64,000 nt of DNA, taken from the NCBI GenBank assembly GCA_019639195.1, contig JAHBSI010000001.1, forward strand, positions 62,001 to 126,000. The letters are read 5' to 3'. A program made the position numbers and the translations under genes. The stretch comes from Acidobacteriota bacterium (lineage in GTDB: Bacteria; Acidobacteriota; Blastocatellia; Pyrinomonadales; Pyrinomonadaceae). This document shows, piece by piece, positions 1 to 64,000 of this stretch. Position 1 is the first letter of the stretch. Every line of letters begins with the position of its first letter. The notes beneath the pieces are model-generated. The model was not told where the DNA came from, ran no database searches, and saw only the letters and a list, made by a program, of their open reading frames with translations.

Positions 1-334
1 CATGGCCGGCGAAACGCACTCGGTCACCGAGGCTCTTATCTTGATATTGACCATCGTGCTCTGGGACGTTTTGTTCGACTGGCTCGGGTTCAGATCGGTG
101 GTCGTAAGGAGATTTCTTGAACCTGCTCCGCTGTTGCTGATCAAGGACGGCAAATTCGTTGACAGGAACCTGCGGAAGGAGTTCCTGACCGAGGAAGAAA
201 TGCGGGGCTACCTTCGCGAACACGGCCTCGAGAACGAAAATACGGTGAAGGAATGTTACCTCGAAAGCAGCGGCCATTTTAGCTTTGTGCTCTCGAGCGA
301 ACGCCATCCGGCAAAGTCTGATGGCAACGGATAA
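1..334 (+). CDS. DUF421 (YetF-like) membrane protein, 5'-truncated
   Basis: This is the C-terminal part of a DUF421/YetF family protein, cut by the left window edge. The visible 110 residues begin inside a hydrophobic stretch (a membrane helix near residues 9-27). The YetF-type cytoplasmic domain follows, with the signature LLIKDGKFVDRNLRKE and an alternating pattern of charged residues and beta strands ending in SGHFSFVL. DUF421 proteins usually have two or three N-terminal helices before this domain, so the ATG at position 2 is probably internal and the gene starts upstream of the window. The family's function is unknown. A 30-nt gap separates it from the DUF1385 gene, so co-transcription is possible. 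Confidence 0.7.
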   Translation, partial: MAGETHSVTEALILILTIVLWDVLFDWLGFRSVVVRRFLEPAPLLLIKDGKFVDRNLRKEFLTEEEMRGYLREHGLENENTVKECYLESSGHFSFVLSSERHPAKSDGNG

Positions 335-364
335 GAGGTTATTTGTCGTCAATTATCCAGTGTT

Positions 365-1495
365 ATGGGAAAGAGAACGTTAAAGCTACTCCACACAGTG
401 TTTGCAGTTGAACGCGACCTTATTGTCGGCGGCCAGGCCGTAATGGAAGGCGTGATGATGCGTACGCCGTCGGCGTATGCCATCGCATGCCGCCGCAAGG
501 ACGGCTCAATTACGACGACTGCGGAGGTCCTTCCAAAATGGAGCGACAAGTATTCGTGGCTAAAACTTCCCGTGCTTCGCGGCGGTGCAACCCTTATCCA
601 ATCAATGGCGTTGGGCGTCAAAGCATTGAATTTCTCTGCCCGTGTCTGGGAAGAGGATAATGAGGAAAAGCAGCCCGAAACCGTTTCGGCGAGTGAGCTT
701 GAACCTGCGCTTGCAACCGGAACCTCGGACGATTCCTTTACAAAGGCCCCTGCAAAGGTTGTGCTCCCCGAGAACGGTTCGGCAAAAAAGAAGAGTGCGG
801 CATCGTCGGCAAGTGCCGTCGGTTCGATCGTCTTTGCTCTACTTTTCAATATGCTTTTGTTCATCGCGGCACCGCTCCTTTTGACGAACATCCTGTTCAT
901 TGCCCTTGGCTGGGCAGACGCGCCGCTGCTTACGGCGGACGCAAGCTGGTGGACGTCGATCAAGGCGTACATCTGGGAGATCAAGCCGCATTCCTGGCTC
1001 GCATTCAACCTGATCGACGGCATCATACGAATGATCTTCTTCGTTACGATGATCCTAACGATGTCATGGATCAAGGACATTCGCCGTGTATTTGAGTATC
1101 ACGGAGCAGAACACAAAACGGTCTTCACGTGGGAGAAAGGCCTTGCCCTGATACCCGCGAACGCAACGACTCAGCGGCGTCAGCATCCGCGTTGCGGCAC
1201 GTCGTTTTTGATGGTCGTGATGTTGATCGCGATCGTACTGTTTTCCGTCATCAAATTCGACGCTTTTTGGATGAATCTCGTCGTCAGGATCGCTCTTATG
1301 CCGCTTGTTGCCGGCCTTTCGTACGAGGTCATCCGTTACGCCGCAAAGAAAGAATCGGGTGCGATCTTCAAGCTGATGACGCTGCCGGGCCTTTGGCTGC
1401 AGAATATAACGACGCAGGAACCCGACGACGAACAGCTCGAGGTCGCGATCCGTGCACTTGAGGAATCACTAAAGCTCGAACCGGAAACCGCATGA
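365..1495 (+). CDS. DUF1385 family membrane protein (YqhQ-like)
   Basis: This is a 376-residue protein of the DUF1385/COG3872 family, whose biochemical role is unknown. The family hallmarks are present: [14 protein letters not shown] near residues 19-32 and the motif [16 protein letters not shown] near residue 245. A charged, low-complexity stretch at about residues 96-152, rich in Glu, Ser, Ala and Lys, separates the N-terminal domain from about four predicted membrane helices at residues ~155-187, 215-233, 280-297 and 303-325. The ATG at 365 is used; an alternative start closer to the GGQ motif cannot be excluded. The gene lies 52 nt upstream of prfA. DUF1385 genes are found beside prfA in several other bacteria, which suggests a functional link that is still unexplained. 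Confidence 0.85.
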
Positions 1496-1547
1496 AGGCC
1501 TATCGACTCGATATGGAAAGCTGGGACAGAGCAATTTTAAGTAAGTA

Positions 1548-2624
1548 ATGTTTGAAAAACTCGAACAGATAGAAAAGAACTACGAGGAACTGACCGCTCA
1601 GATCTCTTCGCCCGAGATAATGGCCGATATGAAGGCCTACGCGAAGACGATGAAACAGCACCGCAGCCTTGGCGAGATCGTCGAAAAGTATCGCGAGGTC
1701 AAGAAGATGCGGTCGGACCTCGAAGGTGCACGCGACCTCGAACAACTTGCCGACGATGACGAGATGCGCGAGCTGGCGGCTCTTGAAGCTGCCGAGCTTG
1801 AAACACGCCTTGCCGCCGCTGAAGAAGACCTCAAGGTACTGCTGCTTCCCAAAGACCCGAACGACGAGAAGAACGTGATTCTCGAAATTCGTGCGGGAAC
1901 CGGCGGCGACGAGGCGACGCTCTTTGCTGCCGAGATCCTGCGTATGTACGCTCGTTACGCTGAACGACAGGGCTGGAAGATGGAGATAATGGAGGCGTCC
2001 GACACGGGCGTAGGCGGCATCAAGGAAGCCGTTGCGATGATCGAAGGCGACAACGTGTATTCGAAGATGCGTTTCGAGAGCGGCGTTCATCGCGTACAGC
2101 GTGTGCCGCAGACCGAAACGCAGGGCCGAATACATACTTCGGCGATCACGGTCGCAGTTCTCCCCGAAGCGGAAGAGGTCGATGTCCAGATCAACCAGAA
2201 CGACCTTCGGATCGACACATTTTGCTCGTCCGGGCCAGGCGGCCAGTCCGTGAACACCACGTATTCGGCAGTCCGCATTACGCATTTACCGACAGGCGTC
2301 GTTGTTTCGATGCAGGACGAAAAATCGCAGATAAAGAATCGTGAAAAGGCAATGCGCGTCCTTCGTGCCCGCCTTCAGGAGATCGAAGAACAAAAGCAGC
2401 ACGATGCACTTTCCGCCGAACGCAAGTCGATGGTCGGCTCCGGCGATCGTTCGGAGAAGATCCGCACTTACAACTTCAAGGAAAATCGTGTCACCGATCA
2501 TCGGATCGGCCTGACGGTCCATCAGCTCGATCTCGTGATGGAAGGCCAGATCGACGAGTTCATTGACGCTCTGCGAACGAATTACCAGGCAGAGAAACTG
2601 CAGGCCGAGGCTGTTGCCGGATAA
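1548..2624 (+). CDS. prfA: Peptide chain release factor 1
   Basis: Release factor 1 recognises UAA and UAG in the ribosomal A site and triggers hydrolysis of peptidyl-tRNA. The 358-residue length is normal. The catalytic GGQ tripeptide lies near residue 230 in [13 protein letters not shown], and the stop-codon-reading tripeptide of RF1 (PxT) appears as PQT in [16 protein letters not shown] near residue 185. The C-terminal segment [12 protein letters not shown] is also typical. RF1 rather than RF2 is supported by the PxT tripeptide and by the in-frame coding with no programmed frameshift site. The gene lies between the DUF1385 gene and a histidine phosphatase on the same strand, with the latter starting 12 nt after its stop, so the three are probably one transcript. 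Confidence 0.97.
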
Positions 2625-2636
2625 ATTTACCCTCAG

Positions 2637-3293
2637 ATGCCCACTACAAAATTATTCCTCGTTCGACACGGTCAATCAGCCGGAAACGCCGAAGGTCGTT
2701 TTGGCGGCCACAGCCCAACGCCGCTTTCCGAACTTGGCTTCAAACAAGCGGCGGCCGCTGCTCAGGCCCTTCAGAAAGAAGGCGTCACCGCGATCTATTC
2801 GAGCGACCTTTTGCGCGCGATGCAGACGGCCGAACTGCTCTCGAAGCTGATCGATATCCCCGTCGAGGCAAGCTCGGCATTTCGTGAGAGGAACGTCGGC
2901 GTCCTTGAAGGCCTTACCTTCGACGAATCAAAGGCCGCTCACCCCGAGGATTTTTACGCACTTGTGAACCGCAACTTGAATCATGTGATCACAAAAGGCG
3001 AGAGCTATCGGCAGCTGCTCGATAGAAGCACGAAGGAATTGTGGCAGATCTTGAATTCACACATCGGTGGGCGCGTCGCGATCTTTTCGCACACCGGCGT
3101 TATCTGTTACTTGACGCTCCATCTAATGGGAGCCATTCATCGCGGCACGCGCACTACCCCGTGGCTTATAACCTCAAATTGCGGGATCAATCGCTTCGAG
3201 GTACGCAATCGCCGAAACATTCGTATTGTCGCGTTGAATGATACCAGGCATTTGATGCAGACGACCGGCGAAGATGCTTTCGCCGCACGTTAG
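2637..3293 (+). CDS. Histidine phosphatase family protein (PGM-like fold)
   Basis: This is a 218-residue member of the histidine phosphatase (RHG) superfamily. The phospho-accepting histidine is in LVRHGQSAGNAEGRFGG near residue 11. The second arginine region is visible in SSDLLRAMQTAELL, and the second catalytic histidine in IFSHTGVICYL near residue 145. The superfamily includes cofactor-dependent phosphoglycerate mutase, fructose-2,6-bisphosphatase, alpha-ribazole phosphatase and many broad phosphatases, and the sequence alone does not tell which reaction this one performs. It lacks the longer insertions of true GpmA, so a phosphatase is more likely. It ends 4 nt from the convergent flavoprotein gene. 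Confidence 0.85.
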   Translation: MPTTKLFLVRHGQSAGNAEGRFGGHSPTPLSELGFKQAAAAAQALQKEGVTAIYSSDLLRAMQTAELLSKLIDIPVEASSAFRERNVGVLEGLTFDESKAAHPEDFYALVNRNLNHVITKGESYRQLLDRSTKELWQILNSHIGGRVAIFSHTGVICYLTLHLMGAIHRGTRTTPWLITSNCGINRFEVRNRRNIRIVALNDTRHLMQTTGEDAFAAR

Positions 3294-3297
3294 CCGA

Positions 3298-4218
3298 TCA
3301 AACTTCCCGACCGAGTCGTTGTCTTATCACTTTTATTGCCGTCGCAGCCTGGCCGACGGCCGTCGGTATCGTCGGCGCGAGCGGTGACGCAACATCACCA
3401 ACCGCAAATATCATCTCCGCCGTCGTTTCACAATTCGCATCGATAACGGCATAGCCTTTCGGGTCAAGCTTTGCGAAACTCGCTATCAGCTCCGCATTCG
3501 GCACAACTCCGGTGCGGACAAGCAGAAAGTCGGCGGCAATTTGCATGATCCCGTCCCTTCCATCGACCGTCAAAGCCTTCAATTTGCCGTTATGCCCGAC
3601 AAGTTCCCTGACGACGGCGCTTTCGATAATTCTGATCTTAGGATCGCGCCTTGCAGGTTCGAGAAACTGCTCCCTTGCCCGAAATCTCGATGAATGATGG
3701 ATAACCGTTACCTCGGAAGCGAACTTTGACAAGATCAACGCGTTCTCAAAGGCCGCATCGCCTCCGCCGACAACCGCCACACGTGCATTTGCGGTCTCGG
3801 CCGCCTGCTTAGCACCCGATTCAAGAATGCCTTCAAGTTCCGTTTCGCCCGCAAGATCGAGCCGACACCTGCGGACCCCGGTCGCAAGCACGATCGCTTT
3901 TGTCGTCAACTGAACGCCCGACGCAAGTTCAACCGTCAACCTGTTCGGATCGATCGCGATCACGTCCGACTTTGCCCGCAGATCGCCTCCGACAGCCTCC
4001 GCCTGACCGATGAGAGCGTCTGCAAGCCCTCGGGAATCGATGCTTGCGATGCCGGGATAGTTAGTGATCGGCTGAAAGATCTTGCTGAGTTGGCCGCCGA
4101 ACGCCGATCCCTTTTCAGCCGCAATGTGAGACAGCCCAAGGTCCGCGCACCAGATCGATGCCGCCATTCCTGCGGGTCCGCAGCCGATGATAACAACGTC
4201 CTTTTCCACTTTTGACAT
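3298..4218 (-). CDS. FAD/NAD(P)-dependent oxidoreductase, thioredoxin-reductase-like without the CxxC
   Basis: This is a 306-residue flavoprotein with the two-dinucleotide-domain layout of thioredoxin reductase. The FAD-binding Rossmann motif is VIIGCGPAGMAASIW near residues 9-23, the NAD(P)-binding motif VAVVGGGDAAFENA is near residue 147, and the C-terminal FAD motif FAVGDVASPLAPTIPTAVG is present. The redox-active CxxC that precedes the NADPH motif in true TrxB is missing: the corresponding stretch reads LESGAKQAAETANA. The protein is therefore unlikely to reduce thioredoxin. Ferredoxin/flavodoxin-NADP reductases of the TrxR-like type are the nearest fit, but other partners are possible. 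The gene is monocistronic, convergent with the phosphatase gene, and its upstream region also serves the divergent TPR-receiver gene. Confidence 0.8.
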   Translation of the reverse strand: MSKVEKDVVIIGCGPAGMAASIWCADLGLSHIAAEKGSAFGGQLSKIFQPITNYPGIASIDSRGLADALIGQAEAVGGDLRAKSDVIAIDPNRLTVELASGVQLTTKAIVLATGVRRCRLDLAGETELEGILESGAKQAAETANARVAVVGGGDAAFENALILSKFASEVTVIHHSSRFRAREQFLEPARRDPKIRIIESAVVRELVGHNGKLKALTVDGRDGIMQIAADFLLVRTGVVPNAELIASFAKLDPKGYAVIDANCETTAEMIFAVGDVASPLAPTIPTAVGQAATAIKVIRQRLGREV

Positions 4219-4491
4219 CCTCGAAGGAATCGCCTCTTTTTGTCAACCGATAGTGACAAAATCTGTCACAGTTGCAGTTTTTTGCAGGATTCTGCTACTA
4301 CTCATAGCCTGCGTTAAGTCCGCTATATCCAATATTTTACACGATTTCTGCGGTGTTCGCACCGACTCCTCAAAGCCTGCTTTCGGTGGCATTAGAGTTG
4401 CTTATCGCAATATTGTCTTAATGGGCGCAGCCTGTCTTGGTGGCCCGACCAAATTCGCGAATTCTTTACTACAGCCAGAAAAACCTGACCT
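4219..4491. promoter_or_regulatory. Divergent intergenic region with a palindromic operator-like site
   Basis: This 273-nt region separates the minus-strand flavoprotein from the plus-strand TPR-receiver gene and must hold promoters for both. I could not assign a convincing -35/-10 pair for either. It contains a perfect inverted repeat at 4253-4269, GTGACA and TGTCAC separated by five bases, just upstream of the flavoprotein start. Such a site is a plausible binding sequence for a dimeric regulator (inference). A 102-codon plus-strand ORF overlaps the region but begins inside the flavoprotein gene and looks like a shadow. Confidence 0.4.
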
Positions 4492-6726
4492 ATGAGACTC
4501 AAAATTGAACCCTCCGCCCACACACCGGCAGAGACGCTTGTTGGCGAATCTGCTCCCGCCGCCGCTTACTCAGCCGATCTCCGTGCTCTTGTCGCGGATG
4601 GCGTCGCCGCCGCTCAATCGGGCGACCGCGCCCGAGCCCGCGTCCTCCTTACGCAAGCAACGGACAAAGATCCGTCGAACGCCGACGCCTGGATGTGGCT
4701 CGCTTCTATCAGCGAATATCCGGAAGAGCTTCTCGTCTTTTTGAACAAGGCCCTCGAATGCGATCCGGCAAATCAGCGTGCAATCGACTGGCACGCTTCA
4801 ACGTGTTCGCTTATCGCAAAGAATTTTGTCCATCGCGGTGTGGCCGCAAAAGATGAAGGCAATCACGCCCTGGCGATGGATTGTTTTGAAAAGGCGATCG
4901 AGAACGACCCGAACAGCGAGATGGCATGGTTCTGGAAGGCTTCCATTGCGCCGGACGAATCTGTCGTCGTCGAATCGCTAAACCGTGTGCTTGAGATCAA
5001 TCCGGAAAATGACGATGCCCGCGTCGCTCTTTCTTCGATCGACGAGGAGCGGATCGAAAAACGGTTTCTTGCGGTCCAGAGGACCGTCGCGGCCGGCAAT
5101 TGGTACGAGGCCTTGAATGAACTCGACGAGTTTCTGGCTGACAACCTTGCAAGCGTCGAAGCCTGGACGCTTCGTTCGCACATTTCATCCAGTATCGAAG
5201 AGAAGCTTCTCTGCTATGAACGCATTCTGAGCCTCGAGCCATCGAACCAATTTGCGTCCGCAGGCCGCGATTTCCTGACTGCCTTGAATGCTGCCGTGGC
5301 TCCTGAGGTAGTTGAACAACCTGCGGCTGCAGAAGATCTGTCTGTCGCCGAGGAAGAGTCGGCAGAGGCAAACGCCGAGGCTATCGCGATGCCGACAGAC
5401 ACGCCGCTCGAAAATGCAGTTCCTCAGCTGACCGGCAATGAAACAATACTAGATCCGCCATACTTTGGTGAGGAAGCAAGGGTTGAACCCGCACCCGAAT
5501 ATCTTCCCGACAGCGAGCCAGAGGTCGATCCGATGATAGTGGCCGCGGCGCTCGCCGAATTGGAAGCCAATGACAAGGCCGACATTCTTGAGCCAATTGA
5601 CGAGGTTGAGCCGCACTTCAACGGCGAGATACACGTCTCCGACGATCCCGTACCGGCAACCGAAGATCTCGACCAGCACGATGAACTGAGTTCAGTTCCG
5701 TACGGTTCCCCATTCAATGATCGCGTGGAAGAACGTAGAGTGGATCAGCCGGAGGAACCGCTCTTCAATGACGACGACACCATACTCGAGAGCACGATGA
5801 TCGACTTCGCACCCGAGGCCGAGGCATCGGACGATGTGAATGACTTCCTCAAGGCCTACGACGATCGGTTCCACGCAGAACCAGCGGCTGAGCCGACTGC
5901 GGAAGAGATCGCCGCAGAGGCCGCAATTCACGAGACCGTCGGTGCTCCGATGATCTCGTCCGTACCCGAATTTGAATGTCCGTTCTGTGCGGCGGAAGTC
6001 GCGCCTCAGGCCTTTTCTTGCAAAGACTGCCGGGCGATCCTATCGCTTGACGACATCGAGGCGGTGCTGGCGAGCACGACCGGTGACCTTGAGCAGATCC
6101 ACGATGCGGTCGTCGAGATGGAAGCATCGCTGAACAGCCGCGAATTTACCGCTCGCGAACTGACTGACCTCGGAATGGGCCACCTCAACCTCAAGAATTT
6201 CGACCGCGGGCTCCGCTACCTCCAGGAAGCGGTGCGGCTAAACCCCGACGATCTCATTCTCGTTTCGCAGGTCAACTCCCTCGCTATCCGCCTTGATGAG
6301 ATCCACCGGCATGATGCGTCTGCTAACCAAAAAGCAAAGGGATGCTCGATCCTAGTCGTTGACGACAGCGCAACGGTTAGAAAGCTAATATCGAATAAGC
6401 TTGAGAAGCATGGCCACACGGTCATCTGCGCTTCGGACGGCGTTGAGGCGATGGACGCGATCGATAATTTCACACCGGAGCTTGTTCTTCTCGATATTAC
6501 GATGCCGCGAATGGACGGCTATCAGGTCTGTAAGATGATCCGGGCTCACGAGACGGCAAAAGACGTCCCCGTGGTCATGATCTCCGGCAAGGACGGATTC
6601 TTTGACAAGGTGCGCGGTAAGATGTCAGGCTGCACGGGCTACATCACGAAGCCCTTCGGTCCTGAGACGCTGATGAAGGCCCTGGATACTTATCTGACGC
6701 AGCCGCAGCAACCTGTTGTAGAATAA
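4492..6726 (+). CDS. TPR / zinc-ribbon / receiver-domain protein
   Basis: This is a 744-residue cytoplasmic protein with an unusual domain order. Residues ~25-270 form TPR-like repeats (for example the units around AWMWLASISE and AWFWKASIAP). Residues ~270-490 are a long acidic, Ala/Glu/Pro-rich disordered linker. A two-CxxC zinc ribbon follows (CPFCAAEV ... CKDCRAIL, ~495-515), then another TPR unit (LGMGHLNLKNFDRGLRYLQE). The C-terminus is a receiver domain at ~620-735 with the acidic pair VVDDSATVRKL, phospho-acceptor Asp in LLDITMPRMDGY and Lys in YITKPFG. It resembles PilG/PilH-type receivers at the C-terminus. The CheA-like kinase gene starts 60 nt downstream and is the obvious phosphodonor. 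What the TPRs bind is unknown. Confidence 0.85.
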   Translation: MRLKIEPSAHTPAETLVGESAPAAAYSADLRALVADGVAAAQSGDRARARVLLTQATDKDPSNADAWMWLASISEYPEELLVFLNKALECDPANQRAIDWHASTCSLIAKNFVHRGVAAKDEGNHALAMDCFEKAIENDPNSEMAWFWKASIAPDESVVVESLNRVLEINPENDDARVALSSIDEERIEKRFLAVQRTVAAGNWYEALNELDEFLADNLASVEAWTLRSHISSSIEEKLLCYERILSLEPSNQFASAGRDFLTALNAAVAPEVVEQPAAAEDLSVAEEESAEANAEAIAMPTDTPLENAVPQLTGNETILDPPYFGEEARVEPAPEYLPDSEPEVDPMIVAAALAELEANDKADILEPIDEVEPHFNGEIHVSDDPVPATEDLDQHDELSSVPYGSPFNDRVEERRVDQPEEPLFNDDDTILESTMIDFAPEAEASDDVNDFLKAYDDRFHAEPAAEPTAEEIAAEAAIHETVGAPMISSVPEFECPFCAAEVAPQAFSCKDCRAILSLDDIEAVLASTTGDLEQIHDAVVEMEASLNSREFTARELTDLGMGHLNLKNFDRGLRYLQEAVRLNPDDLILVSQVNSLAIRLDEIHRHDASANQKAKGCSILVVDDSATVRKLISNKLEKHGHTVICASDGVEAMDAIDNFTPELVLLDITMPRMDGYQVCKMIRAHETAKDVPVVMISGKDGFFDKVRGKMSGCTGYITKPFGPETLMKALDTYLTQPQQPVVE

Positions 6727-6786
6727 TTTGCGGCAGGGTGAGGCCGCACTTACCCGGCAAGCCTTTTGCGCTTGCAAGTCCGCACG

Positions 6787-8847
6787 ATGGAACCTCTTGA
6801 ACTACAGACCTTTTTAGAAACTGCCGAAAGGCAGATATCCCTTGCACGGTCAAGTTTGCTGGTCGTTGCCCAAACGGGCAGCGAAACGGGAAACTTGGCC
6901 GTTGCTGCGCGTGCTCTTCGCGAACTAAAAGTTCAAACGACCGAGCGATCCCTCGATGACGTTACATCGGCCATCGTCGAATGTGAGAATGCCCTCGATG
7001 CTCTCTTCTTGTCGGGTATCGCATCATCTGGCGACGCCTATCAGATACTCGATCTCGTCGCGAAGATCGAATCTGCCCTTCTCGAAATGCCGCTCCTCTC
7101 CGGCGGCCTCGTAGATGACATCGCCGGGTTTCTCGATGCGTCGTTCGATCAGCTCACCCCTCAGAGTCAGAATGAGGAGCCGGAAGTATCTTCGGCCGCG
7201 TGGGTCGAAGAAGAGTTCGAGATCGACGAAGAGACGCTCGACATATTTCGCGGCGAGGCAACCGACCTTCTCTCACAGATCGCAAATGATCTCGGCCGCC
7301 TTCAGACAGGTGCCGAGGCTCAATCCGCTCTTTGGGACATTCGCCGCAGCGCCCATACGTTCAAGGGTGCGGCAGGCGTCGTCGGCCTCAAGAAAGCCTC
7401 TGAGCTTGCACATCAAATGGAAGATCTTCTCGACAAACTTGTCGAGAACGACCGCCCTGCAGATCCGTCGATCATCGAGCTGCTTTACGATGCTTTGAGC
7501 CAGCTTGGTTCGGTCGTCGGCACACACAGCACTGGTGAGGCCATGACCGACCTCAGCGAACGGTTCGCGGCCGCGATCGCTTCGCTCGATGTCGCCGCGG
7601 GTGAAACTCAAAAACAAAAGCCGCGAGCCGTTTCGCCGTTCCGAAAGCCCGACAAAAAGATACATTCGCCGATCGTTCGTGTGTCGCTCGAACGCCTCGA
7701 CGATCTTATTCAGCTTGCCACTAAGCTCGCGGCGAACAACGAAATGCTTGAGGCGGCAATTGCAGATCTTGGCGAAATGCGGTCGACAAATGATTCCGAT
7801 CGCATCTCCGAGATCTTGTTCAATGCCCACGAGATCACGGGAGCGTTGGTGGACAATCTCCGTCGCGTTCGTATGCAGCGGTTCGGAACGCTTGAAACGA
7901 GGCTAAATCGTGCCGTCCACGTTACCTGTGAGGAAGAAGGCAAACACGCGGCCCTGTCAATCGAGAATGGCGATGTCGAGATCGACACGCTTCTGATCGA
8001 TGCCCTTGTCGAACCGCTCCTTCACCTGCTTCGCAACTCTGTCGTGCACGGTATCGAACCGCCTGATCAGCGTCGCCTTCTCGGCAAACGAGAGAAAGGC
8101 GCCATTGTCGTTAAGGTCCGTTCCGCGGATGGCCTCGTGCTGATCTCTGTCGAAGATGACGGCCGCGGAATTGTTGCGGAAACTCTAAAGCAGAGGGCCG
8201 TAAAGAATGGCATTCTTACTTATGAAGACGCTGCAAAACTGACTGATCAGGAAGCACAACAGCTTATTTTTGCTCAGGGGCTAACAACCGCTGAGAAAGT
8301 GAATCTCAATGCCGGACGCGGAGTTGGAATGTCGATCGTAAAGGAGAGCGTCGAACATCTCGGCGGGACGGTCGAGGTGATGTCCGAACCGCTAAAGGGA
8401 ACGCGTTTTGTGTTGAACGTTCCGATTCACGCCGCCGCTCCCGCCCACAAGATCGAACAGCTGACAAAGGACAAGAGCACCGCTCCTCTTGTGCTCATCG
8501 TTGACGACAGTGCCAGCATTCGCAAACACAACACGACTCTCATAGAGAATGCCGGCTTCAGGACGATCACCGCAAATGACGGCATTGAGGCCCTCGAGGT
8601 TCTATTGTCCGGCGCGTGGCGGCCTGACCTGATAATGTCAGACGTCGAAATGCCGCGTATGGACGGCTGGCAGCTTCTTGAGACCATTGGCGGCTCAGAG
8701 GATCTCGCCGCGATACCGGTGGCACTCGTCACCTCGCTCGACTCGGACGATCATCGTCTTCGCGCCGCCGAACTCGGTGCGTCATATTATTTCGTTAAGC
8801 CGCTGAAAGTGGAAAATCTGAAAGAGTTGACCGTGTCGCTGAACTAA
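6787..8847 (+). CDS. CheA-like hybrid histidine kinase (Hpt-HATPase-REC) lacking a CheW-like domain
   Basis: This is a hybrid histidine kinase of the CheA/ChpA class. The open frame extends to a TTG at 6766, but the ATG at 6787 (686 residues) is preferred because the extra seven residues add nothing conserved. Residues ~140-260 hold an Hpt domain with the phosphorylated His in SAHTFKGAAG near residue 190. A CheA-type dimerisation and ATPase region follows: VSLERLDDLIQLATKL, RVRMQRFGTL, the N-box LLRNSVVHGIEPP near 415, the G1 motif VEDDGRGI and the G2 motif GRGVGMSIVKE. A receiver domain with Asp in SDVEMPRMDGW near 618 ends the protein. CheA normally carries a CheW-like P5 domain after the ATPase; none is present here. 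The neighbouring TPR-receiver protein is its probable output partner. Confidence 0.87.
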   Translation: MEPLELQTFLETAERQISLARSSLLVVAQTGSETGNLAVAARALRELKVQTTERSLDDVTSAIVECENALDALFLSGIASSGDAYQILDLVAKIESALLEMPLLSGGLVDDIAGFLDASFDQLTPQSQNEEPEVSSAAWVEEEFEIDEETLDIFRGEATDLLSQIANDLGRLQTGAEAQSALWDIRRSAHTFKGAAGVVGLKKASELAHQMEDLLDKLVENDRPADPSIIELLYDALSQLGSVVGTHSTGEAMTDLSERFAAAIASLDVAAGETQKQKPRAVSPFRKPDKKIHSPIVRVSLERLDDLIQLATKLAANNEMLEAAIADLGEMRSTNDSDRISEILFNAHEITGALVDNLRRVRMQRFGTLETRLNRAVHVTCEEEGKHAALSIENGDVEIDTLLIDALVEPLLHLLRNSVVHGIEPPDQRRLLGKREKGAIVVKVRSADGLVLISVEDDGRGIVAETLKQRAVKNGILTYEDAAKLTDQEAQQLIFAQGLTTAEKVNLNAGRGVGMSIVKESVEHLGGTVEVMSEPLKGTRFVLNVPIHAAAPAHKIEQLTKDKSTAPLVLIVDDSASIRKHNTTLIENAGFRTITANDGIEALEVLLSGAWRPDLIMSDVEMPRMDGWQLLETIGGSEDLAAIPVALVTSLDSDDHRLRAAELGASYYFVKPLKVENLKELTVSLN

Positions 8848-8860
8848 GTTACCAGACCGC

Positions 8861-9583
8861 TCACTTGCCCGGCGGTTTGCTTGGACGAAGATCTATCCTG
8901 CTCGGCAACGCCCTCGCGTCCATTCGGAAAAGATCGAGAACAACGTCGCCAATGTCTTCCGGCTGGAGCTGCCACGCTTTGTCATCCGACGGCGTATCGC
9001 CCCCGAAGAATGTATTCACGCTGCCCGGACAAATTGCTGTGACCTTGATGTTGTCACCGCGAACTTCCTGCATAAGAGCTTCAGTAAAGCCGTTGACCGC
9101 AAATTTTGACGCGTTGTATGGCGCCGCCTTCGGGTGAGCATATTGGCCCATCAGCGACGAGATATTGATGATGTACCCGCCGCCGCGTTGCTTCATCAGC
9201 GGGATCGCGTAATGACAGGCGTAGAACGTCCCGAAGAGGTTGGTCTCGACCGTCTGACGAAAGATCTCACCGCTTGTCTCCTCAACCGTCGTGCCGTTAA
9301 ACCCAACGCCTGCACTGTTTACGACAATATCGACGCCGCCAAAAACGCGAACGGCCTGTTCGAGCATTTGCCGAACCTGATCTTCGCTTCTAACGTCGCA
9401 GGGTTCGCCTGCCGCCTCGCCATCCTCGGACAAACTCGCGACCGCCGCCCGCACATCGTTCTTTGATCGGCCGCATACAAAGACCTTTGCACCTGCCTTT
9501 ACAAGTGCGCAGGCAATGCCGAGCCCGATGCCCTTTGTCCCGCCGGTGATCACGGCAACTTTTCCCGCAAGATCGAACCCCAT
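8861..9583 (-). CDS. SDR family oxidoreductase
   Basis: This is a 240-residue classical short-chain dehydrogenase/reductase. The cofactor motif TGGTKGIGLG lies near residue 13, the NSAG motif near residue 88, the catalytic Ser in INISSLMG near 140 and the catalytic Tyr-Lys pair in YNASK near 155. An Arg in VCGRSKND after the second beta strand points to NADP(H) as cofactor. The substrate is unknown; FabG-like carbonyl reductases are the nearest group. It begins 2 nt after the gatB stop codon, so it is the last gene of a secreted protein-gatB-SDR transcript. Confidence 0.9.
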   Translation of the reverse strand: MGFDLAGKVAVITGGTKGIGLGIACALVKAGAKVFVCGRSKNDVRAAVASLSEDGEAAGEPCDVRSEDQVRQMLEQAVRVFGGVDIVVNSAGVGFNGTTVEETSGEIFRQTVETNLFGTFYACHYAIPLMKQRGGGYIINISSLMGQYAHPKAAPYNASKFAVNGFTEALMQEVRGDNIKVTAICPGSVNTFFGGDTPSDDKAWQLQPEDIGDVVLDLFRMDARALPSRIDLRPSKPPGK

Positions 9584-9585
9584 TT

Positions 9586-11064
9586 CTAATTGCCCTTTAG
9601 CTTCTCACGAAGCAGATCGTTCACTATTTGCGGGTTCGCCTTTCCGCCCGACGCCTTCATCACTTGCCCGACAAAAAATCCGAATAACGCTTCTTTCCCG
9701 CCTCGATATGCCTCGACCTGTTTGGGGTTGTCGGCGATCGCTGCATCAACAAAGCCCTCGATTGCCGAGCTGTCCGAAACCTGTTCGAAGCCGCGTTCAG
9801 AGATCACTTCGCCGGGAGCTTTTCCGGTCGCAAACATCTCAGAAAGGACTTCCTTCGCTTGATTATTGTTTATCTTGCCCGCATCAAGCGTAATGATCAG
9901 TTCCGCAAGGTCCTCCGGCGAAACAAGGGCGTCGGCGATCTCTTTTCCGGATGCATTCAGCTCTCGCGTAAGTTCACCAAGGATCCAGTTCGCGGATGTT
10001 CGCGGATTTGCCGAAACACGCGAGACCGTCTCAAAATATTCTGCCAACGCTTTGTCGCTCGTAAGCTGAACAGCGTCCGGAAAACTGAGTTGATAAACTT
10101 CGATAAAGCGGTCACGCATCGCGTCCGGCATCTCCGGCATCTCTTTTTTAATGCCTTCGATGAAGGACGCAGAGAGTTTGAGCGGCTGAAGGTCCGGTTC
10201 GGGAAAATACCGATAATCGTGAGCATCTTCTTTCGAACGCATCACTCGCGTTTCGCCGTTCTTCTCGTCCCAGAGTCGCGTTTCCTGACGCACTTCCTCG
10301 CCCGCCTCGTGTGCCTTGATCTGACGCTCGATCTCAAATTCGATCGCCTTCTGCATAAAGCGTACGGAATTTAGATTCTTGAGTTCGACCTTGTTGTTGA
10401 AAGTCGTTTCGCCGACGCGCCGAACCGAAACGTTCGCTTCGCAGCGTAAGTTACCTTTCTCCATATCGGCATCGCTTGCTTCGACCCATTGCAATGCCCT
10501 GCGAACATGATTCACGTAATCATACGCCTGCCACGAAGAACGAAAATCCGGCGCCGTCACGATCTCGCCCAGCGGTGTGCCGGCACGATTGAGATCAACG
10601 TACGAAAATTTATCCGTATCCGGTAAACCTTCGTGCACATTCTTGCCCGCATCTTCCTCGAGGTGCATACGCTCGATGCGGATCGTCATCGGCTGCCAAT
10701 CGCTTGCGCGTCCGTGCTCGTCGCGTTCTGAGGTAAGGATCGTAAGCTCGCCGTTCGCCGAAAAAGGTTTGTCGTACTGTGATATCTGATAGCCTTTCGG
10801 CAGATCGGGATAAAAGTAATTCTTCCGCGAAAAAACGCTCGTCTCCTGCAGTTCGAGCCCGAGCGCTATCGCCGCCCTTGCGCCCAGGTCGACAACGTGT
10901 GCGTTCAGCACCGGCAACGCACCCGGCAGGCCCAGACAAACAGGACAAGTGTTCGAATTCGGCTCACCGCCTGTCTCAACGCGGCAGCCGCAAAAGATCT
11001 TCGTCTCGGTCGCAAGCTGCGCGTGAATTTCCATGCCGATAACGGCTTCCCAACCTTCTTTCAT
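9586..11064 (-). CDS. gatB: Aspartyl/glutamyl-tRNA amidotransferase subunit B
   Basis: GatB is the kinase and tRNA-binding subunit of the GatCAB amidotransferase, which converts misacylated Glu-tRNA(Gln) or Asp-tRNA(Asn) into the correct Gln or Asn form in the cytoplasm. The 492-residue length fits. Diagnostic segments include VIGMEIHAQLATETKIFCGC at the N-terminus, YFYPDLPKGYQISQYDKP, the cradle domain with RCEANVSVR, and the C-terminal YqeY-like helical domain ending IVNDLLREKLKGN. Its presence implies indirect synthesis of Gln- or Asn-tRNA. gatA and gatC are not in the window. It is preceded by a small secreted protein (12-nt gap) and followed by the SDR gene. Confidence 0.97.
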   Translation of the reverse strand: MKEGWEAVIGMEIHAQLATETKIFCGCRVETGGEPNSNTCPVCLGLPGALPVLNAHVVDLGARAAIALGLELQETSVFSRKNYFYPDLPKGYQISQYDKPFSANGELTILTSERDEHGRASDWQPMTIRIERMHLEEDAGKNVHEGLPDTDKFSYVDLNRAGTPLGEIVTAPDFRSSWQAYDYVNHVRRALQWVEASDADMEKGNLRCEANVSVRRVGETTFNNKVELKNLNSVRFMQKAIEFEIERQIKAHEAGEEVRQETRLWDEKNGETRVMRSKEDAHDYRYFPEPDLQPLKLSASFIEGIKKEMPEMPDAMRDRFIEVYQLSFPDAVQLTSDKALAEYFETVSRVSANPRTSANWILGELTRELNASGKEIADALVSPEDLAELIITLDAGKINNNQAKEVLSEMFATGKAPGEVISERGFEQVSDSSAIEGFVDAAIADNPKQVEAYRGGKEALFGFFVGQVMKASGGKANPQIVNDLLREKLKGN

Positions 11065-11076
11065 AATCGATTTTCG

Positions 11077-11589
11077 TTAATGCCGAGGCCTTGGTGTCAC
11101 AAAAAGCGGGCGTGGCCGCGTCGAAGTTCCGGTCGTCCAAAAATTGCCGCCCGCAAAATAACCCGGTTGTTGATACGTGCGGCGGACGTTGTTGAAATGC
11201 CAGCGGTTGCCGTAATAGACGTAGCCGTAATAAAGCCCCGTCGACTGCGGAAGATAAACGACACTGCCCTCACGCAGCTGAGCTTGTCCGCGATAGTACG
11301 CGGCCCATGCCTCGGACGCGGCAGCCGCCTGTTCCTGACTGACCCGCTCGGCTCTTAGCTTTTGCGAAAGTGCGGTCAAAGCTTCGGCATCAGCCGCATC
11401 GCTCTTTGCACGCTCCTCGGGCGAACGAAAGCCGAGCCTCGCATAGTTCTCACGTAGATCTTTTTCGGCCGCGACCCGTGCGTCCTTATATTTCTCAAGG
11501 TCGGAGTTTGTGATCGTGTGGCGTGTCTGTGCGGAGATCGAGATCGAAGAGATCGCCAGGATCAGGCCAACAAATATCGCACCTTTCAT
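11077..11589 (-). CDS. Small secreted protein of unknown function
   Basis: This 170-residue protein has a clear N-terminal signal peptide (MKGAIFVGLILAISSISISA, cleavage predicted before QTRH). The mature part is a charged helical stretch (residues ~28-95, rich in Ala, Glu, Arg and Lys), followed by a Tyr/Gly-rich segment (LYYGYVYYGNRWHFNNV) and a basic Pro/Arg tail. I recognise no family. It is likely periplasmic or outer-membrane associated. It lies first in a three-gene unit with gatB and the SDR gene, and this arrangement gives no functional clue. Confidence 0.65.
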   Translation of the reverse strand: MKGAIFVGLILAISSISISAQTRHTITNSDLEKYKDARVAAEKDLRENYARLGFRSPEERAKSDAADAEALTALSQKLRAERVSQEQAAAASEAWAAYYRGQAQLREGSVVYLPQSTGLYYGYVYYGNRWHFNNVRRTYQQPGYFAGGNFWTTGTSTRPRPLFVTPRPRH

Positions 11590-11664
11590 AAAGCTGTGCC
11601 TCGTAAGGCTATTTTACCACAGCTCGACGGTGTTCAAATGCGGCCTGATCCGGCGGTTTTATGG

Positions 11665-14040
11665 CTAAAAGCCGAACGTCAGGCCGACCCTCGCGGTCCT
11701 TGATGACGTGCGGAAGCCGTTCTCGAAATACTCGTTATCAAAAACGTTCTCGATCGTGCCGTAAAGCCGCAATTTCATCGCGTCTTCACGGTGCAGTTTG
11801 AACGTGTAACCTGCCGTCAGGTCGCCCTTGCGATTGCCGCGAAAGCGATAAACGTAGGTCGAGAATGTCGAGTTGCTGAAGATCGGCGCAAGATAATCGC
11901 TCGTCGCAAGAAGGTCGAAATTCACCCAGAAGCGGCCGAAATTCTGCGTCGCGACCAGCGTGAATTGATGCCTCGGCACGCCGAATGTCCGAAGAATGCC
12001 GCTGCCGGCGACCGGCGAGATGCGATTGCGGCTGTTCGTGAACGTATATGAGGCGAACAGGTTGGTCGATCGCGTCGGCCTCGCCGTTGCACTGCCCTCA
12101 AAACCGGACGAGCGGCCGCCTTTTTGGTTCTCATAACCGCCAAACGGCCTCGGCGTTGTGCCAATATCCGGAACAACATTGCCAAATCCGATGATGTCCG
12201 TCAGCCGCGTCCAGAAATACGATGCCGAAAGCTTCAGCCTGTCACGAAACGCATTCTGATCGATGCCGAGGTCGAATGCGATCGACCTTTCGGCCTTCAA
12301 CGCGGGATCGCCCAATGCTACAAACGACGGGCTCGGCCAGGTCGAATAGAACGTCCCGAAGCGTTCATACAACGACGGAACGCGATAGCCGTTGCCGACG
12401 TGTGCACGAAGCTTTGTCTGGGTGGCGGCAAAGTAATACGAGATCGCACCATCGAGAATGAATGCTCCATCGGGCGATGCAAACTGAGCACCTTGATAGG
12501 GTGAACCCGTCAGGCTGAACGCCGGCTGACCGAGCCGGTACCTCTGATAACGAACACCGCCGGAGAGCTGCAGATTACGATCAAACGGCTGCGAAAGGAA
12601 CTGCAGAAAGGCCGTGTCGCTCGATTGAGTCACGCGCGTAAAGAAATCGGTCACTCCCGAAGGCGTCAGGCCTTCGTTGCCGAAACGCTCGCGTTCGAAT
12701 TCGTAACCGCCTGTGATGGTGTTCGAACTGTTCGGGGCCCATGTGAGTTTCGCATTCACGGTATCGATCCGACCATCAAAAAGGCTCGTCGAGGCGCTCT
12801 GAAACCCCACGCCTAGCGGTCCGTTATCATTGCGCCGCCGCGTATCGACGACGTGATAGTAGCCCGATAGGATCACCTGCTTGCCGATCTGCTGCGAAGC
12901 GTTAATGTGGCCCGAGAAGAATTTTGAGCGTTGAAGCGCGTCCGGATCATCCTCGTCGGGCGTGAAATTCACAAAAGGGTCGGCATCGATAATGGTGCTG
13001 TTCGACGCCGGCAATGTTCCGAAAGTATCCGGGCTGCTGTTTAGACGAACTTTCGCATTCGAATAGAAAAACGCTCCTGAGATCGTCGTCCACTTTGTCG
13101 GATGCAGATCGCTCCGGAGCTGGAAGTTCGTATTGTCGGCATTATCGTCACCGTCGATACCTTTCGTATATGCCGTTCGCGAAACTCCGCCGCCAATGCC
13201 CCATTTGCCGTTCCGGCTGCCGTGCGAGAGCGTTCCGCGAAATCGGCCGAAACCCATTCCGCCAAAGTTTCCGCCGATCTGGCCATGCGTTCCTTTTCGA
13301 GCGGAAGGAGTTTCAAAACTTACGACACCGCCGATAGCGTTCGTTCCGTAGAGCGACGATCCCGAACCCCGAAGCACCTCAACGCGGCTGACGCTCGTCA
13401 GCGTTAGGTCGCTCAAAAACGGCGTCGCATCGCCGGAGATCGACGAAGGGTCGCGAAACCTCATGCCGTCGATCAGCACCGCCGTGTCCTGATTTCGCAG
13501 GCCGCGTGCCTTTATCGAAGCCGTACGCCCAAAACCGCCAAGCTGTTGAATTCTCAGCCCGGGGATCGACCGCAAACTATCGACAAGCGTAAAATCCGCA
13601 CGATCGCGCATCTCCTGCCCGCCGATCACGTCCACGCTTTTCGACACGTTCTCAACCGGCTGCGCCGTATCGGCGGCGACCGTCACGGTCTCGCTTATGC
13701 TTGCGATCGGCAGCTCGACCGTCACGTCGGCATTGCCGTTTGCTGAAACGACGATCGTCTCGTCCGTCGCGCTTCGAACGCAGAGATCGCACACGGCCTC
13801 GATGCTGTATCGACCCGCGGGAAGATCAGCAAAGGTAAATTGTCCGCTCGCATCCGAGGTCGTCTCGCGGGTTGTGCCGTTGCCGTCAAGCGAAGTAAGT
13901 TGGACCTTGACGCCGTCGGTCTTCGCTGCTGCATTTGTTGTTCTGGGGAGCGTGAGTTTGCCGTTGATGCGGCCCGTCTGTTGAGCCGAGACAGAGACCG
14001 TCGCAGCAATTAGTAAAAAGATAAGGCAATAGAGTTTCAT
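11665..14040 (-). CDS. btuB: TonB-dependent outer-membrane receptor, probably for cobalamin
   Basis: This is an outer-membrane TonB-dependent receptor of 791 residues from the preferred ATG at 14040. That ATG follows a GGAGG Shine-Dalgarno site and opens a good signal peptide (MKLYCLIFLLIAATVSVSA). The frame also extends to a TTG at 14079, but this lies inside the riboswitch. The mature protein starts with a carboxypeptidase-regulatory-like Ig domain (residues ~20-105), then a plug domain (~125-240, with LRSIPGLRIQ and DGMRFRDP), then a beta-barrel ending in the aromatic residue of VGLTFGF. TonB receptors carry many ligands; cobalamin is assigned here because a cobalamin riboswitch directly precedes the gene and a BtuFCD-type ABC importer follows on the same strand. 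Confidence 0.85.
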   Translation of the reverse strand: MKLYCLIFLLIAATVSVSAQQTGRINGKLTLPRTTNAAAKTDGVKVQLTSLDGNGTTRETTSDASGQFTFADLPAGRYSIEAVCDLCVRSATDETIVVSANGNADVTVELPIASISETVTVAADTAQPVENVSKSVDVIGGQEMRDRADFTLVDSLRSIPGLRIQQLGGFGRTASIKARGLRNQDTAVLIDGMRFRDPSSISGDATPFLSDLTLTSVSRVEVLRGSGSSLYGTNAIGGVVSFETPSARKGTHGQIGGNFGGMGFGRFRGTLSHGSRNGKWGIGGGVSRTAYTKGIDGDDNADNTNFQLRSDLHPTKWTTISGAFFYSNAKVRLNSSPDTFGTLPASNSTIIDADPFVNFTPDEDDPDALQRSKFFSGHINASQQIGKQVILSGYYHVVDTRRRNDNGPLGVGFQSASTSLFDGRIDTVNAKLTWAPNSSNTITGGYEFERERFGNEGLTPSGVTDFFTRVTQSSDTAFLQFLSQPFDRNLQLSGGVRYQRYRLGQPAFSLTGSPYQGAQFASPDGAFILDGAISYYFAATQTKLRAHVGNGYRVPSLYERFGTFYSTWPSPSFVALGDPALKAERSIAFDLGIDQNAFRDRLKLSASYFWTRLTDIIGFGNVVPDIGTTPRPFGGYENQKGGRSSGFEGSATARPTRSTNLFASYTFTNSRNRISPVAGSGILRTFGVPRHQFTLVATQNFGRFWVNFDLLATSDYLAPIFSNSTFSTYVYRFRGNRKGDLTAGYTFKLHREDAMKLRLYGTIENVFDNEYFENGFRTSSRTARVGLTFGF

Positions 14041-14041
14041 T

Positions 14042-14180
14042 TTTCCTCCGACCTTGCATCCACGCAAGGAGTCGTCCAAGTTGCCAAAGCCGCAGCGACG
14101 AAAGTTCCCGGCTTTAACGGTTGCGTGGGCAGCGTCGGGTTCACACCGATCTTCCTTTCATTCTGGCGGCCAAACGATAG
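14042..14180 (-). ncRNA. Cobalamin riboswitch upstream of btuB
   Basis: Read on the minus strand, this leader has the conserved core of a cobalamin riboswitch: GGAAGATCGGTGTGAACCCG, then CGCTGCCCACGCAACCGT. A 3' hairpin CCTTGC-GTGGAT-GCAAGG lies just before the GGAGG site of btuB. Six bases of the upstream loop (CCACGC) are complementary to GCGTGG at the 3' hairpin, as expected for the L5-L13 kissing interaction that controls this riboswitch class. Because the 3' hairpin abuts the ribosome-binding site and there is no T-tract, control of translation initiation is more likely than termination. Bound cobalamin would reduce receptor synthesis. Exact ends are estimates. Confidence 0.85.
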
Positions 14181-14183
14181 TTA

Positions 14184-14954
14184 TCAATAAACTTGCGTCA
14201 CGCGGGCCTTCCCGCTTGACGGATTTGTGTCGAGGATCACCTCGACGCGAAAGATCTCGCGAATATTCGCGGCCGTTAAGACCTCTCTCGGCGCACCTTT
14301 GTGCACGATCCTGCCCGCGGCAAGCATCACGACCTCGTCGGCGAATTCCGCCGCAAGATTCAGATCGTGCGTGATGATCGCGGAGGCATATTGCTGCGTC
14401 GCACAACGCTCGACCACGAGTCGGAACATCAGCGTCTGATGCGCAAGATCGAGATTCGCCGTCGGCTCATCAAGCAGAAGAACGCGACCTTGTGCGGCGA
14501 GGGCACGCGCGAGCACGACACGCTGGCGCTCTCCGCCCGATAGGTTGTTCATCAGGCGATCTTTGAAATTCTCAAGCTCGCAAGCCGCAATGGCGCAAGT
14601 TGCGGCCTCGAGATCCTTCGCGTCCTCCCAGCCGAAAGAACTTCCGTAAGCGAATCTTCCCGTCAGCACGAACTCGCGGACCGTCACCGGAAACCTTGAT
14701 TCTGTCTCCTGCGCAACGACAGCGACGCGGCGTGCGATCTCTCCTCTTGAAAGCGAAGCAAGCGAGGTGCCGTCAAGCAAGACCTCGCCCGACGAGATCG
14801 GGACCGAACCGTTCAACGCCTTAAGAAGCGTCGTTTTTCCCGCACCGTTCGCGCCGACGATCGCCGTGATCTTGCCCGGCGATAGGCAGAGGCTCGCGTC
14901 GGAAAGAACTGTCCTTCCGCCGTATTGAACAGATATTTCGCGGGCCTCAAGCAT
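14184..14954 (-). CDS. btuD: Cobalamin ABC transporter ATP-binding protein
   Basis: This is the 256-residue ATPase subunit of a FecCDE/BtuCD-type importer on the inner face of the cytoplasmic membrane. Walker A is VGANGAGKTTLLKAL near residues 33-47, the ABC signature is LSGGERQRVVLARAL near 138, Walker B plus catalytic Glu is RVLLLDEPTANLDL near 160, and the switch His is in IITHDLNL. Its start overlaps the btuC stop by one base (TGATG), a sign of translational coupling. Iron-siderophore ATPases are very similar; the cobalamin assignment rests on the riboswitch upstream of btuF. Confidence 0.88.
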   Translation of the reverse strand: MLEAREISVQYGGRTVLSDASLCLSPGKITAIVGANGAGKTTLLKALNGSVPISSGEVLLDGTSLASLSRGEIARRVAVVAQETESRFPVTVREFVLTGRFAYGSSFGWEDAKDLEAATCAIAACELENFKDRLMNNLSGGERQRVVLARALAAQGRVLLLDEPTANLDLAHQTLMFRLVVERCATQQYASAIITHDLNLAAEFADEVVMLAAGRIVHKGAPREVLTAANIREIFRVEVILDTNPSSGKARVTQVY

Positions 14955-15904
14955 CAGTTCTTTCTCAGCAAGTAAATAAAAAGAGGAGCACCGAGCAATG
15001 CCGTTACGGCTCCGACCGGAAGCTCACGCGGGGCGATCGCAACCCTTGCGGCGAGATCCGCGAGCACGACGAATGCGGCACCGGCGATGGCCGACATCGG
15101 CACTACGATCCGATTGTCACTCCCGACCGCAAGCCGCAGGAGATGCGGCACTATCAGCCCGACATATCCGACCGAACCGCTCGCGGCGACGGCCGCACCG
15201 ACGACAAGGCTCGATGCTCCAAAGACGAGCAGCCGAACGCGTCCCACCTCGACGCCAAAATCCACTGCATCGCGTTCGCCAAGCATCATCAGATTTAACG
15301 CTCTTGATTGCGAAGCCAGGATCGCAGTCGCTATGACCGCAGCTCCAAAACTTAAATAGACGCCGCTCCAGGTTGCCTGCGAAAGGTCGCCGAGCAGCCA
15401 GAACGTAAAGCTCCTCAGGCGTGCCGCATCAAGCAGCGTCGTCAGCATTATGATCACGGATGAAAGGAACGTCGTGACGATCACGCCAGAAAGCACGAGA
15501 CGTTCGACATTCATCCCCGCACGCGTTTTCGCGAGGCTGTAAACAACGACGGATGCGATCGCGGCTCCGGCAAATGCAAACAACGGCCTCGCAAACACGT
15601 AATTCCCGAAAACCACGAACGCCAGCATCGTCCCCAATGCAGCTCCGTTCGAAACGCCCAGAAGATACGGTTCTGCCAGCGGATTCCGAAGCAAAGCCTG
15701 CAAACCCGCACCCGCAACAGCAAGGCTCGCACCGACGCACGCTCCGAGCAGAACACGCGGCATCCGAATATCGAAAAGTATCGCCCGCTCGCCGGCATCG
15801 TTCGAAAATGGCGATGCCCATTCCGCGCCAAAAAGAAGCGCCGCCGCAATCGCCGCCGCAAGCACGACAAGCAAAACAACTGCGATCTTTACGGCGCGCT
15901 TCAT
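14954..15904 (-). CDS. btuC: Cobalamin ABC transporter permease
   Basis: This is a 316-residue FecCD-family permease that forms the inner-membrane channel of the B12 importer. It has about nine or ten hydrophobic segments, the first at residues ~7-28. The FecCD landmarks DIRMPRVLLGACVGASLAVAG and NPLAEPYLLGVSNGAALG are present, as is GLIVPHLLRLAVGSDNR, which includes the coupling-helix region contacting the ATPase. The ATG at 15904 follows directly after the btuF stop with no gap, and the stop overlaps the btuD start by one base, so the three cytoplasmic and periplasmic importer genes are tightly coupled. Confidence 0.9.
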   Translation of the reverse strand: MKRAVKIAVVLLVVLAAAIAAALLFGAEWASPFSNDAGERAILFDIRMPRVLLGACVGASLAVAGAGLQALLRNPLAEPYLLGVSNGAALGTMLAFVVFGNYVFARPLFAFAGAAIASVVVYSLAKTRAGMNVERLVLSGVIVTTFLSSVIIMLTTLLDAARLRSFTFWLLGDLSQATWSGVYLSFGAAVIATAILASQSRALNLMMLGERDAVDFGVEVGRVRLLVFGASSLVVGAAVAASGSVGYVGLIVPHLLRLAVGSDNRIVVPMSAIAGAAFVVLADLAARVAIAPRELPVGAVTALLGAPLFIYLLRKN

Positions 15905-16834
15905 CTATTTCGCCTTGAACGCCTCCGGGTGAAGGTCGCGGGCCGTTATCTCGATCGCATCGACGATACGCGGGCCGGGACGCGACAGAAGATCGGCATT
16001 TACACGAAAGACCTGTCCGCTCTTGACCGCCTTTGAATTTGCGAATGCGGAGTTCGGCTCTTGATTTCCTTCCTGATCCGAGATCACGATGGCGTCCGGA
16101 TCGAGCTTTAACGCGGTCTCACGGCTTATTTTTGGATACGCGCCGGGAATCTCGCGGGTCACGGATTCGCCGCCCGCTATCTCCACAACTTCGTTTAGAT
16201 ATGCGTCGCTGCCTGCGGTAAACAGCGGCTCTTTTGATATTTGGACGAAAACACGCCGCTTCGGACGGCCCGTCACTTGTGCTTTGACCGCATCGATCCG
16301 CTGCCGCAATCCCGCGACCGTCTTCTCGGCCTCAGCCTTTGTGCCGAGAATGTCGCCGATCGTCAGCGCACTTTTGAGGACGTCCTCGACCGATCTCGCA
16401 TCAACCACATAAACGGCGATGTCGCGTTCTGCAAGCGTTCGCATGAACGCCTCTATCTGCGACGCGGTCGAGACGAAAACGACGTCCGGCTTCAGCGCAA
16501 TGATCGCCTCCATATTCGGCGTCATCGTATCGCCGATCTTCTGAACGGACTTTGCCGCCTCGGGAAAATCACAATACGTCGTGTCACCGACCAATTTGTC
16601 GCCGCCGCCGACGGCATAGATGATCTCAGTGAGATTCGGAGCAAGGCTAACGACGCGTTTTACTTCGCTTGGCAGTGAAACATCGCGTTCGAGTGCGTCG
16701 CGGAAGACACGTGCGTCGGCCCGTTTATCAACCGCCGGTGTGGGATCGCAGGCTCCGGCGGCCAAAGACACAAGAGCCAGGGCAACAAGGACCAACCACT
16801 TAAATTCAAAAGACCGCACCTGCATTTTCCTCAT
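15905..16834 (-). CDS. btuF: Cobalamin ABC transporter substrate-binding lipoprotein
   Basis: This is a 309-residue periplasmic binding protein of the TroA/BtuF class. The N-terminus has a basic region and a hydrophobic core ending in LAAGAC, which fits a lipoprotein signal with the acylated Cys near residue 29. The mature part shows the two-lobe pattern of helical-backbone binding proteins: RVVSLAPNLTEIIYAVGGG, the segment IALKPDVVFVSTASQ, and GDILGTKAEAEKTVAGLRQR for the long linking helix. The ATG at 16834 is used; a second ATG at 16825 is possible. BtuF identity is inferred from the riboswitch directly upstream and from btuC and btuD downstream. Confidence 0.87.
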   Translation of the reverse strand: MRKMQVRSFEFKWLVLVALALVSLAAGACDPTPAVDKRADARVFRDALERDVSLPSEVKRVVSLAPNLTEIIYAVGGGDKLVGDTTYCDFPEAAKSVQKIGDTMTPNMEAIIALKPDVVFVSTASQIEAFMRTLAERDIAVYVVDARSVEDVLKSALTIGDILGTKAEAEKTVAGLRQRIDAVKAQVTGRPKRRVFVQISKEPLFTAGSDAYLNEVVEIAGGESVTREIPGAYPKISRETALKLDPDAIVISDQEGNQEPNSAFANSKAVKSGQVFRVNADLLSRPGPRIVDAIEITARDLHPEAFKAK

Positions 16835-16899
16835 CTTGAGCGTTCAAGCTCCAAGGAAACAGGGGCGGTCGTCGTGATCTAACCCGTGCTGGCCCTCGA

Positions 16900-17060
16900 T
16901 GCTTTTACGCGAAACATCCTATTGTAGGCAGCAGCTTGCAGGACAGGTGGCCCGACTTTTACGGTGACGCGATCGCGCAGGAGTTGCACCTGCTTTCCCT
17001 GTTCATTTGCAAGATGATGTGAATTATCAATCACCGGACGCATCCGGCAACCTTTGAGTG
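16900..17060 (-). ncRNA. Cobalamin riboswitch upstream of btuF
   Basis: On the minus strand the segment reads ACAGGGAAAGCAGGTGCAAC, then TCCTGC, a GCGATCGCGTCACCGT element in the place of the usual GCxxCCxCGCxACxGT, and a B12-box variant AGTCGGGCCACCTGTCC at about 16941-16957. Order and spacing match the cobalamin riboswitch consensus. The 5' arm with GGTTGCCGGATG lies near 17050. The expression platform should lie between 16835 and 16930. I see a CTTGA-ACGC-TCAAG hairpin directly before the btuF ATG but no T-tract, so translational control is again more likely. The element sits between mtgA and btuF and controls the btuFCD transcript independently of btuB. The ends are approximate. Confidence 0.82.
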
Positions 17061-17100
17061 TATAGCACGTTACGGCAAATCAACTAACGCCCTTCAGCGT

Positions 17101-17871
17101 TTATTTGTCTGAGTAGGCGAGCTTGATCGAGTTCATCCCACGCATGATCACGCGCTGTCGCCGGACGACACGCTTTCGATTTTTGGCGGGATTGAAGATA
17201 TTCAGCGGGCTCGGGATCATAGCGGCAAGGAACGCGGCCTCGTCACGGGTCAGATCGGACGCCGATTTCTTAAAATACGTCCGCGATGCCGCCTCCGCTC
17301 CGTAAACGCCGTCACCCCATTCGATCACGTTCAGATAGATCTCCAGTATTCGCTTCTTTGTGAGTTCCCGTTCGAGAAAGTACGTATAGACGGCCTCGCG
17401 GCCCTTTCTGAGGAAATTGCGGTCCTCGGAGAGGAAAAGATTCTTTGCAAGCTGCTGTGAGACGGTCGACGCACCTCGCTTAAAGCTCGGCATCGGCGGG
17501 ATCCAATCATTCGGATCGTAATCGCCCTCTTCGCGGGCCTCTTTTTCGCCCTCCTTTACGGCCTCGTCCCACGCCTTTTGAATCGCGTCCCAATCAAAGC
17601 CGTTATGCTGAAAGAATCTTGCGTCTTCGCCCGCAAGCACGGCCCGCTGCAGATTTGGGCTGATCTGGTCGATCGGCGTCCAGATCATAAATTTCTTTGG
17701 CTCGCGGCCCTCCGCACGGGCTTCTGAAAGACGGTATTCGATCAGCGAAGATGTGGTCGGGTTCTCGGTTCTGAGGCTTGATATCGAGGGAAACGTGATC
17801 ACCTCATAGGCGAGCCATAGAACGATCGCACCGGCGAAAATCAAAAATAAGAGCTTGATCCAATACCACAT
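17101..17871 (-). CDS. mtgA: Monofunctional peptidoglycan glycosyltransferase (GT51)
   Basis: This 256-residue protein polymerises lipid II into glycan strands at the outer face of the inner membrane. A signal-anchor helix covers residues ~4-24. The GT51 motifs are in order: the catalytic Glu in LAGEDARFFQHNGFDWDAI near 82, RGASTVSQQLAKNLFLS near 137, the second Glu in LERELTKKRILEIYLNVIEWG near 175, and YFKKSASDLTRDEAAFLAAMIPSP. There is no transpeptidase domain, so it is the monofunctional type. An acidic insertion of about 30 residues rich in Glu and Asp lies between the first two motifs. Its stop is near the riboswitch of the B12 importer, which belongs to the next transcript. Confidence 0.93.
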   Translation of the reverse strand: MWYWIKLLFLIFAGAIVLWLAYEVITFPSISSLRTENPTTSSLIEYRLSEARAEGREPKKFMIWTPIDQISPNLQRAVLAGEDARFFQHNGFDWDAIQKAWDEAVKEGEKEAREEGDYDPNDWIPPMPSFKRGASTVSQQLAKNLFLSEDRNFLRKGREAVYTYFLERELTKKRILEIYLNVIEWGDGVYGAEAASRTYFKKSASDLTRDEAAFLAAMIPSPLNIFNPAKNRKRVVRRQRVIMRGMNSIKLAYSDK

Positions 17872-17889
17872 CTTGTGCTTTCTTGCGAA

Positions 17890-17918
17890 ATGTTAATAAT
17901 TAGTGAGCGGAATGTAAA
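17890..17918 (-). promoter_or_regulatory. Predicted promoter of mtgA
   Basis: On the minus strand, TTTACA at 17918-17913 and TAACAT at 17895-17890 are separated by 17 bases, a good housekeeping-sigma pattern. The mtgA ATG at 17871 lies 18 bases after the -10, giving a leader of roughly 11 nt. The glgC promoter lies in the same 94-nt divergent gap. Confidence 0.55.
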
Positions 17919-17930
17919 AACTAAAAATTG

Positions 17931-17959
17931 TTTACTTCCAAAAGCGGACTGATTACTAT
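17931..17959 (+). promoter_or_regulatory. Predicted promoter of glgC
   Basis: TTTACT (17931-17936) and TACTAT (17954-17959) are separated by 17 bases. Only six bases separate the -10 from the glgC ATG, so transcription would begin at or within one base of the A of the start codon. This would give a leaderless mRNA. No Shine-Dalgarno site is present, which agrees with that reading. Confidence 0.55.
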
Positions 17960-17965
17960 TCTACT

Positions 17966-19261
17966 ATGGGTCAGTATGACAACGTCGTCTCGGTGATCTT
18001 GGGCGGCGGAGCCGGCTCCCGCCTGTTCCCCCTCACCGGTGAAAGGTCAAAGCCTGCGGTTCCGCTCGGCGGCAAATACCGCCTGATTGATATTCCCGTT
18101 TCCAACTGCATAAATTCCGGGATTACGCAGATCTTTGTCCTTACACAGTATAATTCCGCCTCGCTGAATCGGCACGTTTCGACGACGTATCGATTCTCCT
18201 CGTTCTCGACCGGATTTGTCGAAGTGCTTGCGGCAGAACTCACGCGCGACAATCCCGAATGGTTTCAGGGAACGGCCGACGCCGTGCGGCAGATGCTTCC
18301 GCATGTGCGTGACTGGCATGTAGATACGCTGCTAATTCTCTCGGGCGACCATCTCTATCGGATGGATTACTCAAAATTCCTGGAGCGGCATTTTTCCTCC
18401 GGGGCCGACCTGACGGTTTCGGTAATTCCTTCGCGGCGGGAGGATGCCGAGGAGTTCGGACTGCTCAAAACTGACGACACCGGCCGCATCATTGAGTTCA
18501 AAGAGAAGCCGAAGGGCGCCGAGTTAGACGCGATGCGGGTCGATACTCGCTCACTTGGCCTGACGGACGCCGAGGCAGAAGCTCGCCCGTTCCTCGCCTC
18601 GATGGGTATCTACGTATTTAATTATGCAAAGCTCGTCGAGCTGCTGAGTACAGACCGGACGTGGGTCGATTTCGGGAAGCAGATCATTCCCGCCGCCATC
18701 GAAAAGTATTCAGTTCAGGCACATCTATTCAACGGCTATTGGGAAGATATTGGTACGATCCGAGCGTTCTATCAGGCGAATCTTGACCTTGCGTCGCCCT
18801 TGCCGAAATTCAACTTTTTCAACGCGGCGGCACCGATCTACACGCGCAGCCGATACCTGCCACCGTCGAAGGTCCACGATTGCACTGTTGATAATTCAAT
18901 GATCAGCGAAGGCTGCATCTTGAGCGGCGTAACGATAAAGAATTCGATCGTCGGCCTTCGTGCCCGCATCGACAAAGGCGTCGTGATCGAGAATTCGATC
19001 GTGATGGGCTCCGATATTTTCGAAGCGATCGAAGATATACGCGACAATCTCGAACGTCAGATACCGCACATCGGCATTGACGAGAACACGGTGATCCGGA
19101 ATGCGATCATCGACAAGAACGTCCGCATCGGCAAAGACGTTCAGTTGATAAATCGCGAAGGGATCGAGCATTATGACGCGCCCGACCGATCGTATTACAT
19201 CCGAGATAAGATAATCATCATCCCGAAGAACGCGATCATCCCCAACGGCACCGTTATTTGA
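17966..19261 (+). CDS. glgC: Glucose-1-phosphate adenylyltransferase
   Basis: GlgC makes ADP-glucose from glucose-1-phosphate and ATP, the committed step of bacterial glycogen synthesis. The 431-residue length is typical. The nucleotide-binding N-terminus is [20 protein letters not shown], followed by [18 protein letters not shown]. The substrate site FKEKPKG and the segment [15 protein letters not shown] are present, and a left-handed beta-helix with hexapeptide-like repeats ([17 protein letters not shown] and onward) closes the protein. There is no Shine-Dalgarno sequence upstream, and the promoter is six bases from the ATG. The GH15 glucoamylase at 37850 could act on the resulting alpha-glucan, though the two genes are not linked. 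Confidence 0.96.
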
Positions 19262-19473
19262 GACCGCGGCAGAAACGAGAAAAGCGTGGTATCATCGCAA
19301 ACGGTTTTTCACTTGCATTACAACGAATAGTTTCACTGTCTTGACTTGCGGCTGACCTCAAAAGATCAGCCTTCACGGCCTGAGGTCTCTTGAGATCGAA
19401 CGGGAGAACGCTTGTCCGCTGGCTTTGCTTAGTTTTTAGATCAATTTCAAATTTTCTTAATTGGAGGAGTCGT
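19262..19473 (+). promoter_or_regulatory. Structured leader of the secreted nuclease gene
   Basis: This 212-nt gap after glgC contains a potential structured RNA before the nuclease start. GGCTGA (19350-19355) can pair with TCAGCC (19366-19371). Alternatively GACCTCA (19354-19360) can pair with TGAGGTC (19381-19387). The two stems share bases and exclude each other, and a third short hairpin (TCTC-TT-GAGA) overlaps the second. No T-tract terminator follows before the GGAGG site at 19463-19467. I do not recognise a known riboswitch class here. Confidence 0.35.
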
Positions 19474-20889
19474 GTGAACAAGAAATATTTTCTCGCGTAC
19501 GGCGGTTTGATCTTTATAGGCCTTGTCATTTCCCTTGCGCTCGTAACTGCAGGGATCGAGGCGGCAACGATCTTAAGTGAAGGTTTTGAGGCCGGAGGCA
19601 AAACTGCGTACGCAGGCGGCAACGTGACGCTCGGAACCGGCAGCTGGTATATGAATGACGCTCTGACGGGCAATTCGTCGAGCGATCGAAAGACAGGCTC
19701 GTATTCGGCTCGGGTCCGAAACACTGGAAGCGTTAGAATGAACTTTAACGTGTCCTCTGCCGGAACATTCTCGGTAAAGCACGCTAAATACGGCTCGGAC
19801 GGAACGAGCACCTGGGAGCTGTGGAAGTCAACGAACAACGGTTCGTCGTGGACAAAGGTCGGCTCGACCGTAACCACCAATTCAACGTCGCTAACGACTG
19901 CGAGCTTTACGGTGAATTCTTCCGCTCCGATACGGTTTGAGCTTAGGAAGGTTTCGGGCAGTTCAAATCGCATCAATTTTGATACGATCTCGATCACCAA
20001 CTACACCTCATCGACCCCGACGCCAACACCGACTCCAACACCAACCCCGACTCCGACGCCGCCGCCTTCTTCAAACGTCCACCTGACGATGGGCAATCCG
20101 TCGAATGCAGCGACCAACGTCAATACGCCGCTTAACTACCTGATGGAGAAATCGACCTATGCACTCTCCTACAACAATGACGATCGTCGTCCGAATTGGG
20201 TTTCGTGGCATTTAGCATCGAGCTGGCTCGGTTCGACGCCGCGGCAGGATGATTTTCGCCCGGACACGACACTTCCGTCGGGCTGGTATCGCGTGACCGG
20301 TTCGGACTATTCGGGTTCGGGATACGACCGCGGCCATATGTGTCCGTCGGGCGATCGAACGCTTACGGTTTCGGACAATTCATCGACATTCCTGATGACG
20401 AATATGATCCCGCAAGCTCCTGACAACAATCAGGTAACGTGGGCGTCCCTTGAAACCTATTGCCGCACACTCGCCGGCCAAGGGAACGAACTTTACATCA
20501 TTTCGGGCGGCTGGGGCGTCAACGGCTACATCGGCTCGGGAAATGTTGCGTTGCCGAACTACACATGGAAGGTCATCATCGTCCTGCCGAATGGGTCGAA
20601 TGACGTTTCGCGGGTGACGACATCGACCCGCACGATCGCAGTCCTGATGCCGAATCAGAACAACATAAGCAGCGATTGGAGAACCTTCCGCACCTCGATC
20701 GATGATATTGAAAGTTTGACCGGTTACGATTTCCTTTCGAACGTCCCGACATCGATCCAAAGTGTGATCGAATCGACCGTCGATTCGAGCTTCGTCGCCG
20801 ATTGGGAGGTTAACCTCGATCAGTGGGCGATCGACGAGGCAAAGGCCGAGCGGGCACATCAGGAAACCGACCAGAGGAGAAAGAAGTAA
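19474..20889 (+). CDS. Secreted DNA/RNA non-specific endonuclease
   Basis: This is an exported nuclease of the beta-beta-alpha-metal NUC family. The start is taken as GTG 19474 because GGAGG lies six bases upstream and the N-terminus then reads MNKKYFLAYGGLIFIGLVIS, a signal peptide; the frame itself opens at 19390. The protein (471 residues from this start) has an N-terminal beta-rich domain of ~150 residues with the Gly/Ser/Thr composition of extracellular adhesion modules. A Thr-Pro repeat linker (about ten TP units) follows, then the nuclease domain with the catalytic DRGH in GYDRGHMCPSGDRT and the Asn/Gln site NMIPQAPDNNQVTWASLE. It probably degrades extracellular nucleic acid for nutrients or matrix turnover. 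A strong bidirectional terminator follows. Confidence 0.88.
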   Translation: MNKKYFLAYGGLIFIGLVISLALVTAGIEAATILSEGFEAGGKTAYAGGNVTLGTGSWYMNDALTGNSSSDRKTGSYSARVRNTGSVRMNFNVSSAGTFSVKHAKYGSDGTSTWELWKSTNNGSSWTKVGSTVTTNSTSLTTASFTVNSSAPIRFELRKVSGSSNRINFDTISITNYTSSTPTPTPTPTPTPTPTPPPSSNVHLTMGNPSNAATNVNTPLNYLMEKSTYALSYNNDDRRPNWVSWHLASSWLGSTPRQDDFRPDTTLPSGWYRVTGSDYSGSGYDRGHMCPSGDRTLTVSDNSSTFLMTNMIPQAPDNNQVTWASLETYCRTLAGQGNELYIISGGWGVNGYIGSGNVALPNYTWKVIIVLPNGSNDVSRVTTSTRTIAVLMPNQNNISSDWRTFRTSIDDIESLTGYDFLSNVPTSIQSVIESTVDSSFVADWEVNLDQWAIDEAKAERAHQETDQRRKK

Positions 20890-20912
20890 GGATCTTCTCG
20901 GACGTTAAATAT

Positions 20913-20952
20913 AAAAAGGCCGTCGCTTTCTCATCGAGGGCGACGGCTTTTT
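20913..20952. terminator. Bidirectional intrinsic terminator
   Basis: GCCGTCGC (20919-20926) pairs perfectly with GCGACGGC (20940-20947). The stem is flanked by an A-run on the left and TTTTT on the right, so it can end both the plus-strand nuclease transcript and the minus-strand VWFA transcript. Confidence 0.88.
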
Positions 20953-20962
20953 ACCTTGCCGC

Positions 20963-22141
20963 TTAGATTCCTGCCAGCGTCCGCCGGCTATCGCCGACGA
21001 TGTAGCTGGTCTTCGCCCTTACAACGACGTTCGGACGATACACGCGTATCTTGATCTGCCGACGCTCGCCGGCATTCCCAACCTTATCCGGATAGTATCC
21101 AAGCGTATATTGCCGACGGAGCTCTTCTGCAATACCCGTAAAGGCTGCCTGCAGGTTGGAGATCGAATCCGCCTCGAACTCACGTCCGCCCGTCTTTTGC
21201 GCCAGGTCAAGAAGATATTGCCGACCGCGTTCGTACTCCTGGCGGGTGCCGCCGCCGGGTGCTCCGCCGCCAACACGAACGTTACCGCCGAGGATGATCG
21301 CACCTAGAATATCCGCCATCGTCGGACGCCTGTTCTGACGGCCGGGCGAGCTCACTCCGCCGTTCACATCGGTCGAAGTATCAAATCGTATCGGATAGAA
21401 AAGCGCGTCCAGCTCTTCGGCCGCAGCGGTCGTACCCTCGATCGTTGCACGGCTTGATGTCGTATCAACACCGTCCGTAAAAAGCACCACGGCTTTTCGG
21501 CCCTGTATGCCCGACAGACGCCGTCGTATGACGTCATCGACCGCGTCGTAGAGGCTCGTGCCATCGCCGAATTCCGCCTGTTGGATCGCACTCTTCAGCT
21601 CGTAACGATCGTTTGTGAGTTGGCTAAGAACGTGGATGTGCTCGTCGAACGACATCACCAAAACTCGGTCCGCCGGCCGCAGATTATCGACAAACGTCAT
21701 CGCCGCCCGTTGGATCTCGTCCATCCGAAACTGCGTCGAGGGGCTGACATCCAGCAGCAAGATCACCGTGAACGGCTGTTCGACCGACTGAAAATACTCG
21801 ACCTTTTGGGGAGCTCCATTCTCGAATATCTGAAAATCCCTCTGCGTAAGCCCGGAAATGAAGCGGCCATCGCGATCGAGCACCGATACCGGCATCGTTA
21901 CGAGGTTCGTCTCGACACGGATGACGTCATCGTCGCCCGCGGTCGTCTCCGCCGTCGTGTCCACGGTCGCCGGCGCATTTTGTGCGCCGCCAAGCACCGG
22001 CGGGCGGCCACGATCCGGGGTCGGAGTTGGTATCGGCGTCGGTGCTACACGAGGACGCCTCGAACGATCACTTTGGCCAAATACGGCAAGCCCAAGGACA
22101 CAAACCGCAAGCAGAAGGAAGAAAATTCGTTTGATCGACAT
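20963..22141 (-). CDS. VWFA-related secreted protein of the Acidobacteria type
   Basis: This exported protein carries one von Willebrand factor A domain. ATG 22141 is chosen over the upstream TTG at 22153 because it begins the signal peptide (MSIKRIFFLLLAVCVLGLAV), giving 392 residues. A Pro/Thr-rich spacer (IPTPTPDRGRPP) leads to the family signature RVETNLVTMPVSVLDRDG and the tail-like GLTQRDFQIFENGAPQKVE. The VWFA domain then has a MIDAS-like site in LLLDVSPSTQFRMDEI and a second aspartate in VVLFTDGVDTTS. This domain order matches the VWFA-related Acidobacterial family (TIGR03436 in my memory), which is abundant in that phylum and of unknown function. It follows the serine hydrolase gene by 83 nt. 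Confidence 0.85.
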   Translation of the reverse strand: MSIKRIFFLLLAVCVLGLAVFGQSDRSRRPRVAPTPIPTPTPDRGRPPVLGGAQNAPATVDTTAETTAGDDDVIRVETNLVTMPVSVLDRDGRFISGLTQRDFQIFENGAPQKVEYFQSVEQPFTVILLLDVSPSTQFRMDEIQRAAMTFVDNLRPADRVLVMSFDEHIHVLSQLTNDRYELKSAIQQAEFGDGTSLYDAVDDVIRRRLSGIQGRKAVVLFTDGVDTTSSRATIEGTTAAAEELDALFYPIRFDTSTDVNGGVSSPGRQNRRPTMADILGAIILGGNVRVGGGAPGGGTRQEYERGRQYLLDLAQKTGGREFEADSISNLQAAFTGIAEELRRQYTLGYYPDKVGNAGERRQIKIRVYRPNVVVRAKTSYIVGDSRRTLAGI

Positions 22142-22224
22142 CGACGTCTCCAAAAAATACCGACACTTTTAGCCGTTGATAAGAGGAGAGTGATTCTTTG
22201 ATTAAGACATAAGCATGTGAGTTG

Positions 22225-23364
22225 CTAAGAATCTCGCTCGAGGGCCGCGAACGCGAGGTCGTGGAACCTCCTTCGCACGGAGTTGATGTTAACGAGCGGG
22301 AGTTCGTGGTGATGCGTGCGGTTGGTAAGCAGGATAAATATTGCCTCTTTGACGGGGTCGATCCAAAGGCTTGTGCCCGTAAACCCAAGATGGCCAAAGC
22401 TTTGCGGCGACAGGCGACTTCCCGCGGTCGATTCCGGAGTGGTCGCCAACTGAAACCCGAAAGAGCGATCTTCGGCCGCACCATCGCCCGTAAACTTTGT
22501 TGTAAACAACCCGCAGCTCTCCGGGCGCAAGAGCGTCGTCGTGTTAGCAAGGAACTGCGAGGCGAGCTCGAACGTCTCTTCCGCGGTCGAAAAGAGCCCG
22601 GCGTGGCCCGCTGCACCGTCCATAAAGTACGCGTTGCCATCGTGAACCTCGCCCCAGATCTGGCCCTTGCGAAGCCATTTATCCGCCCGCTTTCGTGCCT
22701 CGTCGCCGGCAAGATACCCTTCGCTCTCGCAGGTTTCGCGTTCAAACCGATTACCGCGCTCGGATGCCGCAATTCTGTGCCGTAGAGAAGCCGCCGGACG
22801 ATAGCTCGTGTCTTTGAGCCCGAGCGGCCGAAAGATCATTTCAGATGCGGCCTCGTCGATCCGTTTGCCGGTCAGCTTCTCGATAACGAACGCGAGAAGA
22901 ATAAAATTCAGATCGCTGTAAACTACGCCCTGGCCGCTTTTGAGCGGCGTTTCGAGAATGACATCCAATACACCTTCACGGCTGTCCGCGAGTAGATAGA
23001 GCGGACGCCACGCCGGAAGCCCACTCGTATGCGTCGCAAGCTCCAGTATCGTCGTGTCTTTCAGGCCAGTGTCCGAACTTTCAACCAGCACCTCCGCCAA
23101 ACGCGTATCGAGAGCAATTTCGCCGCGATCGACAAAGATCGCCGCAAGCAGCGTCGTTACAAGCACCTTTGTCAGGCTAGCAAGGTCGTAGATCGTGTCG
23201 ATCTTCGCAACTATCAACTCAGGCTCGACGACGGCATTTCCGAGCGGATCCGCATATTTCTGCCCGTCTTTCCGCCCAAAAAGATAGACCGCAGACGGGA
23301 GATCACCCGCCGCGATACGCTCAAGCAGCAAGTCGTTTATATTTTTCTCCTGCAAATAGTCCAT
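22225..23364 (-). CDS. Serine hydrolase, class C beta-lactamase / esterase fold
   Basis: This is a 379-residue member of the beta-lactamase-related family (class C beta-lactamases, D-peptidases, EstB-like esterases). The nucleophile motif SxxK is in YDLASLTKVLVTTLL near residue 64, the Tyr motif is in GVVYSDLNFILLAFV near 145, and the third motif is HLGFTG near 330. There is no clear signal peptide, so a cytoplasmic location is likely, which argues against a classical beta-lactamase. The substrate is unknown. It is 30 nt downstream of the NYN-domain gene and upstream of the VWFA gene, a likely three-gene transcript. Confidence 0.83.
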   Translation of the reverse strand: MDYLQEKNINDLLLERIAAGDLPSAVYLFGRKDGQKYADPLGNAVVEPELIVAKIDTIYDLASLTKVLVTTLLAAIFVDRGEIALDTRLAEVLVESSDTGLKDTTILELATHTSGLPAWRPLYLLADSREGVLDVILETPLKSGQGVVYSDLNFILLAFVIEKLTGKRIDEAASEMIFRPLGLKDTSYRPAASLRHRIAASERGNRFERETCESEGYLAGDEARKRADKWLRKGQIWGEVHDGNAYFMDGAAGHAGLFSTAEETFELASQFLANTTTLLRPESCGLFTTKFTGDGAAEDRSFGFQLATTPESTAGSRLSPQSFGHLGFTGTSLWIDPVKEAIFILLTNRTHHHELPLVNINSVRRRFHDLAFAALERDS

Positions 23365-23394
23365 AAGAGCAGAACACTGCTGCCGGCTTGTCGC

Positions 23395-24018
23395 CTACGG
23401 AAATGCGACTTCCCTCTGTTCATCAGTATGTTCACGCAGTTCTTTCTTCACATATTTATGCCCAAGGGTCGCAAGAATGATTTGGACACCTTCCCGGCGG
23501 GCAAACTTCATTGGTGCTATAAAATCGCTGTCCCCAGTGATAAGGATAATGCGCTCCACGATGCCCTTACTGGCAAGCCAGGCAACATCGAGCCCAATCT
23601 TCATATCGACACCTTTTTGTTTAATGTCGGGAATAATATCGTCAGCTGTGAGCGGACGACCACTCCTTGAAATCTGCCGGACTGCGTCGTGACTCAGCCG
23701 CCAGCCCTGAAAGGCAACTTCGCCTGAACGGAACGCCACATTGTTCGTCTGTTTAAGATCTTCGATCAACCTCAGGTTGTGAGCGTATGTTTTGCGCGCG
23801 GTCATATCTACCTCATTCCCGCTGATGGGATGCTGCAGCTTGAAGCTGCCCGGCGGACAATGGTAGCAATAGATGCGGAATAGCTCCTCCCGCTCACTAT
23901 CAAGGCATTTTAGTGCGAGGTGGTGCAGATCTGGTGCGGCAACATATCTGCCCAGCGATCTGTGGAGCTTGTTGACGGCAAAGCCGAGATCGATCAGAAC
24001 AGCGGTCTTTTTCTTCAT
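23395..24018 (-). CDS. NYN-domain protein (LabA/DUF88-like), putative RNase
   Basis: This is a 207-residue protein with the NYN fold, a PIN-like nuclease domain. The expected acidic residues are visible: Asp in TAVLIDLGFAV near residue 9, Asp in KGVDMKIGLDVAWLA near 127-133, and the diagnostic ITGDSDFIAPMKFAR near 150. A short basic and acidic C-terminal tail follows. NYN proteins in bacteria are thought to cleave or process RNA, though few are characterised. Its promoter region overlaps that of the divergent small-RNA gene at 24093, and that proximity may be functional or simply accidental. Confidence 0.8.
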   Translation of the reverse strand: MKKKTAVLIDLGFAVNKLHRSLGRYVAAPDLHHLALKCLDSEREELFRIYCYHCPPGSFKLQHPISGNEVDMTARKTYAHNLRLIEDLKQTNNVAFRSGEVAFQGWRLSHDAVRQISRSGRPLTADDIIPDIKQKGVDMKIGLDVAWLASKGIVERIILITGDSDFIAPMKFARREGVQIILATLGHKYVKKELREHTDEQREVAFP

Positions 24019-24057
24019 ATTTGGGATGTGGATTGAACTCAGGAGGTCGCTAACGTA

Positions 24058-24086
24058 TTGACATACATGGGTTTCTAGCCTATTAT
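24058..24086 (+). promoter_or_regulatory. Near-consensus promoter of the small RNA
   Basis: TTGACA (24058-24063) and TATTAT (24081-24086) are separated by exactly 17 bases, a near-perfect housekeeping promoter. Transcription would start near 24093. The promoter lies within an imperfectly spaced inverted repeat whose arms, GTATTGA (24056-24062) and TCAATAC (24086-24092), place a TTGATA box on the opposite strand as well, probably the -35 of the divergent NYN gene. Confidence 0.75.
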
Positions 24087-24092
24087 CAATAC

Positions 24093-24170
24093 ATCCGAAC
24101 GCCGCTAGGGCGGCAAATGTTCGAAAGACCTCTGTTCTTGCAAACTATACCGCAAGAGCAGGGGTTTTTC
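24093..24170 (+). ncRNA. Small RNA of about 78 nt, class unknown
   Basis: A stand-alone transcript is predicted between the promoter at 24058-24086 and a terminator at 24129-24169. The 5' hairpin pairs CGAAC (24096-24100) with GTTCG (24119-24123) and GCCGC (24101-24105) with GCGGC (24110-24114), with a TAGG tetraloop and an AAAT bulge. An AAAG linker joins it to the terminator hairpin. There is no start codon or ribosome site inside, so a peptide is unlikely. The downstream gene has its own promoter at 24207-24235, which argues against a simple attenuator. I do not match it to a known sRNA or riboswitch family. Confidence 0.65.
24129..24169 (+). terminator. Intrinsic terminator of the small RNA
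   Basis: A 13-bp stem pairs 24129-24141 (CCTCTGTTCTTGC) with 24152-24164 (GCAAGAGCAGGGG) with two G-U pairs and a 10-nt loop. TTTTT follows at 24165-24169. Confidence 0.8.
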
Positions 24171-24206
24171 ACTTGTCGATCGGTAGCTTTCTAGAGCATC
24201 GGCCAA

Positions 24207-24235
24207 TTGACAGTCGCCGAATATAAAAATACGAT
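24207..24235 (+). promoter_or_regulatory. Predicted promoter of the 24263 gene
   Basis: TTGACA (24207-24212) is followed after 17 bases by TACGAT (24230-24235). The predicted start near 24242 leaves a 20-nt leader that carries the Shine-Dalgarno GGAGG at 24254-24258. Confidence 0.65.
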
Positions 24236-24262
24236 TCTACCTTATTCTAAATTGGAGGTTCC

Positions 24263-24709
24263 TTGGCAAATATGAGCAAAGCTAAATCAGCAAATCTTAT
24301 CCTAAAACTTTACGACCTGCGTCGCGAGGAGACGATGCGGAAGGCCCGCAACTGGGTCTTTACGTTCGCACCAAAGAGTGCGGACGATATTCTAACCACG
24401 ATGATGGATCCGGAAGTCGGAGCATATCTTCGAATGGTCTCGTCGTATTGGGAAATGGCCGCAGCGATGGTGAATCAAGGTGCGATAGACGCCGACCTTT
24501 TCGGCGAAACGAATGGCGAGCATTACATCGTCTATGCGAAGATCGAACCCTTCCTGGCGGACCTTCGTGAAAAAATGGGGTCGCCCGAGGCGTTCAAGAA
24601 CCTTGAGAAGCTGATGGCATCAACTCCCGAGAATACGGCGCGTCTCAAGAAGACCCAGGAGTGGCTTCAGTCATTTGCGGAACAGTCGGCGGCTCAGCAG
24701 GCCGGCTAG
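24263..24709 (+). CDS. Conserved hypothetical protein, all-helical
   Basis: This is a 148-residue soluble protein from TTG 24263 (four bases after GGAGG) or 145 residues from ATG 24272. It is predicted to be mainly alpha-helical, with no signal peptide. The sequence starts basic (KAKSANLILKLYDLRREETMRKARNW), which looks like a short helix-forming N-terminus, and has an acidic middle (GAIDADLFGETNGEHYIVYAKI) and a Gln/Ala-rich end. I recognise no domain. Its strong promoter, clean ribosome-binding site and strong terminator indicate a monocistronic, well-expressed gene. Confidence 0.75.
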   Translation: MANMSKAKSANLILKLYDLRREETMRKARNWVFTFAPKSADDILTTMMDPEVGAYLRMVSSYWEMAAAMVNQGAIDADLFGETNGEHYIVYAKIEPFLADLREKMGSPEAFKNLEKLMASTPENTARLKKTQEWLQSFAEQSAAQQAG

Positions 24710-24731
24710 CAGCTGCAAAAAAGTAACGCGA

Positions 24732-24772
24732 AGCGCAGAGCTTTTTTCAAAAAGCTCTGCGCTCATTTTTTT
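24732..24772 (+). terminator. Intrinsic terminator of the 24263 gene
   Basis: AGCGCAGAGC (24732-24741) pairs with GCTCTGCGCT (24754-24763), extended by a T-run and A-run, and TTTTTTT follows at 24766-24772. It touches the stop codon of the convergent oxidoreductase gene. Confidence 0.85.
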
Positions 24773-25748
24773 ACAGGTCCAGCCTTGATCGATGTGCCTC
24801 GATCCTTTCAAGTACACCGACGGCAAGTTTCAACGCCCGCAGTCCGTCCTCGCCGGTGATCGCCGGTGCCAAATCATTCTCGATCGCGTCGATAAATGCC
24901 GTGATCTCGGCTCGCAGCGGCTCTACATCCTTGATCTCCAAACGGTCGATCGAGATGCCGTCGAGCAGATTCGACGCGTCGGGCTTTAGCGAGGTCAGCG
25001 ATGCGAATTTCGTCGCGTAATCAAGAACGACATAAGAATTCGTTTGGTAGAATCGCGTCTTCCTGATCTTTTCCGTCCCGATCCTGGAGGCGGTGATATT
25101 CGCGACCGTGCCGTTCGCAAATTCGATTCGGGCGTTTGCCGCATCAACCTTATCGGAAATAACCGGAATGCCGACCGCATGTATCGCCGAGACGGCCACG
25201 TCCTCGCCGACCAGCCACTGAACGGCATCGAGGTCGTGGATCATAACGTCCAGAACGACATCGACATCAAGCGAGCGATTCGGAAAAGGCGATACTCGAT
25301 GTATCTCAAAATATAAGGGCGTCGTGACACGCGGCCTCAACGCCACCATCGCCGGATTGTATCGCTCGAGCTGCCCGACCATCAGCTTCGCACCCGAACC
25401 GCGAGCGGCGTCGATCATCCTTTCTGCGTCCGCAACGGTCGAGGCAATGGGCTTTTCGACAAGCACGTGTTTGCCCGCTTCAAGAAATGCACATGCGATG
25501 TCGGCGTGAGTTTCGGTTGGTGTCGCGATCGAAACGGCATCGACCTTATCGAGCAGCTCTCGCCAATCGGTGAAGTGCGGTGCACCGTTCTCGCGTGCGA
25601 TACGTTTCGCTGTTTCAACATCAACATCGCACGCTCCTGCGAACTCGATGCGGCCTTCGTGAGCCAGTTCTGCGTAATTCCGTGCGTGATGCCGCCCAAG
25701 GCTGCCTACGCCGATCGCCGCGAACCGTATTTTTCTATCATTCGCCAT
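24771..25748 (-). CDS. Gfo/Idh/MocA family oxidoreductase
   Basis: This is a 325-residue NAD(P)-dependent dehydrogenase of the Gfo/Idh/MocA family. ATG 25748 is chosen over the longer frame because it directly precedes the Rossmann domain (IRFAAIGVGSLGRHHARNYA). The EKPIAS motif with its catalytic Lys lies near residue 98 (HVLVEKPIASTVADAE). The C-terminal alpha/beta domain includes DVVLDVMIHDLDAVQWLVG with the expected Asp-His site. The substrate cannot be read from sequence; relatives act on sugars, inositol or sugar-nucleotide intermediates. A divergent gene for an ArnT-like glycosyltransferase starts 46 nt upstream, so a role in envelope glycan or lipid A modification is possible but unproven. 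Confidence 0.88.
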   Translation of the reverse strand: MANDRKIRFAAIGVGSLGRHHARNYAELAHEGRIEFAGACDVDVETAKRIARENGAPHFTDWRELLDKVDAVSIATPTETHADIACAFLEAGKHVLVEKPIASTVADAERMIDAARGSGAKLMVGQLERYNPAMVALRPRVTTPLYFEIHRVSPFPNRSLDVDVVLDVMIHDLDAVQWLVGEDVAVSAIHAVGIPVISDKVDAANARIEFANGTVANITASRIGTEKIRKTRFYQTNSYVVLDYATKFASLTSLKPDASNLLDGISIDRLEIKDVEPLRAEITAFIDAIENDLAPAITGEDGLRALKLAVGVLERIEAHRSRLDL

Positions 25749-25794
25749 TTCTTGTAAGCTCTTTTTAGAGTGATACTTAACATTCTGTTCCTTA

Positions 25795-27276
25795 ATGGCG
25801 GAAATTACAAAATCCACATTTGATCCACCGCAGATAATTGCGCGTACCGCAAAGATCGCTCTCGCGGCACTCGCCTTTGCGGCGTATTTCACCGGATTAA
25901 CGCTGCCATTGATGGGGCCGGACGAACCTCGATATGCGCAGGTCGCTCGCGAAATGTTCGACCGCGGCGATTGGATCACGCCGACGCTCGGCGGCAGCCT
26001 TTGGTTCGAGAAACCGGCGTTGCTCTATTGGCTCGAAAAGGTCGCTTATCACATCTTCGGTGTAAATGAATTCTCCGCCCGCATCGGCCCTGCAGTTTTT
26101 GGCATCGGTATCATCTTTTGCCTTTATCTTCTCGGTAGGTCGATCGGCCGCGGTGCTCTTTTTGCGGCGATCGCGGCATCGACCGTCGGCCTTATCGCGT
26201 TCGCACACGGTGCAAGCTTTGACATCATCCTGACGCTGCCGATCACCGCAACGCTCGTCGCGTACTACCTGCATCAGAATTCAAAAAGTCCGCGTGGTTT
26301 TCTTGCCGCCGCATACTTCTTTCTCGGCGTCGGCCTGCTCGCAAAAGGCCTTGTCGGTGCGATCTTCCCTGTCGGCATCATCTTTTTCTATCACGTCGTC
26401 CAATGGAAACGTCCCACACGCTCCGCGTTCACGAGTCTGATATGGGGCGGGTTTATCACGCTCATAACGGCCGGTGTCTGGTATGTTCCGATGTACGTCG
26501 AACACGGATATTACTTCATCGACCAGTTCTTCGTGCAGCATCATTTTCAGCGCTTCACCTCGAACAAATACCAGCACCCGCAGTCGTTCATCTTCTTCTT
26601 TTGGATGCTGCCGGTGCTCGCACTTCCGTGGGCTCCGTTTGCGATCCTCGAACTCTGGAAACTTTTCCGCAGCCGATTTCTTCGGCACGACCCGCAGCAG
26701 AACTCCGGTGATGACCTCGGAACATTCGCCGCGGTCTGGCTGCTCCTGCCGCTGTTTTTCTTTTCATTTTCGGGGTCGAAACTGCCCGGCTATATTCTGC
26801 CGGCGGTGCCGGCGGCTGTGATTCTTGCAGGCTTATTTGCGGTTCGACTTGATACTGCAGCCTGGATAAGAAAACTGATCCCTGCAGCCGCCGCTCTGAC
26901 GCTCGCCGCGAGTGTGCTGGTGATCATTTTTTATCTTCCCGGCTTTGCCGAGTCAGATTCCGTCAAAGCTGCGATAGCCGACGCCAACGCCCAGGGCTTC
27001 GAAAATGCTCCCGTTCTCGGGCTTCATACCGTCTCGCACAACGCCGAATTTTACGCGCCGGGCCGCCTCGTCCGAATGCCGGACGGCAAGCAGAGACGCT
27101 TTCTCGGCGCCGCAGAAATTAAGGAATACATAGTGTTGTATAACGGCGGGAAACCGGTGCTCGTCATCGTGCCGCGTGAGTTTCTCGAACGGCTCCAGGC
27201 CTTCGACGGCCTGCGGACAAAAGTGGTTCATCAAACGGCCGAGGACGTACTCGTTGCCGCCTCCGCGGCGCCCTAA
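25795..27276 (+). CDS. ArnT/PMT-like glycosyltransferase, integral membrane
   Basis: This 493-residue protein is a GT-C fold glycosyltransferase of the PMT/ArnT (GT39/GT83) superfamily, which uses polyprenyl-phosphate sugars at the periplasmic side of the inner membrane. The characteristic N-terminal segment after the first helix is LMGPDEPRYAQVAREMF, with the catalytic acidic pair DE near residue 40. About eleven or twelve hydrophobic helices follow, and the C-terminus is a small soluble region (residues ~385-493). ArnT itself adds aminoarabinose to lipid A; whether this protein does so cannot be told. It is divergent from the Gfo/Idh/MocA gene and convergent with the TsaC gene, 2 nt away. 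Confidence 0.85.
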   Translation: MAEITKSTFDPPQIIARTAKIALAALAFAAYFTGLTLPLMGPDEPRYAQVAREMFDRGDWITPTLGGSLWFEKPALLYWLEKVAYHIFGVNEFSARIGPAVFGIGIIFCLYLLGRSIGRGALFAAIAASTVGLIAFAHGASFDIILTLPITATLVAYYLHQNSKSPRGFLAAAYFFLGVGLLAKGLVGAIFPVGIIFFYHVVQWKRPTRSAFTSLIWGGFITLITAGVWYVPMYVEHGYYFIDQFFVQHHFQRFTSNKYQHPQSFIFFFWMLPVLALPWAPFAILELWKLFRSRFLRHDPQQNSGDDLGTFAAVWLLLPLFFFSFSGSKLPGYILPAVPAAVILAGLFAVRLDTAAWIRKLIPAAAALTLAASVLVIIFYLPGFAESDSVKAAIADANAQGFENAPVLGLHTVSHNAEFYAPGRLVRMPDGKQRRFLGAAEIKEYIVLYNGGKPVLVIVPREFLERLQAFDGLRTKVVHQTAEDVLVAASAAP

Positions 27277-27277
27277 G

Positions 27278-28219
27278 CTAATCTTCAGCAGCTCGACGCA
27301 AACGATCCATCAACGCGCGGCCAATTCCCGTTTCAACGGCCTTTTGGCAAAAGATGACTTCGATTCCCTCGGCGTCGCATTCGCGAAAGAACGCAAAGAG
27401 CCGGCGTGCGTATTCCTCGACAGAGGTGCAAATTTCGACCTTGTCGAAGTTTGCGCCTCCGCCGTCAAGCCCGATAAATGCCGCGTGAATTTCCCGGCCG
27501 CATTCTGCCGCATCATCCACGAGCGCGACCCTCGCACGCGGCGAATAATGCTTGTGCCGCATCCCGGGACTTGCCGCCGCATCGCTCATCACGCCGGAAA
27601 AAATTTCTGCACCTGCGACGGCCGTCCTGATCTCTTCGATACCGATCGCACCCGAACGCAGAACGATCGGCACTTCGCCCGTGCAGTCAACGACCGTCGA
27701 TTCGAGCCCGATCTCGGTCGCCTCACCCTGCAAGATACAATCGACCCGGCCGTTAAGATCCTCGAATACAGCGTGCCACGTTGTCGGGCTCGGACGCCCC
27801 GAAATATTTGCGGACGGCGCGACGACCGGCGTTTCACACGCCGCTAGAAATCGCCGAGCCAAGTCGTTCCTCGGCATTCTTATCCCGATCGTTTCAAGCC
27901 CGGCGGTCGCGATCAGCGGTACGCGTTCCGCCTTTCTGAGAACAACTGTCAGCGGTCCCGGAAAGAATGCGTCGATCAGCTTGCGAGCGGGATCCGTGAC
28001 CTCGACGGCTAACTCACCGATCTGCTCAAGGTGCCCGACGTGAGCAATAAGAGGATTGTCTGCCGGCCGCTGCTTCGCCTCGAAGATCTTTGCAACAGCC
28101 GTTTCATCAAAGACATTCGCCCCAAGGCCATAGACCGTCTCGGTCGGAAACGCCACCACGCCGCCGCGTCTGATGAACGCCGCAGCTACCTCCGGATCCG
28201 TGGTCAGCAGTGTTTCCAT
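27278..28219 (-). CDS. tsaC: L-threonylcarbamoyladenylate synthase (Sua5-type)
   Basis: This enzyme makes threonylcarbamoyl-AMP from threonine, bicarbonate and ATP, the first step of the t6A37 tRNA modification. The N-terminal YrdC domain carries VVAFPTETVYGLGANVF, the KxR motif in AKQRPADNPLIAHV and the SxN motif in APSANISGRPSPT. A second Sua5-type C-terminal domain follows, joined by a linker (MSDAAASPGMRHKHYSPRARV). The 313-residue length fits the two-domain Sua5 type rather than the short TsaC. It is divergent from uvrC with a 96-nt gap. Confidence 0.93.
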   Translation of the reverse strand: METLLTTDPEVAAAFIRRGGVVAFPTETVYGLGANVFDETAVAKIFEAKQRPADNPLIAHVGHLEQIGELAVEVTDPARKLIDAFFPGPLTVVLRKAERVPLIATAGLETIGIRMPRNDLARRFLAACETPVVAPSANISGRPSPTTWHAVFEDLNGRVDCILQGEATEIGLESTVVDCTGEVPIVLRSGAIGIEEIRTAVAGAEIFSGVMSDAAASPGMRHKHYSPRARVALVDDAAECGREIHAAFIGLDGGGANFDKVEICTSVEEYARRLFAFFRECDAEGIEVIFCQKAVETGIGRALMDRLRRAAED

Positions 28220-28281
28220 AAGCTGAAAGTCTGTATAACACGCGGTTGAATGTCAACGCGACACTGCGGATCGGCCTTCGT

Positions 28282-28309
28282 TTGTTTGGCATCGGCGATG
28301 CGGTAAAAT
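28282..28309 (+). promoter_or_regulatory. Predicted promoter of uvrC
   Basis: TTGTTT (28282-28287) and TAAAAT (28304-28309) are spaced by 16 bases. The uvrC GTG starts six bases after the -10, so the transcript would begin at or next to the start codon. No Shine-Dalgarno site can exist in such a leader. Confidence 0.45.
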
Positions 28310-28315
28310 TTAGGT

Positions 28316-30157
28316 GTGACGATCGCCGAAAAGTTGAATACCCTGCCCAGAGACGCCGGCATTTACATCCACAAGAATGCCGCCGGGAAGATCATCTACG
28401 TCGGCAAGGCAAAGAATCTACGGAACCGCGTTCGGTCATATTTTCAATCAAGCCGCAATCACGATCCGAAAACACGGCAGCTCGTGCGGCTCATCGCGGA
28501 CTTTGAATTCATCGTCGTCGATAATGAGGTCGAGGCTCTCGTTCTCGAATCGAACCTCATAAAAAAATTCAAGCCGCGATTCAACGTTCTTCTCAAGGAT
28601 GACAAATCCTATCCGCATCTGAAGCTCACGAACGAACCTTTTCCGAAGGTCGTCATCACACGAAAGATCCTTCGCGACGGCTCGTTCTATTTCGGCCCGT
28701 TTCTTCCCGCGGCACTCGCCCGCAAGACGCTGAATCTCGTGAATCGCGCGTTCCAGCTCCGCACTTGTGAGATCGAGATCGACGGCAAACTTCCGCGTCC
28801 TTGCCTCGAATATCATCTGAAACGCTGCCTCGGCCCGTGCGTCAAAGGCCTTTGCACGCAGGAGGAATATCAGGAGGCGGCGGCCGACGTCAAAGCTCTT
28901 CTCGAAGGCAAGAATAAGGAACTTGCAAAGGACCTCGAGAAGCGAATGTGGCTCTTCTCTGAAGACGGGAAATATGAGCTCGCCGCAAAATACCGCGACC
29001 TTCGCGACACCGTTCTCGCGCTAAGCGAAACGCAAAAGATGGCGATGACCGCCGAAAAGGACATCGACATCTTCGGGTTCTATCGCGAAAAACAGCGGCT
29101 CGCACTCCAGCTTTTTACGATGCGGGAAGGCAAGATCGTCGGCCGCCGCGAATTCTTTTGGGAAGACATTGTCGAGGATGAGACGCTCGATATCGGCGAA
29201 TTTTTCGGCGAGGTCCTTTCGCAGTATTACTCGACCGACTACGTGCCGCTGGAGATCCACGTGCCGGTCGATTTTGATGACCGTGCCGTTCTCGAACAAG
29301 CTCTCACCGAACGCAGAGGCCGCCGCGTCCGCATCTTTCATCCGAAGATCGGCACCAAACGGCACCTCGTCGATCTTGTCACAACGAATGCGAAGATCGC
29401 GTTCGAACAGCGTTTCCGCGTCCTCAAGCCCGATTCGGCAAAGGTGCTCGAAGAGCTTCAGGAAGTTCTCGAACTGCCACATTTTCCCGAACGCATCGAG
29501 TCGTTCGACATCTCGAACATTTCGGGTTCGGAGAACGTCGCGGGCATCGTCGTCTTTGAGAATGGCAAGCCCGCACGTGCCGCATATCGACGCTTCATCA
29601 TCAAGACGGTCGAAGGTGCGAATGATTTTGCGTCGATGCACGAAGCCGTCTTTCGCCGTTATCGACGCTCGGTCGAAGAACAGACACCGTTGCCGCAGCT
29701 GATCTTTATCGACGGCGGCAAAGGCCAGCTTTCTGCCGCCGCGGCCGCAATGGCATCTCTCGACCTCGAACAGATAATGCTCGTCGGCCTCGTCAAGCCG
29801 CCGAAACGGCACAACGAGATCTCGCACCTGCTCATTCACGGCCGCGAAGATTCTCCGATCCCCTTCGACCGCAATTCGCTAGCCTTTCGGCTCGTGCTGC
29901 AGATCCGTGAGGAAACACACAAGACCGCGATCGAGTTTCACCGCAAGCGTCGCGAGAAGCGCGATTTCAGTTCTGAGCTGATGGAAATTCCCGGCGTCGG
30001 CGAAAAACGAAAGATGAGGCTGCTTCGCGAATTCGGATCGATCGAGCGCGTTGCAAAAGCAACTGTCGAAGAGCTCGCCAAATTCCTCGGCCCGAAAGTG
30101 GCCGCGGAAGTCGCCGGCCATTACGAGAATCAGCGCCGCCTCGCCGAAAAACCGTAA
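28316..30157 (+). CDS. uvrC: UvrABC excinuclease subunit C
   Basis: UvrC makes the two incisions on either side of a DNA lesion during nucleotide excision repair. The 613-residue protein has all parts: the GIY-YIG nuclease at the N-terminus (AGIYIHKNAAGKIIYVGKAK), the UVR domain near residue 205 for UvrB contact, the RNase H-like 5'-incision domain (SFDISNISGSENVAGIVVFE and FIDGGKGQL), and a C-terminal helix-hairpin-helix pair (IPGVGEKRKMRLLREFG). The start is GTG at 28316, which lies only six bases after a -10 box. Confidence 0.96.
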   Translation: MTIAEKLNTLPRDAGIYIHKNAAGKIIYVGKAKNLRNRVRSYFQSSRNHDPKTRQLVRLIADFEFIVVDNEVEALVLESNLIKKFKPRFNVLLKDDKSYPHLKLTNEPFPKVVITRKILRDGSFYFGPFLPAALARKTLNLVNRAFQLRTCEIEIDGKLPRPCLEYHLKRCLGPCVKGLCTQEEYQEAAADVKALLEGKNKELAKDLEKRMWLFSEDGKYELAAKYRDLRDTVLALSETQKMAMTAEKDIDIFGFYREKQRLALQLFTMREGKIVGRREFFWEDIVEDETLDIGEFFGEVLSQYYSTDYVPLEIHVPVDFDDRAVLEQALTERRGRRVRIFHPKIGTKRHLVDLVTTNAKIAFEQRFRVLKPDSAKVLEELQEVLELPHFPERIESFDISNISGSENVAGIVVFENGKPARAAYRRFIIKTVEGANDFASMHEAVFRRYRRSVEEQTPLPQLIFIDGGKGQLSAAAAAMASLDLEQIMLVGLVKPPKRHNEISHLLIHGREDSPIPFDRNSLAFRLVLQIREETHKTAIEFHRKRREKRDFSSELMEIPGVGEKRKMRLLREFGSIERVAKATVEELAKFLGPKVAAEVAGHYENQRRLAEKP

Positions 30158-30237
30158 GAGAGCTCGGGTCCGTCCTTTGCAATTTTTCTGTTTTGCGGTG
30201 ACAATGATGCAGCTTCAACTAAAAGGAGGATTTTTTG

Positions 30238-30885
30238 ATGAGATCATTGCTTGCATTGGGCATTCTGTCTTTTGCCGTTTCATTCTGCGGACTTGCTGAT
30301 AAGCTCAAGAGCCCGTCCGCACCGTCCGCGAACAGCGCAAATTCGTCGGCTGCAAAGCCCGCACCTGACTCCAGCAGTCAGTCCGACACGCCTTCAGCCG
30401 AGAAAGCGACGCCGTCCGCCGCTCAACAGGCGATAATCGATGGCGGCACCGAGACGAAATGGGATGCTCAGGGAATTTCGTGGAAATTGCCCGCAGGTTG
30501 GAAAAAGATGGACGTCGGCAAGGAGACATTTAACTACAGCTCGCCCGACAACGCCTTTTTGCTTGTGAATATCTCAACGCTCGGCGACAATTTCCCGACC
30601 GATGTCAGTCTGAAAGCCTACTACGACCAGGCGATCCAGCAGATGCGAAACGGTAAATACGAATCGGCGAAAATGGTCGAGATCGACGGCATTCCCGGTG
30701 TCGAGTTTGTCGAAGCACCGCCCGAAGGCAAGGACGATCCTCGCCGGCATCAGTGGATCGGATATCGAAAATATCTCGGCCAAACGCAGATGCTCAACGT
30801 GATGACATCGACAAAGGCCTCGAATTTTTCGAAGCACTCGGATGATTTTCCGGCGATCCTTTACTCGATGAAAGCGACGAAATAG
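30238..30885 (+). CDS. Small secreted or lipid-anchored protein of unknown function
   Basis: This 215-residue protein starts at ATG 30238, seven bases after AAGGAGGA; the TTG three bases upstream is less likely. The first 17 residues form a hydrophobic signal ending in SFCGLADKL, and the Cys could be lipid-modified although the lipobox is not canonical. A Ser/Ala/Pro-rich disordered segment covers residues ~22-62, and a compact globular domain follows (ISWKLPAGWKKM ... YSSPDNAFLLVNIST ... ILYSMKATK). The globular part resembles small cystatin-like or PsbP-like surface domains only in general pattern. I assign no function. Confidence 0.72.
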   Translation: MRSLLALGILSFAVSFCGLADKLKSPSAPSANSANSSAAKPAPDSSSQSDTPSAEKATPSAAQQAIIDGGTETKWDAQGISWKLPAGWKKMDVGKETFNYSSPDNAFLLVNISTLGDNFPTDVSLKAYYDQAIQQMRNGKYESAKMVEIDGIPGVEFVEAPPEGKDDPRRHQWIGYRKYLGQTQMLNVMTSTKASNFSKHSDDFPAILYSMKATK

Positions 30886-30900
30886 CTTTTTAGAAAAACC

Positions 30901-31518
30901 TTACGCAAGAGTAGGCGCGTCTGAATGCGGGATGAAACACCTGCGGCAGCGCGCCTCATATTTGTCCGCTGCACCGACCTCGACGCGGGCCTCCGATTCG
31001 ACCGTTCGCTGCGAATAATTCGCCGTCGAACCGCATTTGACACAGATCGCGTGTGTTTTTGTGATGAATTCCGCGATCGAAAGCAGCTGCGGCATCGGCT
31101 CAAAAGGCTTGCCCATAAAGTCCTGATCGAGCCCCGCGATGATCACGCGCTTGCCTGAGCTTGCAAGCTTGTTCACGGCATCAATGATCTCTTCGTCAAA
31201 GAATTGTCCTTCGTCAATTCCGACGACCTGCGTGTCCTCGGAAATGTGCGAGAGCATCTCGGCCGTCGTCGAAACTGGGATCGAATCGTGCTTTTGTCCC
31301 GAATGCGACGCGATCTCCTGCTTCGAATATCGTGCGTCGATCTGCGGTTTGAAGACAAGCACCTTCTGCCTCGCGATCCTTGCGCGATTCAATCGCCGGA
31401 TCAGCTCCTCGCTTTTACCCGAGAACATCGAACCGACTATCACCTCTATCCAACCCGTTTCATTCGCACGGGCCTTACGGCGTTCTTCCGAATTATCGAA
31501 CGCAAATTCCTCGACCAT
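30901..31518 (-). CDS. tdk: Thymidine kinase (type II)
   Basis: This 205-residue enzyme phosphorylates thymidine with ATP for nucleotide salvage. The P-loop is in [17 protein letters not shown] near residue 28, the catalytic Glu region is [13 protein letters not shown] near 99, and the zinc site comprises CVKCG near 158 and CRRC near 193. The substrate lasso with [18 protein letters not shown] is present. It lies 57 nt downstream of the iPGM-like gene, at the end of the eno-HEAT-iPGM-like run. Confidence 0.93.
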
Positions 31519-31575
31519 AATCTACGAAAAATAGAAGTTACCACACGTGAGGCGGCGAATGCACGAAGCCGTGTG

Positions 31576-33120
31576 TTAGAAGAGAGCAGTGCCCGTCATC
31601 TCGCCCGGCTTTTCGATCGAAAGCAGGCTGAGCAGCGTCGGTGCAACATCGACGAGCGAACCGTCCGAGCGGAGCGTGAGGCCCGCAACATCTTTGCCTG
31701 CAATAATTAGCGGGACGCGATTTCTGGAGTTTCGCGGCGGTGCATCAGAATCTTCTTCGGCAAGCATTTGTTCGCATCGCCCGTGCGAAGCCGTCACGAC
31801 CGCGATGCCGCCCGCGTTTATGACCGCATCGCAAACACCGCCGAGACACGTATCAACGAACTGAACGGCCTCGACCGTCTTATCGAAGCTGCCGGTCTCC
31901 GCAACAAGTGTTGCGGCCGGCAGGTTCACAATAAAAACGCCCGAGCCGCGGGACGCAAGGCTCGCGAGAGCTCGGTCGGCGATCTTAAAGCTTTGCGATT
32001 CGGGCGTCAGATCGAGCGTCTCGTCCTTTGGCGTCGGCACAAGAATATTCTGCTCGCTTGCGCTTTGCGATTCCCTTGCACCGTTAAAAAAGTACGACAG
32101 GTGCGGATACCTCTCCGTCTGCGTCGTCTTTACGTTCACGACGCCCGCGGCGGAAAGCGCGTCGGTCAGCGTGCCCGCACTCTCTTCCGATGGAAATGCG
32201 ATGGGCAGCTCAAAGCTCGCGTCATATTCCGTCAGGCAGATCGTCTCGATCAGCGGTTTCTTTGCGCCGGTCGAATCCGGCACGGACAGCGAACGGACAA
32301 GCTGGCGGATCGTCTCCGGCCTGTGATTGAAATAGATAACGAGATCGCCGTCCTTTACTCGCGTAACCGGTTCGTGATCCTTACCCTCGATCACGATCGG
32401 CGCGATGAACTCATCCGCGATGCCGCGCAAGAATGCATTTCGGATCGCGGTTACGGCGTCGCCGCTACGCTCGCCTTCGGCGTGTACGAGCATCGTATAG
32501 ACACGTGCCGTCCGCTCCCAATTCTCGCGGCTGTCCATTCCGAAATATCGCCCGCAAAGCGTTGCGACACGCCCGACGCCGATCTCCGCCATCTTGATCT
32601 CGAGAGCCTCGATGTAAACATCGGCAGTTCGCGGCGGAACATCGACGCCGTCAAGGATCGCGTGTATGTTCACGTCCGAGATCGACTCGGCCTTTGCCAT
32701 CCGCAGCAAGCCAAAAAGAGTGTTCGTTGATGAGTGAATGCCGCCGTCGCTCAGCAGGCCGATGAGATGGACCGATGCATTTCTGCGTGCGGCGGACTCC
32801 ATCGCGGCCTTCAGGATCTTATTCTTTGCGAACTTTCCTGACCGAAGAGCTTTCTCGACCATCGAAACCTCGGCCTGTGCGGGCCTGCCTGTTCCCAACG
32901 CGAGATGGCCGGCCTCGGGGTTGCCGACCGCACTTTTTTCCTGCCCGATCGCCCGCCCGCACGAGATGATCTCCGTCGAGGCGAATTTGCCGGACAGCGC
33001 GTCAAAATACGGGGTGTGCGCCTGGAGTATCGCGTTGCCGTGCACCTCGGCAGACCTTCCCCAGCCATCGAGAAGGATGAGCGCTATGGGCGGTCGTAAT
33101 GGAGTTTTCGTCGGACTCAT
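31576..33120 (-). CDS. iPGM-like protein with degenerate active site (probable pseudoenzyme)
   Basis: The 514-residue protein aligns end to end with cofactor-independent phosphoglycerate mutase (LILLDGWGR at residues 15-22, HLIGLLSDGGIHSS, YFFNGARES). Most catalytic residues of the family are changed. The nucleophilic Ser of GNSEVGH is Pro68 (GNPEAGH). The metal ligands of NPDMVGHTG are replaced (Thr404 and Glu408 in NLPAATLVAETG), the ADHGN ligand Asp is Ser445 (ASHGR), and the His of HTAHT is Asn464. Only the first Asp (residue 18) and one His (446) remain. The protein should not catalyse the mutase reaction by the known mechanism. It lies three genes after eno in a minus-strand run. A regulatory or scaffold role, or another phosphatase-superfamily reaction, is possible. 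Confidence 0.82.
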   Translation of the reverse strand: MSPTKTPLRPPIALILLDGWGRSAEVHGNAILQAHTPYFDALSGKFASTEIISCGRAIGQEKSAVGNPEAGHLALGTGRPAQAEVSMVEKALRSGKFAKNKILKAAMESAARRNASVHLIGLLSDGGIHSSTNTLFGLLRMAKAESISDVNIHAILDGVDVPPRTADVYIEALEIKMAEIGVGRVATLCGRYFGMDSRENWERTARVYTMLVHAEGERSGDAVTAIRNAFLRGIADEFIAPIVIEGKDHEPVTRVKDGDLVIYFNHRPETIRQLVRSLSVPDSTGAKKPLIETICLTEYDASFELPIAFPSEESAGTLTDALSAAGVVNVKTTQTERYPHLSYFFNGARESQSASEQNILVPTPKDETLDLTPESQSFKIADRALASLASRGSGVFIVNLPAATLVAETGSFDKTVEAVQFVDTCLGGVCDAVINAGGIAVVTASHGRCEQMLAEEDSDAPPRNSRNRVPLIIAGKDVAGLTLRSDGSLVDVAPTLLSLLSIEKPGEMTGTALF

Positions 33121-33163
33121 TTTCGGGTGCGGGCAGACGCCGCAAAAGTAAGGCTAGCTTCGA

Positions 33164-33723
33164 TTATATCTGATTGCTGCGGTCGGTGAAAGACCAAAGT
33201 TCCTCGCCGCTCGTGTCGAGTTTCAGCACGTTTCGGGCCTTCGCTTTGATGGCCGCCTTTGCGTCTTTCAGATGTCGCGTGGTAACGAGTTTGAGCTCGG
33301 CGATCAATTCCGGCTCGCCTTTCGCTATCCGGGCCGCGACCTCGATCGCGAACGCACGCACGGCGGTCGGCGCCGTCGGATCGTCGATCTTTGCAAGGCA
33401 AATGTCGTAAAGGCGGCCCTCGAATCGCGGCGGGATCGGTGCCGTCTGCAGCAGCCGAAGAATGTTCCGATGAGCACTTTCAAACGCAGGATCCTCGTCC
33501 TCAAGCATCTCAACGATTCGCTTGAAATACGGCCCGATGAGCTGCGGATGTTCTTGAACGACGTTCGAAACGGCCCAGGCCGAACGCTGCACGACGCGAT
33601 ATTCCCGCGAAAGGAAAAGTCGTATCAGCTCGGCAAAACGTTCCTTGTCCGAGCCGACATAACTTACGACCTTGAGCATCTGCCGCCGCGAATGCTCGCG
33701 CAATATCTCGGCCCGAAGATCCA

Positions 33724-33724
<1 letters not shown>
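33164..33724 (-). CDS. HEAT-repeat-like protein coupled to enolase
   Basis: This is a 186-residue, mostly helical protein, taken from ATG 33724, whose first base overlaps the last base of the eno stop codon (TAATG). A longer frame to 33832 exists but would run into eno. The sequence has the repeat pattern of HEAT-like helices, for example VQRSAWAVSNVVQEHPQLI and VRAFAIEVAARIAKGEPELI. Such proteins are generally binding scaffolds. No signal peptide is seen. Strong translational coupling to eno and the following iPGM-like gene suggests a shared function around lower glycolysis, but no specific partner is visible. Confidence 0.7.
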
Positions 33725-35031
<1,307 letters not shown>

Positions 35032-35055
35032 CTAAAAATTTTCCCGAAACGAGAA

Positions 35056-36447
35056 TTATGTCCTTTCCATCCGCACCTGTAAAATGCGGCGCTTATCGAC
35101 CTTTTCGATATGGAATACATTGCCGTTGTAGGGCAATGAATCGCCCTCTTCGAGTATCTGTCCGGCTTCGGCCATCAGGAAGCCGGCGATCGTCGTGTAC
35201 GTCTCCGAAACTGGCAGATTTACGTCCAGGCGCCGATTCATATCACGAACCGCGAGCCCGCCGTCAAGCCGATACGAGCCGTCCGGCAGTTCCAATATCT
35301 GATCGTTGACCTCTTCATCATGCTCGTCCGAAATATCGCCGACGATCTCCTCGAGCAGGTCTTCGAGCGTGATGATGCCCTCGATGCCGCCGTGTTCATC
35401 GACGACGAAGCCGAAGTGGAACTTCTCCCGCTGCATCTGACGAAGGACGTCTTCGAGCCTTGCGGTATCGACGACATAGCTCGCCTTCATCAGCACATCC
35501 GCGAGACGAAATTTCTCCTTTCGCCCGACATAGCTTACGAGGTCTTTGCTGTGCACATAGCCCGCGATATCGTCGAGCGACGTCCGATAGACGGGAATTC
35601 GCGAGTATCCGTGTTCCTGAAATGCGGCCGCGATCTCGTCAAACATCGCCGTTTCAGGGATCGCAACTACCTCGGTGCGCGGAACCATCGCCTCTTTCAC
35701 CGTCGTTTCCGAAAACTCGAACACCTTGTTGATCAGCGTTCGTTCGACGACGTTCAGATGGCCGCTCTCTTCCGAAATGCGGACGAGATTGCGGATCTCA
35801 TCCTCGGTGTAGCTCGCCGCATGCTCGCCCGCCGCCTCCAATCCGAAAAGGCGAACGGTCTTCGTTCCCGCCCAATCAAGCAGCCGGATCGGATAGTAAA
35901 AGACCTTGTAAAAAAGCTGCAGCGGAACAGCGATGATGTACGCGATCTTTTCCGAAAGTTCGAGTGCCGCCGTCTTTGGAGCAAGCTCGCCGAAGACGAT
36001 ATGCAGGAACGTGATGAACGAAAAGCCGACCGCGAATGACACCGTGTGGATCACGGTCGGTGCCGTTAGAACTTCGATGCCGGAGACGCCCGCCGCCCAC
36101 TGCAGCATCGGCTCCAGTAGCCTTGCGACCGCCGGTTCGCCGACCCAGCCAAGCCCGAGCGATGCGAGCGTGATCCCAAGCTGAGTCGCCGAAATATACG
36201 CGTTCAGATGCTCGAGCATATCGAGAAGCCTTGCCGCCGCACGATTTCCATCTGCGGCCTGCGCCTCGATCCGCGATTTGCGAACGGCCACAAGCGCGAA
36301 TTCGCTCGCTACAAAAAATCCGTTCGCAAAAACTAGAAACACGACAAGAAGCAGGTTCGCGACCGACCACGAAAGTGTCGGCATTGAGAACGTCTCCGAA
36401 GCGTCTGCGAAGAGGAAAAAAGAAAGGGTACTAGCAGGGTCGTCCAT
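35056..36447 (-). CDS. CNNM/HlyC-CorC family membrane protein
   Basis: This 463-residue protein belongs to the CNNM/CorC (formerly hemolysin C) family, which carries or senses divalent metal ions. An N-terminal DUF21 membrane domain (residues ~25-210, three or four helices, with FANGFFVASEFALVAVRKSR) is followed by a tandem CBS pair (~225-345, VPRTEVVAIPETA and HFGFVVDEHGGIEGIITLEDLLEEIVGDI) and a C-terminal transporter-associated domain. ATG 36447 is used; ATG 36384 just before the first helix is an equal candidate. Mg2+ or Co2+ efflux is the usual suggestion for the family, not shown here. Confidence 0.87.
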   Translation of the reverse strand: MDDPASTLSFFLFADASETFSMPTLSWSVANLLLVVFLVFANGFFVASEFALVAVRKSRIEAQAADGNRAAARLLDMLEHLNAYISATQLGITLASLGLGWVGEPAVARLLEPMLQWAAGVSGIEVLTAPTVIHTVSFAVGFSFITFLHIVFGELAPKTAALELSEKIAYIIAVPLQLFYKVFYYPIRLLDWAGTKTVRLFGLEAAGEHAASYTEDEIRNLVRISEESGHLNVVERTLINKVFEFSETTVKEAMVPRTEVVAIPETAMFDEIAAAFQEHGYSRIPVYRTSLDDIAGYVHSKDLVSYVGRKEKFRLADVLMKASYVVDTARLEDVLRQMQREKFHFGFVVDEHGGIEGIITLEDLLEEIVGDISDEHDEEVNDQILELPDGSYRLDGGLAVRDMNRRLDVNLPVSETYTTIAGFLMAEAGQILEEGDSLPYNGNVFHIEKVDKRRILQVRMERT

Positions 36448-36510
36448 TCAATATGATCGAGAACCACTCAAGGGGCCTCGATAAGAACTTAACAAGTTCG
36501 AGCCGTCATT

Positions 36511-36592
36511 ACATCAACAAACCGCACGAAATGTATCAAAACGCACAAAATGCACAAAATGTATCAAACCGCACAAACCGCACATTTTGCGG
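36511..36592. repeat. Short A-rich direct repeats with a terminal palindrome
   Basis: Between the NifU-like and CNNM genes a 19-nt unit, ATGTATCAAAMCGCACAAA, occurs at 36531-36549 and 36559-36577. A truncated copy (ATGCACAAA) lies between them and a partial unit (AACCGCACGAA) before them. The block ends with the inverted repeat CCGCA-catt-TGCGG (36578-36592). Composition differs from the surroundings. It may be replication slippage or an array of regulator sites for the CNNM gene, whose start is 64 bases away. Confidence 0.6.
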
Positions 36593-36616
36593 AAGATTAT
36601 AGCATACGGCCTTGCT

Positions 36617-37198
36617 TCAGCCCTGCATTTTCGTGGTGTCGATCAATTCGTCGATCAGCATTCGGCAGGCGCCGCAGCCGCGGCCGGCACGCGTCGCTTC
36701 TGCAAGATCGCGAAATTCCCCAGCCTGCGTTCTCTGTATCGCGGCAAGCAGATCGTCTTCCGCAACGCCAAAACAGGTGCAGACAAGCGGCGAATCTCCG
36801 ACAAATTCCGAGGCTCTCGCCTTTCGCAAGTTAGCAAATGCCGCCTTCAAAGCCTCGATCGCAACGGTCGCGCACTGTCTCCGCTCGGGCGGAAATTCGC
36901 CAAGCTCATCCTCGATCCTCGCGGCAAGTTCCGCGTCCGAAAGCCCGTTCAGATCGGCAAGATCGCGGCCTTCAACACGGGATCCGAGAACCCCGCACGA
37001 AGCCGTCATAAAACCGCATCCATTCGTCGCAAACCCAATGCACTCAACAACTTGGCCATCCGCACCGAGCTCAATGCACGCTTCAGCAAAACATCCGCAG
37101 ACAAAGCTCGCCGCCCGCCCGCATATCGCATTTTCAGACACCGGTCCGGGCCGCGGCGAACGCAGTTTCTCGGCGATTTTTTCGGGATAGACGCTCAT
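36617..37198 (-). CDS. NifU/IscU-like Fe-S scaffold fused to a BFD [2Fe-2S] domain
   Basis: This 193-residue protein combines an IscU-like scaffold (residues ~1-130, with VCGCFAEACIEL and FATNGCGFMTASC) with a bacterioferritin-associated-ferredoxin-like domain (~138-193). The latter shows the typical cysteine pairs CTCF and GCGAC. The order matches the N-terminal two-thirds of nitrogenase NifU, without its C-terminal NFU domain. It probably builds or holds iron-sulfur clusters. The many cytochromes and Fe-S proteins encoded in the window need such clusters. It is divergent from the TlpA-like gene with a 62-nt gap. Confidence 0.83.
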   Translation of the reverse strand: MSVYPEKIAEKLRSPRPGPVSENAICGRAASFVCGCFAEACIELGADGQVVECIGFATNGCGFMTASCGVLGSRVEGRDLADLNGLSDAELAARIEDELGEFPPERRQCATVAIEALKAAFANLRKARASEFVGDSPLVCTCFGVAEDDLLAAIQRTQAGEFRDLAEATRAGRGCGACRMLIDELIDTTKMQG

Positions 37199-37224
37199 TC
37201 GCTGACTCTCGAAAGGTGTTGGCT

Positions 37225-37253
37225 TTTACAACTGCCCCAATTAACACTAACAT
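37225..37253 (+). promoter_or_regulatory. Predicted promoter of the TlpA-like gene
   Basis: TTTACA (37225-37230) and TAACAT (37248-37253) are separated by 17 bases, the same boxes and spacing as the mtgA promoter. Seven bases separate the -10 from the GTG at 37261, so transcription would start at the start codon. Confidence 0.5.
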
Positions 37254-37260
37254 TATAGTT

Positions 37261-37833
37261 GTGAGTAAGTTAGGGGCGTTATTTCTCTTCTTGATAGTCG
37301 CCGGCGGTATCGCGTGTCATACGGGCGCCGCACCTGTTTCGATATCGAACCGACCGTCATCGATAAACGACCGTCCAACAACGAACATAGTCGAGACTCC
37401 ATCAAAACCGATCGGCGAAATGACCTGGACGAACGACGCGGGCGAGGTCCAAACACTCGGCGACCTCAAGGGAAAGGCCGTCATTCTGGACTTCTGGGCG
37501 ACGAACTGTCCGCCTTGCCGCGAAGAGATCCCGCATCTGAATTCGCTGCTCACTCGTTACGGCGGTGACAAGCTCGCGATATACGGCCTGCACGTCGGCG
37601 ACGCGACCGACAAGGCCGAGATACCGAATTTTATTACGCAAACAAAGCTCGACTATCCGATCGGTTATCCCGAGAAAGCTCTTACGGGTTTTATCTTTGC
37701 CTCGACTGATGCAATACCGCAAACGCTCGTCATTGACCGGAACGGCCAGATCGTGAAAAAGGTCGTCGGCTTCAGCGACCGCATCAAACTCGACCTCGAT
37801 CTGGCGGTCGAGAGCGCCGTGAACGCAAACTGA
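37261..37833 (+). CDS. TlpA-like periplasmic thiol-disulfide oxidoreductase, lipoprotein
   Basis: This protein is a thioredoxin-fold reductase exported to the periplasm. GTG 37261 is preferred over GTG 37216: it gives a compact lipoprotein signal (MSKLGALFLFLIVAGGIAC) and agrees with the promoter position. The mature part has the active site WATNCPPCREEIPHLN, the cis-Pro in AIPQTLVIDRNG and a C-terminal helix. TlpA and ResA relatives reduce apocytochrome c cysteines or the CuA copper site, which suits the many c-type cytochromes and the CuA oxidase encoded at 46-60 kb. Direct evidence for that partner is lacking. GH15 follows 16 nt later. Confidence 0.85.
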   Translation: MSKLGALFLFLIVAGGIACHTGAAPVSISNRPSSINDRPTTNIVETPSKPIGEMTWTNDAGEVQTLGDLKGKAVILDFWATNCPPCREEIPHLNSLLTRYGGDKLAIYGLHVGDATDKAEIPNFITQTKLDYPIGYPEKALTGFIFASTDAIPQTLVIDRNGQIVKKVVGFSDRIKLDLDLAVESAVNAN

Positions 37834-37849
37834 ACCTCCCCAAATTTCT

Positions 37850-39829
37850 ATGCGTGATATTCCCGTCGGAAATGGACGTTTTCTCGTTAATTTTGACGAC
37901 AAGTATCAGCTGCGCGACATCTATTTTCCGCACGTCGGGGCCGAAAATCATAGCGAGGGATTTCCGTTCCGTTTCGGTGTCTGGGTGGACGGGCGTTTTT
38001 CCTGGATCTTTGACGATGATTGGGACCGCTCGATCGGCTATCTTCCTGAATCTGCGGTGACGGACGTCAAACTCGTGAACGCTCAACTTGGCCTCGAGTT
38101 TGAATGCCACGACATGGTCTGCAAAGACGGCAATATCTACGTCAAACATGTCTTTGTCCGCGACACGACAGGCAATGAACGCGAGGTTCGCGTCTTTTTC
38201 CACCACGATTTTCGCATCTACGAGAACAAGGTCGGCGACACCGCATTTTACGATCCAAAGAGCGGCGGCCTCATCCATTACCAAAAGCATCGCTATTTTT
38301 TGATCAACTCGGAACCGCATTTCGATCAGTTTGCGACCGGCCGCAAAGCTTTCCAGAATATGCAGGGCACTTGGCGCGATGCAGAAGATGGCGTCCTAAG
38401 CGGAAGCGCGATCTTTGAAGGTTCGGTCGATTCGACGATCGGCGTCCATTTCCGCGTCGGGCCCAACAGTTCGTGCGAAATGTATTACTGGATCGCTGCC
38501 GCGACATCCCACGACGAGGTCTCAAAGCTCAACTCGATCGTCGTCGACGAAAAGCCCGCATTGCGCTTCGGTCATCCGCCCGATCAATACGAACATCGAA
38601 CAAACGTCGATTTTTCCGCGGTCTCCGCCGACATCGTCTCGCTCTATGACCGCAGCCTGCACATCATCCGCACGCAGATCGATGCCGACGGCGCGATCCT
38701 CGCGGCCAATGACCACGACGTGACCGAACGCGCCACTGACCACTACAGCTATGTCTGGCCGCGGGATGGAGCTTTCGTCGCAGATACGCTCGTGCGTGCG
38801 GGATTTCATTCGATCGCCGCCAACTTCTTCAAATTCTGCTCGCGCATCATTCATCCCGAAGGCTATTTTCTGCAGAAATATAACCCGGACGGAACGGTCG
38901 GCTCGGGCTGGCACGCCTATTGGGACACGCGAAATCATCAGCCGATGGTTCCGATCCAGGAGGACGAGACCGCCCTCGTGCTTTGGGCGCTCTGGGAGTT
39001 TTATGAGATCACCGGCGATAAAGAGCTCATCTCCGAGCTCTACGAAGATCTGATCCTGCGTGCGGCGGATTTTATCGAGGGCTTTCGCAACGCGGAAACA
39101 GGCCTTCCGCTCCCGAGCTGGAATCTTTGGGAAGATCGTCGCGGCATTCACACTTTCACGTGCTCGACCGTGGTTGCCGGCCTTCGCGGTGCAGCGAATT
39201 TTGCCGAACTGTTCGAAGATGCGGACCGTGCCGACAAATATCGAAAGGCAGCTGACGCCGTTGTTGGCGGTATGCGGGAGCATCTTTACGACAACGACCT
39301 GAAGCGTTTTATGCGCGGCCGCCTCGTCGGCGACAATGACAACAGCCTTTATATCGACCCGACGATAGATGCGTCGCTTTACGGAATATTCTATTTCGGG
39401 TGCTTCTCGCCGGACGACCCGCTTGTCACGACGACGATGGAGGCAGTCCGCGATCAGCTGACAAATCCCGGCGAGATCGGCGGTGTCGCACGCTTTCAGA
39501 ACGACGGCTATATGCGGCAAAGCGACGAATTCCCGGGCAATTCGTGGATCATCTGCACACTTTGGCTCGCGGAATATTACCTTGCGATCGCAAAGGATGT
39601 GAACGGCCTCGAACCCGCACATTCGCTGCTCGAATGGGTCACGAGATACGCATTTCCATCAGGAGTTCTCGCCGAGCAGATCGATCCGCGAAATGGCGAC
39701 CCGCTGTCGGTGTCGCCGCTCACGTGGTCGCATTCGTCATTTGTCTCGACAGTGTTGAGCTACCTTAGGCGTTACGCCGAACTTACAAAAACTGACCAGG
39801 ACAGAGCAACCGGTGCTCCGCTGGGATAA
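37850..39829 (+). CDS. Glycoside hydrolase family 15 (glucoamylase-like)
   Basis: This 659-residue enzyme belongs to GH15, which releases glucose from alpha-glucans (glucoamylase) or trehalose. The N-terminal beta-sandwich domain spans residues ~1-270 and starts RDIPVGNGRFLVNFDDKY. The (alpha/alpha)6 catalytic barrel begins at DHYSYVWPRDGAFVADTLV near 300. The general acid Glu is in WNLWEDRRGIHTFT near 430, and the second catalytic acid is likely in the LLEWVTRYAFPSGVLAEQID region near 605. No signal peptide is present, so action on cytoplasmic glycogen is likely and fits with glgC. The pyruvate kinase frame overlaps its end. Confidence 0.9.
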   Translation: MRDIPVGNGRFLVNFDDKYQLRDIYFPHVGAENHSEGFPFRFGVWVDGRFSWIFDDDWDRSIGYLPESAVTDVKLVNAQLGLEFECHDMVCKDGNIYVKHVFVRDTTGNEREVRVFFHHDFRIYENKVGDTAFYDPKSGGLIHYQKHRYFLINSEPHFDQFATGRKAFQNMQGTWRDAEDGVLSGSAIFEGSVDSTIGVHFRVGPNSSCEMYYWIAAATSHDEVSKLNSIVVDEKPALRFGHPPDQYEHRTNVDFSAVSADIVSLYDRSLHIIRTQIDADGAILAANDHDVTERATDHYSYVWPRDGAFVADTLVRAGFHSIAANFFKFCSRIIHPEGYFLQKYNPDGTVGSGWHAYWDTRNHQPMVPIQEDETALVLWALWEFYEITGDKELISELYEDLILRAADFIEGFRNAETGLPLPSWNLWEDRRGIHTFTCSTVVAGLRGAANFAELFEDADRADKYRKAADAVVGGMREHLYDNDLKRFMRGRLVGDNDNSLYIDPTIDASLYGIFYFGCFSPDDPLVTTTMEAVRDQLTNPGEIGGVARFQNDGYMRQSDEFPGNSWIICTLWLAEYYLAIAKDVNGLEPAHSLLEWVTRYAFPSGVLAEQIDPRNGDPLSVSPLTWSHSSFVSTVLSYLRRYAELTKTDQDRATGAPLG

Positions 39830-39839
39830 AATACAAAGA

Positions 39840-41288
39840 GTGAGAAAAGCCAAGATACTTGCAACCCTCGGCCCTGCTTCTGAAAGCCGAGAGATCATCG
39901 AAACTATGATCGCCGGCGGCCTGAATGCCGTCCGCATCAATATGTCGCACGGCAATTATGACGAGCACGCAGCCCGCATAAGGACCGCACGCGAGGTCGC
40001 CGCGTCTTTAGGAGTCCCGATCTCGATCCTCGCCGACCTTTCCGGCCCGAAGATCCGCACGCGCTCGCTAAAGAACGCCGAACCGGTCGAACTCGTGGCC
40101 GGCAGCAGATTCGTTCTGACAACCCGCGATGTTGACGGCTCTAACGAAGAGGTCGCGACGAATTTCGCAGAACTTCCGAAGGTCGTCGAACCGGGTGCAC
40201 GGATCCTGATCGATGACGGCGCGATCGAGCTTGAGGTTGCGTCAAAGACCGAGACCGACGTTATTACGACCGTAGTTGTCGGCGGGACGCTCCGCGAACG
40301 CAAAGGCATCAACCTGCCTAATACGCCGCTTCCGATCCCTTCGATGACCAAGAAGGATCACAGCGATCTCGAATGGGCGATGTCGCAGAATGTGGATTAC
40401 ATTGCCCTTTCGTTCGTGCGAACCGCCGAAGACTGCATTCGTGCAAAGGAACGGATAAAGGCCCTCAACAAGAGGTCGATCGGACGGCCGCTGCTCGTTG
40501 CAAAGATCGAAAAGGCGGAGGCGATCGATAATCTGCTCGAGATCATCAACGCGACCGATGCCGTTATGGTCGCCCGCGGGGACCTCGGCGTCGAAACGAG
40601 CGTCGAACTTGTGCCCGTTTACCAAAAACGCATCATCGAACTCGCTGTCGCACACGACAAGCTAGTTATTACAGCGACACAAATGCTCCAATCGATGATC
40701 GAGAATCCATTCCCGACGCGTGCTGAGGCCTCGGACGTGGCAAACGCCGTCTGGGACGGCACTGACGCCGTAATGCTTTCTGCTGAAACGGCGACCGGTG
40801 AACATCCCGTCGAGGCAGTAAAGATGATGGCGAAGATCATTGATTCCGCCGAGACGATCAAACCCGAACAGCTCAAGAAACCCGTCAAATTCTCACAACC
40901 GCCGAGCGGCCGGACGAGCCAGGCCTTGTGCAAAGCTGCCGCCTACGCCGCAAAGGAGATCCAGACCGAAAAGGTCGCCGTATTTACGGAATCAGGTCTG
41001 ATGGCACGCCGGCTTTCGTCCGTGCGTTCCGGCCTGCAGACCTTTGCCCTAACAACGTCAAAAGACGCGTACAGCCAGCTCGCCCTTGTCTGGGGCGTAA
41101 GGCCATTTGTCCACGAAGGGGCCGATTCGACCGGCAAGATGCTCAAGGATGGAGAAATGACACTGATCGACGCGAATGTCGTCACCAACGGCGAGACGCT
41201 GATAATGATGGCCGGCCGCCTCTCGGGCCTCGGCCTTTCAAGCTCGGTCATCGTCTGGACGATCGGCGAGGATATGGCCCGCCGCTGA
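39840..41288 (+). CDS. pyk: Pyruvate kinase
   Basis: Pyruvate kinase converts phosphoenolpyruvate and ADP to pyruvate and ATP. GTG 39840 gives the classic N-terminus MRKAKILATLGPAS and 482 residues, and avoids the longer 17-nt overlap with the GH15 gene seen for GTG 39813. The substrate and metal motifs are present: MSHGNYDEHAARI, KIEKAEAIDNLLEII with the catalytic Lys, and MVARGDLGVE. The ATQMLQSMIENPFPTRAEASDVANAV segment and an allosteric C-terminal domain complete it. It is transcribed with GH15 from the direction of the TlpA gene and ends 3 nt from the convergent VIT gene. Confidence 0.95.
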   Translation: MRKAKILATLGPASESREIIETMIAGGLNAVRINMSHGNYDEHAARIRTAREVAASLGVPISILADLSGPKIRTRSLKNAEPVELVAGSRFVLTTRDVDGSNEEVATNFAELPKVVEPGARILIDDGAIELEVASKTETDVITTVVVGGTLRERKGINLPNTPLPIPSMTKKDHSDLEWAMSQNVDYIALSFVRTAEDCIRAKERIKALNKRSIGRPLLVAKIEKAEAIDNLLEIINATDAVMVARGDLGVETSVELVPVYQKRIIELAVAHDKLVITATQMLQSMIENPFPTRAEASDVANAVWDGTDAVMLSAETATGEHPVEAVKMMAKIIDSAETIKPEQLKKPVKFSQPPSGRTSQALCKAAAYAAKEIQTEKVAVFTESGLMARRLSSVRSGLQTFALTTSKDAYSQLALVWGVRPFVHEGADSTGKMLKDGEMTLIDANVVTNGETLIMMAGRLSGLGLSSSVIVWTIGEDMARR

Positions 41289-41291
41289 GTT

Positions 41292-41993
41292 TTATACGGC
41301 CGTACCGAATAGACGGCCGACAAGCGCGGTCACTGCCATTGCAAGAGAGCCCCAGATCAGCACGCGTATCGCGCCGCGGACAATGTTTGCGCCGCCGGCT
41401 TTGGCCGCGATCGCTCCCAGGAGCATCAGGAAAACAAGCGAACTCGCAGCAACGATCGGGATATGAGGTTCGGCCGTGATCCACACGGCCGTGAGCGGTA
41501 AGATCGCCCCGATCGCAAAACTTGCCGCCGAAAAGGCGGCAGCCTGAAGCGGATTTGCTGCAGATCTGGCAGAGATCCCGAGCTCGTCGCGTGCATGGGC
41601 GCCCAACGCGTCGTACTCTGTGAGTTTTTGCGCGACCGTGCGTGCAAGGTCCGGATCGAGGCCTCGGTCCTCGTAGATCGTTGCCAACTCCCGCAGTTCG
41701 AGATCCGGAACCGTTGACAGGAACTGCCGTTCGGCCTCGAGATCAGCCGTATCAGTATCGGCTTGTGAATGCACCGAAACGTACTCACCGGCCGCCATCG
41801 ATAATGCTCCCGCAATAAGCCCGGCAATACCGGCGATCAAGATCGCTTCACGTGTTCCATCGGCAGAGGCGACGCCAATTATAAGGCTCGAGGTCGAAAC
41901 AATGCCGTCGTTGGCTCCTAGAACGGCAGCCCTAAGCCCTCCAACCTGATGGCCGTGATGGGCAAGGCGATGCTCAAGAAGGTCTCTGTCCAT
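41292..41993 (-). CDS. VIT/CCC1-type Fe2+/Mn2+ transporter
   Basis: This 233-residue integral membrane protein belongs to the VIT1/CCC1 family, which moves ferrous iron or manganese out of the cytosol. ATG 41993 (MDRDLLEHRLAHHGHQV) is preferred over the longer frame, which would overlap the radical SAM gene. Family motifs are LRAAVLGANDGIVSTSSLIIGVA, AGALSMAAGEYVSVHSQAD, and the acidic metal-binding region DLEAERQFLSTVPDLELREL. Five helices can be recognised. It follows the radical SAM gene by 28 nt. Confidence 0.87.
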   Translation of the reverse strand: MDRDLLEHRLAHHGHQVGGLRAAVLGANDGIVSTSSLIIGVASADGTREAILIAGIAGLIAGALSMAAGEYVSVHSQADTDTADLEAERQFLSTVPDLELRELATIYEDRGLDPDLARTVAQKLTEYDALGAHARDELGISARSAANPLQAAAFSAASFAIGAILPLTAVWITAEPHIPIVAASSLVFLMLLGAIAAKAGGANIVRGAIRVLIWGSLAMAVTALVGRLFGTAV

Positions 41994-42021
41994 TGGGTCA
42001 GCTAGTGAGTTTTGGAAATGT

Positions 42022-43044
42022 TTAGTCAGAACCAAGAACACGCGCTATGGTCTCGGCCTTAAGTTTTGAATATCGCTCATTGTATTCCGCAGGGGACATC
42101 TGCGGGTTTCGCCAGGCGTCGAGATGCCCGACTTGATGAACGCATTGGATGGTGCAGTTCGGCGCGCACCATTTTTCGGTGTGATATTCACGGTGCATAT
42201 CTGCCGCGGTGTATTCGAGCAGCGGAATGCCGGGGGTTCCCCGCTGCTGCGAGCACCAGCTCACGATCCCGCCTTCGTCAATGTAGAGATATCTGGCACC
42301 GGCACGGCAACGCCATTCATAGCTGCCGCCGTCAACAAGGGCATCCTGGAACCAGTTCCAACGGGCGTAGGATCGCGTTCCCTTTGACTTGATCTCCTTG
42401 TAAACCTCTTTCTCTCGCGGCGTCAACCCTTTCAACAGCCCGTCGCCATCGTGAATTACGCCGACCGTCGATGAGAACCCGAGTTCGCGTGCGCGACTCG
42501 CGATCTGCAAGGCTTCCTCGGGATTTGCAACGCCGCCGCCAACGACCGAATTGATGTTGACCTTGAACTTCGCGTACTTGCTCAGGTTAACAAGCTTGGC
42601 GTCGAGCACCTTGAGGCTCTTTTTCGAAACGTCGTCAGGTGTTACGTTATCGATCGATATCTGCAAATAATCGAGGCCCGCTTCGTTGAGCTTTTTGATC
42701 TTCTCGGGCTGGAAGTAGTAGCCGTTCGAGATGAGGCCCGCGATCATCCCGTGTTTGCGGATGCGAGCGATGATCTCATATATCTCAGGGTGCATCATCG
42801 GTTCGCCGCCGGAGATCGTGATGACCGACGTGCCGAACTCCGCGAGTTTGTCGATGCGTTCGAGCATTATGTCGATCCCGACGGGATCACTCGTTTTATC
42901 GTATTCGTTGCAGTATGTGCAGGCGAGATTGCACCGCCGCATCGGCACGATGTGCACGAGAACGGGATGCTTTGTGGACACAAATGCCCTAACGGTGTGC
43001 TTTACACCGCGTAGGAACCTGCTCATTGCACTTGCTTTTGGCAT
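42022..43044 (-). CDS. Radical SAM protein with C-terminal SPASM-like cysteines
   Basis: This is a 340-residue radical SAM enzyme. ATG 43044 is preferred over TTG 43047. The cluster-binding CxxxCxxC is CNLACTYC near residue 40, the SAM-binding segment [18 protein letters not shown] follows, and a C-terminal domain carries additional cysteines ([33 protein letters not shown]) that could hold a second Fe-S cluster of the SPASM or twitch type. The class includes enzymes that modify peptides, hopanoids and cofactors. No precursor peptide or partner enzyme is beside it except the VIT gene, and the substrate is unknown. HpnH is similar but lacks this cysteine-rich end. Confidence 0.82.
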
Positions 43045-43108
43045 CAAAAAAAACCTCGGCCGAACCTTTGATTATAGATTTTGGCGAAATCGACTTCAAA
43101 TCAACAGT

Positions 43109-43145
43109 CAAAAAGCCCCGGAGCTGTTTTTTCGACTCCGAGGCT
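43109..43145 (-). terminator. Intrinsic terminator after the LolA-like gene
   Basis: On the minus strand AGCCTCGGAG and CTCCGGGGCT form a 10-bp stem with one mismatch and a loop containing AAAAAA. A TTTTT run follows immediately. Confidence 0.78.
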
Positions 43146-43174
43146 GCTTATTAAACCCGCGATCTGAGCCTTTC

Positions 43175-43870
43175 CTAGCCTTCTATGACCTTTGCACCCT
43201 TTGTGTCGAGCTTAAAGACGTCGGCCTTGATGGTCACGTTCTTTTGGATATTCGTCAGCAGAATGACGCTCGTGTCGTTATTCATCTCGGTCACACGTGC
43301 CTGCCTCGGCATTCCATCCTTATCGACCCAAAGATCAGCCGATTTATAGCTCATCTTGCCTTTCGGCGTCATAAACAAATGCCAGGTCGCGATGCCGCCC
43401 GGAATGTTTTCCTGGCCGATATACTTGATATCGTAGTTCTCCATCAGTTCACGCCTCGACATGCTCAAAAAGGCAAGTGCATTTCCGGCCTTTCCGGAAG
43501 ACTTTGCCGAATCGGTCGAACCCTGAATGACCTGTTTGAGATCCGGGCGATAAAGCTGATAACGCTTATCGATCGCGACCATGTTTTCGCTCGGCTTCTC
43601 CAAGTCGAGACGGATGTACATAGCGTGCTTTTTCGATTTGGGCAGGAAATTTATCGAACCTGTCCTTGTGTCCGTAACACCAAGATTGGCGTCCGTCTTA
43701 TCCATCTTCACGTTCGCCACTAGCGACGTGAGCGACTTGTAGTTCCCGTCCATCCGATCGAGGATCTCCTGCTTAATTCCTTGTGCGTTGGCAAACCCTG
43801 AGATCGAAAGAACGATTCCGAACGCAAATACAGTAAAGATCAACCTTTGTCCTAAAATTGAAACCTTCAT
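43175..43870 (-). CDS. LolA-like periplasmic lipoprotein carrier
   Basis: This 231-residue protein has a signal peptide ending SGFANA before QGIKQ and a mature domain of the LolA/LolB fold, which carries lipoproteins through the periplasm in a hydrophobic half-barrel. Segments such as KSLTSLVANVKMDKTD and WHLFMTPKGKMSYKSADLWVDKDGMPRQARV give the beta-rich pattern. Classical LolA is about 180 mature residues, so this one is slightly larger. It is the last gene of the Lol-like unit, followed by a strong terminator. Confidence 0.75.
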   Translation of the reverse strand: MKVSILGQRLIFTVFAFGIVLSISGFANAQGIKQEILDRMDGNYKSLTSLVANVKMDKTDANLGVTDTRTGSINFLPKSKKHAMYIRLDLEKPSENMVAIDKRYQLYRPDLKQVIQGSTDSAKSSGKAGNALAFLSMSRRELMENYDIKYIGQENIPGGIATWHLFMTPKGKMSYKSADLWVDKDGMPRQARVTEMNNDTSVILLTNIQKNVTIKADVFKLDTKGAKVIEG

Positions 43871-43903
43871 AAAAGCTTGTTCTATTCTTGGCGGGAGAAT
43901 CCA

Positions 43904-44065
43904 TTATGCCGGAGCTTGGACGTTCGCCTGCGGCGTATCGGTTGCACGCTTATTTGGCGAATACCATTCCTGCGGCGTAAAAAAGATGAATGCGATGATC
44001 AGCAGACAAAGTACGTCATACTGCCACGTCATACGCGAAAAATCCCAAAGGATCCACCTTTTCAT
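43904..44065 (-). CDS. Small one-helix membrane protein (53 aa)
   Basis: This 53-residue ORF lies between the LolD-like and LolA-like genes: ATG at 44065-44063, TAA at 43906-43904. The N-terminus is basic and aromatic (MKRWILWDFSRMTWQYD), followed by one hydrophobic helix (VLCLLIIAFIFFT), a motif PQEWYSP and a Pro/Ala-rich tail (TPQANVQAPA). It begins six bases after the ABC ATPase stop and ends 33 bases before the LolA-like start, so it is clearly inside the operon. Expected topology is a cytoplasmic N-terminus with the tail in the periplasm. I recognise no family. Confidence 0.7.
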   Translation of the reverse strand: MKRWILWDFSRMTWQYDVLCLLIIAFIFFTPQEWYSPNKRATDTPQANVQAPA

Positions 44066-44071
44066 ACTCTT

Positions 44072-44743
44072 CTAGCCTACCACGAGCCCGTCACGCATAC
44101 GAATCGTTCGCGAACACACTGCGGCTGCTTCCGGATTATGGGTGATCATCACGATCGTTTGCCCGAGTTTCTGATTAAGGTCGCGAAACATACTCAAAAC
44201 GACCTCAGAATTCTCAGTATCGAGGTTGCCGGTCGGTTCGTCGGCAAGGATTATCGCAGGATTGTTGACGACCGCACGAGCAAGAGCGACGCGCTGCTGC
44301 TCACCGCCCGAAAGCTCAAGCGGTTTATGATGCATCTTCTCTTCAAGCTTTAGAAGAGCCAGAACTTCGCGGCGTCTTTCCGCACTTTCGCCGTTGCCGG
44401 AATGGATCTTCTCGGCAAGTTTCAAATTCCCGTCAGCGGTCAGCGTCGGGAAAAGGTTGAATCGCTGGAAAACAAAGCCGATCTTTCGGCGTCGAATATC
44501 GGTGCGCTCTGCATCGCTAACCTTCGCCAGATCTTCACCATCAATGATGATGTTCCCACTCGATGGGCTGAGCAGGCCGCCGAGGAGGTGCAGCAATGTA
44601 GATTTTCCGCAGCCGCTCGGCCCCATGATCGCGACGAACTCACCGCGCTCAATATCGATCGACACGCCGCGAAGTGCAAGCACATCGACCTTGCCGACGT
44701 TGTAGGCCTTTGTCAGGTCCTTTGTTGAAACAATGGGAGGCAT
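44072..44743 (-). CDS. ABC transporter ATP-binding protein, LolD/MacB type
   Basis: This 223-residue ATPase belongs to the LolD/MacB/FtsE group, which drives extraction of lipoproteins or other amphipathic substrates from the inner membrane. Walker A is [17 protein letters not shown] near residue 40, the signature is [18 protein letters not shown] near 143 and Walker B is [14 protein letters not shown] near 165. Its start lies directly after the stop of the upstream lipoprotein gene. No LolC- or LolE-like permease is encoded beside it, so its membrane partner must be elsewhere or be atypical. Confidence 0.87.
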
Positions 44744-45835
44744 CTAGTTTAAGCGAACTGCAGAATTAGGCAGCGGCGTCGAATGCGGGCTCGGTGCATT
44801 TTGCTGAACCGTAAGATCGGCAAGCTTCTTGTCGAGGTCAAGTTCCTCAAGGCCCCATGAATTCTCGAGAAGGAACGCCTTATCGGGGTACGTCCGACCG
44901 ATCGTCACCTCTTCGGGCGATTGATACTTCAGCCGCATCGAATAATGCTCCTTCGGCCGCGTTACGATGATCTCGAGCGGCAGGTTGTTGTAATCGCCGG
45001 TATTGGTCAGATTACCCTGAAGGCCGTACACGATGTCAGATTCGATCTCCGCCTGCTTATCAAAAAGCTGCAGGCGAGCGAGACGTATTCCTCCAACGCG
45101 GTCGAACCAGAACCTGCGTGTGATACGCGGTACGCCGTCGGTGCCGGACGCTACCTCATCCACCAGGTAATACGGTCGAATTACGTTCCGCAAGGGTGAT
45201 TTTTTCTGCTGTGTCGTGTCCTCTTCGGGCTGATAGACTGAACTCAAAACGTAAGAATGTTTGTCATCAGTTGGCGCAACAAGCATCGCATCTGTAAAAT
45301 GCTGCGGCCGGAGATTCGCCATTGCGTTGACGCTCGCCTTCATTTCCTTCCCGCCTTCGAGGTCATAAGAGCCGAAACTCTTCTGAAGTCGCGAATAATC
45401 GGCCGCGTTCGTGCCCATTATGAACCGCTTGAGCTTGCCCGAACCGTCGTCCTTCAGGATGGCAACGCGAAAATGAGTGCCATCCGATGTCATCTGGGCA
45501 ACATCGCTGTGCAATACCGGCACCTGGACCTTCATCAGGATCTTTGCGGGGCGTTGGACAACGATCTCACCATCGGCCGAACGGTAAACTTCCTTATTGC
45601 CGAATTCAGCAAAGCTGTTGTCTTCGAACTTCATGTACATCTTCGCGCGGAGCGAACCGACCCGTGCAAACCTGTTCACCTCGGCGAGCATCTCGGCGCG
45701 CGTCGAATCCTCGGCTTTAAGAAGCCGAGGTGTATCGCTTGATTGTTTTACTCTAATGCAGCCGGTCAGGAGCACCGATGCCGAAAGCAAAAACAAGATC
45801 CCACTCTTTCCGAGTGCCGAACGCCAAAGTCTCAT
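44744..45835 (-). CDS. Outer-membrane lipoprotein, LolB/DUF4292-like
   Basis: From ATG 45835 (363 residues; ATG 45859 is also possible) the protein has a typical lipoprotein signal ending LLTGC, with Cys as the acylated residue. The mature domain begins with SLRAKMYMKFEDNSFAEFGN and shows the beta-rich pattern of LolB or DUF4292 proteins (RPAKILMKVQVPVLHSDVAQ, NLPLEIIVTRPKEHYSMRLKYQSPEEV). The C-terminus is Pro/Asn-rich. As the first gene of the Lol-like unit it might receive lipoproteins from the LolA-like carrier. This placement in the system is inference from context; similarity to LolB itself is weak. Confidence 0.68.
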   Translation of the reverse strand: MRLWRSALGKSGILFLLSASVLLTGCIRVKQSSDTPRLLKAEDSTRAEMLAEVNRFARVGSLRAKMYMKFEDNSFAEFGNKEVYRSADGEIVVQRPAKILMKVQVPVLHSDVAQMTSDGTHFRVAILKDDGSGKLKRFIMGTNAADYSRLQKSFGSYDLEGGKEMKASVNAMANLRPQHFTDAMLVAPTDDKHSYVLSSVYQPEEDTTQQKKSPLRNVIRPYYLVDEVASGTDGVPRITRRFWFDRVGGIRLARLQLFDKQAEIESDIVYGLQGNLTNTGDYNNLPLEIIVTRPKEHYSMRLKYQSPEEVTIGRTYPDKAFLLENSWGLEELDLDKKLADLTVQQNAPSPHSTPLPNSAVRLN

Positions 45836-45974
45836 TCCTATCTGATGACGGATTTCCAACGCCTGGTTGCGTAAAAAACAGCTTCAAGAGCTAAACGATA
45901 ACGCCCCGCCAAATCGACAATATTACCACCTAAATGGCAAGAATTCCTAATTTACGGAGCGAAGCGTGAGGCAT

Positions 45975-46003
45975 GAAAAAACGCGTCTTTTCACAAGACG
46001 CGT
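45975..46003 (-). terminator. Intrinsic terminator of the respiratory operon
   Basis: On the minus strand ACGCGTCTT pairs with AAGACGCGT around a short loop, and TTTTTT follows. It ends the act-cox transcript 30 bases after the coxD stop codon. Confidence 0.85.
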
Positions 46004-46032
46004 CCTTTACCTTCGAAAAAACGGAAAACGCT

Positions 46033-46383
46033 CTAGTGGCCGAAAAAGCCGGTCCCGCGAGTGAGGTAATCCTGCATCGTGTAAGCGAACATTATCGAAA
46101 GCCAAAAGAATGCACCAACGGCAGACATCCAGACAAGCCGCGGACTCCAACGCACATGCATGAAGAAAAGGCCGACGACCGTCATCTTAGTGAACGCGAT
46201 CCCAAGCGCGACCAAGGTATTTGCCCCCGGAAAGATCCAGTCAAGATCCATAAGAGCAACGTAATAGGTCAGTATCGTGCCGACAACGAGCACAGCAAAG
46301 ACGCCAAGATAGCCTGGGATCCCGATATGTTCATTCGGAACCTCGACGTGCGGATTGTGATGTTCGGTAGTTTGTTCAGCCAT
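46033..46383 (-). CDS. coxD: Cytochrome c oxidase subunit IV
   Basis: This 116-residue membrane protein is the small fourth subunit of the caa3 oxidase. Three hydrophobic segments are visible at residues ~24-44, 56-74 and 85-105. The GIPGYLGVFAVLVVGTILTYYVAL start and the LVALGIAFTKMTVVGLFFMHV helix are typical of prokaryotic COX4/CyoD subunits. It helps assemble the catalytic core. It is the last gene of the operon, starting three bases after the coxC stop, and its transcript ends at the terminator at 45975-46003. Confidence 0.88.
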   Translation of the reverse strand: MAEQTTEHHNPHVEVPNEHIGIPGYLGVFAVLVVGTILTYYVALMDLDWIFPGANTLVALGIAFTKMTVVGLFFMHVRWSPRLVWMSAVGAFFWLSIMFAYTMQDYLTRGTGFFGH

Positions 46384-46386
46384 TTA

Positions 46387-47325
46387 TCAGAGCCCCAAAT
46401 GTACGTAGTGCCGCCCGAGCAGATACAGGAGCGGAAATAGGAATATCCAGACGATATCGACAAAGTGCCAGTACAGGCCGGAGATCTCGACCGGACTGAA
46501 GTACTCAGCGTTGAACGTACTCTTGTACGCCATCCAAAGCAGCCAGGCCATGATCCCAAGGCCAATGATCATATGAAGGGCGTGAAGGCCCGTCATAACG
46601 AAATAGATATAAAAGAATATTCTGACCTTGTCGCGGAACTTGTCCTTGTCGAGGATCAGCGAGCCCGGCGAGGTCGAATACGTAAGCTGTTCTGTCAGCG
46701 TGAGATAGTGCCCGTTTGGCTCCGCCCGCTGCTTATCCATCATATGCTGGACAAGCTCGTATTCGTGCCACTGAAACTCGCCGTGAGGATTCACATAAGG
46801 CTCGGCCCCGGGCTTTGCCTCTGATGCGGAAACGACAGTCTCTCCGGGCAGAACAAGGCCGACGTGTTCGGCGGCGGGCGAATCTGCCTTTGCACGCCGA
46901 TTGAGGCCCGCCATCGGAACAAGACCGTGGTTGTACTTATCCGTGTACTCGTACGCTTTGATGCCAAGGAACGTCATTCCGAACAGCATCGTAAGAATGA
47001 TCAACGCGACCTGAATGTTGCGGTTGCCCTTCTGCGCGTAATAGACCGTCAGCGCCATTGTAAGGCTGCTCACGATAAGCACGAGCGTATTTGCACCGCC
47101 AAGGAATGCATCCAAGTGGTTGCTGCCCGAAGCGAATGCCAGCGGATACTTGGAACGCATTACCAGATAGGCCGTGAAAAGCCCGCCGAAGAACATGATC
47201 TCCTGCGCGAGGAAAAGCCACATCCCGAGCGAAACGCTCTCCTCTTGCTGTCCCATGTCATCGAACTGGTGCTGAAGCCCCGGCTCATGATAGACGAATT
47301 TGTCCGAATGTGAATGTGCAGACAT
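46387..47325 (-). CDS. coxC: Cytochrome c oxidase subunit III, with a large central insertion
   Basis: Subunit III stabilises the oxidase core and supports proton uptake. The family frame is clear: [25 protein letters not shown], the helix [23 protein letters not shown], then [21 protein letters not shown] and [20 protein letters not shown] at the end. About 95 hydrophilic residues (~124-218) lie between the third and fourth recognised helices, where relatives usually have a short loop. The insertion is rich in His, Glu, Pro and Lys and should face the water. The gene sits between coxA and coxD. Confidence 0.92.
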
Positions 47326-47363
47326 CTTTATCGATTAAAATCCAGCTAAACTGATTCTCCGCG

Positions 47364-49037
47364 TCACGCGTTTACAGCCGCGGCCTCGCGTTTTGCGGTT
47401 TCAAAATCAAGACCGCTCTCATCGCCGAAATCATAAACTTCCCAGGTAACGACCGGCGGCTCGTCGAAATTCTCCGTCGGAGGCGGCGAACTCGTTCTCC
47501 ATTCCAATCCCGGCAGCAGCCATGGATTGGCCGGTGCAGGCTTGCCCTTGATCAGTGAATGAATTAGGTAGAACAACGGCATTGTCAGCCCGACGCCGAG
47601 CACCGATGCACCCGCGGTCGAGAAGATATTCAATACCTGAAATTCAGGTGGATATGCAGCATAACGTCGCGGCATTCCAAGATAACCAAGGATCAGCTGC
47701 GGGAAGAATGTCAGGTTAAACCCAACAAATATGAGCATAACGGAGACACGGCCCCAGAATTCCGAATACATCTTGCCCGTGATCTTCGGCCACCAGTAAT
47801 GCAGCCCGCCGAGATAGGCGATCACCTGCCCGCCGACCATCACGTAATGGAAGTGGCCGATAACGAAATACGTATCGGTAAGATGAACGTCAAGTCCGAG
47901 TGCACCGAGATAAAGCCCTGTGAAACCGCCTATCAGGAAGAGCCCCATAAACGAGAGCCCGTAAAGCATAGGTGTATCGAACGAGATGCTTCCTTGATAG
48001 AGTGTGGCCGTCCAGTTGAACATCTTGATCGCCGATGGGATCGCAACGACCATCGTCAGGAACGAAAACACAAGGCTCGCGTACATCGATTGGCCGCTCA
48101 CGAACAAGTGATGGCCCCACACAAGGAAGCCGAACACGGCAAGCCCGATACTCGAGAACGCCACGAATTCATACCCGAAGATCCGTTTTCTGGCAAAGTT
48201 CGCAATAAGTTCGCTGACGATCCCCATTCCCGGAAGCACCATGATGTACACCGCCGGATGCGAATAGAACCAGAACATATGCTGGAACAGGATCGGGTCC
48301 CCGCCAAGAGCCGGGTCGAAGATACCTACGTGAGCCACACGCTCGATCGCGACCAGCAAAAGCGTGATAGCGACGACCGGAGTACCGAGCACAAAGATAA
48401 GGCTGACGGCGTAATGTGCCCAGACAAAGAGCGGCAGCCGGAACCACGTCATTCCGGGAGCCCTCATCGTATGAATGGTCACAAGGAAATTGACGCCCGT
48501 TAAGATCGACGAAAAGCCGTTAATAAAGATCCCGACACCTACCGCAAGCACGTATGTGTTCGAAAACGTAGTCGAATACGGCGTGTAGAATGTCCAGCCT
48601 GTATCGACACCGCCCTGCATCAGAGCCCACAGCGTGATCGCGCCGCCGATCCAATAGATATAGAGGCTAAGCAGGTTGATCCTGGGCAGTGCGAGGTCCT
48701 TGGCGCCGATCATGATCGGGATAAGGAAGTTCCCTAGGACCGCCGGGATCGACGGTATCAGGAAGAAGAACACCATCAAGATACCGTGCTGCGTAAAGAC
48801 CTTGTTGTAGGTACCTGTTTCAAGCAGATCGCTTGCCGGTGTCAGAAGCTCAAGCCGGATCGTTGCGGCATAAAGCCCGCCCATCAGGAAGAAAACAGAC
48901 ACCGAGATCAAATACATGATCGCAATGCGTTTGTGATCCTTAGTTAGCAGCCACGACCTGAGGGTCGAACCGTTATTCAGGTAATTCAGCTTGGCCGAGC
49001 CATAGCTTCCTGTTTCGATTGCTCCTACCGTTTCCAT
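47364..49037 (-). CDS. coxA: Cytochrome c oxidase subunit I, A2-type
   Basis: Subunit I holds the low-spin haem and the haem-CuB oxygen-reducing centre. The 557-residue protein has twelve hydrophobic helices. The Y-S motif and a CuB histidine lie in [18 protein letters not shown]: the residue at the usual Glu of A1 oxidases (HPEVY) is Ala, and Tyr-Ser marks the A2 subclass as in Thermus and Rhodothermus caa3 oxidases. Other CuB histidines are in [11 protein letters not shown], and haem ligands are in [17 protein letters not shown]. The cytoplasmic tail is acidic. It follows coxB and precedes coxC. Confidence 0.96.
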
Positions 49038-49075
49038 AATAATTTCCCTATCTAATCTACCTTGCTATTGGCCGC

Positions 49076-50107
49076 CTACTTTTTCGCCGGGGCCTTTTCG
49101 GGCGCTTTTGCTTCCGGAGCCTTTTCATCAGGCTTCTTGGCAGCCGGAGCCGCCGGCGCAGCGGCCGCGTTCGGGCTTAAACTCTTGATATACGCAACCA
49201 GCCCGTTGAGCTGCTCTTCCGTAACCTGGCCTTTAAAGGTCGGCATGATCGGCTGATATCCTTCGACCACCTGGGATGCAGGATTAAGTATCGAGTTGCG
49301 AATATAGTCCTCATCGGCGATCGCCGTTCCGCCGCCGACGAGATGGACCTCTGTGTTAAAGAGGCCTTCCAGCTTTGCCCCACGCTGCTGCGGTCCGCCG
49401 GCGTGGCACGAGGCACAGCCGAGCTTATTCTCGAACAGGTCCTTGCCGACCTGAACAGGCGTTTCACTGCCCGCATTTCCGCTCAGCCAGTTGTCGTAAT
49501 CGCCCGGACTCATTACATACACAGTTCCGATCATCCCCGAGTGATTCAATCCGCAATATTCGGTACAGAACAAGTGGTACTTTCCGGGTTTTGTCGCGTT
49601 GAACCAGGCGTATGTGTATCGCCCGGGAACTACGTCGGCCTTTGTACGGAACGCCGGGACGTAGAAGCTGTGGATCACATCCTCGGTCGTCATCACCAGA
49701 CGCACGTTCCGTCCGACCGGCACGTGCAGATCATTGATCTCGCGTTGGCCCGTCTGATGCTGGAACTTCCACATCCATTGCTTACCCACGACATAGATGT
49801 CCATCGAATCATCGGGCGGCGTGTACTGGTTGAAATACACGATAGCACCCGTGATAAAGACGCTCATCGAGACAAAGAACGGAATGATCGACCACAGCGT
49901 TTCGAGCACCATTGACCCATGGATCTCACGCGGGGTCGCGTATTTCTCTCGCTCGCGATACCTGATCGAGAAATAGAACATCGCGACAATGATCGGGATC
50001 GAGAAAACGAGACTGACAAGGATCAAATACCCGTAGAGCGCATCGACTTGCCAAGCAACTGTCGATGCCTGCTCGGGAAATAATTGCACGAAAGAAGTGT
50101 CCTGCAT
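49076..50107 (-). CDS. coxB: Cytochrome c oxidase subunit II with fused cytochrome c domain
   Basis: This 343-residue protein has two N-terminal helices (residues ~22-45, 70-90), the CuA cupredoxin domain and a C-terminal cytochrome c, the arrangement of caa3 oxidases. CuA ligands are the His of EDVIHSFYVPAFRTKADV, the cysteines and His of FCTEYCGLNHSGM, and the Met following. The haem site is GCASCHAGG near residue 235, with a Met ligand probably in PIMPTFKGQVTEEQ. The tail is low-complexity Ala/Pro/Lys (APAAKKPDEKAPEAKAP). Electrons from alternative complex III would enter here. Confidence 0.95.
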   Translation of the reverse strand: MQDTSFVQLFPEQASTVAWQVDALYGYLILVSLVFSIPIIVAMFYFSIRYREREKYATPREIHGSMVLETLWSIIPFFVSMSVFITGAIVYFNQYTPPDDSMDIYVVGKQWMWKFQHQTGQREINDLHVPVGRNVRLVMTTEDVIHSFYVPAFRTKADVVPGRYTYAWFNATKPGKYHLFCTEYCGLNHSGMIGTVYVMSPGDYDNWLSGNAGSETPVQVGKDLFENKLGCASCHAGGPQQRGAKLEGLFNTEVHLVGGGTAIADEDYIRNSILNPASQVVEGYQPIMPTFKGQVTEEQLNGLVAYIKSLSPNAAAAPAAPAAKKPDEKAPEAKAPEKAPAKK

Positions 50108-50164
50108 AATTCCATTCGGGCTTAGGCCCTAAGCGGTCGATATCCGGCTTAGAGCGGCCCCTTG

Positions 50165-51091
50165 TTAATAAGCGGTTTCGTCGGGCCCGCCTTCCCCATC
50201 GTCATCGGCTCGTTGCTTTTTGCCGCGTTTATAGAACACAAATGCCATCAAGCCAAAGAACGCAAGCGTGATCACACCTGCAACCCTCAGCGTCCGCATG
50301 ATCGCAAGGCCGTATGTTCCGGTTGACGGATCGTAGTGATAGCAATAGAGAAGCAGTTGCTCAGCGACACCGCCGATCTTCTCCTGAGATGAATCCATCA
50401 GCCCGAACTTCAGGTCCTTCGGAGCGTAGTCAATGCCGTACATGTACCGCGACAGTTTGCCGTCGGGCGTCGCGATCATAATGCCGCCAACGTGCGCGAA
50501 CTGCTCGGTCTTCTCATCCCAGTAGTAATGGAACCCGACCGCATTGGCGACCTTATCGATCGACTCCTGAGTTCCGGTCAAAAAGTGCATTCCATCGGCA
50601 CCGCCATCTTTGGCGAGCCGTTCGACGTAAGACGCTTTCTTGTTCTTCGCAAGATCGGCTTTATCGTTCTCACGAGCATCAAAGCTGATCGCAACGACCT
50701 CGTAATCCTTCCCCGGAACGAGCGAAATCCCCTTGAGCGATCCCGTCAGTCCGTTCAGCACCTGGCTGCAGAGCATTGGGCACTCGTAATAAACCAGAGC
50801 GAGAATGACGGGCCTTCCCTTTTGAAAATAGTCTCCAAGCGGAACCTGCTGTCCGTCCTCATTCTTAAAGACGGTATCGAGCGGTATCGGTTCCCCGAGC
50901 TTTTGATCGATCCCGACCTTCTTTAGCGGAGCGGGCATTCCACTTCCTGCTGACTCGGCCGGATCGTAGATCTTAGGTGAATATAAAGGCGAACTGTAAT
51001 GCTCAACTTTTTGAGCGTTGGCAGACACGACGGCTCCCGCCGCCAATACTGCCGCAGCGACTATCGTAATTATCGTGTCTTTTAATTTCAT
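50165..51091 (-). CDS. SCO1/SenC-type copper chaperone
   Basis: This 308-residue protein is an Sco family thioredoxin-fold protein, probably helping metallate the CuA site of coxB, encoded directly downstream. A signal peptide or anchor (DTIITIVAAAVLAAGAVVSA) is followed by a periplasmic domain with the copper-binding CxxxC in YYECPMLCSQVLNG and a distal His in EQFAHVGGIMIATPDG. A second hydrophobic helix (VAGVITLAFFGLMAFVFY) lies near the C-terminus, which most Sco proteins lack. The C-terminal end is charged. The position between the act genes and coxB supports a role in oxidase assembly. Confidence 0.9.
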   Translation of the reverse strand: MKLKDTIITIVAAAVLAAGAVVSANAQKVEHYSSPLYSPKIYDPAESAGSGMPAPLKKVGIDQKLGEPIPLDTVFKNEDGQQVPLGDYFQKGRPVILALVYYECPMLCSQVLNGLTGSLKGISLVPGKDYEVVAISFDARENDKADLAKNKKASYVERLAKDGGADGMHFLTGTQESIDKVANAVGFHYYWDEKTEQFAHVGGIMIATPDGKLSRYMYGIDYAPKDLKFGLMDSSQEKIGGVAEQLLLYCYHYDPSTGTYGLAIMRTLRVAGVITLAFFGLMAFVFYKRGKKQRADDDGEGGPDETAY

Positions 51092-51114
51092 TTCTAACTG
51101 CCTTACGGAGAGAA

Positions 51115-51654
51115 CTATCTCCGTATCTCCGACTCCATACGGCCGGCACTCGATTCGGAATAGAATCGGCGCGAACTGTCATAGAGGTTCTTCCCTGCTT
51201 CATCCGACCGAGCTTTGAGCCCTTCGGCAAGCAGCTTTTTCTTAGCTTCTTCGATAGGAAGCATGATCACGGCGCCGGTCTTCGGATCCTTTTCACCGTT
51301 CTTCTCCATCGCGTCCCACTGCTTCTTTAATTCTAAATACTCAGCAGCCGGCTGAGTCAACTCAAGGTTGATCCTTCCGTTCGGGCCGTCAACCCCAAAT
51401 CCCGGAGCAGACTGAAGTCTCGGACCATCCGGAAGCCGCTCTTTCGTAGAGAGAGCCAGCGGGTTAGCGGGCGCCGCGGTAGCCTTTCGGTATTCGTGCA
51501 TCTGCCCGAGAAAGAACCACATCAGAACCGAGACCATCACGATCAGAATGGACAGGCCGCCGACAAAATAGACCACGCCGCGCAGCTGCACCTCATTCTC
51601 TTCGTACGCCTTGTCGAAATCCGCCGGCGTCATCACCTTTTTCTTGCTCGACAT
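51115..51654 (-). CDS. One-TM protein of unknown function in the ACIII operon
   Basis: This 179-residue protein starts at ATG 51654, eight bases after an AGAGG site; a TTG at 51672 is less likely. A cytoplasmic N-terminus (SSKKKVMTPADFDKAYEENEV) leads to one helix (VVYFVGGLSILIVMVSVLMWFFL, residues ~27-50), and the remaining 125 residues should lie in the periplasm. They include DGPRLQSAPGFGVDG, a segment resembling the periplasmic parts of small oxidase-associated proteins. It lies between actF and the sco gene, so a role as an extra subunit or assembly factor of complex III or the oxidase is likely. I cannot name the family. Confidence 0.7.
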   Translation of the reverse strand: MSSKKKVMTPADFDKAYEENEVQLRGVVYFVGGLSILIVMVSVLMWFFLGQMHEYRKATAAPANPLALSTKERLPDGPRLQSAPGFGVDGPNGRINLELTQPAAEYLELKKQWDAMEKNGEKDPKTGAVIMLPIEEAKKKLLAEGLKARSDEAGKNLYDSSRRFYSESSAGRMESEIRR

Positions 51655-51675
51655 AAGAACCTCTTGCTTCAACGG

Positions 51676-52896
51676 CTAATGGCCGTGGCCAAACTCGATG
51701 GCTTCCTCCAGATACGGGTCGTTAACGGGCACAAGCGGCCTTTTCGCAAGTTGGCCGAAGAACCACCAAAGCCAGAGACCGCCAATAGCGATCGGTGCCG
51801 CAAAATCGAGCCAGCTAATGTAGAATGCACCCGATTCAAGCCCGAGCGAGCTGATGCGGGCTGAAGGGCCGACCTGCCAATAATAATCGAATACTCGCAT
51901 CACCAGAACGAAGATCGCTATCCCGGCGAGCCATTTCGCATGCCGCTTGAAGTCCTGCTGCAGCAGCACCAGAAACGGAAAAGCGAAGTGAAGAAAGATG
52001 AGCGATGCTCCGATCCATCCCCAACCGCCTTTGATCCGCGGAATATAGTAAGCCGTTTCCTCAGGGATATTACCCGACCAGACCACAAGGTACTGGGCAA
52101 AGCTGAAATACGCCCAGACCATGACCAAGGCAAGAATGAGCTTTCCGAGATCATGAAAATGTCTCTTTCCGAGCACTTTTTTCATTGGCTCGTGATCGAC
52201 CAGGCTTGCCAGGATCGCGACCATGAAACACAAACAGCTCAATGCCCAACCTACCACATAAAGCAGTCCCCATATAGTCGAGAACCAGTGCGGATCGAGC
52301 GAAAGCACCCAATCGACCGACGCAAATGTGACGACCAGGCAATAGATAACAAGCGTCGGGCCCGAGAACTTTGACATCTTTTCGAGCAGCTTCGACGAAT
52401 CGTCAAAAGAACTTGCCGAATCCTGATCCGCTGACCATTTGTTCAACAGGTAGGCCATCAACGAAAAGAGCCCAAGGAAAATAAATCCCCGAAGGATCCA
52501 CGCCCACGGCGTCATAAAGATGCCGCGTTGTGCCATCACCGGATCGGTCGCCGGAAGATGCGTCCACTCATAGACCTGATGCGTCGCAACTCCGTAAACG
52601 ATCGGCAGGAAGAGCAGTATCACAAGCGGTAGCGTCCGCGTTCCCGCTTCAAGCGGCCGTCGAAGGACAACTCCCCATGCGCCGCCAGTCAGATACTGGA
52701 GCATCAACAGTCCGAGCGAACCGATAGCGATGCCGCCCCAAAATATAAAGCCGAGGATCCAGGACCTCAACCCCTGTTCGACGTTAAAATACGTACCGAT
52801 CACCCATGCAACCAACGCTATCGCGCCGATGCCGAGCGAGACGGTCCCCCAATGACCCAAAGACTGCGGAGCCTTAAAATCCTGAGCGTCAGCCAT
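51676..52896 (-). CDS. actF: Alternative complex III membrane subunit ActF
   Basis: ActF is the second NrfD-like quinol-site subunit of alternative complex III. The 406-residue protein has about ten hydrophobic helices. A His-containing helix segment (FASVDWVLSLDPHWFSTIWGLL) and YLVVWSGNIPEETAYYIPRI are as in the family. The ATG overlaps the actE stop codon by one base (TAATG), so the two are translationally coupled. A soluble C-terminus ends in a His-rich VNDPYLEEAIEFGHGH. Confidence 0.92.
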   Translation of the reverse strand: MADAQDFKAPQSLGHWGTVSLGIGAIALVAWVIGTYFNVEQGLRSWILGFIFWGGIAIGSLGLLMLQYLTGGAWGVVLRRPLEAGTRTLPLVILLFLPIVYGVATHQVYEWTHLPATDPVMAQRGIFMTPWAWILRGFIFLGLFSLMAYLLNKWSADQDSASSFDDSSKLLEKMSKFSGPTLVIYCLVVTFASVDWVLSLDPHWFSTIWGLLYVVGWALSCLCFMVAILASLVDHEPMKKVLGKRHFHDLGKLILALVMVWAYFSFAQYLVVWSGNIPEETAYYIPRIKGGWGWIGASLIFLHFAFPFLVLLQQDFKRHAKWLAGIAIFVLVMRVFDYYWQVGPSARISSLGLESGAFYISWLDFAAPIAIGGLWLWWFFGQLAKRPLVPVNDPYLEEAIEFGHGH

Positions 52897-53642
52897 TATT
52901 TCGCGCCTCCTTTCGTGGTTGCGGTGTTCGCAGCCGGAGCTGCAGGCTTCGCCGGATCTGTCGCCGATGTCGTATTCGAATTTGCGGATGAAGTCATTTT
53001 CAGATTTGCTTCAGGGTTGCGGCTCAGCTGGAGCGTGCGAATATACGCAACGATCGCCCAACGGTCGGCCGGCTGCACCTGATAGCCGTAGGGGTTCATC
53101 TTGCCCCAACCATTCGTGATCACGTCGAAAAAGTGCCCCACAGGCGCATTTCTCAGGCGGTCATCGTGATATGTCGGCGGCTGCGGAAATCCGCGGCGAA
53201 CCACCATTCCATCACCGTCTCCGAACTGGCCGTGGCAGACCATGCAGTAGATCTTGTAACGTTCCTCACCGCGATCGATCAACTCCTTTGTTACAGGGAG
53301 CGGAAACTCCGTGATCGCGTTCGGGAAACTGGCCACAACGGTATTACCATTCGCGTCTGTTGAGGTTGCCGCCTGAGCGTTTGGGTCCGGATTATCGATC
53401 TTACCGGTATAGAACGCCTTGTTCTCGTCGAGCTGGCCGCGGGCAACAGTCCCTTCGGGATGATCTCTGGAGGCCCGTTTATCGGTAAAGAAGTCGCTCT
53501 GCTTGTATGCCTTGTATCGCGGCTGATCCTGCATATCCGAGCGGACGCCGCAAGCTTCAGTCAAGAGCAGGCCGCAGACGGCAGCGAGTATCAGGGCGAT
53601 TCGCAGCTTGATGCGTCTTTCGGTTCGTTTATTCAGGGACAT
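52896..53642 (-). CDS. actE: Alternative complex III monohaem cytochrome c subunit ActE
   Basis: ActE passes electrons out of alternative complex III. ATG 53642 (248 residues) is preferred: it starts the signal region (MSLNKRTERRIKLRIALI), while the longer frame to 53711 covers the end of actD. The haem-binding site is CMVCH near residue 135, in IYCMVCHGQFGDGDGM, with a Met ligand likely in NGWGKMNPYGYQVQPAD. A Cys near residue 31 (LLTEACG) may carry a lipid. The C-terminal tail is Ser/Thr/Ala-rich. The start overlaps the actD stop region by 14 bases. Confidence 0.92.
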   Translation of the reverse strand: MSLNKRTERRIKLRIALILAAVCGLLLTEACGVRSDMQDQPRYKAYKQSDFFTDKRASRDHPEGTVARGQLDENKAFYTGKIDNPDPNAQAATSTDANGNTVVASFPNAITEFPLPVTKELIDRGEERYKIYCMVCHGQFGDGDGMVVRRGFPQPPTYHDDRLRNAPVGHFFDVITNGWGKMNPYGYQVQPADRWAIVAYIRTLQLSRNPEANLKMTSSANSNTTSATDPAKPAAPAANTATTKGGAK

Positions 53643-54168
53643 CGAAGACCTCCTGCGGCGAAAGACTTTCCATAAAGGCTCGGACCTTCTCGTAGTCATA
53701 AAGCGGGTCACGCGATTCGATCAGCAGGAAGAACTTTTCTCTTGATGCCAGAGCAAATCGCGGAATGTTAAAAACCGGGTGATACGGCGACGGCAGGCCG
53801 TTCAAAAAGAGCATACCGAACACCGCCGTGAACGCGGCAAAAAGTATCGTCAGCTCGAACATTGGCGGGATGAACGCCGGCAAACTGAAGTGTCCGCGGC
53901 CGCCCACGATGATCGGATAATCGATAACGTGAACAAAGTACACCAAGCCGAGAGCACTCAGCAGGCCCGTAATTCCGCCGGTCAGGATCAAATACGGCAG
54001 AACACTGCGCTTGATCCCGAGAGCCTCATCAATGTCGTGCAGCGGGAACGGCGAAAAGCCGTCCGTTTTTGTATATCCGGCATCACGGACCTTGACCGCC
54101 GCATCGACCAGTTGGGTCGGCGTGTCAAATTCCGCCATAATTCCGTAGATATTCTCGCTCATACTCAA
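53629..54168 (-). CDS. actD: Alternative complex III membrane subunit ActD (DUF3341)
   Basis: ActD anchors the complex in the membrane. The 179-residue protein belongs to DUF3341: an N-terminal ferredoxin-like fold (GIMAEFDTPTQLVDAAVKVRDAGY with FSPFPLHDIDEALG), two hydrophobic helices (residues ~57-85 and 98-125), and a C-terminal soluble region (FALASREKFFLLIESRDPLYD). It lies between actC and actE, as is usual in act operons. Confidence 0.93.
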   Translation of the reverse strand: MSMSENIYGIMAEFDTPTQLVDAAVKVRDAGYTKTDGFSPFPLHDIDEALGIKRSVLPYLILTGGITGLLSALGLVYFVHVIDYPIIVGGRGHFSLPAFIPPMFELTILFAAFTAVFGMLFLNGLPSPYHPVFNIPRFALASREKFFLLIESRDPLYDYEKVRAFMESLSPQEVFDVPE

Positions 54169-54214
54169 AAAATTTAGACCGTTCTAAGCCAATTCTTTCC
54201 CCAAACTCCGTTTC

Positions 54215-55657
54215 TTAACTGTTCGGCGGATCCGTCTTGTCGTACGTATATTCGATCTCAAGCACATTCTCGTCAAAATCCTGCGGACGGCCGTGAACAT
54301 TGGCCTGCGGCAAGAGCGTCCGGACCTCGAAGATCGAGATGATCGGCAGGAATCTTACGAACAGGAAGAACAGGCAGAAGAAGAATCCAAGCGTGCCGAT
54401 AAACATCGACCAATCCCAGATCGTCGGCGAATACATCGCCCATGACGACGGAAGGAAGTCTCTCTGGATGCTTGTCACGATGATCACGAAGCGCTCAAGC
54501 CACATCCCGATGCTTACAATGATCGAAATGATAAAGAGCCAAAACTCACTCTCGCGAAAACGCTTGAACCAAAGGAACTGCGGTGAGATCACGTTGCAGA
54601 ACATCAGCATCCAGTAGAACGCCCAGTATGGGCCATCCCAGATGCGGTTCTTGATCATGAACCACTCATACTGTGAACCGCTGTACCAGCCGAAGAACGC
54701 CTCCATTATGTAGGAGTATCCGACGATCAGGCCCGTCGCGAGCATCACCTTACCCATCAAAATGAGGTGGGTCTTGGTGACAAAATCCTTCATGTTGTAA
54801 AGGTGCCTAAGCGGGATCGCCAAAAGCAGCACCATTGCAAAACCGGCGTAAATTGCACCGGCCACGAAGTACGGCGGGAAGAATGTCGCGTGCCACCCGG
54901 GGATCTGCGAGACCGAGAAGTCAAGAGAAACGACCGAGTGGACCGAAAGCACAAGCGGTGTTGAGATGCCCGCGAGGATCAGGTATGCAAGCTCATACCG
55001 ATGCCAGTGCCGAGCACTTCCTCTCCAGCCCCATGAGAAGATCGCATAGACCTTCTTGAAATATTTGTTCTTTGCACGGTCGCGGAGCGTTGCGAGGTCG
55101 GGAATAAGCCCGACATACCAGAACAGGAGCGAGACCGTTGCATAAGTTGAGACCGCAAAAACGTCCCACATCAGCGGGCTGCGGAACTGCGGCCACAGAC
55201 CCATCGTGTTCGGATAGGGGAAAAGCCAATATGCAAGCCACGGACGGCCGGTGTGGAACACCGGATAAAGGCCCGCGCAAGCGACCGCAAAAAGCGTCAT
55301 CGCCTCAGCAAACCTGTTGATCGACGTTCGCCACTTTTGATTCAACAGCAACAGGATCGCCGAGATCAGAGTTCCCGCGTGGCCGATACCGATCCACCAA
55401 ACGAAGTTGATGATCGGAAAAGCCCAACCGACCGGCTGGTTCGTGCCCCAGATGCCGATACCTTTCGTAACAAGGTAGATGATCGTCACCATCAGGAGCT
55501 GCGCTACGAGGAAGGCTATCGCGAAACCGATGAACCAGTGGAAAGGCGTCCGTTTCTTCAGCGTGAGATCGCCGATCCGGTCGCTGACGGTTCCAAAGTC
55601 ATGGTCGCCTTCGACCATCGCCGGGTGCAGCTTTCGTTCTTCTATTGCATCCTGCAT
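54215..55657 (-). CDS. actC: Alternative complex III NrfD-like membrane subunit ActC
   Basis: ActC is a polytopic NrfD-family subunit with a quinol-binding site. The 480-residue protein has about ten helices. Conserved segments include IIYLVTKGIGIWGTNQPVGW, FVWWIGIGHAGTLISAILLL, and VVSLDFSVSQIPGWHATFFPPYF, all characteristic of the ActC group. The last 40 residues are acidic and cytoplasmic. It starts 26 bases after actB ends. Confidence 0.95.
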   Translation of the reverse strand: MQDAIEERKLHPAMVEGDHDFGTVSDRIGDLTLKKRTPFHWFIGFAIAFLVAQLLMVTIIYLVTKGIGIWGTNQPVGWAFPIINFVWWIGIGHAGTLISAILLLLNQKWRTSINRFAEAMTLFAVACAGLYPVFHTGRPWLAYWLFPYPNTMGLWPQFRSPLMWDVFAVSTYATVSLLFWYVGLIPDLATLRDRAKNKYFKKVYAIFSWGWRGSARHWHRYELAYLILAGISTPLVLSVHSVVSLDFSVSQIPGWHATFFPPYFVAGAIYAGFAMVLLLAIPLRHLYNMKDFVTKTHLILMGKVMLATGLIVGYSYIMEAFFGWYSGSQYEWFMIKNRIWDGPYWAFYWMLMFCNVISPQFLWFKRFRESEFWLFIISIIVSIGMWLERFVIIVTSIQRDFLPSSWAMYSPTIWDWSMFIGTLGFFFCLFFLFVRFLPIISIFEVRTLLPQANVHGRPQDFDENVLEIEYTYDKTDPPNS

Positions 55658-55683
55658 AGATTTCTCGCAACTTCGGCTAAAGC

Positions 55684-58600
55684 CTAGTGAGCGTCGCCTC
55701 CCGTTTTCTGCTCCTTAGCAGGTGTCTCGTTTGCCGGGAAGGCCGGCGCCTTATAATCAGGCATTTCGGTATTAAAATTCTTCAAGCCCGCAAGATACGT
55801 CGTCCTGGGCTGGGTATTCAGCTCGTTCAGGAGGTTGTAATTGCGATGATCCTGCTTGGTCTTGGCGACGGCGCTGTCCGGATCGTGCATATCGCCGAAC
55901 GTGATCGCGTTTGTCGGACAGACCGATTGGCACGCCGTCAGGATCTCACCATCGCGGATCTGACGGCCATCCTTCTCAGACGCAATGCGGGCCGCAGCGA
56001 TCCTTTGGGTGCAGTAATTGCACTTCTCCATCACACCGCGGCTGCGGATCGTCACCTCAGGATTTCGCATCAGCTTGTACTGCGGCGTATCCCAATCCTG
56101 ATAAAGCATGAAGTTGAAGCGTCGAACCTTGTATGGGCAGTTGTTCGAGCAATAACGCGTACCAACGCAGCGGTTGTACGTCATATCGTTCAGGCCCTCT
56201 GCACTGTGAGCGGTCGCGTGAACCGGACAAACGACCTCGCAAGGTGCCTGTTCGCACTGCTGACAGAGAACCGGCTGGAAATGCGGCCCTTCCGGAGCAT
56301 TTAGATCCTCGCCGCCGTAGTAAGCGTCGATCCTCATCCAATGCATCATTCGGTGGCGCCCGACCTGTTCCTTGCCGACGACCGGAATATTATTTTCGGA
56401 CTGACACGCGATCACACAGGCGTTACAGCCCACGCACGAGTTCAGATCGACGGTCATCGCCCACTTATGATTCTTAGCGTACGTCGCCTCGTGTTCCTCG
56501 TACGGGAACATCGACATATCGATCTCGTTGTGCTGATGACCTGCCTTGATCTCTTCTTCAAGGTGATTGAAGTCCCATGAACGCAGAAGGTCACGGCCCT
56601 CCATATTGAAGTGCGTCTGGGTGGAAGAGACCTCTTCTCGCGTACCGAGCGCCTTCAGTGAGCCAAAACCAGCGTCAAGCGCATCAGAACGGCGGACATT
56701 GAACACGTTGTAACCAAGGCCGTTGCCGACATTGCCGGCCCGTGAACGTCCATAGCCCATATGCAGCGTGATCGTGTCATCGGGCTGTCCCGGCGTGATC
56801 CACATTGCAACAGGCTCTGCGACCTCGGCACCTTGATACGTAATGCGAACTTGATCGGAGAAGAGATTGCCGCCTTTTGTATTGTAAAAGGTTACGCCTT
56901 CCGCACCGCCTGCTTGTTCGCGAACGTCGCGAGACTGGTTGATGCCCAGCCTTTCAGCGGTCTTCGGACTGATCAGGCCAACGTTCGTCCAGGTGACCTT
57001 GTTGAGCGGATTCGGCAGTTCCTGAAGCCAGCCGTTATTCGTAAAACGCCCGTCATAAACCGAAGGATCGGGTCGGATCGAGATCTCGAGTTCGCCCGAA
57101 CCGCTAACGGCCTGTGCCGGCTGCGAAAGGAATGCCGGGCTCGCCGAAACCGTCTTTGGCGCGGCCGCCGTATTTGGGATGAACCCATCGTGAACGGCCT
57201 TTCGCCAATTGTCCTCAAACGTCTTGCCGCCTGCCGGAGCTGCCGCAGCTACGGGAGCCTCGGCGGCTTTAGCTTCGGGAGACGGGCTCGCCTTTGCTAC
57301 AGGTGCCGCCGCTACCAGCGTTTTCTCTCCGGCATTCACTGTCGGTTCGGCGGGTGCCGCGGCCGGAGCCGCTTTCGCAGTTGTCGCTGGTGATATTCCG
57401 GCCTTCTGCCAATAGGCCTTTACGATGTCGAGGTCCTTCTTATCAAAATTTTCCTTGAAGAACAGCTGGACGAACTCATAGACGCTATGCCCGTCGTAGA
57501 TCGGCGAGATCAAGGGTTGGACGATACTTGCAGTGCCGTCATAGGCCCTCGCGTCACCCCAGGACTCAAGATAGTGCTTCGCGGGGATATGCCAATGGCA
57601 ATACTGAGCAGTTTCATCCGAGTACAGCCCCAAATGAGCTCGAAATGGCACCTTCTCCATCCTCGCGGCGTCGAGTTTGAGGTCGGCCGGCGTGTTGTAC
57701 ATCGGATTGCCGTCGATGACGATCAGCATCTTGACTTTACCGGCGTCGATGTCGGCGATCAGTTCGCGATATTGATCAAGCTGCGAACGTTCGCTGTTCG
57801 GAGCAAAGGGCTCGGTGTAGGTCACGGTCTGGCCAACATTGCCTAGAGCAGCATTCATCAGGTGTGCAAGAGCATGCACGACCGGAGGCTGATTATCGCC
57901 AACAACGACCAGCGAACGGCCTTTCGCCGCCTGCAGGTCCTTTGCCATCGCAGCGATCCACGCGGCGTTGTCCGTATAGGTCGAATTCACACCGGCAACG
58001 CCGACCGCTTTCGCGATCGCTTTTGCGGCTTCGGCCATCTGGCTCGGTTTTACTGCAAGCCTATGGTCGGCCTTTGCGCCGGTGATCGTAATGGTCGTCT
58101 CAAGGACATAAAGGCGATTGATCTCCTTCTTGTCCTCTGAAAAATGACGTCCCTTTGAAAAATCGTTCGTATAGGCGACGTTAAAATGCGAAAGGAAGTC
58201 GTTATCGAGCGAAAGGATGCGGTCCGCCTTGTCAAACTTGTAGATCGGCTGTGCCGCCGAGCCAAAGGCTGCGCGGGCACCATTCATCGCATTATCGCTG
58301 TTGATCGGCTCATATTGGACCAGCTTCGCATTAGGAAGCTCGGCCTTCAGGCTGTTGAACTGGTCGATCAGCGTCGGCGACGTAACGGTCTCGGTCAAGA
58401 AGCGAACGCCTGCGCCGCCGTCTGCCCGATTGTCGTCGAGCTTAGCTCTAAGGTCCGTCGTAAATGACTGCCAGCTCTTCGGATCGCCTCTATAAACAAC
58501 CTCTTTCGACCGATCGGGATCGAACATCCCAAGCACTGAGGCCTGAGCCAGAACGTCCGTCGTCCCGCGGCTTCCGGGATGGTCCGGGTTGCCTTCAAGC

Positions 58601-58983
58601 TTAATAGGACGGCCGTCGTACGACTTTGCGAGCAATCCGACCGCGACGCCGCCAAGAGACATTGCCGTCGCAAAATAGTTCGACTTGCCCGGAAGAAGCC
58701 CCATCTGAGAGTTCACGTAAGGAACGATCTTCTCGGTTGGCTGAATAACACAGCCCGTAAGTCCGGCAAGAGCAAGAGACGCACCCATCACCTTGACGAA
58801 ATTTCGTCGGCTAAGTGAATTGTCCCACTCTTCGATCTCATGCGGATATTCGCGCGAGACGAACTCTTTGAATTCCGGAGTATCGGCGTATTCCTCGAGG
58901 CTGCGCCAATATTCCTTTCCGTTCTGCGACAATATGCGGTCGCGTAGCAAGGCGAAATTGATTTTGCTGTCAGGACTGGGCAT
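55684..58983 (-). CDS. actB: Alternative complex III Fe-S/molybdopterin-like subunit ActB
   Basis: ActB is the large periplasmic subunit of alternative complex III, a fusion of a molybdopterin-oxidoreductase-like domain that lacks the cofactor with a four-cluster ferredoxin domain. The 1099-residue protein has a Tat signal (SRRNFVKVMGASLALAGLTGC near residue 58). The first ~750 residues are the catalytic-type fold. The ferredoxin part begins at DLNSCVGCNACVIACQSENN and includes CQQCEQAPCEVVCP, CVGTRYCSNNCP and CNYCTQRIAAAR. A block of about 90 Ala/Pro/Lys-rich residues (~525-640) is inserted in the first domain. Electrons flow from quinol through its clusters towards ActA and ActE. Confidence 0.95.
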   Translation of the reverse strand: MPSPDSKINFALLRDRILSQNGKEYWRSLEEYADTPEFKEFVSREYPHEIEEWDNSLSRRNFVKVMGASLALAGLTGCVIQPTEKIVPYVNSQMGLLPGKSNYFATAMSLGGVAVGLLAKSYDGRPIKLEGNPDHPGSRGTTDVLAQASVLGMFDPDRSKEVVYRGDPKSWQSFTTDLRAKLDDNRADGGAGVRFLTETVTSPTLIDQFNSLKAELPNAKLVQYEPINSDNAMNGARAAFGSAAQPIYKFDKADRILSLDNDFLSHFNVAYTNDFSKGRHFSEDKKEINRLYVLETTITITGAKADHRLAVKPSQMAEAAKAIAKAVGVAGVNSTYTDNAAWIAAMAKDLQAAKGRSLVVVGDNQPPVVHALAHLMNAALGNVGQTVTYTEPFAPNSERSQLDQYRELIADIDAGKVKMLIVIDGNPMYNTPADLKLDAARMEKVPFRAHLGLYSDETAQYCHWHIPAKHYLESWGDARAYDGTASIVQPLISPIYDGHSVYEFVQLFFKENFDKKDLDIVKAYWQKAGISPATTAKAAPAAAPAEPTVNAGEKTLVAAAPVAKASPSPEAKAAEAPVAAAAPAGGKTFEDNWRKAVHDGFIPNTAAAPKTVSASPAFLSQPAQAVSGSGELEISIRPDPSVYDGRFTNNGWLQELPNPLNKVTWTNVGLISPKTAERLGINQSRDVREQAGGAEGVTFYNTKGGNLFSDQVRITYQGAEVAEPVAMWITPGQPDDTITLHMGYGRSRAGNVGNGLGYNVFNVRRSDALDAGFGSLKALGTREEVSSTQTHFNMEGRDLLRSWDFNHLEEEIKAGHQHNEIDMSMFPYEEHEATYAKNHKWAMTVDLNSCVGCNACVIACQSENNIPVVGKEQVGRHRMMHWMRIDAYYGGEDLNAPEGPHFQPVLCQQCEQAPCEVVCPVHATAHSAEGLNDMTYNRCVGTRYCSNNCPYKVRRFNFMLYQDWDTPQYKLMRNPEVTIRSRGVMEKCNYCTQRIAAARIASEKDGRQIRDGEILTACQSVCPTNAITFGDMHDPDSAVAKTKQDHRNYNLLNELNTQPRTTYLAGLKNFNTEMPDYKAPAFPANETPAKEQKTGGDAH

Positions 58984-59047
58984 TTTTGCTTATTCCTTAA
59001 ACGTTCTTACGGCCCTTAAAGTAGCTAACTGGGCGAAATACCAATAC

Positions 59048-59707
59048 TTATCGGTGGCACGTCGAGCAGCTCGTCAGCATCTCTCGACTGCGGATCTTAT
59101 AATCGACCTTCAACTGGTCACGCGTTGCCTGATCGGTGTCATCGGCGCGGTATGCCATGTTAAAGACCTCCGACTTCGGCCGGATGAACTTCTCCGGCTC
59201 GCGGTGACACTGGATACACCATTCCATCTGGAGCGTATTCTCTTCGTAAACGGTCGGCATCTTATCGACCGGCCCGTGACAGGTCGAGCAGCCTACGCCC
59301 TTTGCGATATGAATGCTGTGATTGAAATAGACGTACTCAGGAAGGTCGTGAACGCGGTTCCATTGGATCGGTTTGTTATCTCGGAAGCTTGCTCGGATCG
59401 GCTCAAGGTACGGAGCATCGGCCCAAAGCTGGCTGTGGCAATTCATACACGTTTGGGTCGAAGGCATACCGGCGGATGCGGTTGTCTCGACCGTTTGATG
59501 GCAATATCGGCAGTCAATACCGTCATCGCCCACGTGATGCTTGTGAGAGAACTGCACAGGCTGTTGTATTTCGAGGTACTGTCCCGTCAAATAGGACGAC
59601 CTCGCAAGCTGCGTCCAGGTGTAAAAACCAACGCCCGCCAGCAGCACAACAGAGATCATGCTGATCTTCGCAATGTTATTGGCGCTCTTTCTAAAGATCT
59701 GTGCCAT
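59048..59707 (-). CDS. actA: Alternative complex III pentahaem cytochrome c subunit ActA
   Basis: ActA is the 219-residue multihaem cytochrome of alternative complex III. Five CxxCH sites are visible: CRYCH, CMNCH, CSTCH, CIQCH and CSTCH, the last at the very C-terminus. Additional histidines (HKHHVGDDGIDC, FNHSIHIAKG) supply distal haem ligands. A single N-terminal helix (SMISVVLLAGVGFYTWTQL, residues ~16-34) anchors it in the inner membrane with haems in the periplasm. It opens the twelve-gene respiratory operon; no ribosome-binding site is convincing upstream. Confidence 0.95.
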   Translation of the reverse strand: MAQIFRKSANNIAKISMISVVLLAGVGFYTWTQLARSSYLTGQYLEIQQPVQFSHKHHVGDDGIDCRYCHQTVETTASAGMPSTQTCMNCHSQLWADAPYLEPIRASFRDNKPIQWNRVHDLPEYVYFNHSIHIAKGVGCSTCHGPVDKMPTVYEENTLQMEWCIQCHREPEKFIRPKSEVFNMAYRADDTDQATRDQLKVDYKIRSREMLTSCSTCHR

Positions 59708-59984
59708 CTTAAAACTCGTTCATCCTCGGCCGGTAGTGTGAAATATCACCCCGATCAAGTGGAATTTTTCGCAAACAATCAATTGAGCAAAAGTCTGCCC
59801 GACCATTGACTGCGTTAGGTTAAATTAAATTGCGAGCCGTAAAGCTAGGACAAGTTTACTAAATCCCTTAGATTCCGCAAATTACACACGGCTCCAAGTA
59901 TGCCCTACGTACTCCGATGTGTAAATCTGAGGTTAGATTAGTTTTTAGTGATAATCAAATCAATTAAGCAAATCTATTGCGAAA
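59708..59984 (-). promoter_or_regulatory. Control region of the respiratory operon
   Basis: This 277-nt AT-rich region separates actA from the M48 gene and must contain the act promoter. The best candidate on the minus strand is TTGATT (59963-59958) and TAATCT (59940-59935) with a 17-base spacer. It overlaps an inverted repeat AATCT-AACCTC-AGATT. If correct, the actA leader would be over 200 nt long. No convincing sRNA or riboswitch was found in it. The pair could also be chance in such AT-rich sequence. Confidence 0.3.
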
Positions 59985-60971
59985 TCACACACCCGTAAGT
60001 CGCTTGTATTGCTCGGTCTGCGCCCACTCAAGGGCTTCAGCGACACGCCAGATCGGAAAAGGGTGCGTCAGGCCCGCATTCGTCACATCCGCCCAGAACC
60101 GATCGAGCGAGCTGGCATCATAATTTTTCTTGAATTCGCGGCCTTGCGCAAGGAACTCCTCATAGTCGATCTTTGACGCAAAAGTGCCGCCCGCGAGCTT
60201 CATCATCGTTCGGCCGATGACGTCCGGATCCTGCGTTACCAGAAGAGCTGCACGATCGCACGAAAGCTCGGCCCTTCTTGCCCACGCGAGCAGGGCACTC
60301 GCGATACCCATCGAGACGATCAGTTTTATGATCTCCGCACCCGGGAGCAATGCCGCGACCGATCTATTCAGCAGAAACTCCATCAATCGTGCCGCGGTAA
60401 GGTAAAGCACGTGTTCGGCGTGAATATGCCCAACTTCGTGAGCTATGACCGCGAATGTCTCTTCGTCATTCAACCGCTCGATAAGGGCAGAATGCAGTAC
60501 GATTATTGGTTTTTCAACACCGCCCGTAAACGCATTCACGATCGGATTCTGCTGCACGAAAAGGTCCGGCACCTCAACCCCAAGCGAGGCGCAAACGGCC
60601 TCGAGTTTTGCGTGAAGGTCCGGGCATTGCTTTGGCGTTACCTTAACCGCCGAAGCAGTGAACATAACGCGGATCGCAGATTCGCCCGTCCATGCGAGAA
60701 GTTTTTTCAAAGCACTGTCAACGCCCGGAATTGCTTTGAGGGCGGCCATTGCCTTCGCATCTGCCGGATGAATATATTCGTTCTTGTCCAGATCCTCGAA
60801 AGTTTTTCGCGGCGCGTCCGAAAGCGGCAGCTTGCATTTACCGCAGTTTGCGTCGTGCGCCTTGTAATCGCTGCGCACGGCGTTCTTCTGCCCGCAGTAT
60901 CGACATTTAACGGAAAGACGTGTCGCAATAGACTCGGACGGTTCACTCGGATCTGGCTTTTTCTTAGGCAT
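59985..60971 (-). CDS. M48 family zinc metallopeptidase with N-terminal zinc ribbon
   Basis: This 328-residue protein has a CxxC-type zinc ribbon at the N-terminus (CRYCGQKNAVRSD and CGKCKLPL, residues ~24-45) and an M48 (HtpX/Ste24-like) protease domain. The catalytic motif is HEVGH in FAVIAHEVGHIHAEHV near residue 178, with the third zinc ligand likely the Glu of RRAELSCDRAALLV near 235. A hydrophobic stretch near 205-228 may be a membrane segment. M48 peptidases degrade misfolded membrane or periplasmic proteins; the substrate here is unknown. Its start lies 68 bases after the uracil methyltransferase gene stop. Confidence 0.87.
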   Translation of the reverse strand: MPKKKPDPSEPSESIATRLSVKCRYCGQKNAVRSDYKAHDANCGKCKLPLSDAPRKTFEDLDKNEYIHPADAKAMAALKAIPGVDSALKKLLAWTGESAIRVMFTASAVKVTPKQCPDLHAKLEAVCASLGVEVPDLFVQQNPIVNAFTGGVEKPIIVLHSALIERLNDEETFAVIAHEVGHIHAEHVLYLTAARLMEFLLNRSVAALLPGAEIIKLIVSMGIASALLAWARRAELSCDRAALLVTQDPDVIGRTMMKLAGGTFASKIDYEEFLAQGREFKKNYDASSLDRFWADVTNAGLTHPFPIWRVAEALEWAQTEQYKRLTGV

Positions 60972-61039
60972 AGACTATTGGACAGATTCTAAGGGAAAAT
61001 CCCGAGAACCGAAACCCAGAAAATGACCGCCGAGATGTT

Positions 61040-62188
61040 TTATCTGTTTTTTAGGGATAGTTTTGCGACCGTTTCGACGTGGTGCGACTGCGGAAAAAGG
61101 TCGAACGCCTTAAGCTCATCAAGCGCGTATCCCCCATCAACAAGGACACGCAGGTCGCGAGCCAGCATCGACGGATCGCAAGAAACGTATGAGATCGCCT
61201 TTGGACGAAGAGCGGCGATCTTTTCGATGACGCCCTTCTCCGTTCCGGAACGCGGCGGATCAAGCAGCACAAGGTCCGCGCCTTCTGCCTCACCTGTATC
61301 AACGAAAGATCGTACTGAACTCTTTAAGAACGTTGCGTTCGATATTTCATTGCTCTCCGCATTTGCGCGCGCAGATCGAATAGAGTCCTCGGACGCCTCG
61401 GCACCGCAAACCTCAGTGAAATTCCTTGCAAGTGGAAGCGTAAAAAGGCCAACACCGCAATAGAGATCAAGCGCTCGCCTTCCGCTAAACTCTTTTGTCG
61501 CAAAGCTCACGAGCTGATCGACAAGAAGACTGTTGGCCTGGAAAAAACTCGAAGGCCGAAATTTGTATTCGAAGCCAAGAGCGGTGCACTGCAGGTCTGC
61601 GGCTTGATGGTCATCCGTCGAGAGTACGAACTTCTCGCTGTCGGCTGCCGCCTCGATCTCCTGAGCTCGCAGTTTACCAGTTCGCGCACTTTCCCGAACC
61701 GCTTCTAAGCCTTCATTGAGCTTTGAAGTCAGTATCGGACAACTCTCAACATCGATCACATCGTGACTTTCTCGGCGAAAGTATCCAACGATGCGGCCGC
61801 GGACCTGCCAGCGTGCTCGGCCCCGATAGCCAAATTCTTGCGGACTTGGAACGACCTCGACCTCCCCGGCCTCGATCTTCCCCAAACGCCGCAGGGAGTC
61901 CGCAATGATCGAAGCTTTGGCGGCGAGTTGCGCCGAATAATTCATCTGCTGAAGATCGCATCCACCGCATTCGCCAAAATACGAACACGGCGGGGTTTGC
62001 CTGTCTTTGGACGGTTCCAGGATCTCAACGATGTTTGCAAAAGCGATCTTTTTCTTCCGCTGCGTGATCTCCACACGCACACGATCGCCGGCCGCTGCGA
62101 GCGGCACAAAAATGGTCATGCCGTCCGCAAATCCAATGCCGAGGCCCCGCGGCACGATCCGCTCGATCTTCAATTCGACGATTTCCAT
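61040..62188 (-). CDS. TrmA/RlmD-family tRNA or rRNA uracil-C5 methyltransferase
   Basis: This SAM-dependent RNA m5U methyltransferase is 382 residues from ATG 62188, preferred over TTG 62209. An N-terminal TRAM domain (IVELKIERIVPRGLGIGFAD) is followed by a [4Fe-4S] site (CSYFGECGGCDLQQ) and a Rossmann domain (LDLYCGVGLFTLPLARNF, LLDPPRSGTEKGVIEKI). The catalytic Cys lies in SYVSCDPSMLARDL near the end. Targets in this family are U54 of tRNA or U747/U1939 of 23S rRNA. The single paralogue visible here cannot be assigned to one of these. It is preceded by the DUF1801 gene with a 26-nt gap. Confidence 0.9.
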   Translation of the reverse strand: MEIVELKIERIVPRGLGIGFADGMTIFVPLAAAGDRVRVEITQRKKKIAFANIVEILEPSKDRQTPPCSYFGECGGCDLQQMNYSAQLAAKASIIADSLRRLGKIEAGEVEVVPSPQEFGYRGRARWQVRGRIVGYFRRESHDVIDVESCPILTSKLNEGLEAVRESARTGKLRAQEIEAAADSEKFVLSTDDHQAADLQCTALGFEYKFRPSSFFQANSLLVDQLVSFATKEFSGRRALDLYCGVGLFTLPLARNFTEVCGAEASEDSIRSARANAESNEISNATFLKSSVRSFVDTGEAEGADLVLLDPPRSGTEKGVIEKIAALRPKAISYVSCDPSMLARDLRVLVDGGYALDELKAFDLFPQSHHVETVAKLSLKNR

Positions 62189-62214
62189 TAAGCTTTTCGC
62201 GGGCTCCAACCAGC

Positions 62215-62607
62215 CTAGTTTAGCCGTTCCAGCTTTCCTTTGCGTTTAATTAGATTCTTGTAATCCCACTGGATCTCGCGGGCAGATCTCAGCCAGCGTT
62301 TTAGGGCAGTTTCGTCGATCTCTTCAACGGAGTTATAGAAGATGGACGCGTCTTTGAACTTCGCACCGATGACGTCTAGCGCGTCTTCGCCAAAATCAGC
62401 ACCGCTCCAGAACATCAGACGCAAGCCCGGCTTTTGCTTGCTGTAGCCGACGATCGGATTGCCGTCAAGAAACCAAACAGGATGCGCGTGCCAGATCTTG
62501 CTTTCGGCATCACGGAGTTCTCCGCTAATGATCTCGGCAAGGCGCGCGCTTATGGCCGCATACTCAGCGGGCAACGCATTGTTGTAAGTCGTTATCTCGG
62601 TTTGCAT
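62215..62607 (-). CDS. DUF1801 / YdhG-like small protein
   Basis: From ATG 62607 the protein has 130 residues (GTG 62625 is also open). It belongs to the DUF1801 (YdhG/YjbR-like) family of small proteins with a TBP-like or CyaY-like beta fold, for which no biochemical function is firmly known. Visible features are RDAESKIWHAHPVWFLDGN, KPGLRLMFWSGADFGED and the C-terminal basic end. No partner is evident; it lies between a methyltransferase and the uracil methyltransferase. Confidence 0.8.
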   Translation of the reverse strand: MQTEITTYNNALPAEYAAISARLAEIISGELRDAESKIWHAHPVWFLDGNPIVGYSKQKPGLRLMFWSGADFGEDALDVIGAKFKDASIFYNSVEEIDETALKRWLRSAREIQWDYKNLIKRKGKLERLN

Positions 62608-62667
62608 CTGCGTAACAACAGCCACGATCCCCGTTAAGGGCTAGAGGCGTATTGTAGCAGAGACTTA

Positions 62668-63444
62668 TCAATTCTTTTTGGCAATGATCGCAACTGCGTT
62701 CAAGTTTTTGCTGAACTTTCTGAAAGTCCGTCGCATGGTCATTATCCGTCTGCGTTCTTTCGGGTGCGTAGCGATGTTGAACACGATTCCCAACGCCCGG
62801 AAAAATCCCTCATCATTAATGACCCTCGACGGTTCGAGCAAGCTCATCGGGTTCTTTTCGATCTTCACAATGCTGAAGCCTTCTTTTTCGAGCAGATCGG
62901 ACCACTCTTTTTCGGTCAAAGGGCGGGCATTGACCTTGATCGTTTGAGCCAATTCTCGCTGAATATCGGCCTTTGTTTCCGCCGAGATGTTGTCGGGAGC
63001 AAGCCCAAGCTCGTGAATGCCGTATAGGCCGCCTTTCTTGAGGATCCGAAACGCTTCGCCAATGATCTCGGATTTCCGATGGTCTGCCTGCATCGTCAGC
63101 ATCGCCTCACCGTAAACTTTGTCGACGGAGTTCCCATCCAGCGTCGTTTCCGACGCACTCGTGTTGATGATCTTCCGGTCATCACCTGAGATGGTAGTCT
63201 TGAGATTTGCGGCGGCAGTCTCATCAAGTTCGATCCCGGTATATGTTTTTGGCTGCCGTTTTAGCGTAAGAGCTGCCGTAAAACCCATTCCCGGTGCAAA
63301 TTCAACAACATCATCCGATCTCTTTATATCAAGAGCATCAATTAGTTTAGCGGTAAGCTCACGTCCGCCCGGCCGAAGAACTCGCTTGCCCATCTTTGCC
63401 AGGACCCAATGGCCTTGTTCCGTGTTCGTGTGGTGACTGATCAT
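62668..63444 (-). CDS. Class I SAM-dependent methyltransferase
   Basis: This 258-residue protein has the class I Rossmann motifs: VVEFAPGMGFTAALTL near residue 45 (motif I), TYTGIELDETAAANLK (motif II) and GGLYGIHELGLAP after the fourth strand. A C-terminal helical extension carries NPMSLLEPSRVINDEGFF. The ATG follows an AGGAGGAGA Shine-Dalgarno site. The substrate is unknown; it resembles small-molecule methyltransferases more than rRNA enzymes. Confidence 0.87.
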   Translation of the reverse strand: MISHHTNTEQGHWVLAKMGKRVLRPGGRELTAKLIDALDIKRSDDVVEFAPGMGFTAALTLKRQPKTYTGIELDETAAANLKTTISGDDRKIINTSASETTLDGNSVDKVYGEAMLTMQADHRKSEIIGEAFRILKKGGLYGIHELGLAPDNISAETKADIQRELAQTIKVNARPLTEKEWSDLLEKEGFSIVKIEKNPMSLLEPSRVINDEGFFRALGIVFNIATHPKERRRIMTMRRTFRKFSKNLNAVAIIAKKN

Positions 63445-63583
63445 TGCTCTCCTCCTAAACGCCGTCGAAAGAATTTCGTGCGTCTGTCTTTTCCAATGTT
63501 CGGTCTTTTACGAATACGAAAATATGTTCTAGCGCACCTTTTGCAAGGGTTTTCGGGTTGAGGCTGCCGATGGATGGAAAAGT

Positions 63584-64000
63584 TTAGTTGGTATCGTTGC
63601 GCGTCGGGAGGAAAATGTCGCCCTTCGCCAGGACATCGCGTGCCGTGGCAAGGTCTTCATCTTTTAAGTAAGCAACGGTAAAAAGCACGGCATAGCCCTG
63701 TCGGACCGTCGCGTAAAGACGACGCTTCTGCACGCCGGAAGAAGTATCGAGGAATGCAAACTGCATCGCGCCAAGCTTTTCCGCACTTGTTTCGCCAACC
63801 TTAAAGCCCGGCGGCAGTTTGGCGTTCACGAGGCTCTGTCGAACCGCATCCATGTAATCTACCGCATCTTTTATCTGCGGAACCGAAGAGATATTCTCTG
63901 CCGCAATAAGAACAAATGCGTTGTCAGGCGTGCCGGGCATCGACCTGTAGGCGGTCAACAGCACCGTCACATTCTTGCTGAACTGCTTTTTTGCGAGTGG
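63584..64000 (-). CDS. Hypothetical protein, truncated by the window edge
   Basis: This is the 3' part of a minus-strand gene. The frame stays open to base 64000, so the GTG at 63970 is internal and the N-terminus lies beyond the window. The visible residues begin PLAKKQFSKNV and end in DIFLPTRNDTN. They form a mixed alpha/beta domain with one strongly hydrophobic strand (YAVLFTVAYL). I recognise no family. Confidence 0.55.
   Translation of the reverse strand, partial: PLAKKQFSKNVTVLLTAYRSMPGTPDNAFVLIAAENISSVPQIKDAVDYMDAVRQSLVNAKLPPGFKVGETSAEKLGAMQFAFLDTSSGVQKRRLYATVRQGYAVLFTVAYLKDEDLATARDVLAKGDIFLPTRNDTN

Follow-up and report, generated by a model that had tools for sequence, protein, structure and literature searches.

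A small structured RNA beside an NYN-family nuclease gene: a candidate mobile nuclease-plus-RNA module in an Acidobacteriota genome

What is the short transcription unit at positions 24093–24170 of this stretch of Acidobacteriota DNA (64,000 nucleotides, hereafter the window): a free-standing small RNA, the leader of the gene that follows it, or part of something larger? The best explanation is that it encodes the RNA of a mobile module with two parts, an NYN-family endoribonuclease and a small structured RNA. The unit is built from the following features, all on the + strand.

24058–24086, +: sigma-70-type promoter driving the RNA, TTGACA-17-TATTAT, matching the consensus at 11 of 12 bases
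24093–24170, +: small RNA of the NYN-associated class A; fold z-score −6.4; held-out model match at 24092–24120, 28.5 bits
24093–24100, +: conserved single-stranded 5′ segment, AUCCGAAC (alignment A2); AnCCG in every copy
24101–24114, +: hairpin 1, GCCGC-UAGG-GCGGC, conserved and covarying
24096–24123, +: outer stem CGAAC/GUUCG around hairpin 1, with full 5-bp pairing in the window only
24123–24170, +: terminator hairpin: stem of up to 19 pairs, loop of 10 nt (24142–24151) and TTTTT (24165–24169)

The promoter consists of a −35 element TTGACA (24058–24063), a 17-nt spacer and TATTAT (24081–24086), and no shuffle equalled its score when the 61 nt around it were dinucleotide-shuffled 100 times. 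Its position predicts an RNA start at about 24093. The segment 24093–24170 folds at −40 kcal/mol, compared with −18.9 ± 3.3 kcal/mol for shuffled sequences (0 of 200 as strong), and forms two hairpins, a small 5′ hairpin and then the terminator hairpin. The terminator was overlooked by a generic terminator scan because that scan takes loops of 3–8 only. A previous sequence-only reading of this DNA had described a near-perfect promoter, two hairpins with a T-tract, and a unit lacking an ORF and belonging to no known family. Each of these points was borne out: no ORF of at least 50 aa lies inside the unit, and an Rfam search of the window at E-values up to 10 gave no relevant match to it. A small ORF running across the hairpins (MFERPLF...) has no convincing ribosome site and no counterpart seen in the RNAs of relatives, and was set aside. 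The promoter is flanked by an inverted repeat, GTATTGA/TCAATAC (24055–24061 and 24086–24092), which could be an operator, a symmetrical divergent promoter or a chance occurrence. Elsewhere in the window, an AdoCbl-II (cobalamin) riboswitch at 16937–17011 on the − strand scored above the Rfam gathering cut-off.

The surroundings of the unit were compared with those in related genomes, which brings in three further features.

23365–24206 (ends approximate), no strand: insertion with the NYN gene and the RNA, missing from the other genomes of the genus
23395–24018, −: NYN-domain nuclease gene, divergent from the RNA (Pfam NYN, 3.7e-8; PHROG 5783; structure model; PDB 2qip)
24207–24235, +: ancestral DUF4760 promoter, TTGACA-17-TACGAT, conserved in the genus and outside the RNA unit

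Of the 41 genomes of the genus searched, 36 contain a match to the DUF4760 gene at 24263, and in 27 of the loci inspected (L019–L045) the close, divergent neighbour of DUF4760 is a beta-lactamase-like gene (22225–23364 in the window). This genus-conserved pair is separated by about 840 bp that are unique to the present genome and contain only the RNA and the divergent NYN nuclease gene. The NYN gene has no copy in any other genome of the genus and is found in one other genome among 162 of the class. Since it stands between the beta-lactamase-like and DUF4760 genes in this genome alone within the genus, the stretch from about 23365 to 24206 is best read as an insertion, and the comparison indicates that the RNA gene arrived together with the neighbouring NYN gene. 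A DNA search for the RNA unit in 98 relatives returned chance matches only, and the RNA is missing from near relatives because it sits in this newly acquired segment.

The DUF4760 promoter begins at 24207, 37 bases past 24170, as the sequence-only reading had noted for a second promoter before the next gene, and the DUF4760 gene is preceded by the same TTGACA...AAAATACA block in the closest relatives. This bears on the idea that the unit is a DUF4760 leader, or that its hairpins have arisen by chance and have no function, a reading that we regard as highly improbable. The unit does lie directly upstream of DUF4760 and is not conserved within the genus. However, relatives keep the genus-conserved DUF4760 promoter and have no RNA; with that promoter ancestral and the RNA in the insertion, a role as leader or attenuator of DUF4760 is ruled out and was rejected. 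Chance hairpins are opposed by the fold z-score and by the held-out model match described below. The earlier judgement in favour of an independent sRNA over an attenuator of the 24263 gene is thus supported; what it missed is that the RNA appears to form a two-part module together with the divergent NYN gene. The left edge of the insertion (23365–23372) carries AAGAGCAG, which recurs in the terminator stem (24154–24161), a recurrence that is probably due to chance but could bear on the origin of the insertion. A perfect 14-bp terminator hairpin with a T-tract directly follows the DUF4760 gene (24732–24763, + strand).

The NYN gene lies 74 nt from the RNA. The sole Pfam match of its product is NYN (PF01936; 34.4 bits against a cut-off of 24.2), and the protein belongs to PHROG 5783, a family annotated as of unknown function. 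It was modelled by AlphaFold with a pLDDT of 94.8, and the best PDB match of the model is the NYN protein 2qip. Asp-10, Asp-138, Asp-144, Asp-163, and Asp-165 are invariant among 18 homologues, and these acidic residues suggest that the protein is an active PIN-like nuclease. PADLOC gave weak partial matches only for the family. The homologues span many phyla (80 loci kept) and are also carried by plasmids (164 records, 128 of them predicted to be conjugative), phages, and viral contigs. In the E. coli phage ev099 the gene lies between the repressor and N-like genes, in Proteus phage Brookers it comes after a LexA-like repressor, and in Javan85 it is placed between an XRE regulator and the integrase. 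Such positions beside repressor genes in temperate phages are often taken by exclusion or defence genes. Many of the homologues have a compact unit upstream that combines a promoter-like stretch with one or two hairpins and a terminator.

In a subset of these loci the NYN gene adjoins the same RNA 5′ domain as in the window (AUCCGnnAC, a 5-bp stem, and a UAGG loop), even where the nucleases are distant homologues. This class A domain is made of AUCCG, 1–5 nt, and a 5-bp stem closed by UAGG, usually followed by A; the window element has AnCCG, the 5-bp stem with the UAGG loop, and an adjacent NYN gene. Eighteen copies were found in 16 loci, the window included, from records labelled Rhodothermota, Planctomycetota, Actinomycetota, Bacteroidota, Acidobacteriota, and Pseudomonadota and from one viral contig. 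The exact pattern was absent from viral contigs, the copy in the viral contig L129 being a variant. The window has one copy, and two loci, L063 and L095, have two in tandem. Several copies have no clear sigma-70 promoter.

A covariance model was built from 16 class A copies, leaving out that of the window (A2, R1). Searched against the 64 kb of the window, the model matched 24092–24120 at 28.5 bits (E = 3e-4), with the runner-up at 13.9 bits. Across 637 kb of NYN loci the model gave 13 matches above 30 bits, each of them beside an NYN gene, and nothing else exceeds 15.4 bits; as the 13 are sequences from which the model was built, the informative point is the absence of other matches. Among 396 Acidobacteriota genomes the model gave five matches at E ≤ 0.01, four of them beside NYN genes; the match in genome G370 lies within an aminotransferase gene and was taken as chance. 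The window's own genome is not listed in that search because 28.5 bits falls just under the genome-scale cut-off.

Four of the five pairs of hairpin 1 are changed on both sides in relatives, and the covariation score of class A is 0.62 compared with 0.24 in shuffles (0 of 500 as high), both figures coming from copies pre-selected for pairing. Because the copies had initially been chosen with a pairing requirement, the search was redone with a sequence-only pattern: all five pairs formed in 18 of 20 occurrences upstream of NYN genes and in none of 31 occurrences elsewhere in the loci. The class A element is almost certainly a genuine NYN-linked structured RNA. The sequence-only reading had named compensatory changes in both stems as evidence that would support it; they occur in GCCGC/GCGGC, whereas CGAAC/GTTCG, which is bulged, is fully paired in this genome only and is taken as a local addition. 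The conservation that it had asked for in relatives is missing within the genus, where the unit is newly acquired, and is found instead in distant NYN loci. The same distribution makes it very unlikely that the unit is an independent sRNA that base-pairs with host mRNAs and stands beside the NYN gene by chance. Its own promoter and terminator would suit such an sRNA, but the RNA is conserved beside NYN genes across phyla and not elsewhere, and it is missing from all other genomes of the genus.

A second group of NYN loci carries a different RNA. Class B RNAs are terminator hairpins interrupted by a conserved internal loop, in which GUA[A/C]GC faces GCCGAACC, and compensatory changes were observed in all 13 predicted pairs (40 sequences). 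The class was detected in 72 NYN loci (E ≤ 0.01), just upstream of the NYN gene and on the same strand; 40 of these sequences built the model, leaving about 32 independent finds. The stretches upstream of class B matched a promoter at 9 or more of 12 positions in 36 of 57 cases, compared with 21% of shuffles. The class B model gave only a 12.7-bit chance match elsewhere in the window. Other hairpins are present in further NYN clades (L157–L161, L061/L062, and the phages ev099 and Brookers). RNA class clusters along the NYN tree, with 0 of 500 shuffles as clustered, a signal to which near-copies add. Thus the RNA and the nuclease appear to have co-evolved.

Class B also leads to a known RNA. 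The class B RNA of locus L079 (2105–2165, + strand) matches the Rfam family RF03535/TEG147 with an E-value of 2e-5 and 33.6 bits, short of the 56.1-bit cut-off, and the Staphylococcus aureus sRNA Teg147 appears to be related to class B. Teg147 is among the bona fide expressed sRNAs of strain HG003 (PMC5826253), is reported from a genomic island (PMC3053349), and has an Rfam family (PMC7779021). The class A RNA of the window does not match that family. No TEG147 (RF03535) match was found in the window's genome, and BLAST found no TEG147 in phage DNA.

The arrangement of RNA and gene helps to distinguish between possible modes of action. RNA and NYN gene share a strand in about 14 of the 16 class A loci and are divergent in the window and in L063 (Pseudochryseolinea flava, Bacteroidota). 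The RNA could in principle be mainly a regulated terminator in the leader of the NYN mRNA, serving autoregulation by NYN or another signal and having no antitoxin role. The order promoter-RNA-terminator-NYN on one strand in most relatives, and the placement of the RNA on the NYN strand in all class B loci, are what such a cis leader or attenuator would look like, and the related TEG147 has a cis-regulatory type in Rfam. However, transcription of the RNA runs away from the NYN gene in the window and L063, where it cannot be the leader of that gene, so that attenuation of NYN is impossible there, and the tandem copies of L063 and L095 would be needless for a single regulated terminator. A purely cis-acting role is therefore unlikely. 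Action in trans is the simplest account of the two divergent loci, where the RNA probably acts in this way, and the divergent order in this genome would count as natural evidence that the RNA can do so.

A predicted RNase encoded next to a co-evolving structured RNA, on mobile elements and in some cases with tandem RNA copies, has the anatomy of RNA-antitoxin systems of the ToxIN type and of AbiF-RCd22. The pair thus looks like an undescribed nuclease-plus-RNA, toxin-antitoxin-like module; no literature linking NYN with an RNA antitoxin was found in a search that had subscription journals and most preprints outside its scope, and an earlier description is possible. By analogy with those systems, we consider it reasonably probable that the RNA is the antitoxin or inhibitor of the NYN RNase. 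In the proposed mechanism, the RNA would be transcribed from a promoter of its own as far as its own terminator, and AUCCG(N)AC and the UAGG loop would be the sites at which it binds the NYN protein. The bound RNA would restrain the RNase, in the way that ToxN is restrained by ToxI and AbiF by RCd22, and its loss or consumption, for example upon phage infection, would free a putatively toxic nuclease that may serve in defence. In most relatives, where the RNA lies upstream on the same strand, the terminator would limit read-through into the NYN gene. Alternatively, the RNA may be an active part of an NYN ribonucleoprotein, acting as a scaffold, a target mimic, or a guide for the cleavage of foreign RNA. 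The same linkage and co-evolution data and the location on phages and plasmids would fit a cofactor of this kind, but no variable guide-like stretch was noticed and the RNA is compact and mostly paired, which leaves this role rather improbable.

The inhibitor reading invites comparison with known RNA-held toxins. The type III systems (ToxIN, CptIN, and TenpIN) likewise have an endoribonuclease gene adjacent to a structured RNA, with some tandem repeats, a terminator between the two, and a mobile distribution, and the NYN module may work like them. The window protein, however, has an NYN fold and is not of the ToxN family, the NYN-linked RNAs have only one or two repeats (one in the window), and their motifs are unrelated. 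Most relatives have the type III-like order, whereas the window RNA is divergent and not upstream in the NYN transcription unit. A near functional counterpart is the AbiF/Abi_2-RCd22 pair (RF03085), in which a phage-borne toxin gene is adjacent to an ncRNA of about 100 nt that has its own promoter and terminator and a small hairpin motif present once or twice. RCd22, from a Clostridioides difficile prophage, has a terminator before abiF and two motif copies, and acts by toxin binding, both in cis and in trans (PMC12373285). The toxin there is Abi_2, which is related to Cas13, rather than NYN; the RNA motifs differ; and in the window RNA and gene are divergent. The window protein has no Abi_2 match in Pfam, and RF03085 has no match in the window at E-values up to 10. 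In avcID, the AvcI RNA and the AvcD deaminase form a type III-like system reported in phage defence (PMC10511110); an enzyme other than ToxN is again under an RNA antitoxin, a deaminase in that case and a nuclease here. Because the protein family and the RNA motif differ, as does the gene order in the window, the module is not filed under ToxIN, CptIN, TenpIN, or AbiF.

On balance we lean towards a broader reading, in which the NYN nucleases of PHROG 5783 and their kin in many bacterial phyla, phages, and conjugative plasmids would constitute a new class of toxin or defence module held in check by RNA, with several RNA classes (A, B, and others) that have co-evolved with the nuclease and with the orphan Teg147 related to one of them. 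If true, this would be a widespread addition to the few known RNA-inhibited toxins, one in which a PIN-like (NYN) nuclease replaces ToxN or Abi_2. It would also offer a possible function for an orphan S. aureus sRNA and for a phage protein family, and would provide tractable members of the module in phages of E. coli and others.

Several further hairpins were seen at NYN loci. The phages ev099 (L182, 1376–1504) and Brookers (L188, 2348–2498) share a near-identical hairpin, AGCCCAGCCCCGUUCG...AACGGCUCUGGGC, before the NYN gene and directly after the repressor gene, with no class B or Rfam match. Long hairpins lie upstream of the NYN gene in an Acidobacteriota NYN clade (L157–L161), possibly a further RNA class, and a UGAUC(C/A)AAGU-like loop stretch is common to several of its members. 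In the near-identical loci L122 (4948–5002) and L138 (2948–3002), a second strong class B RNA (50.4 bits) is located downstream of the NYN gene.
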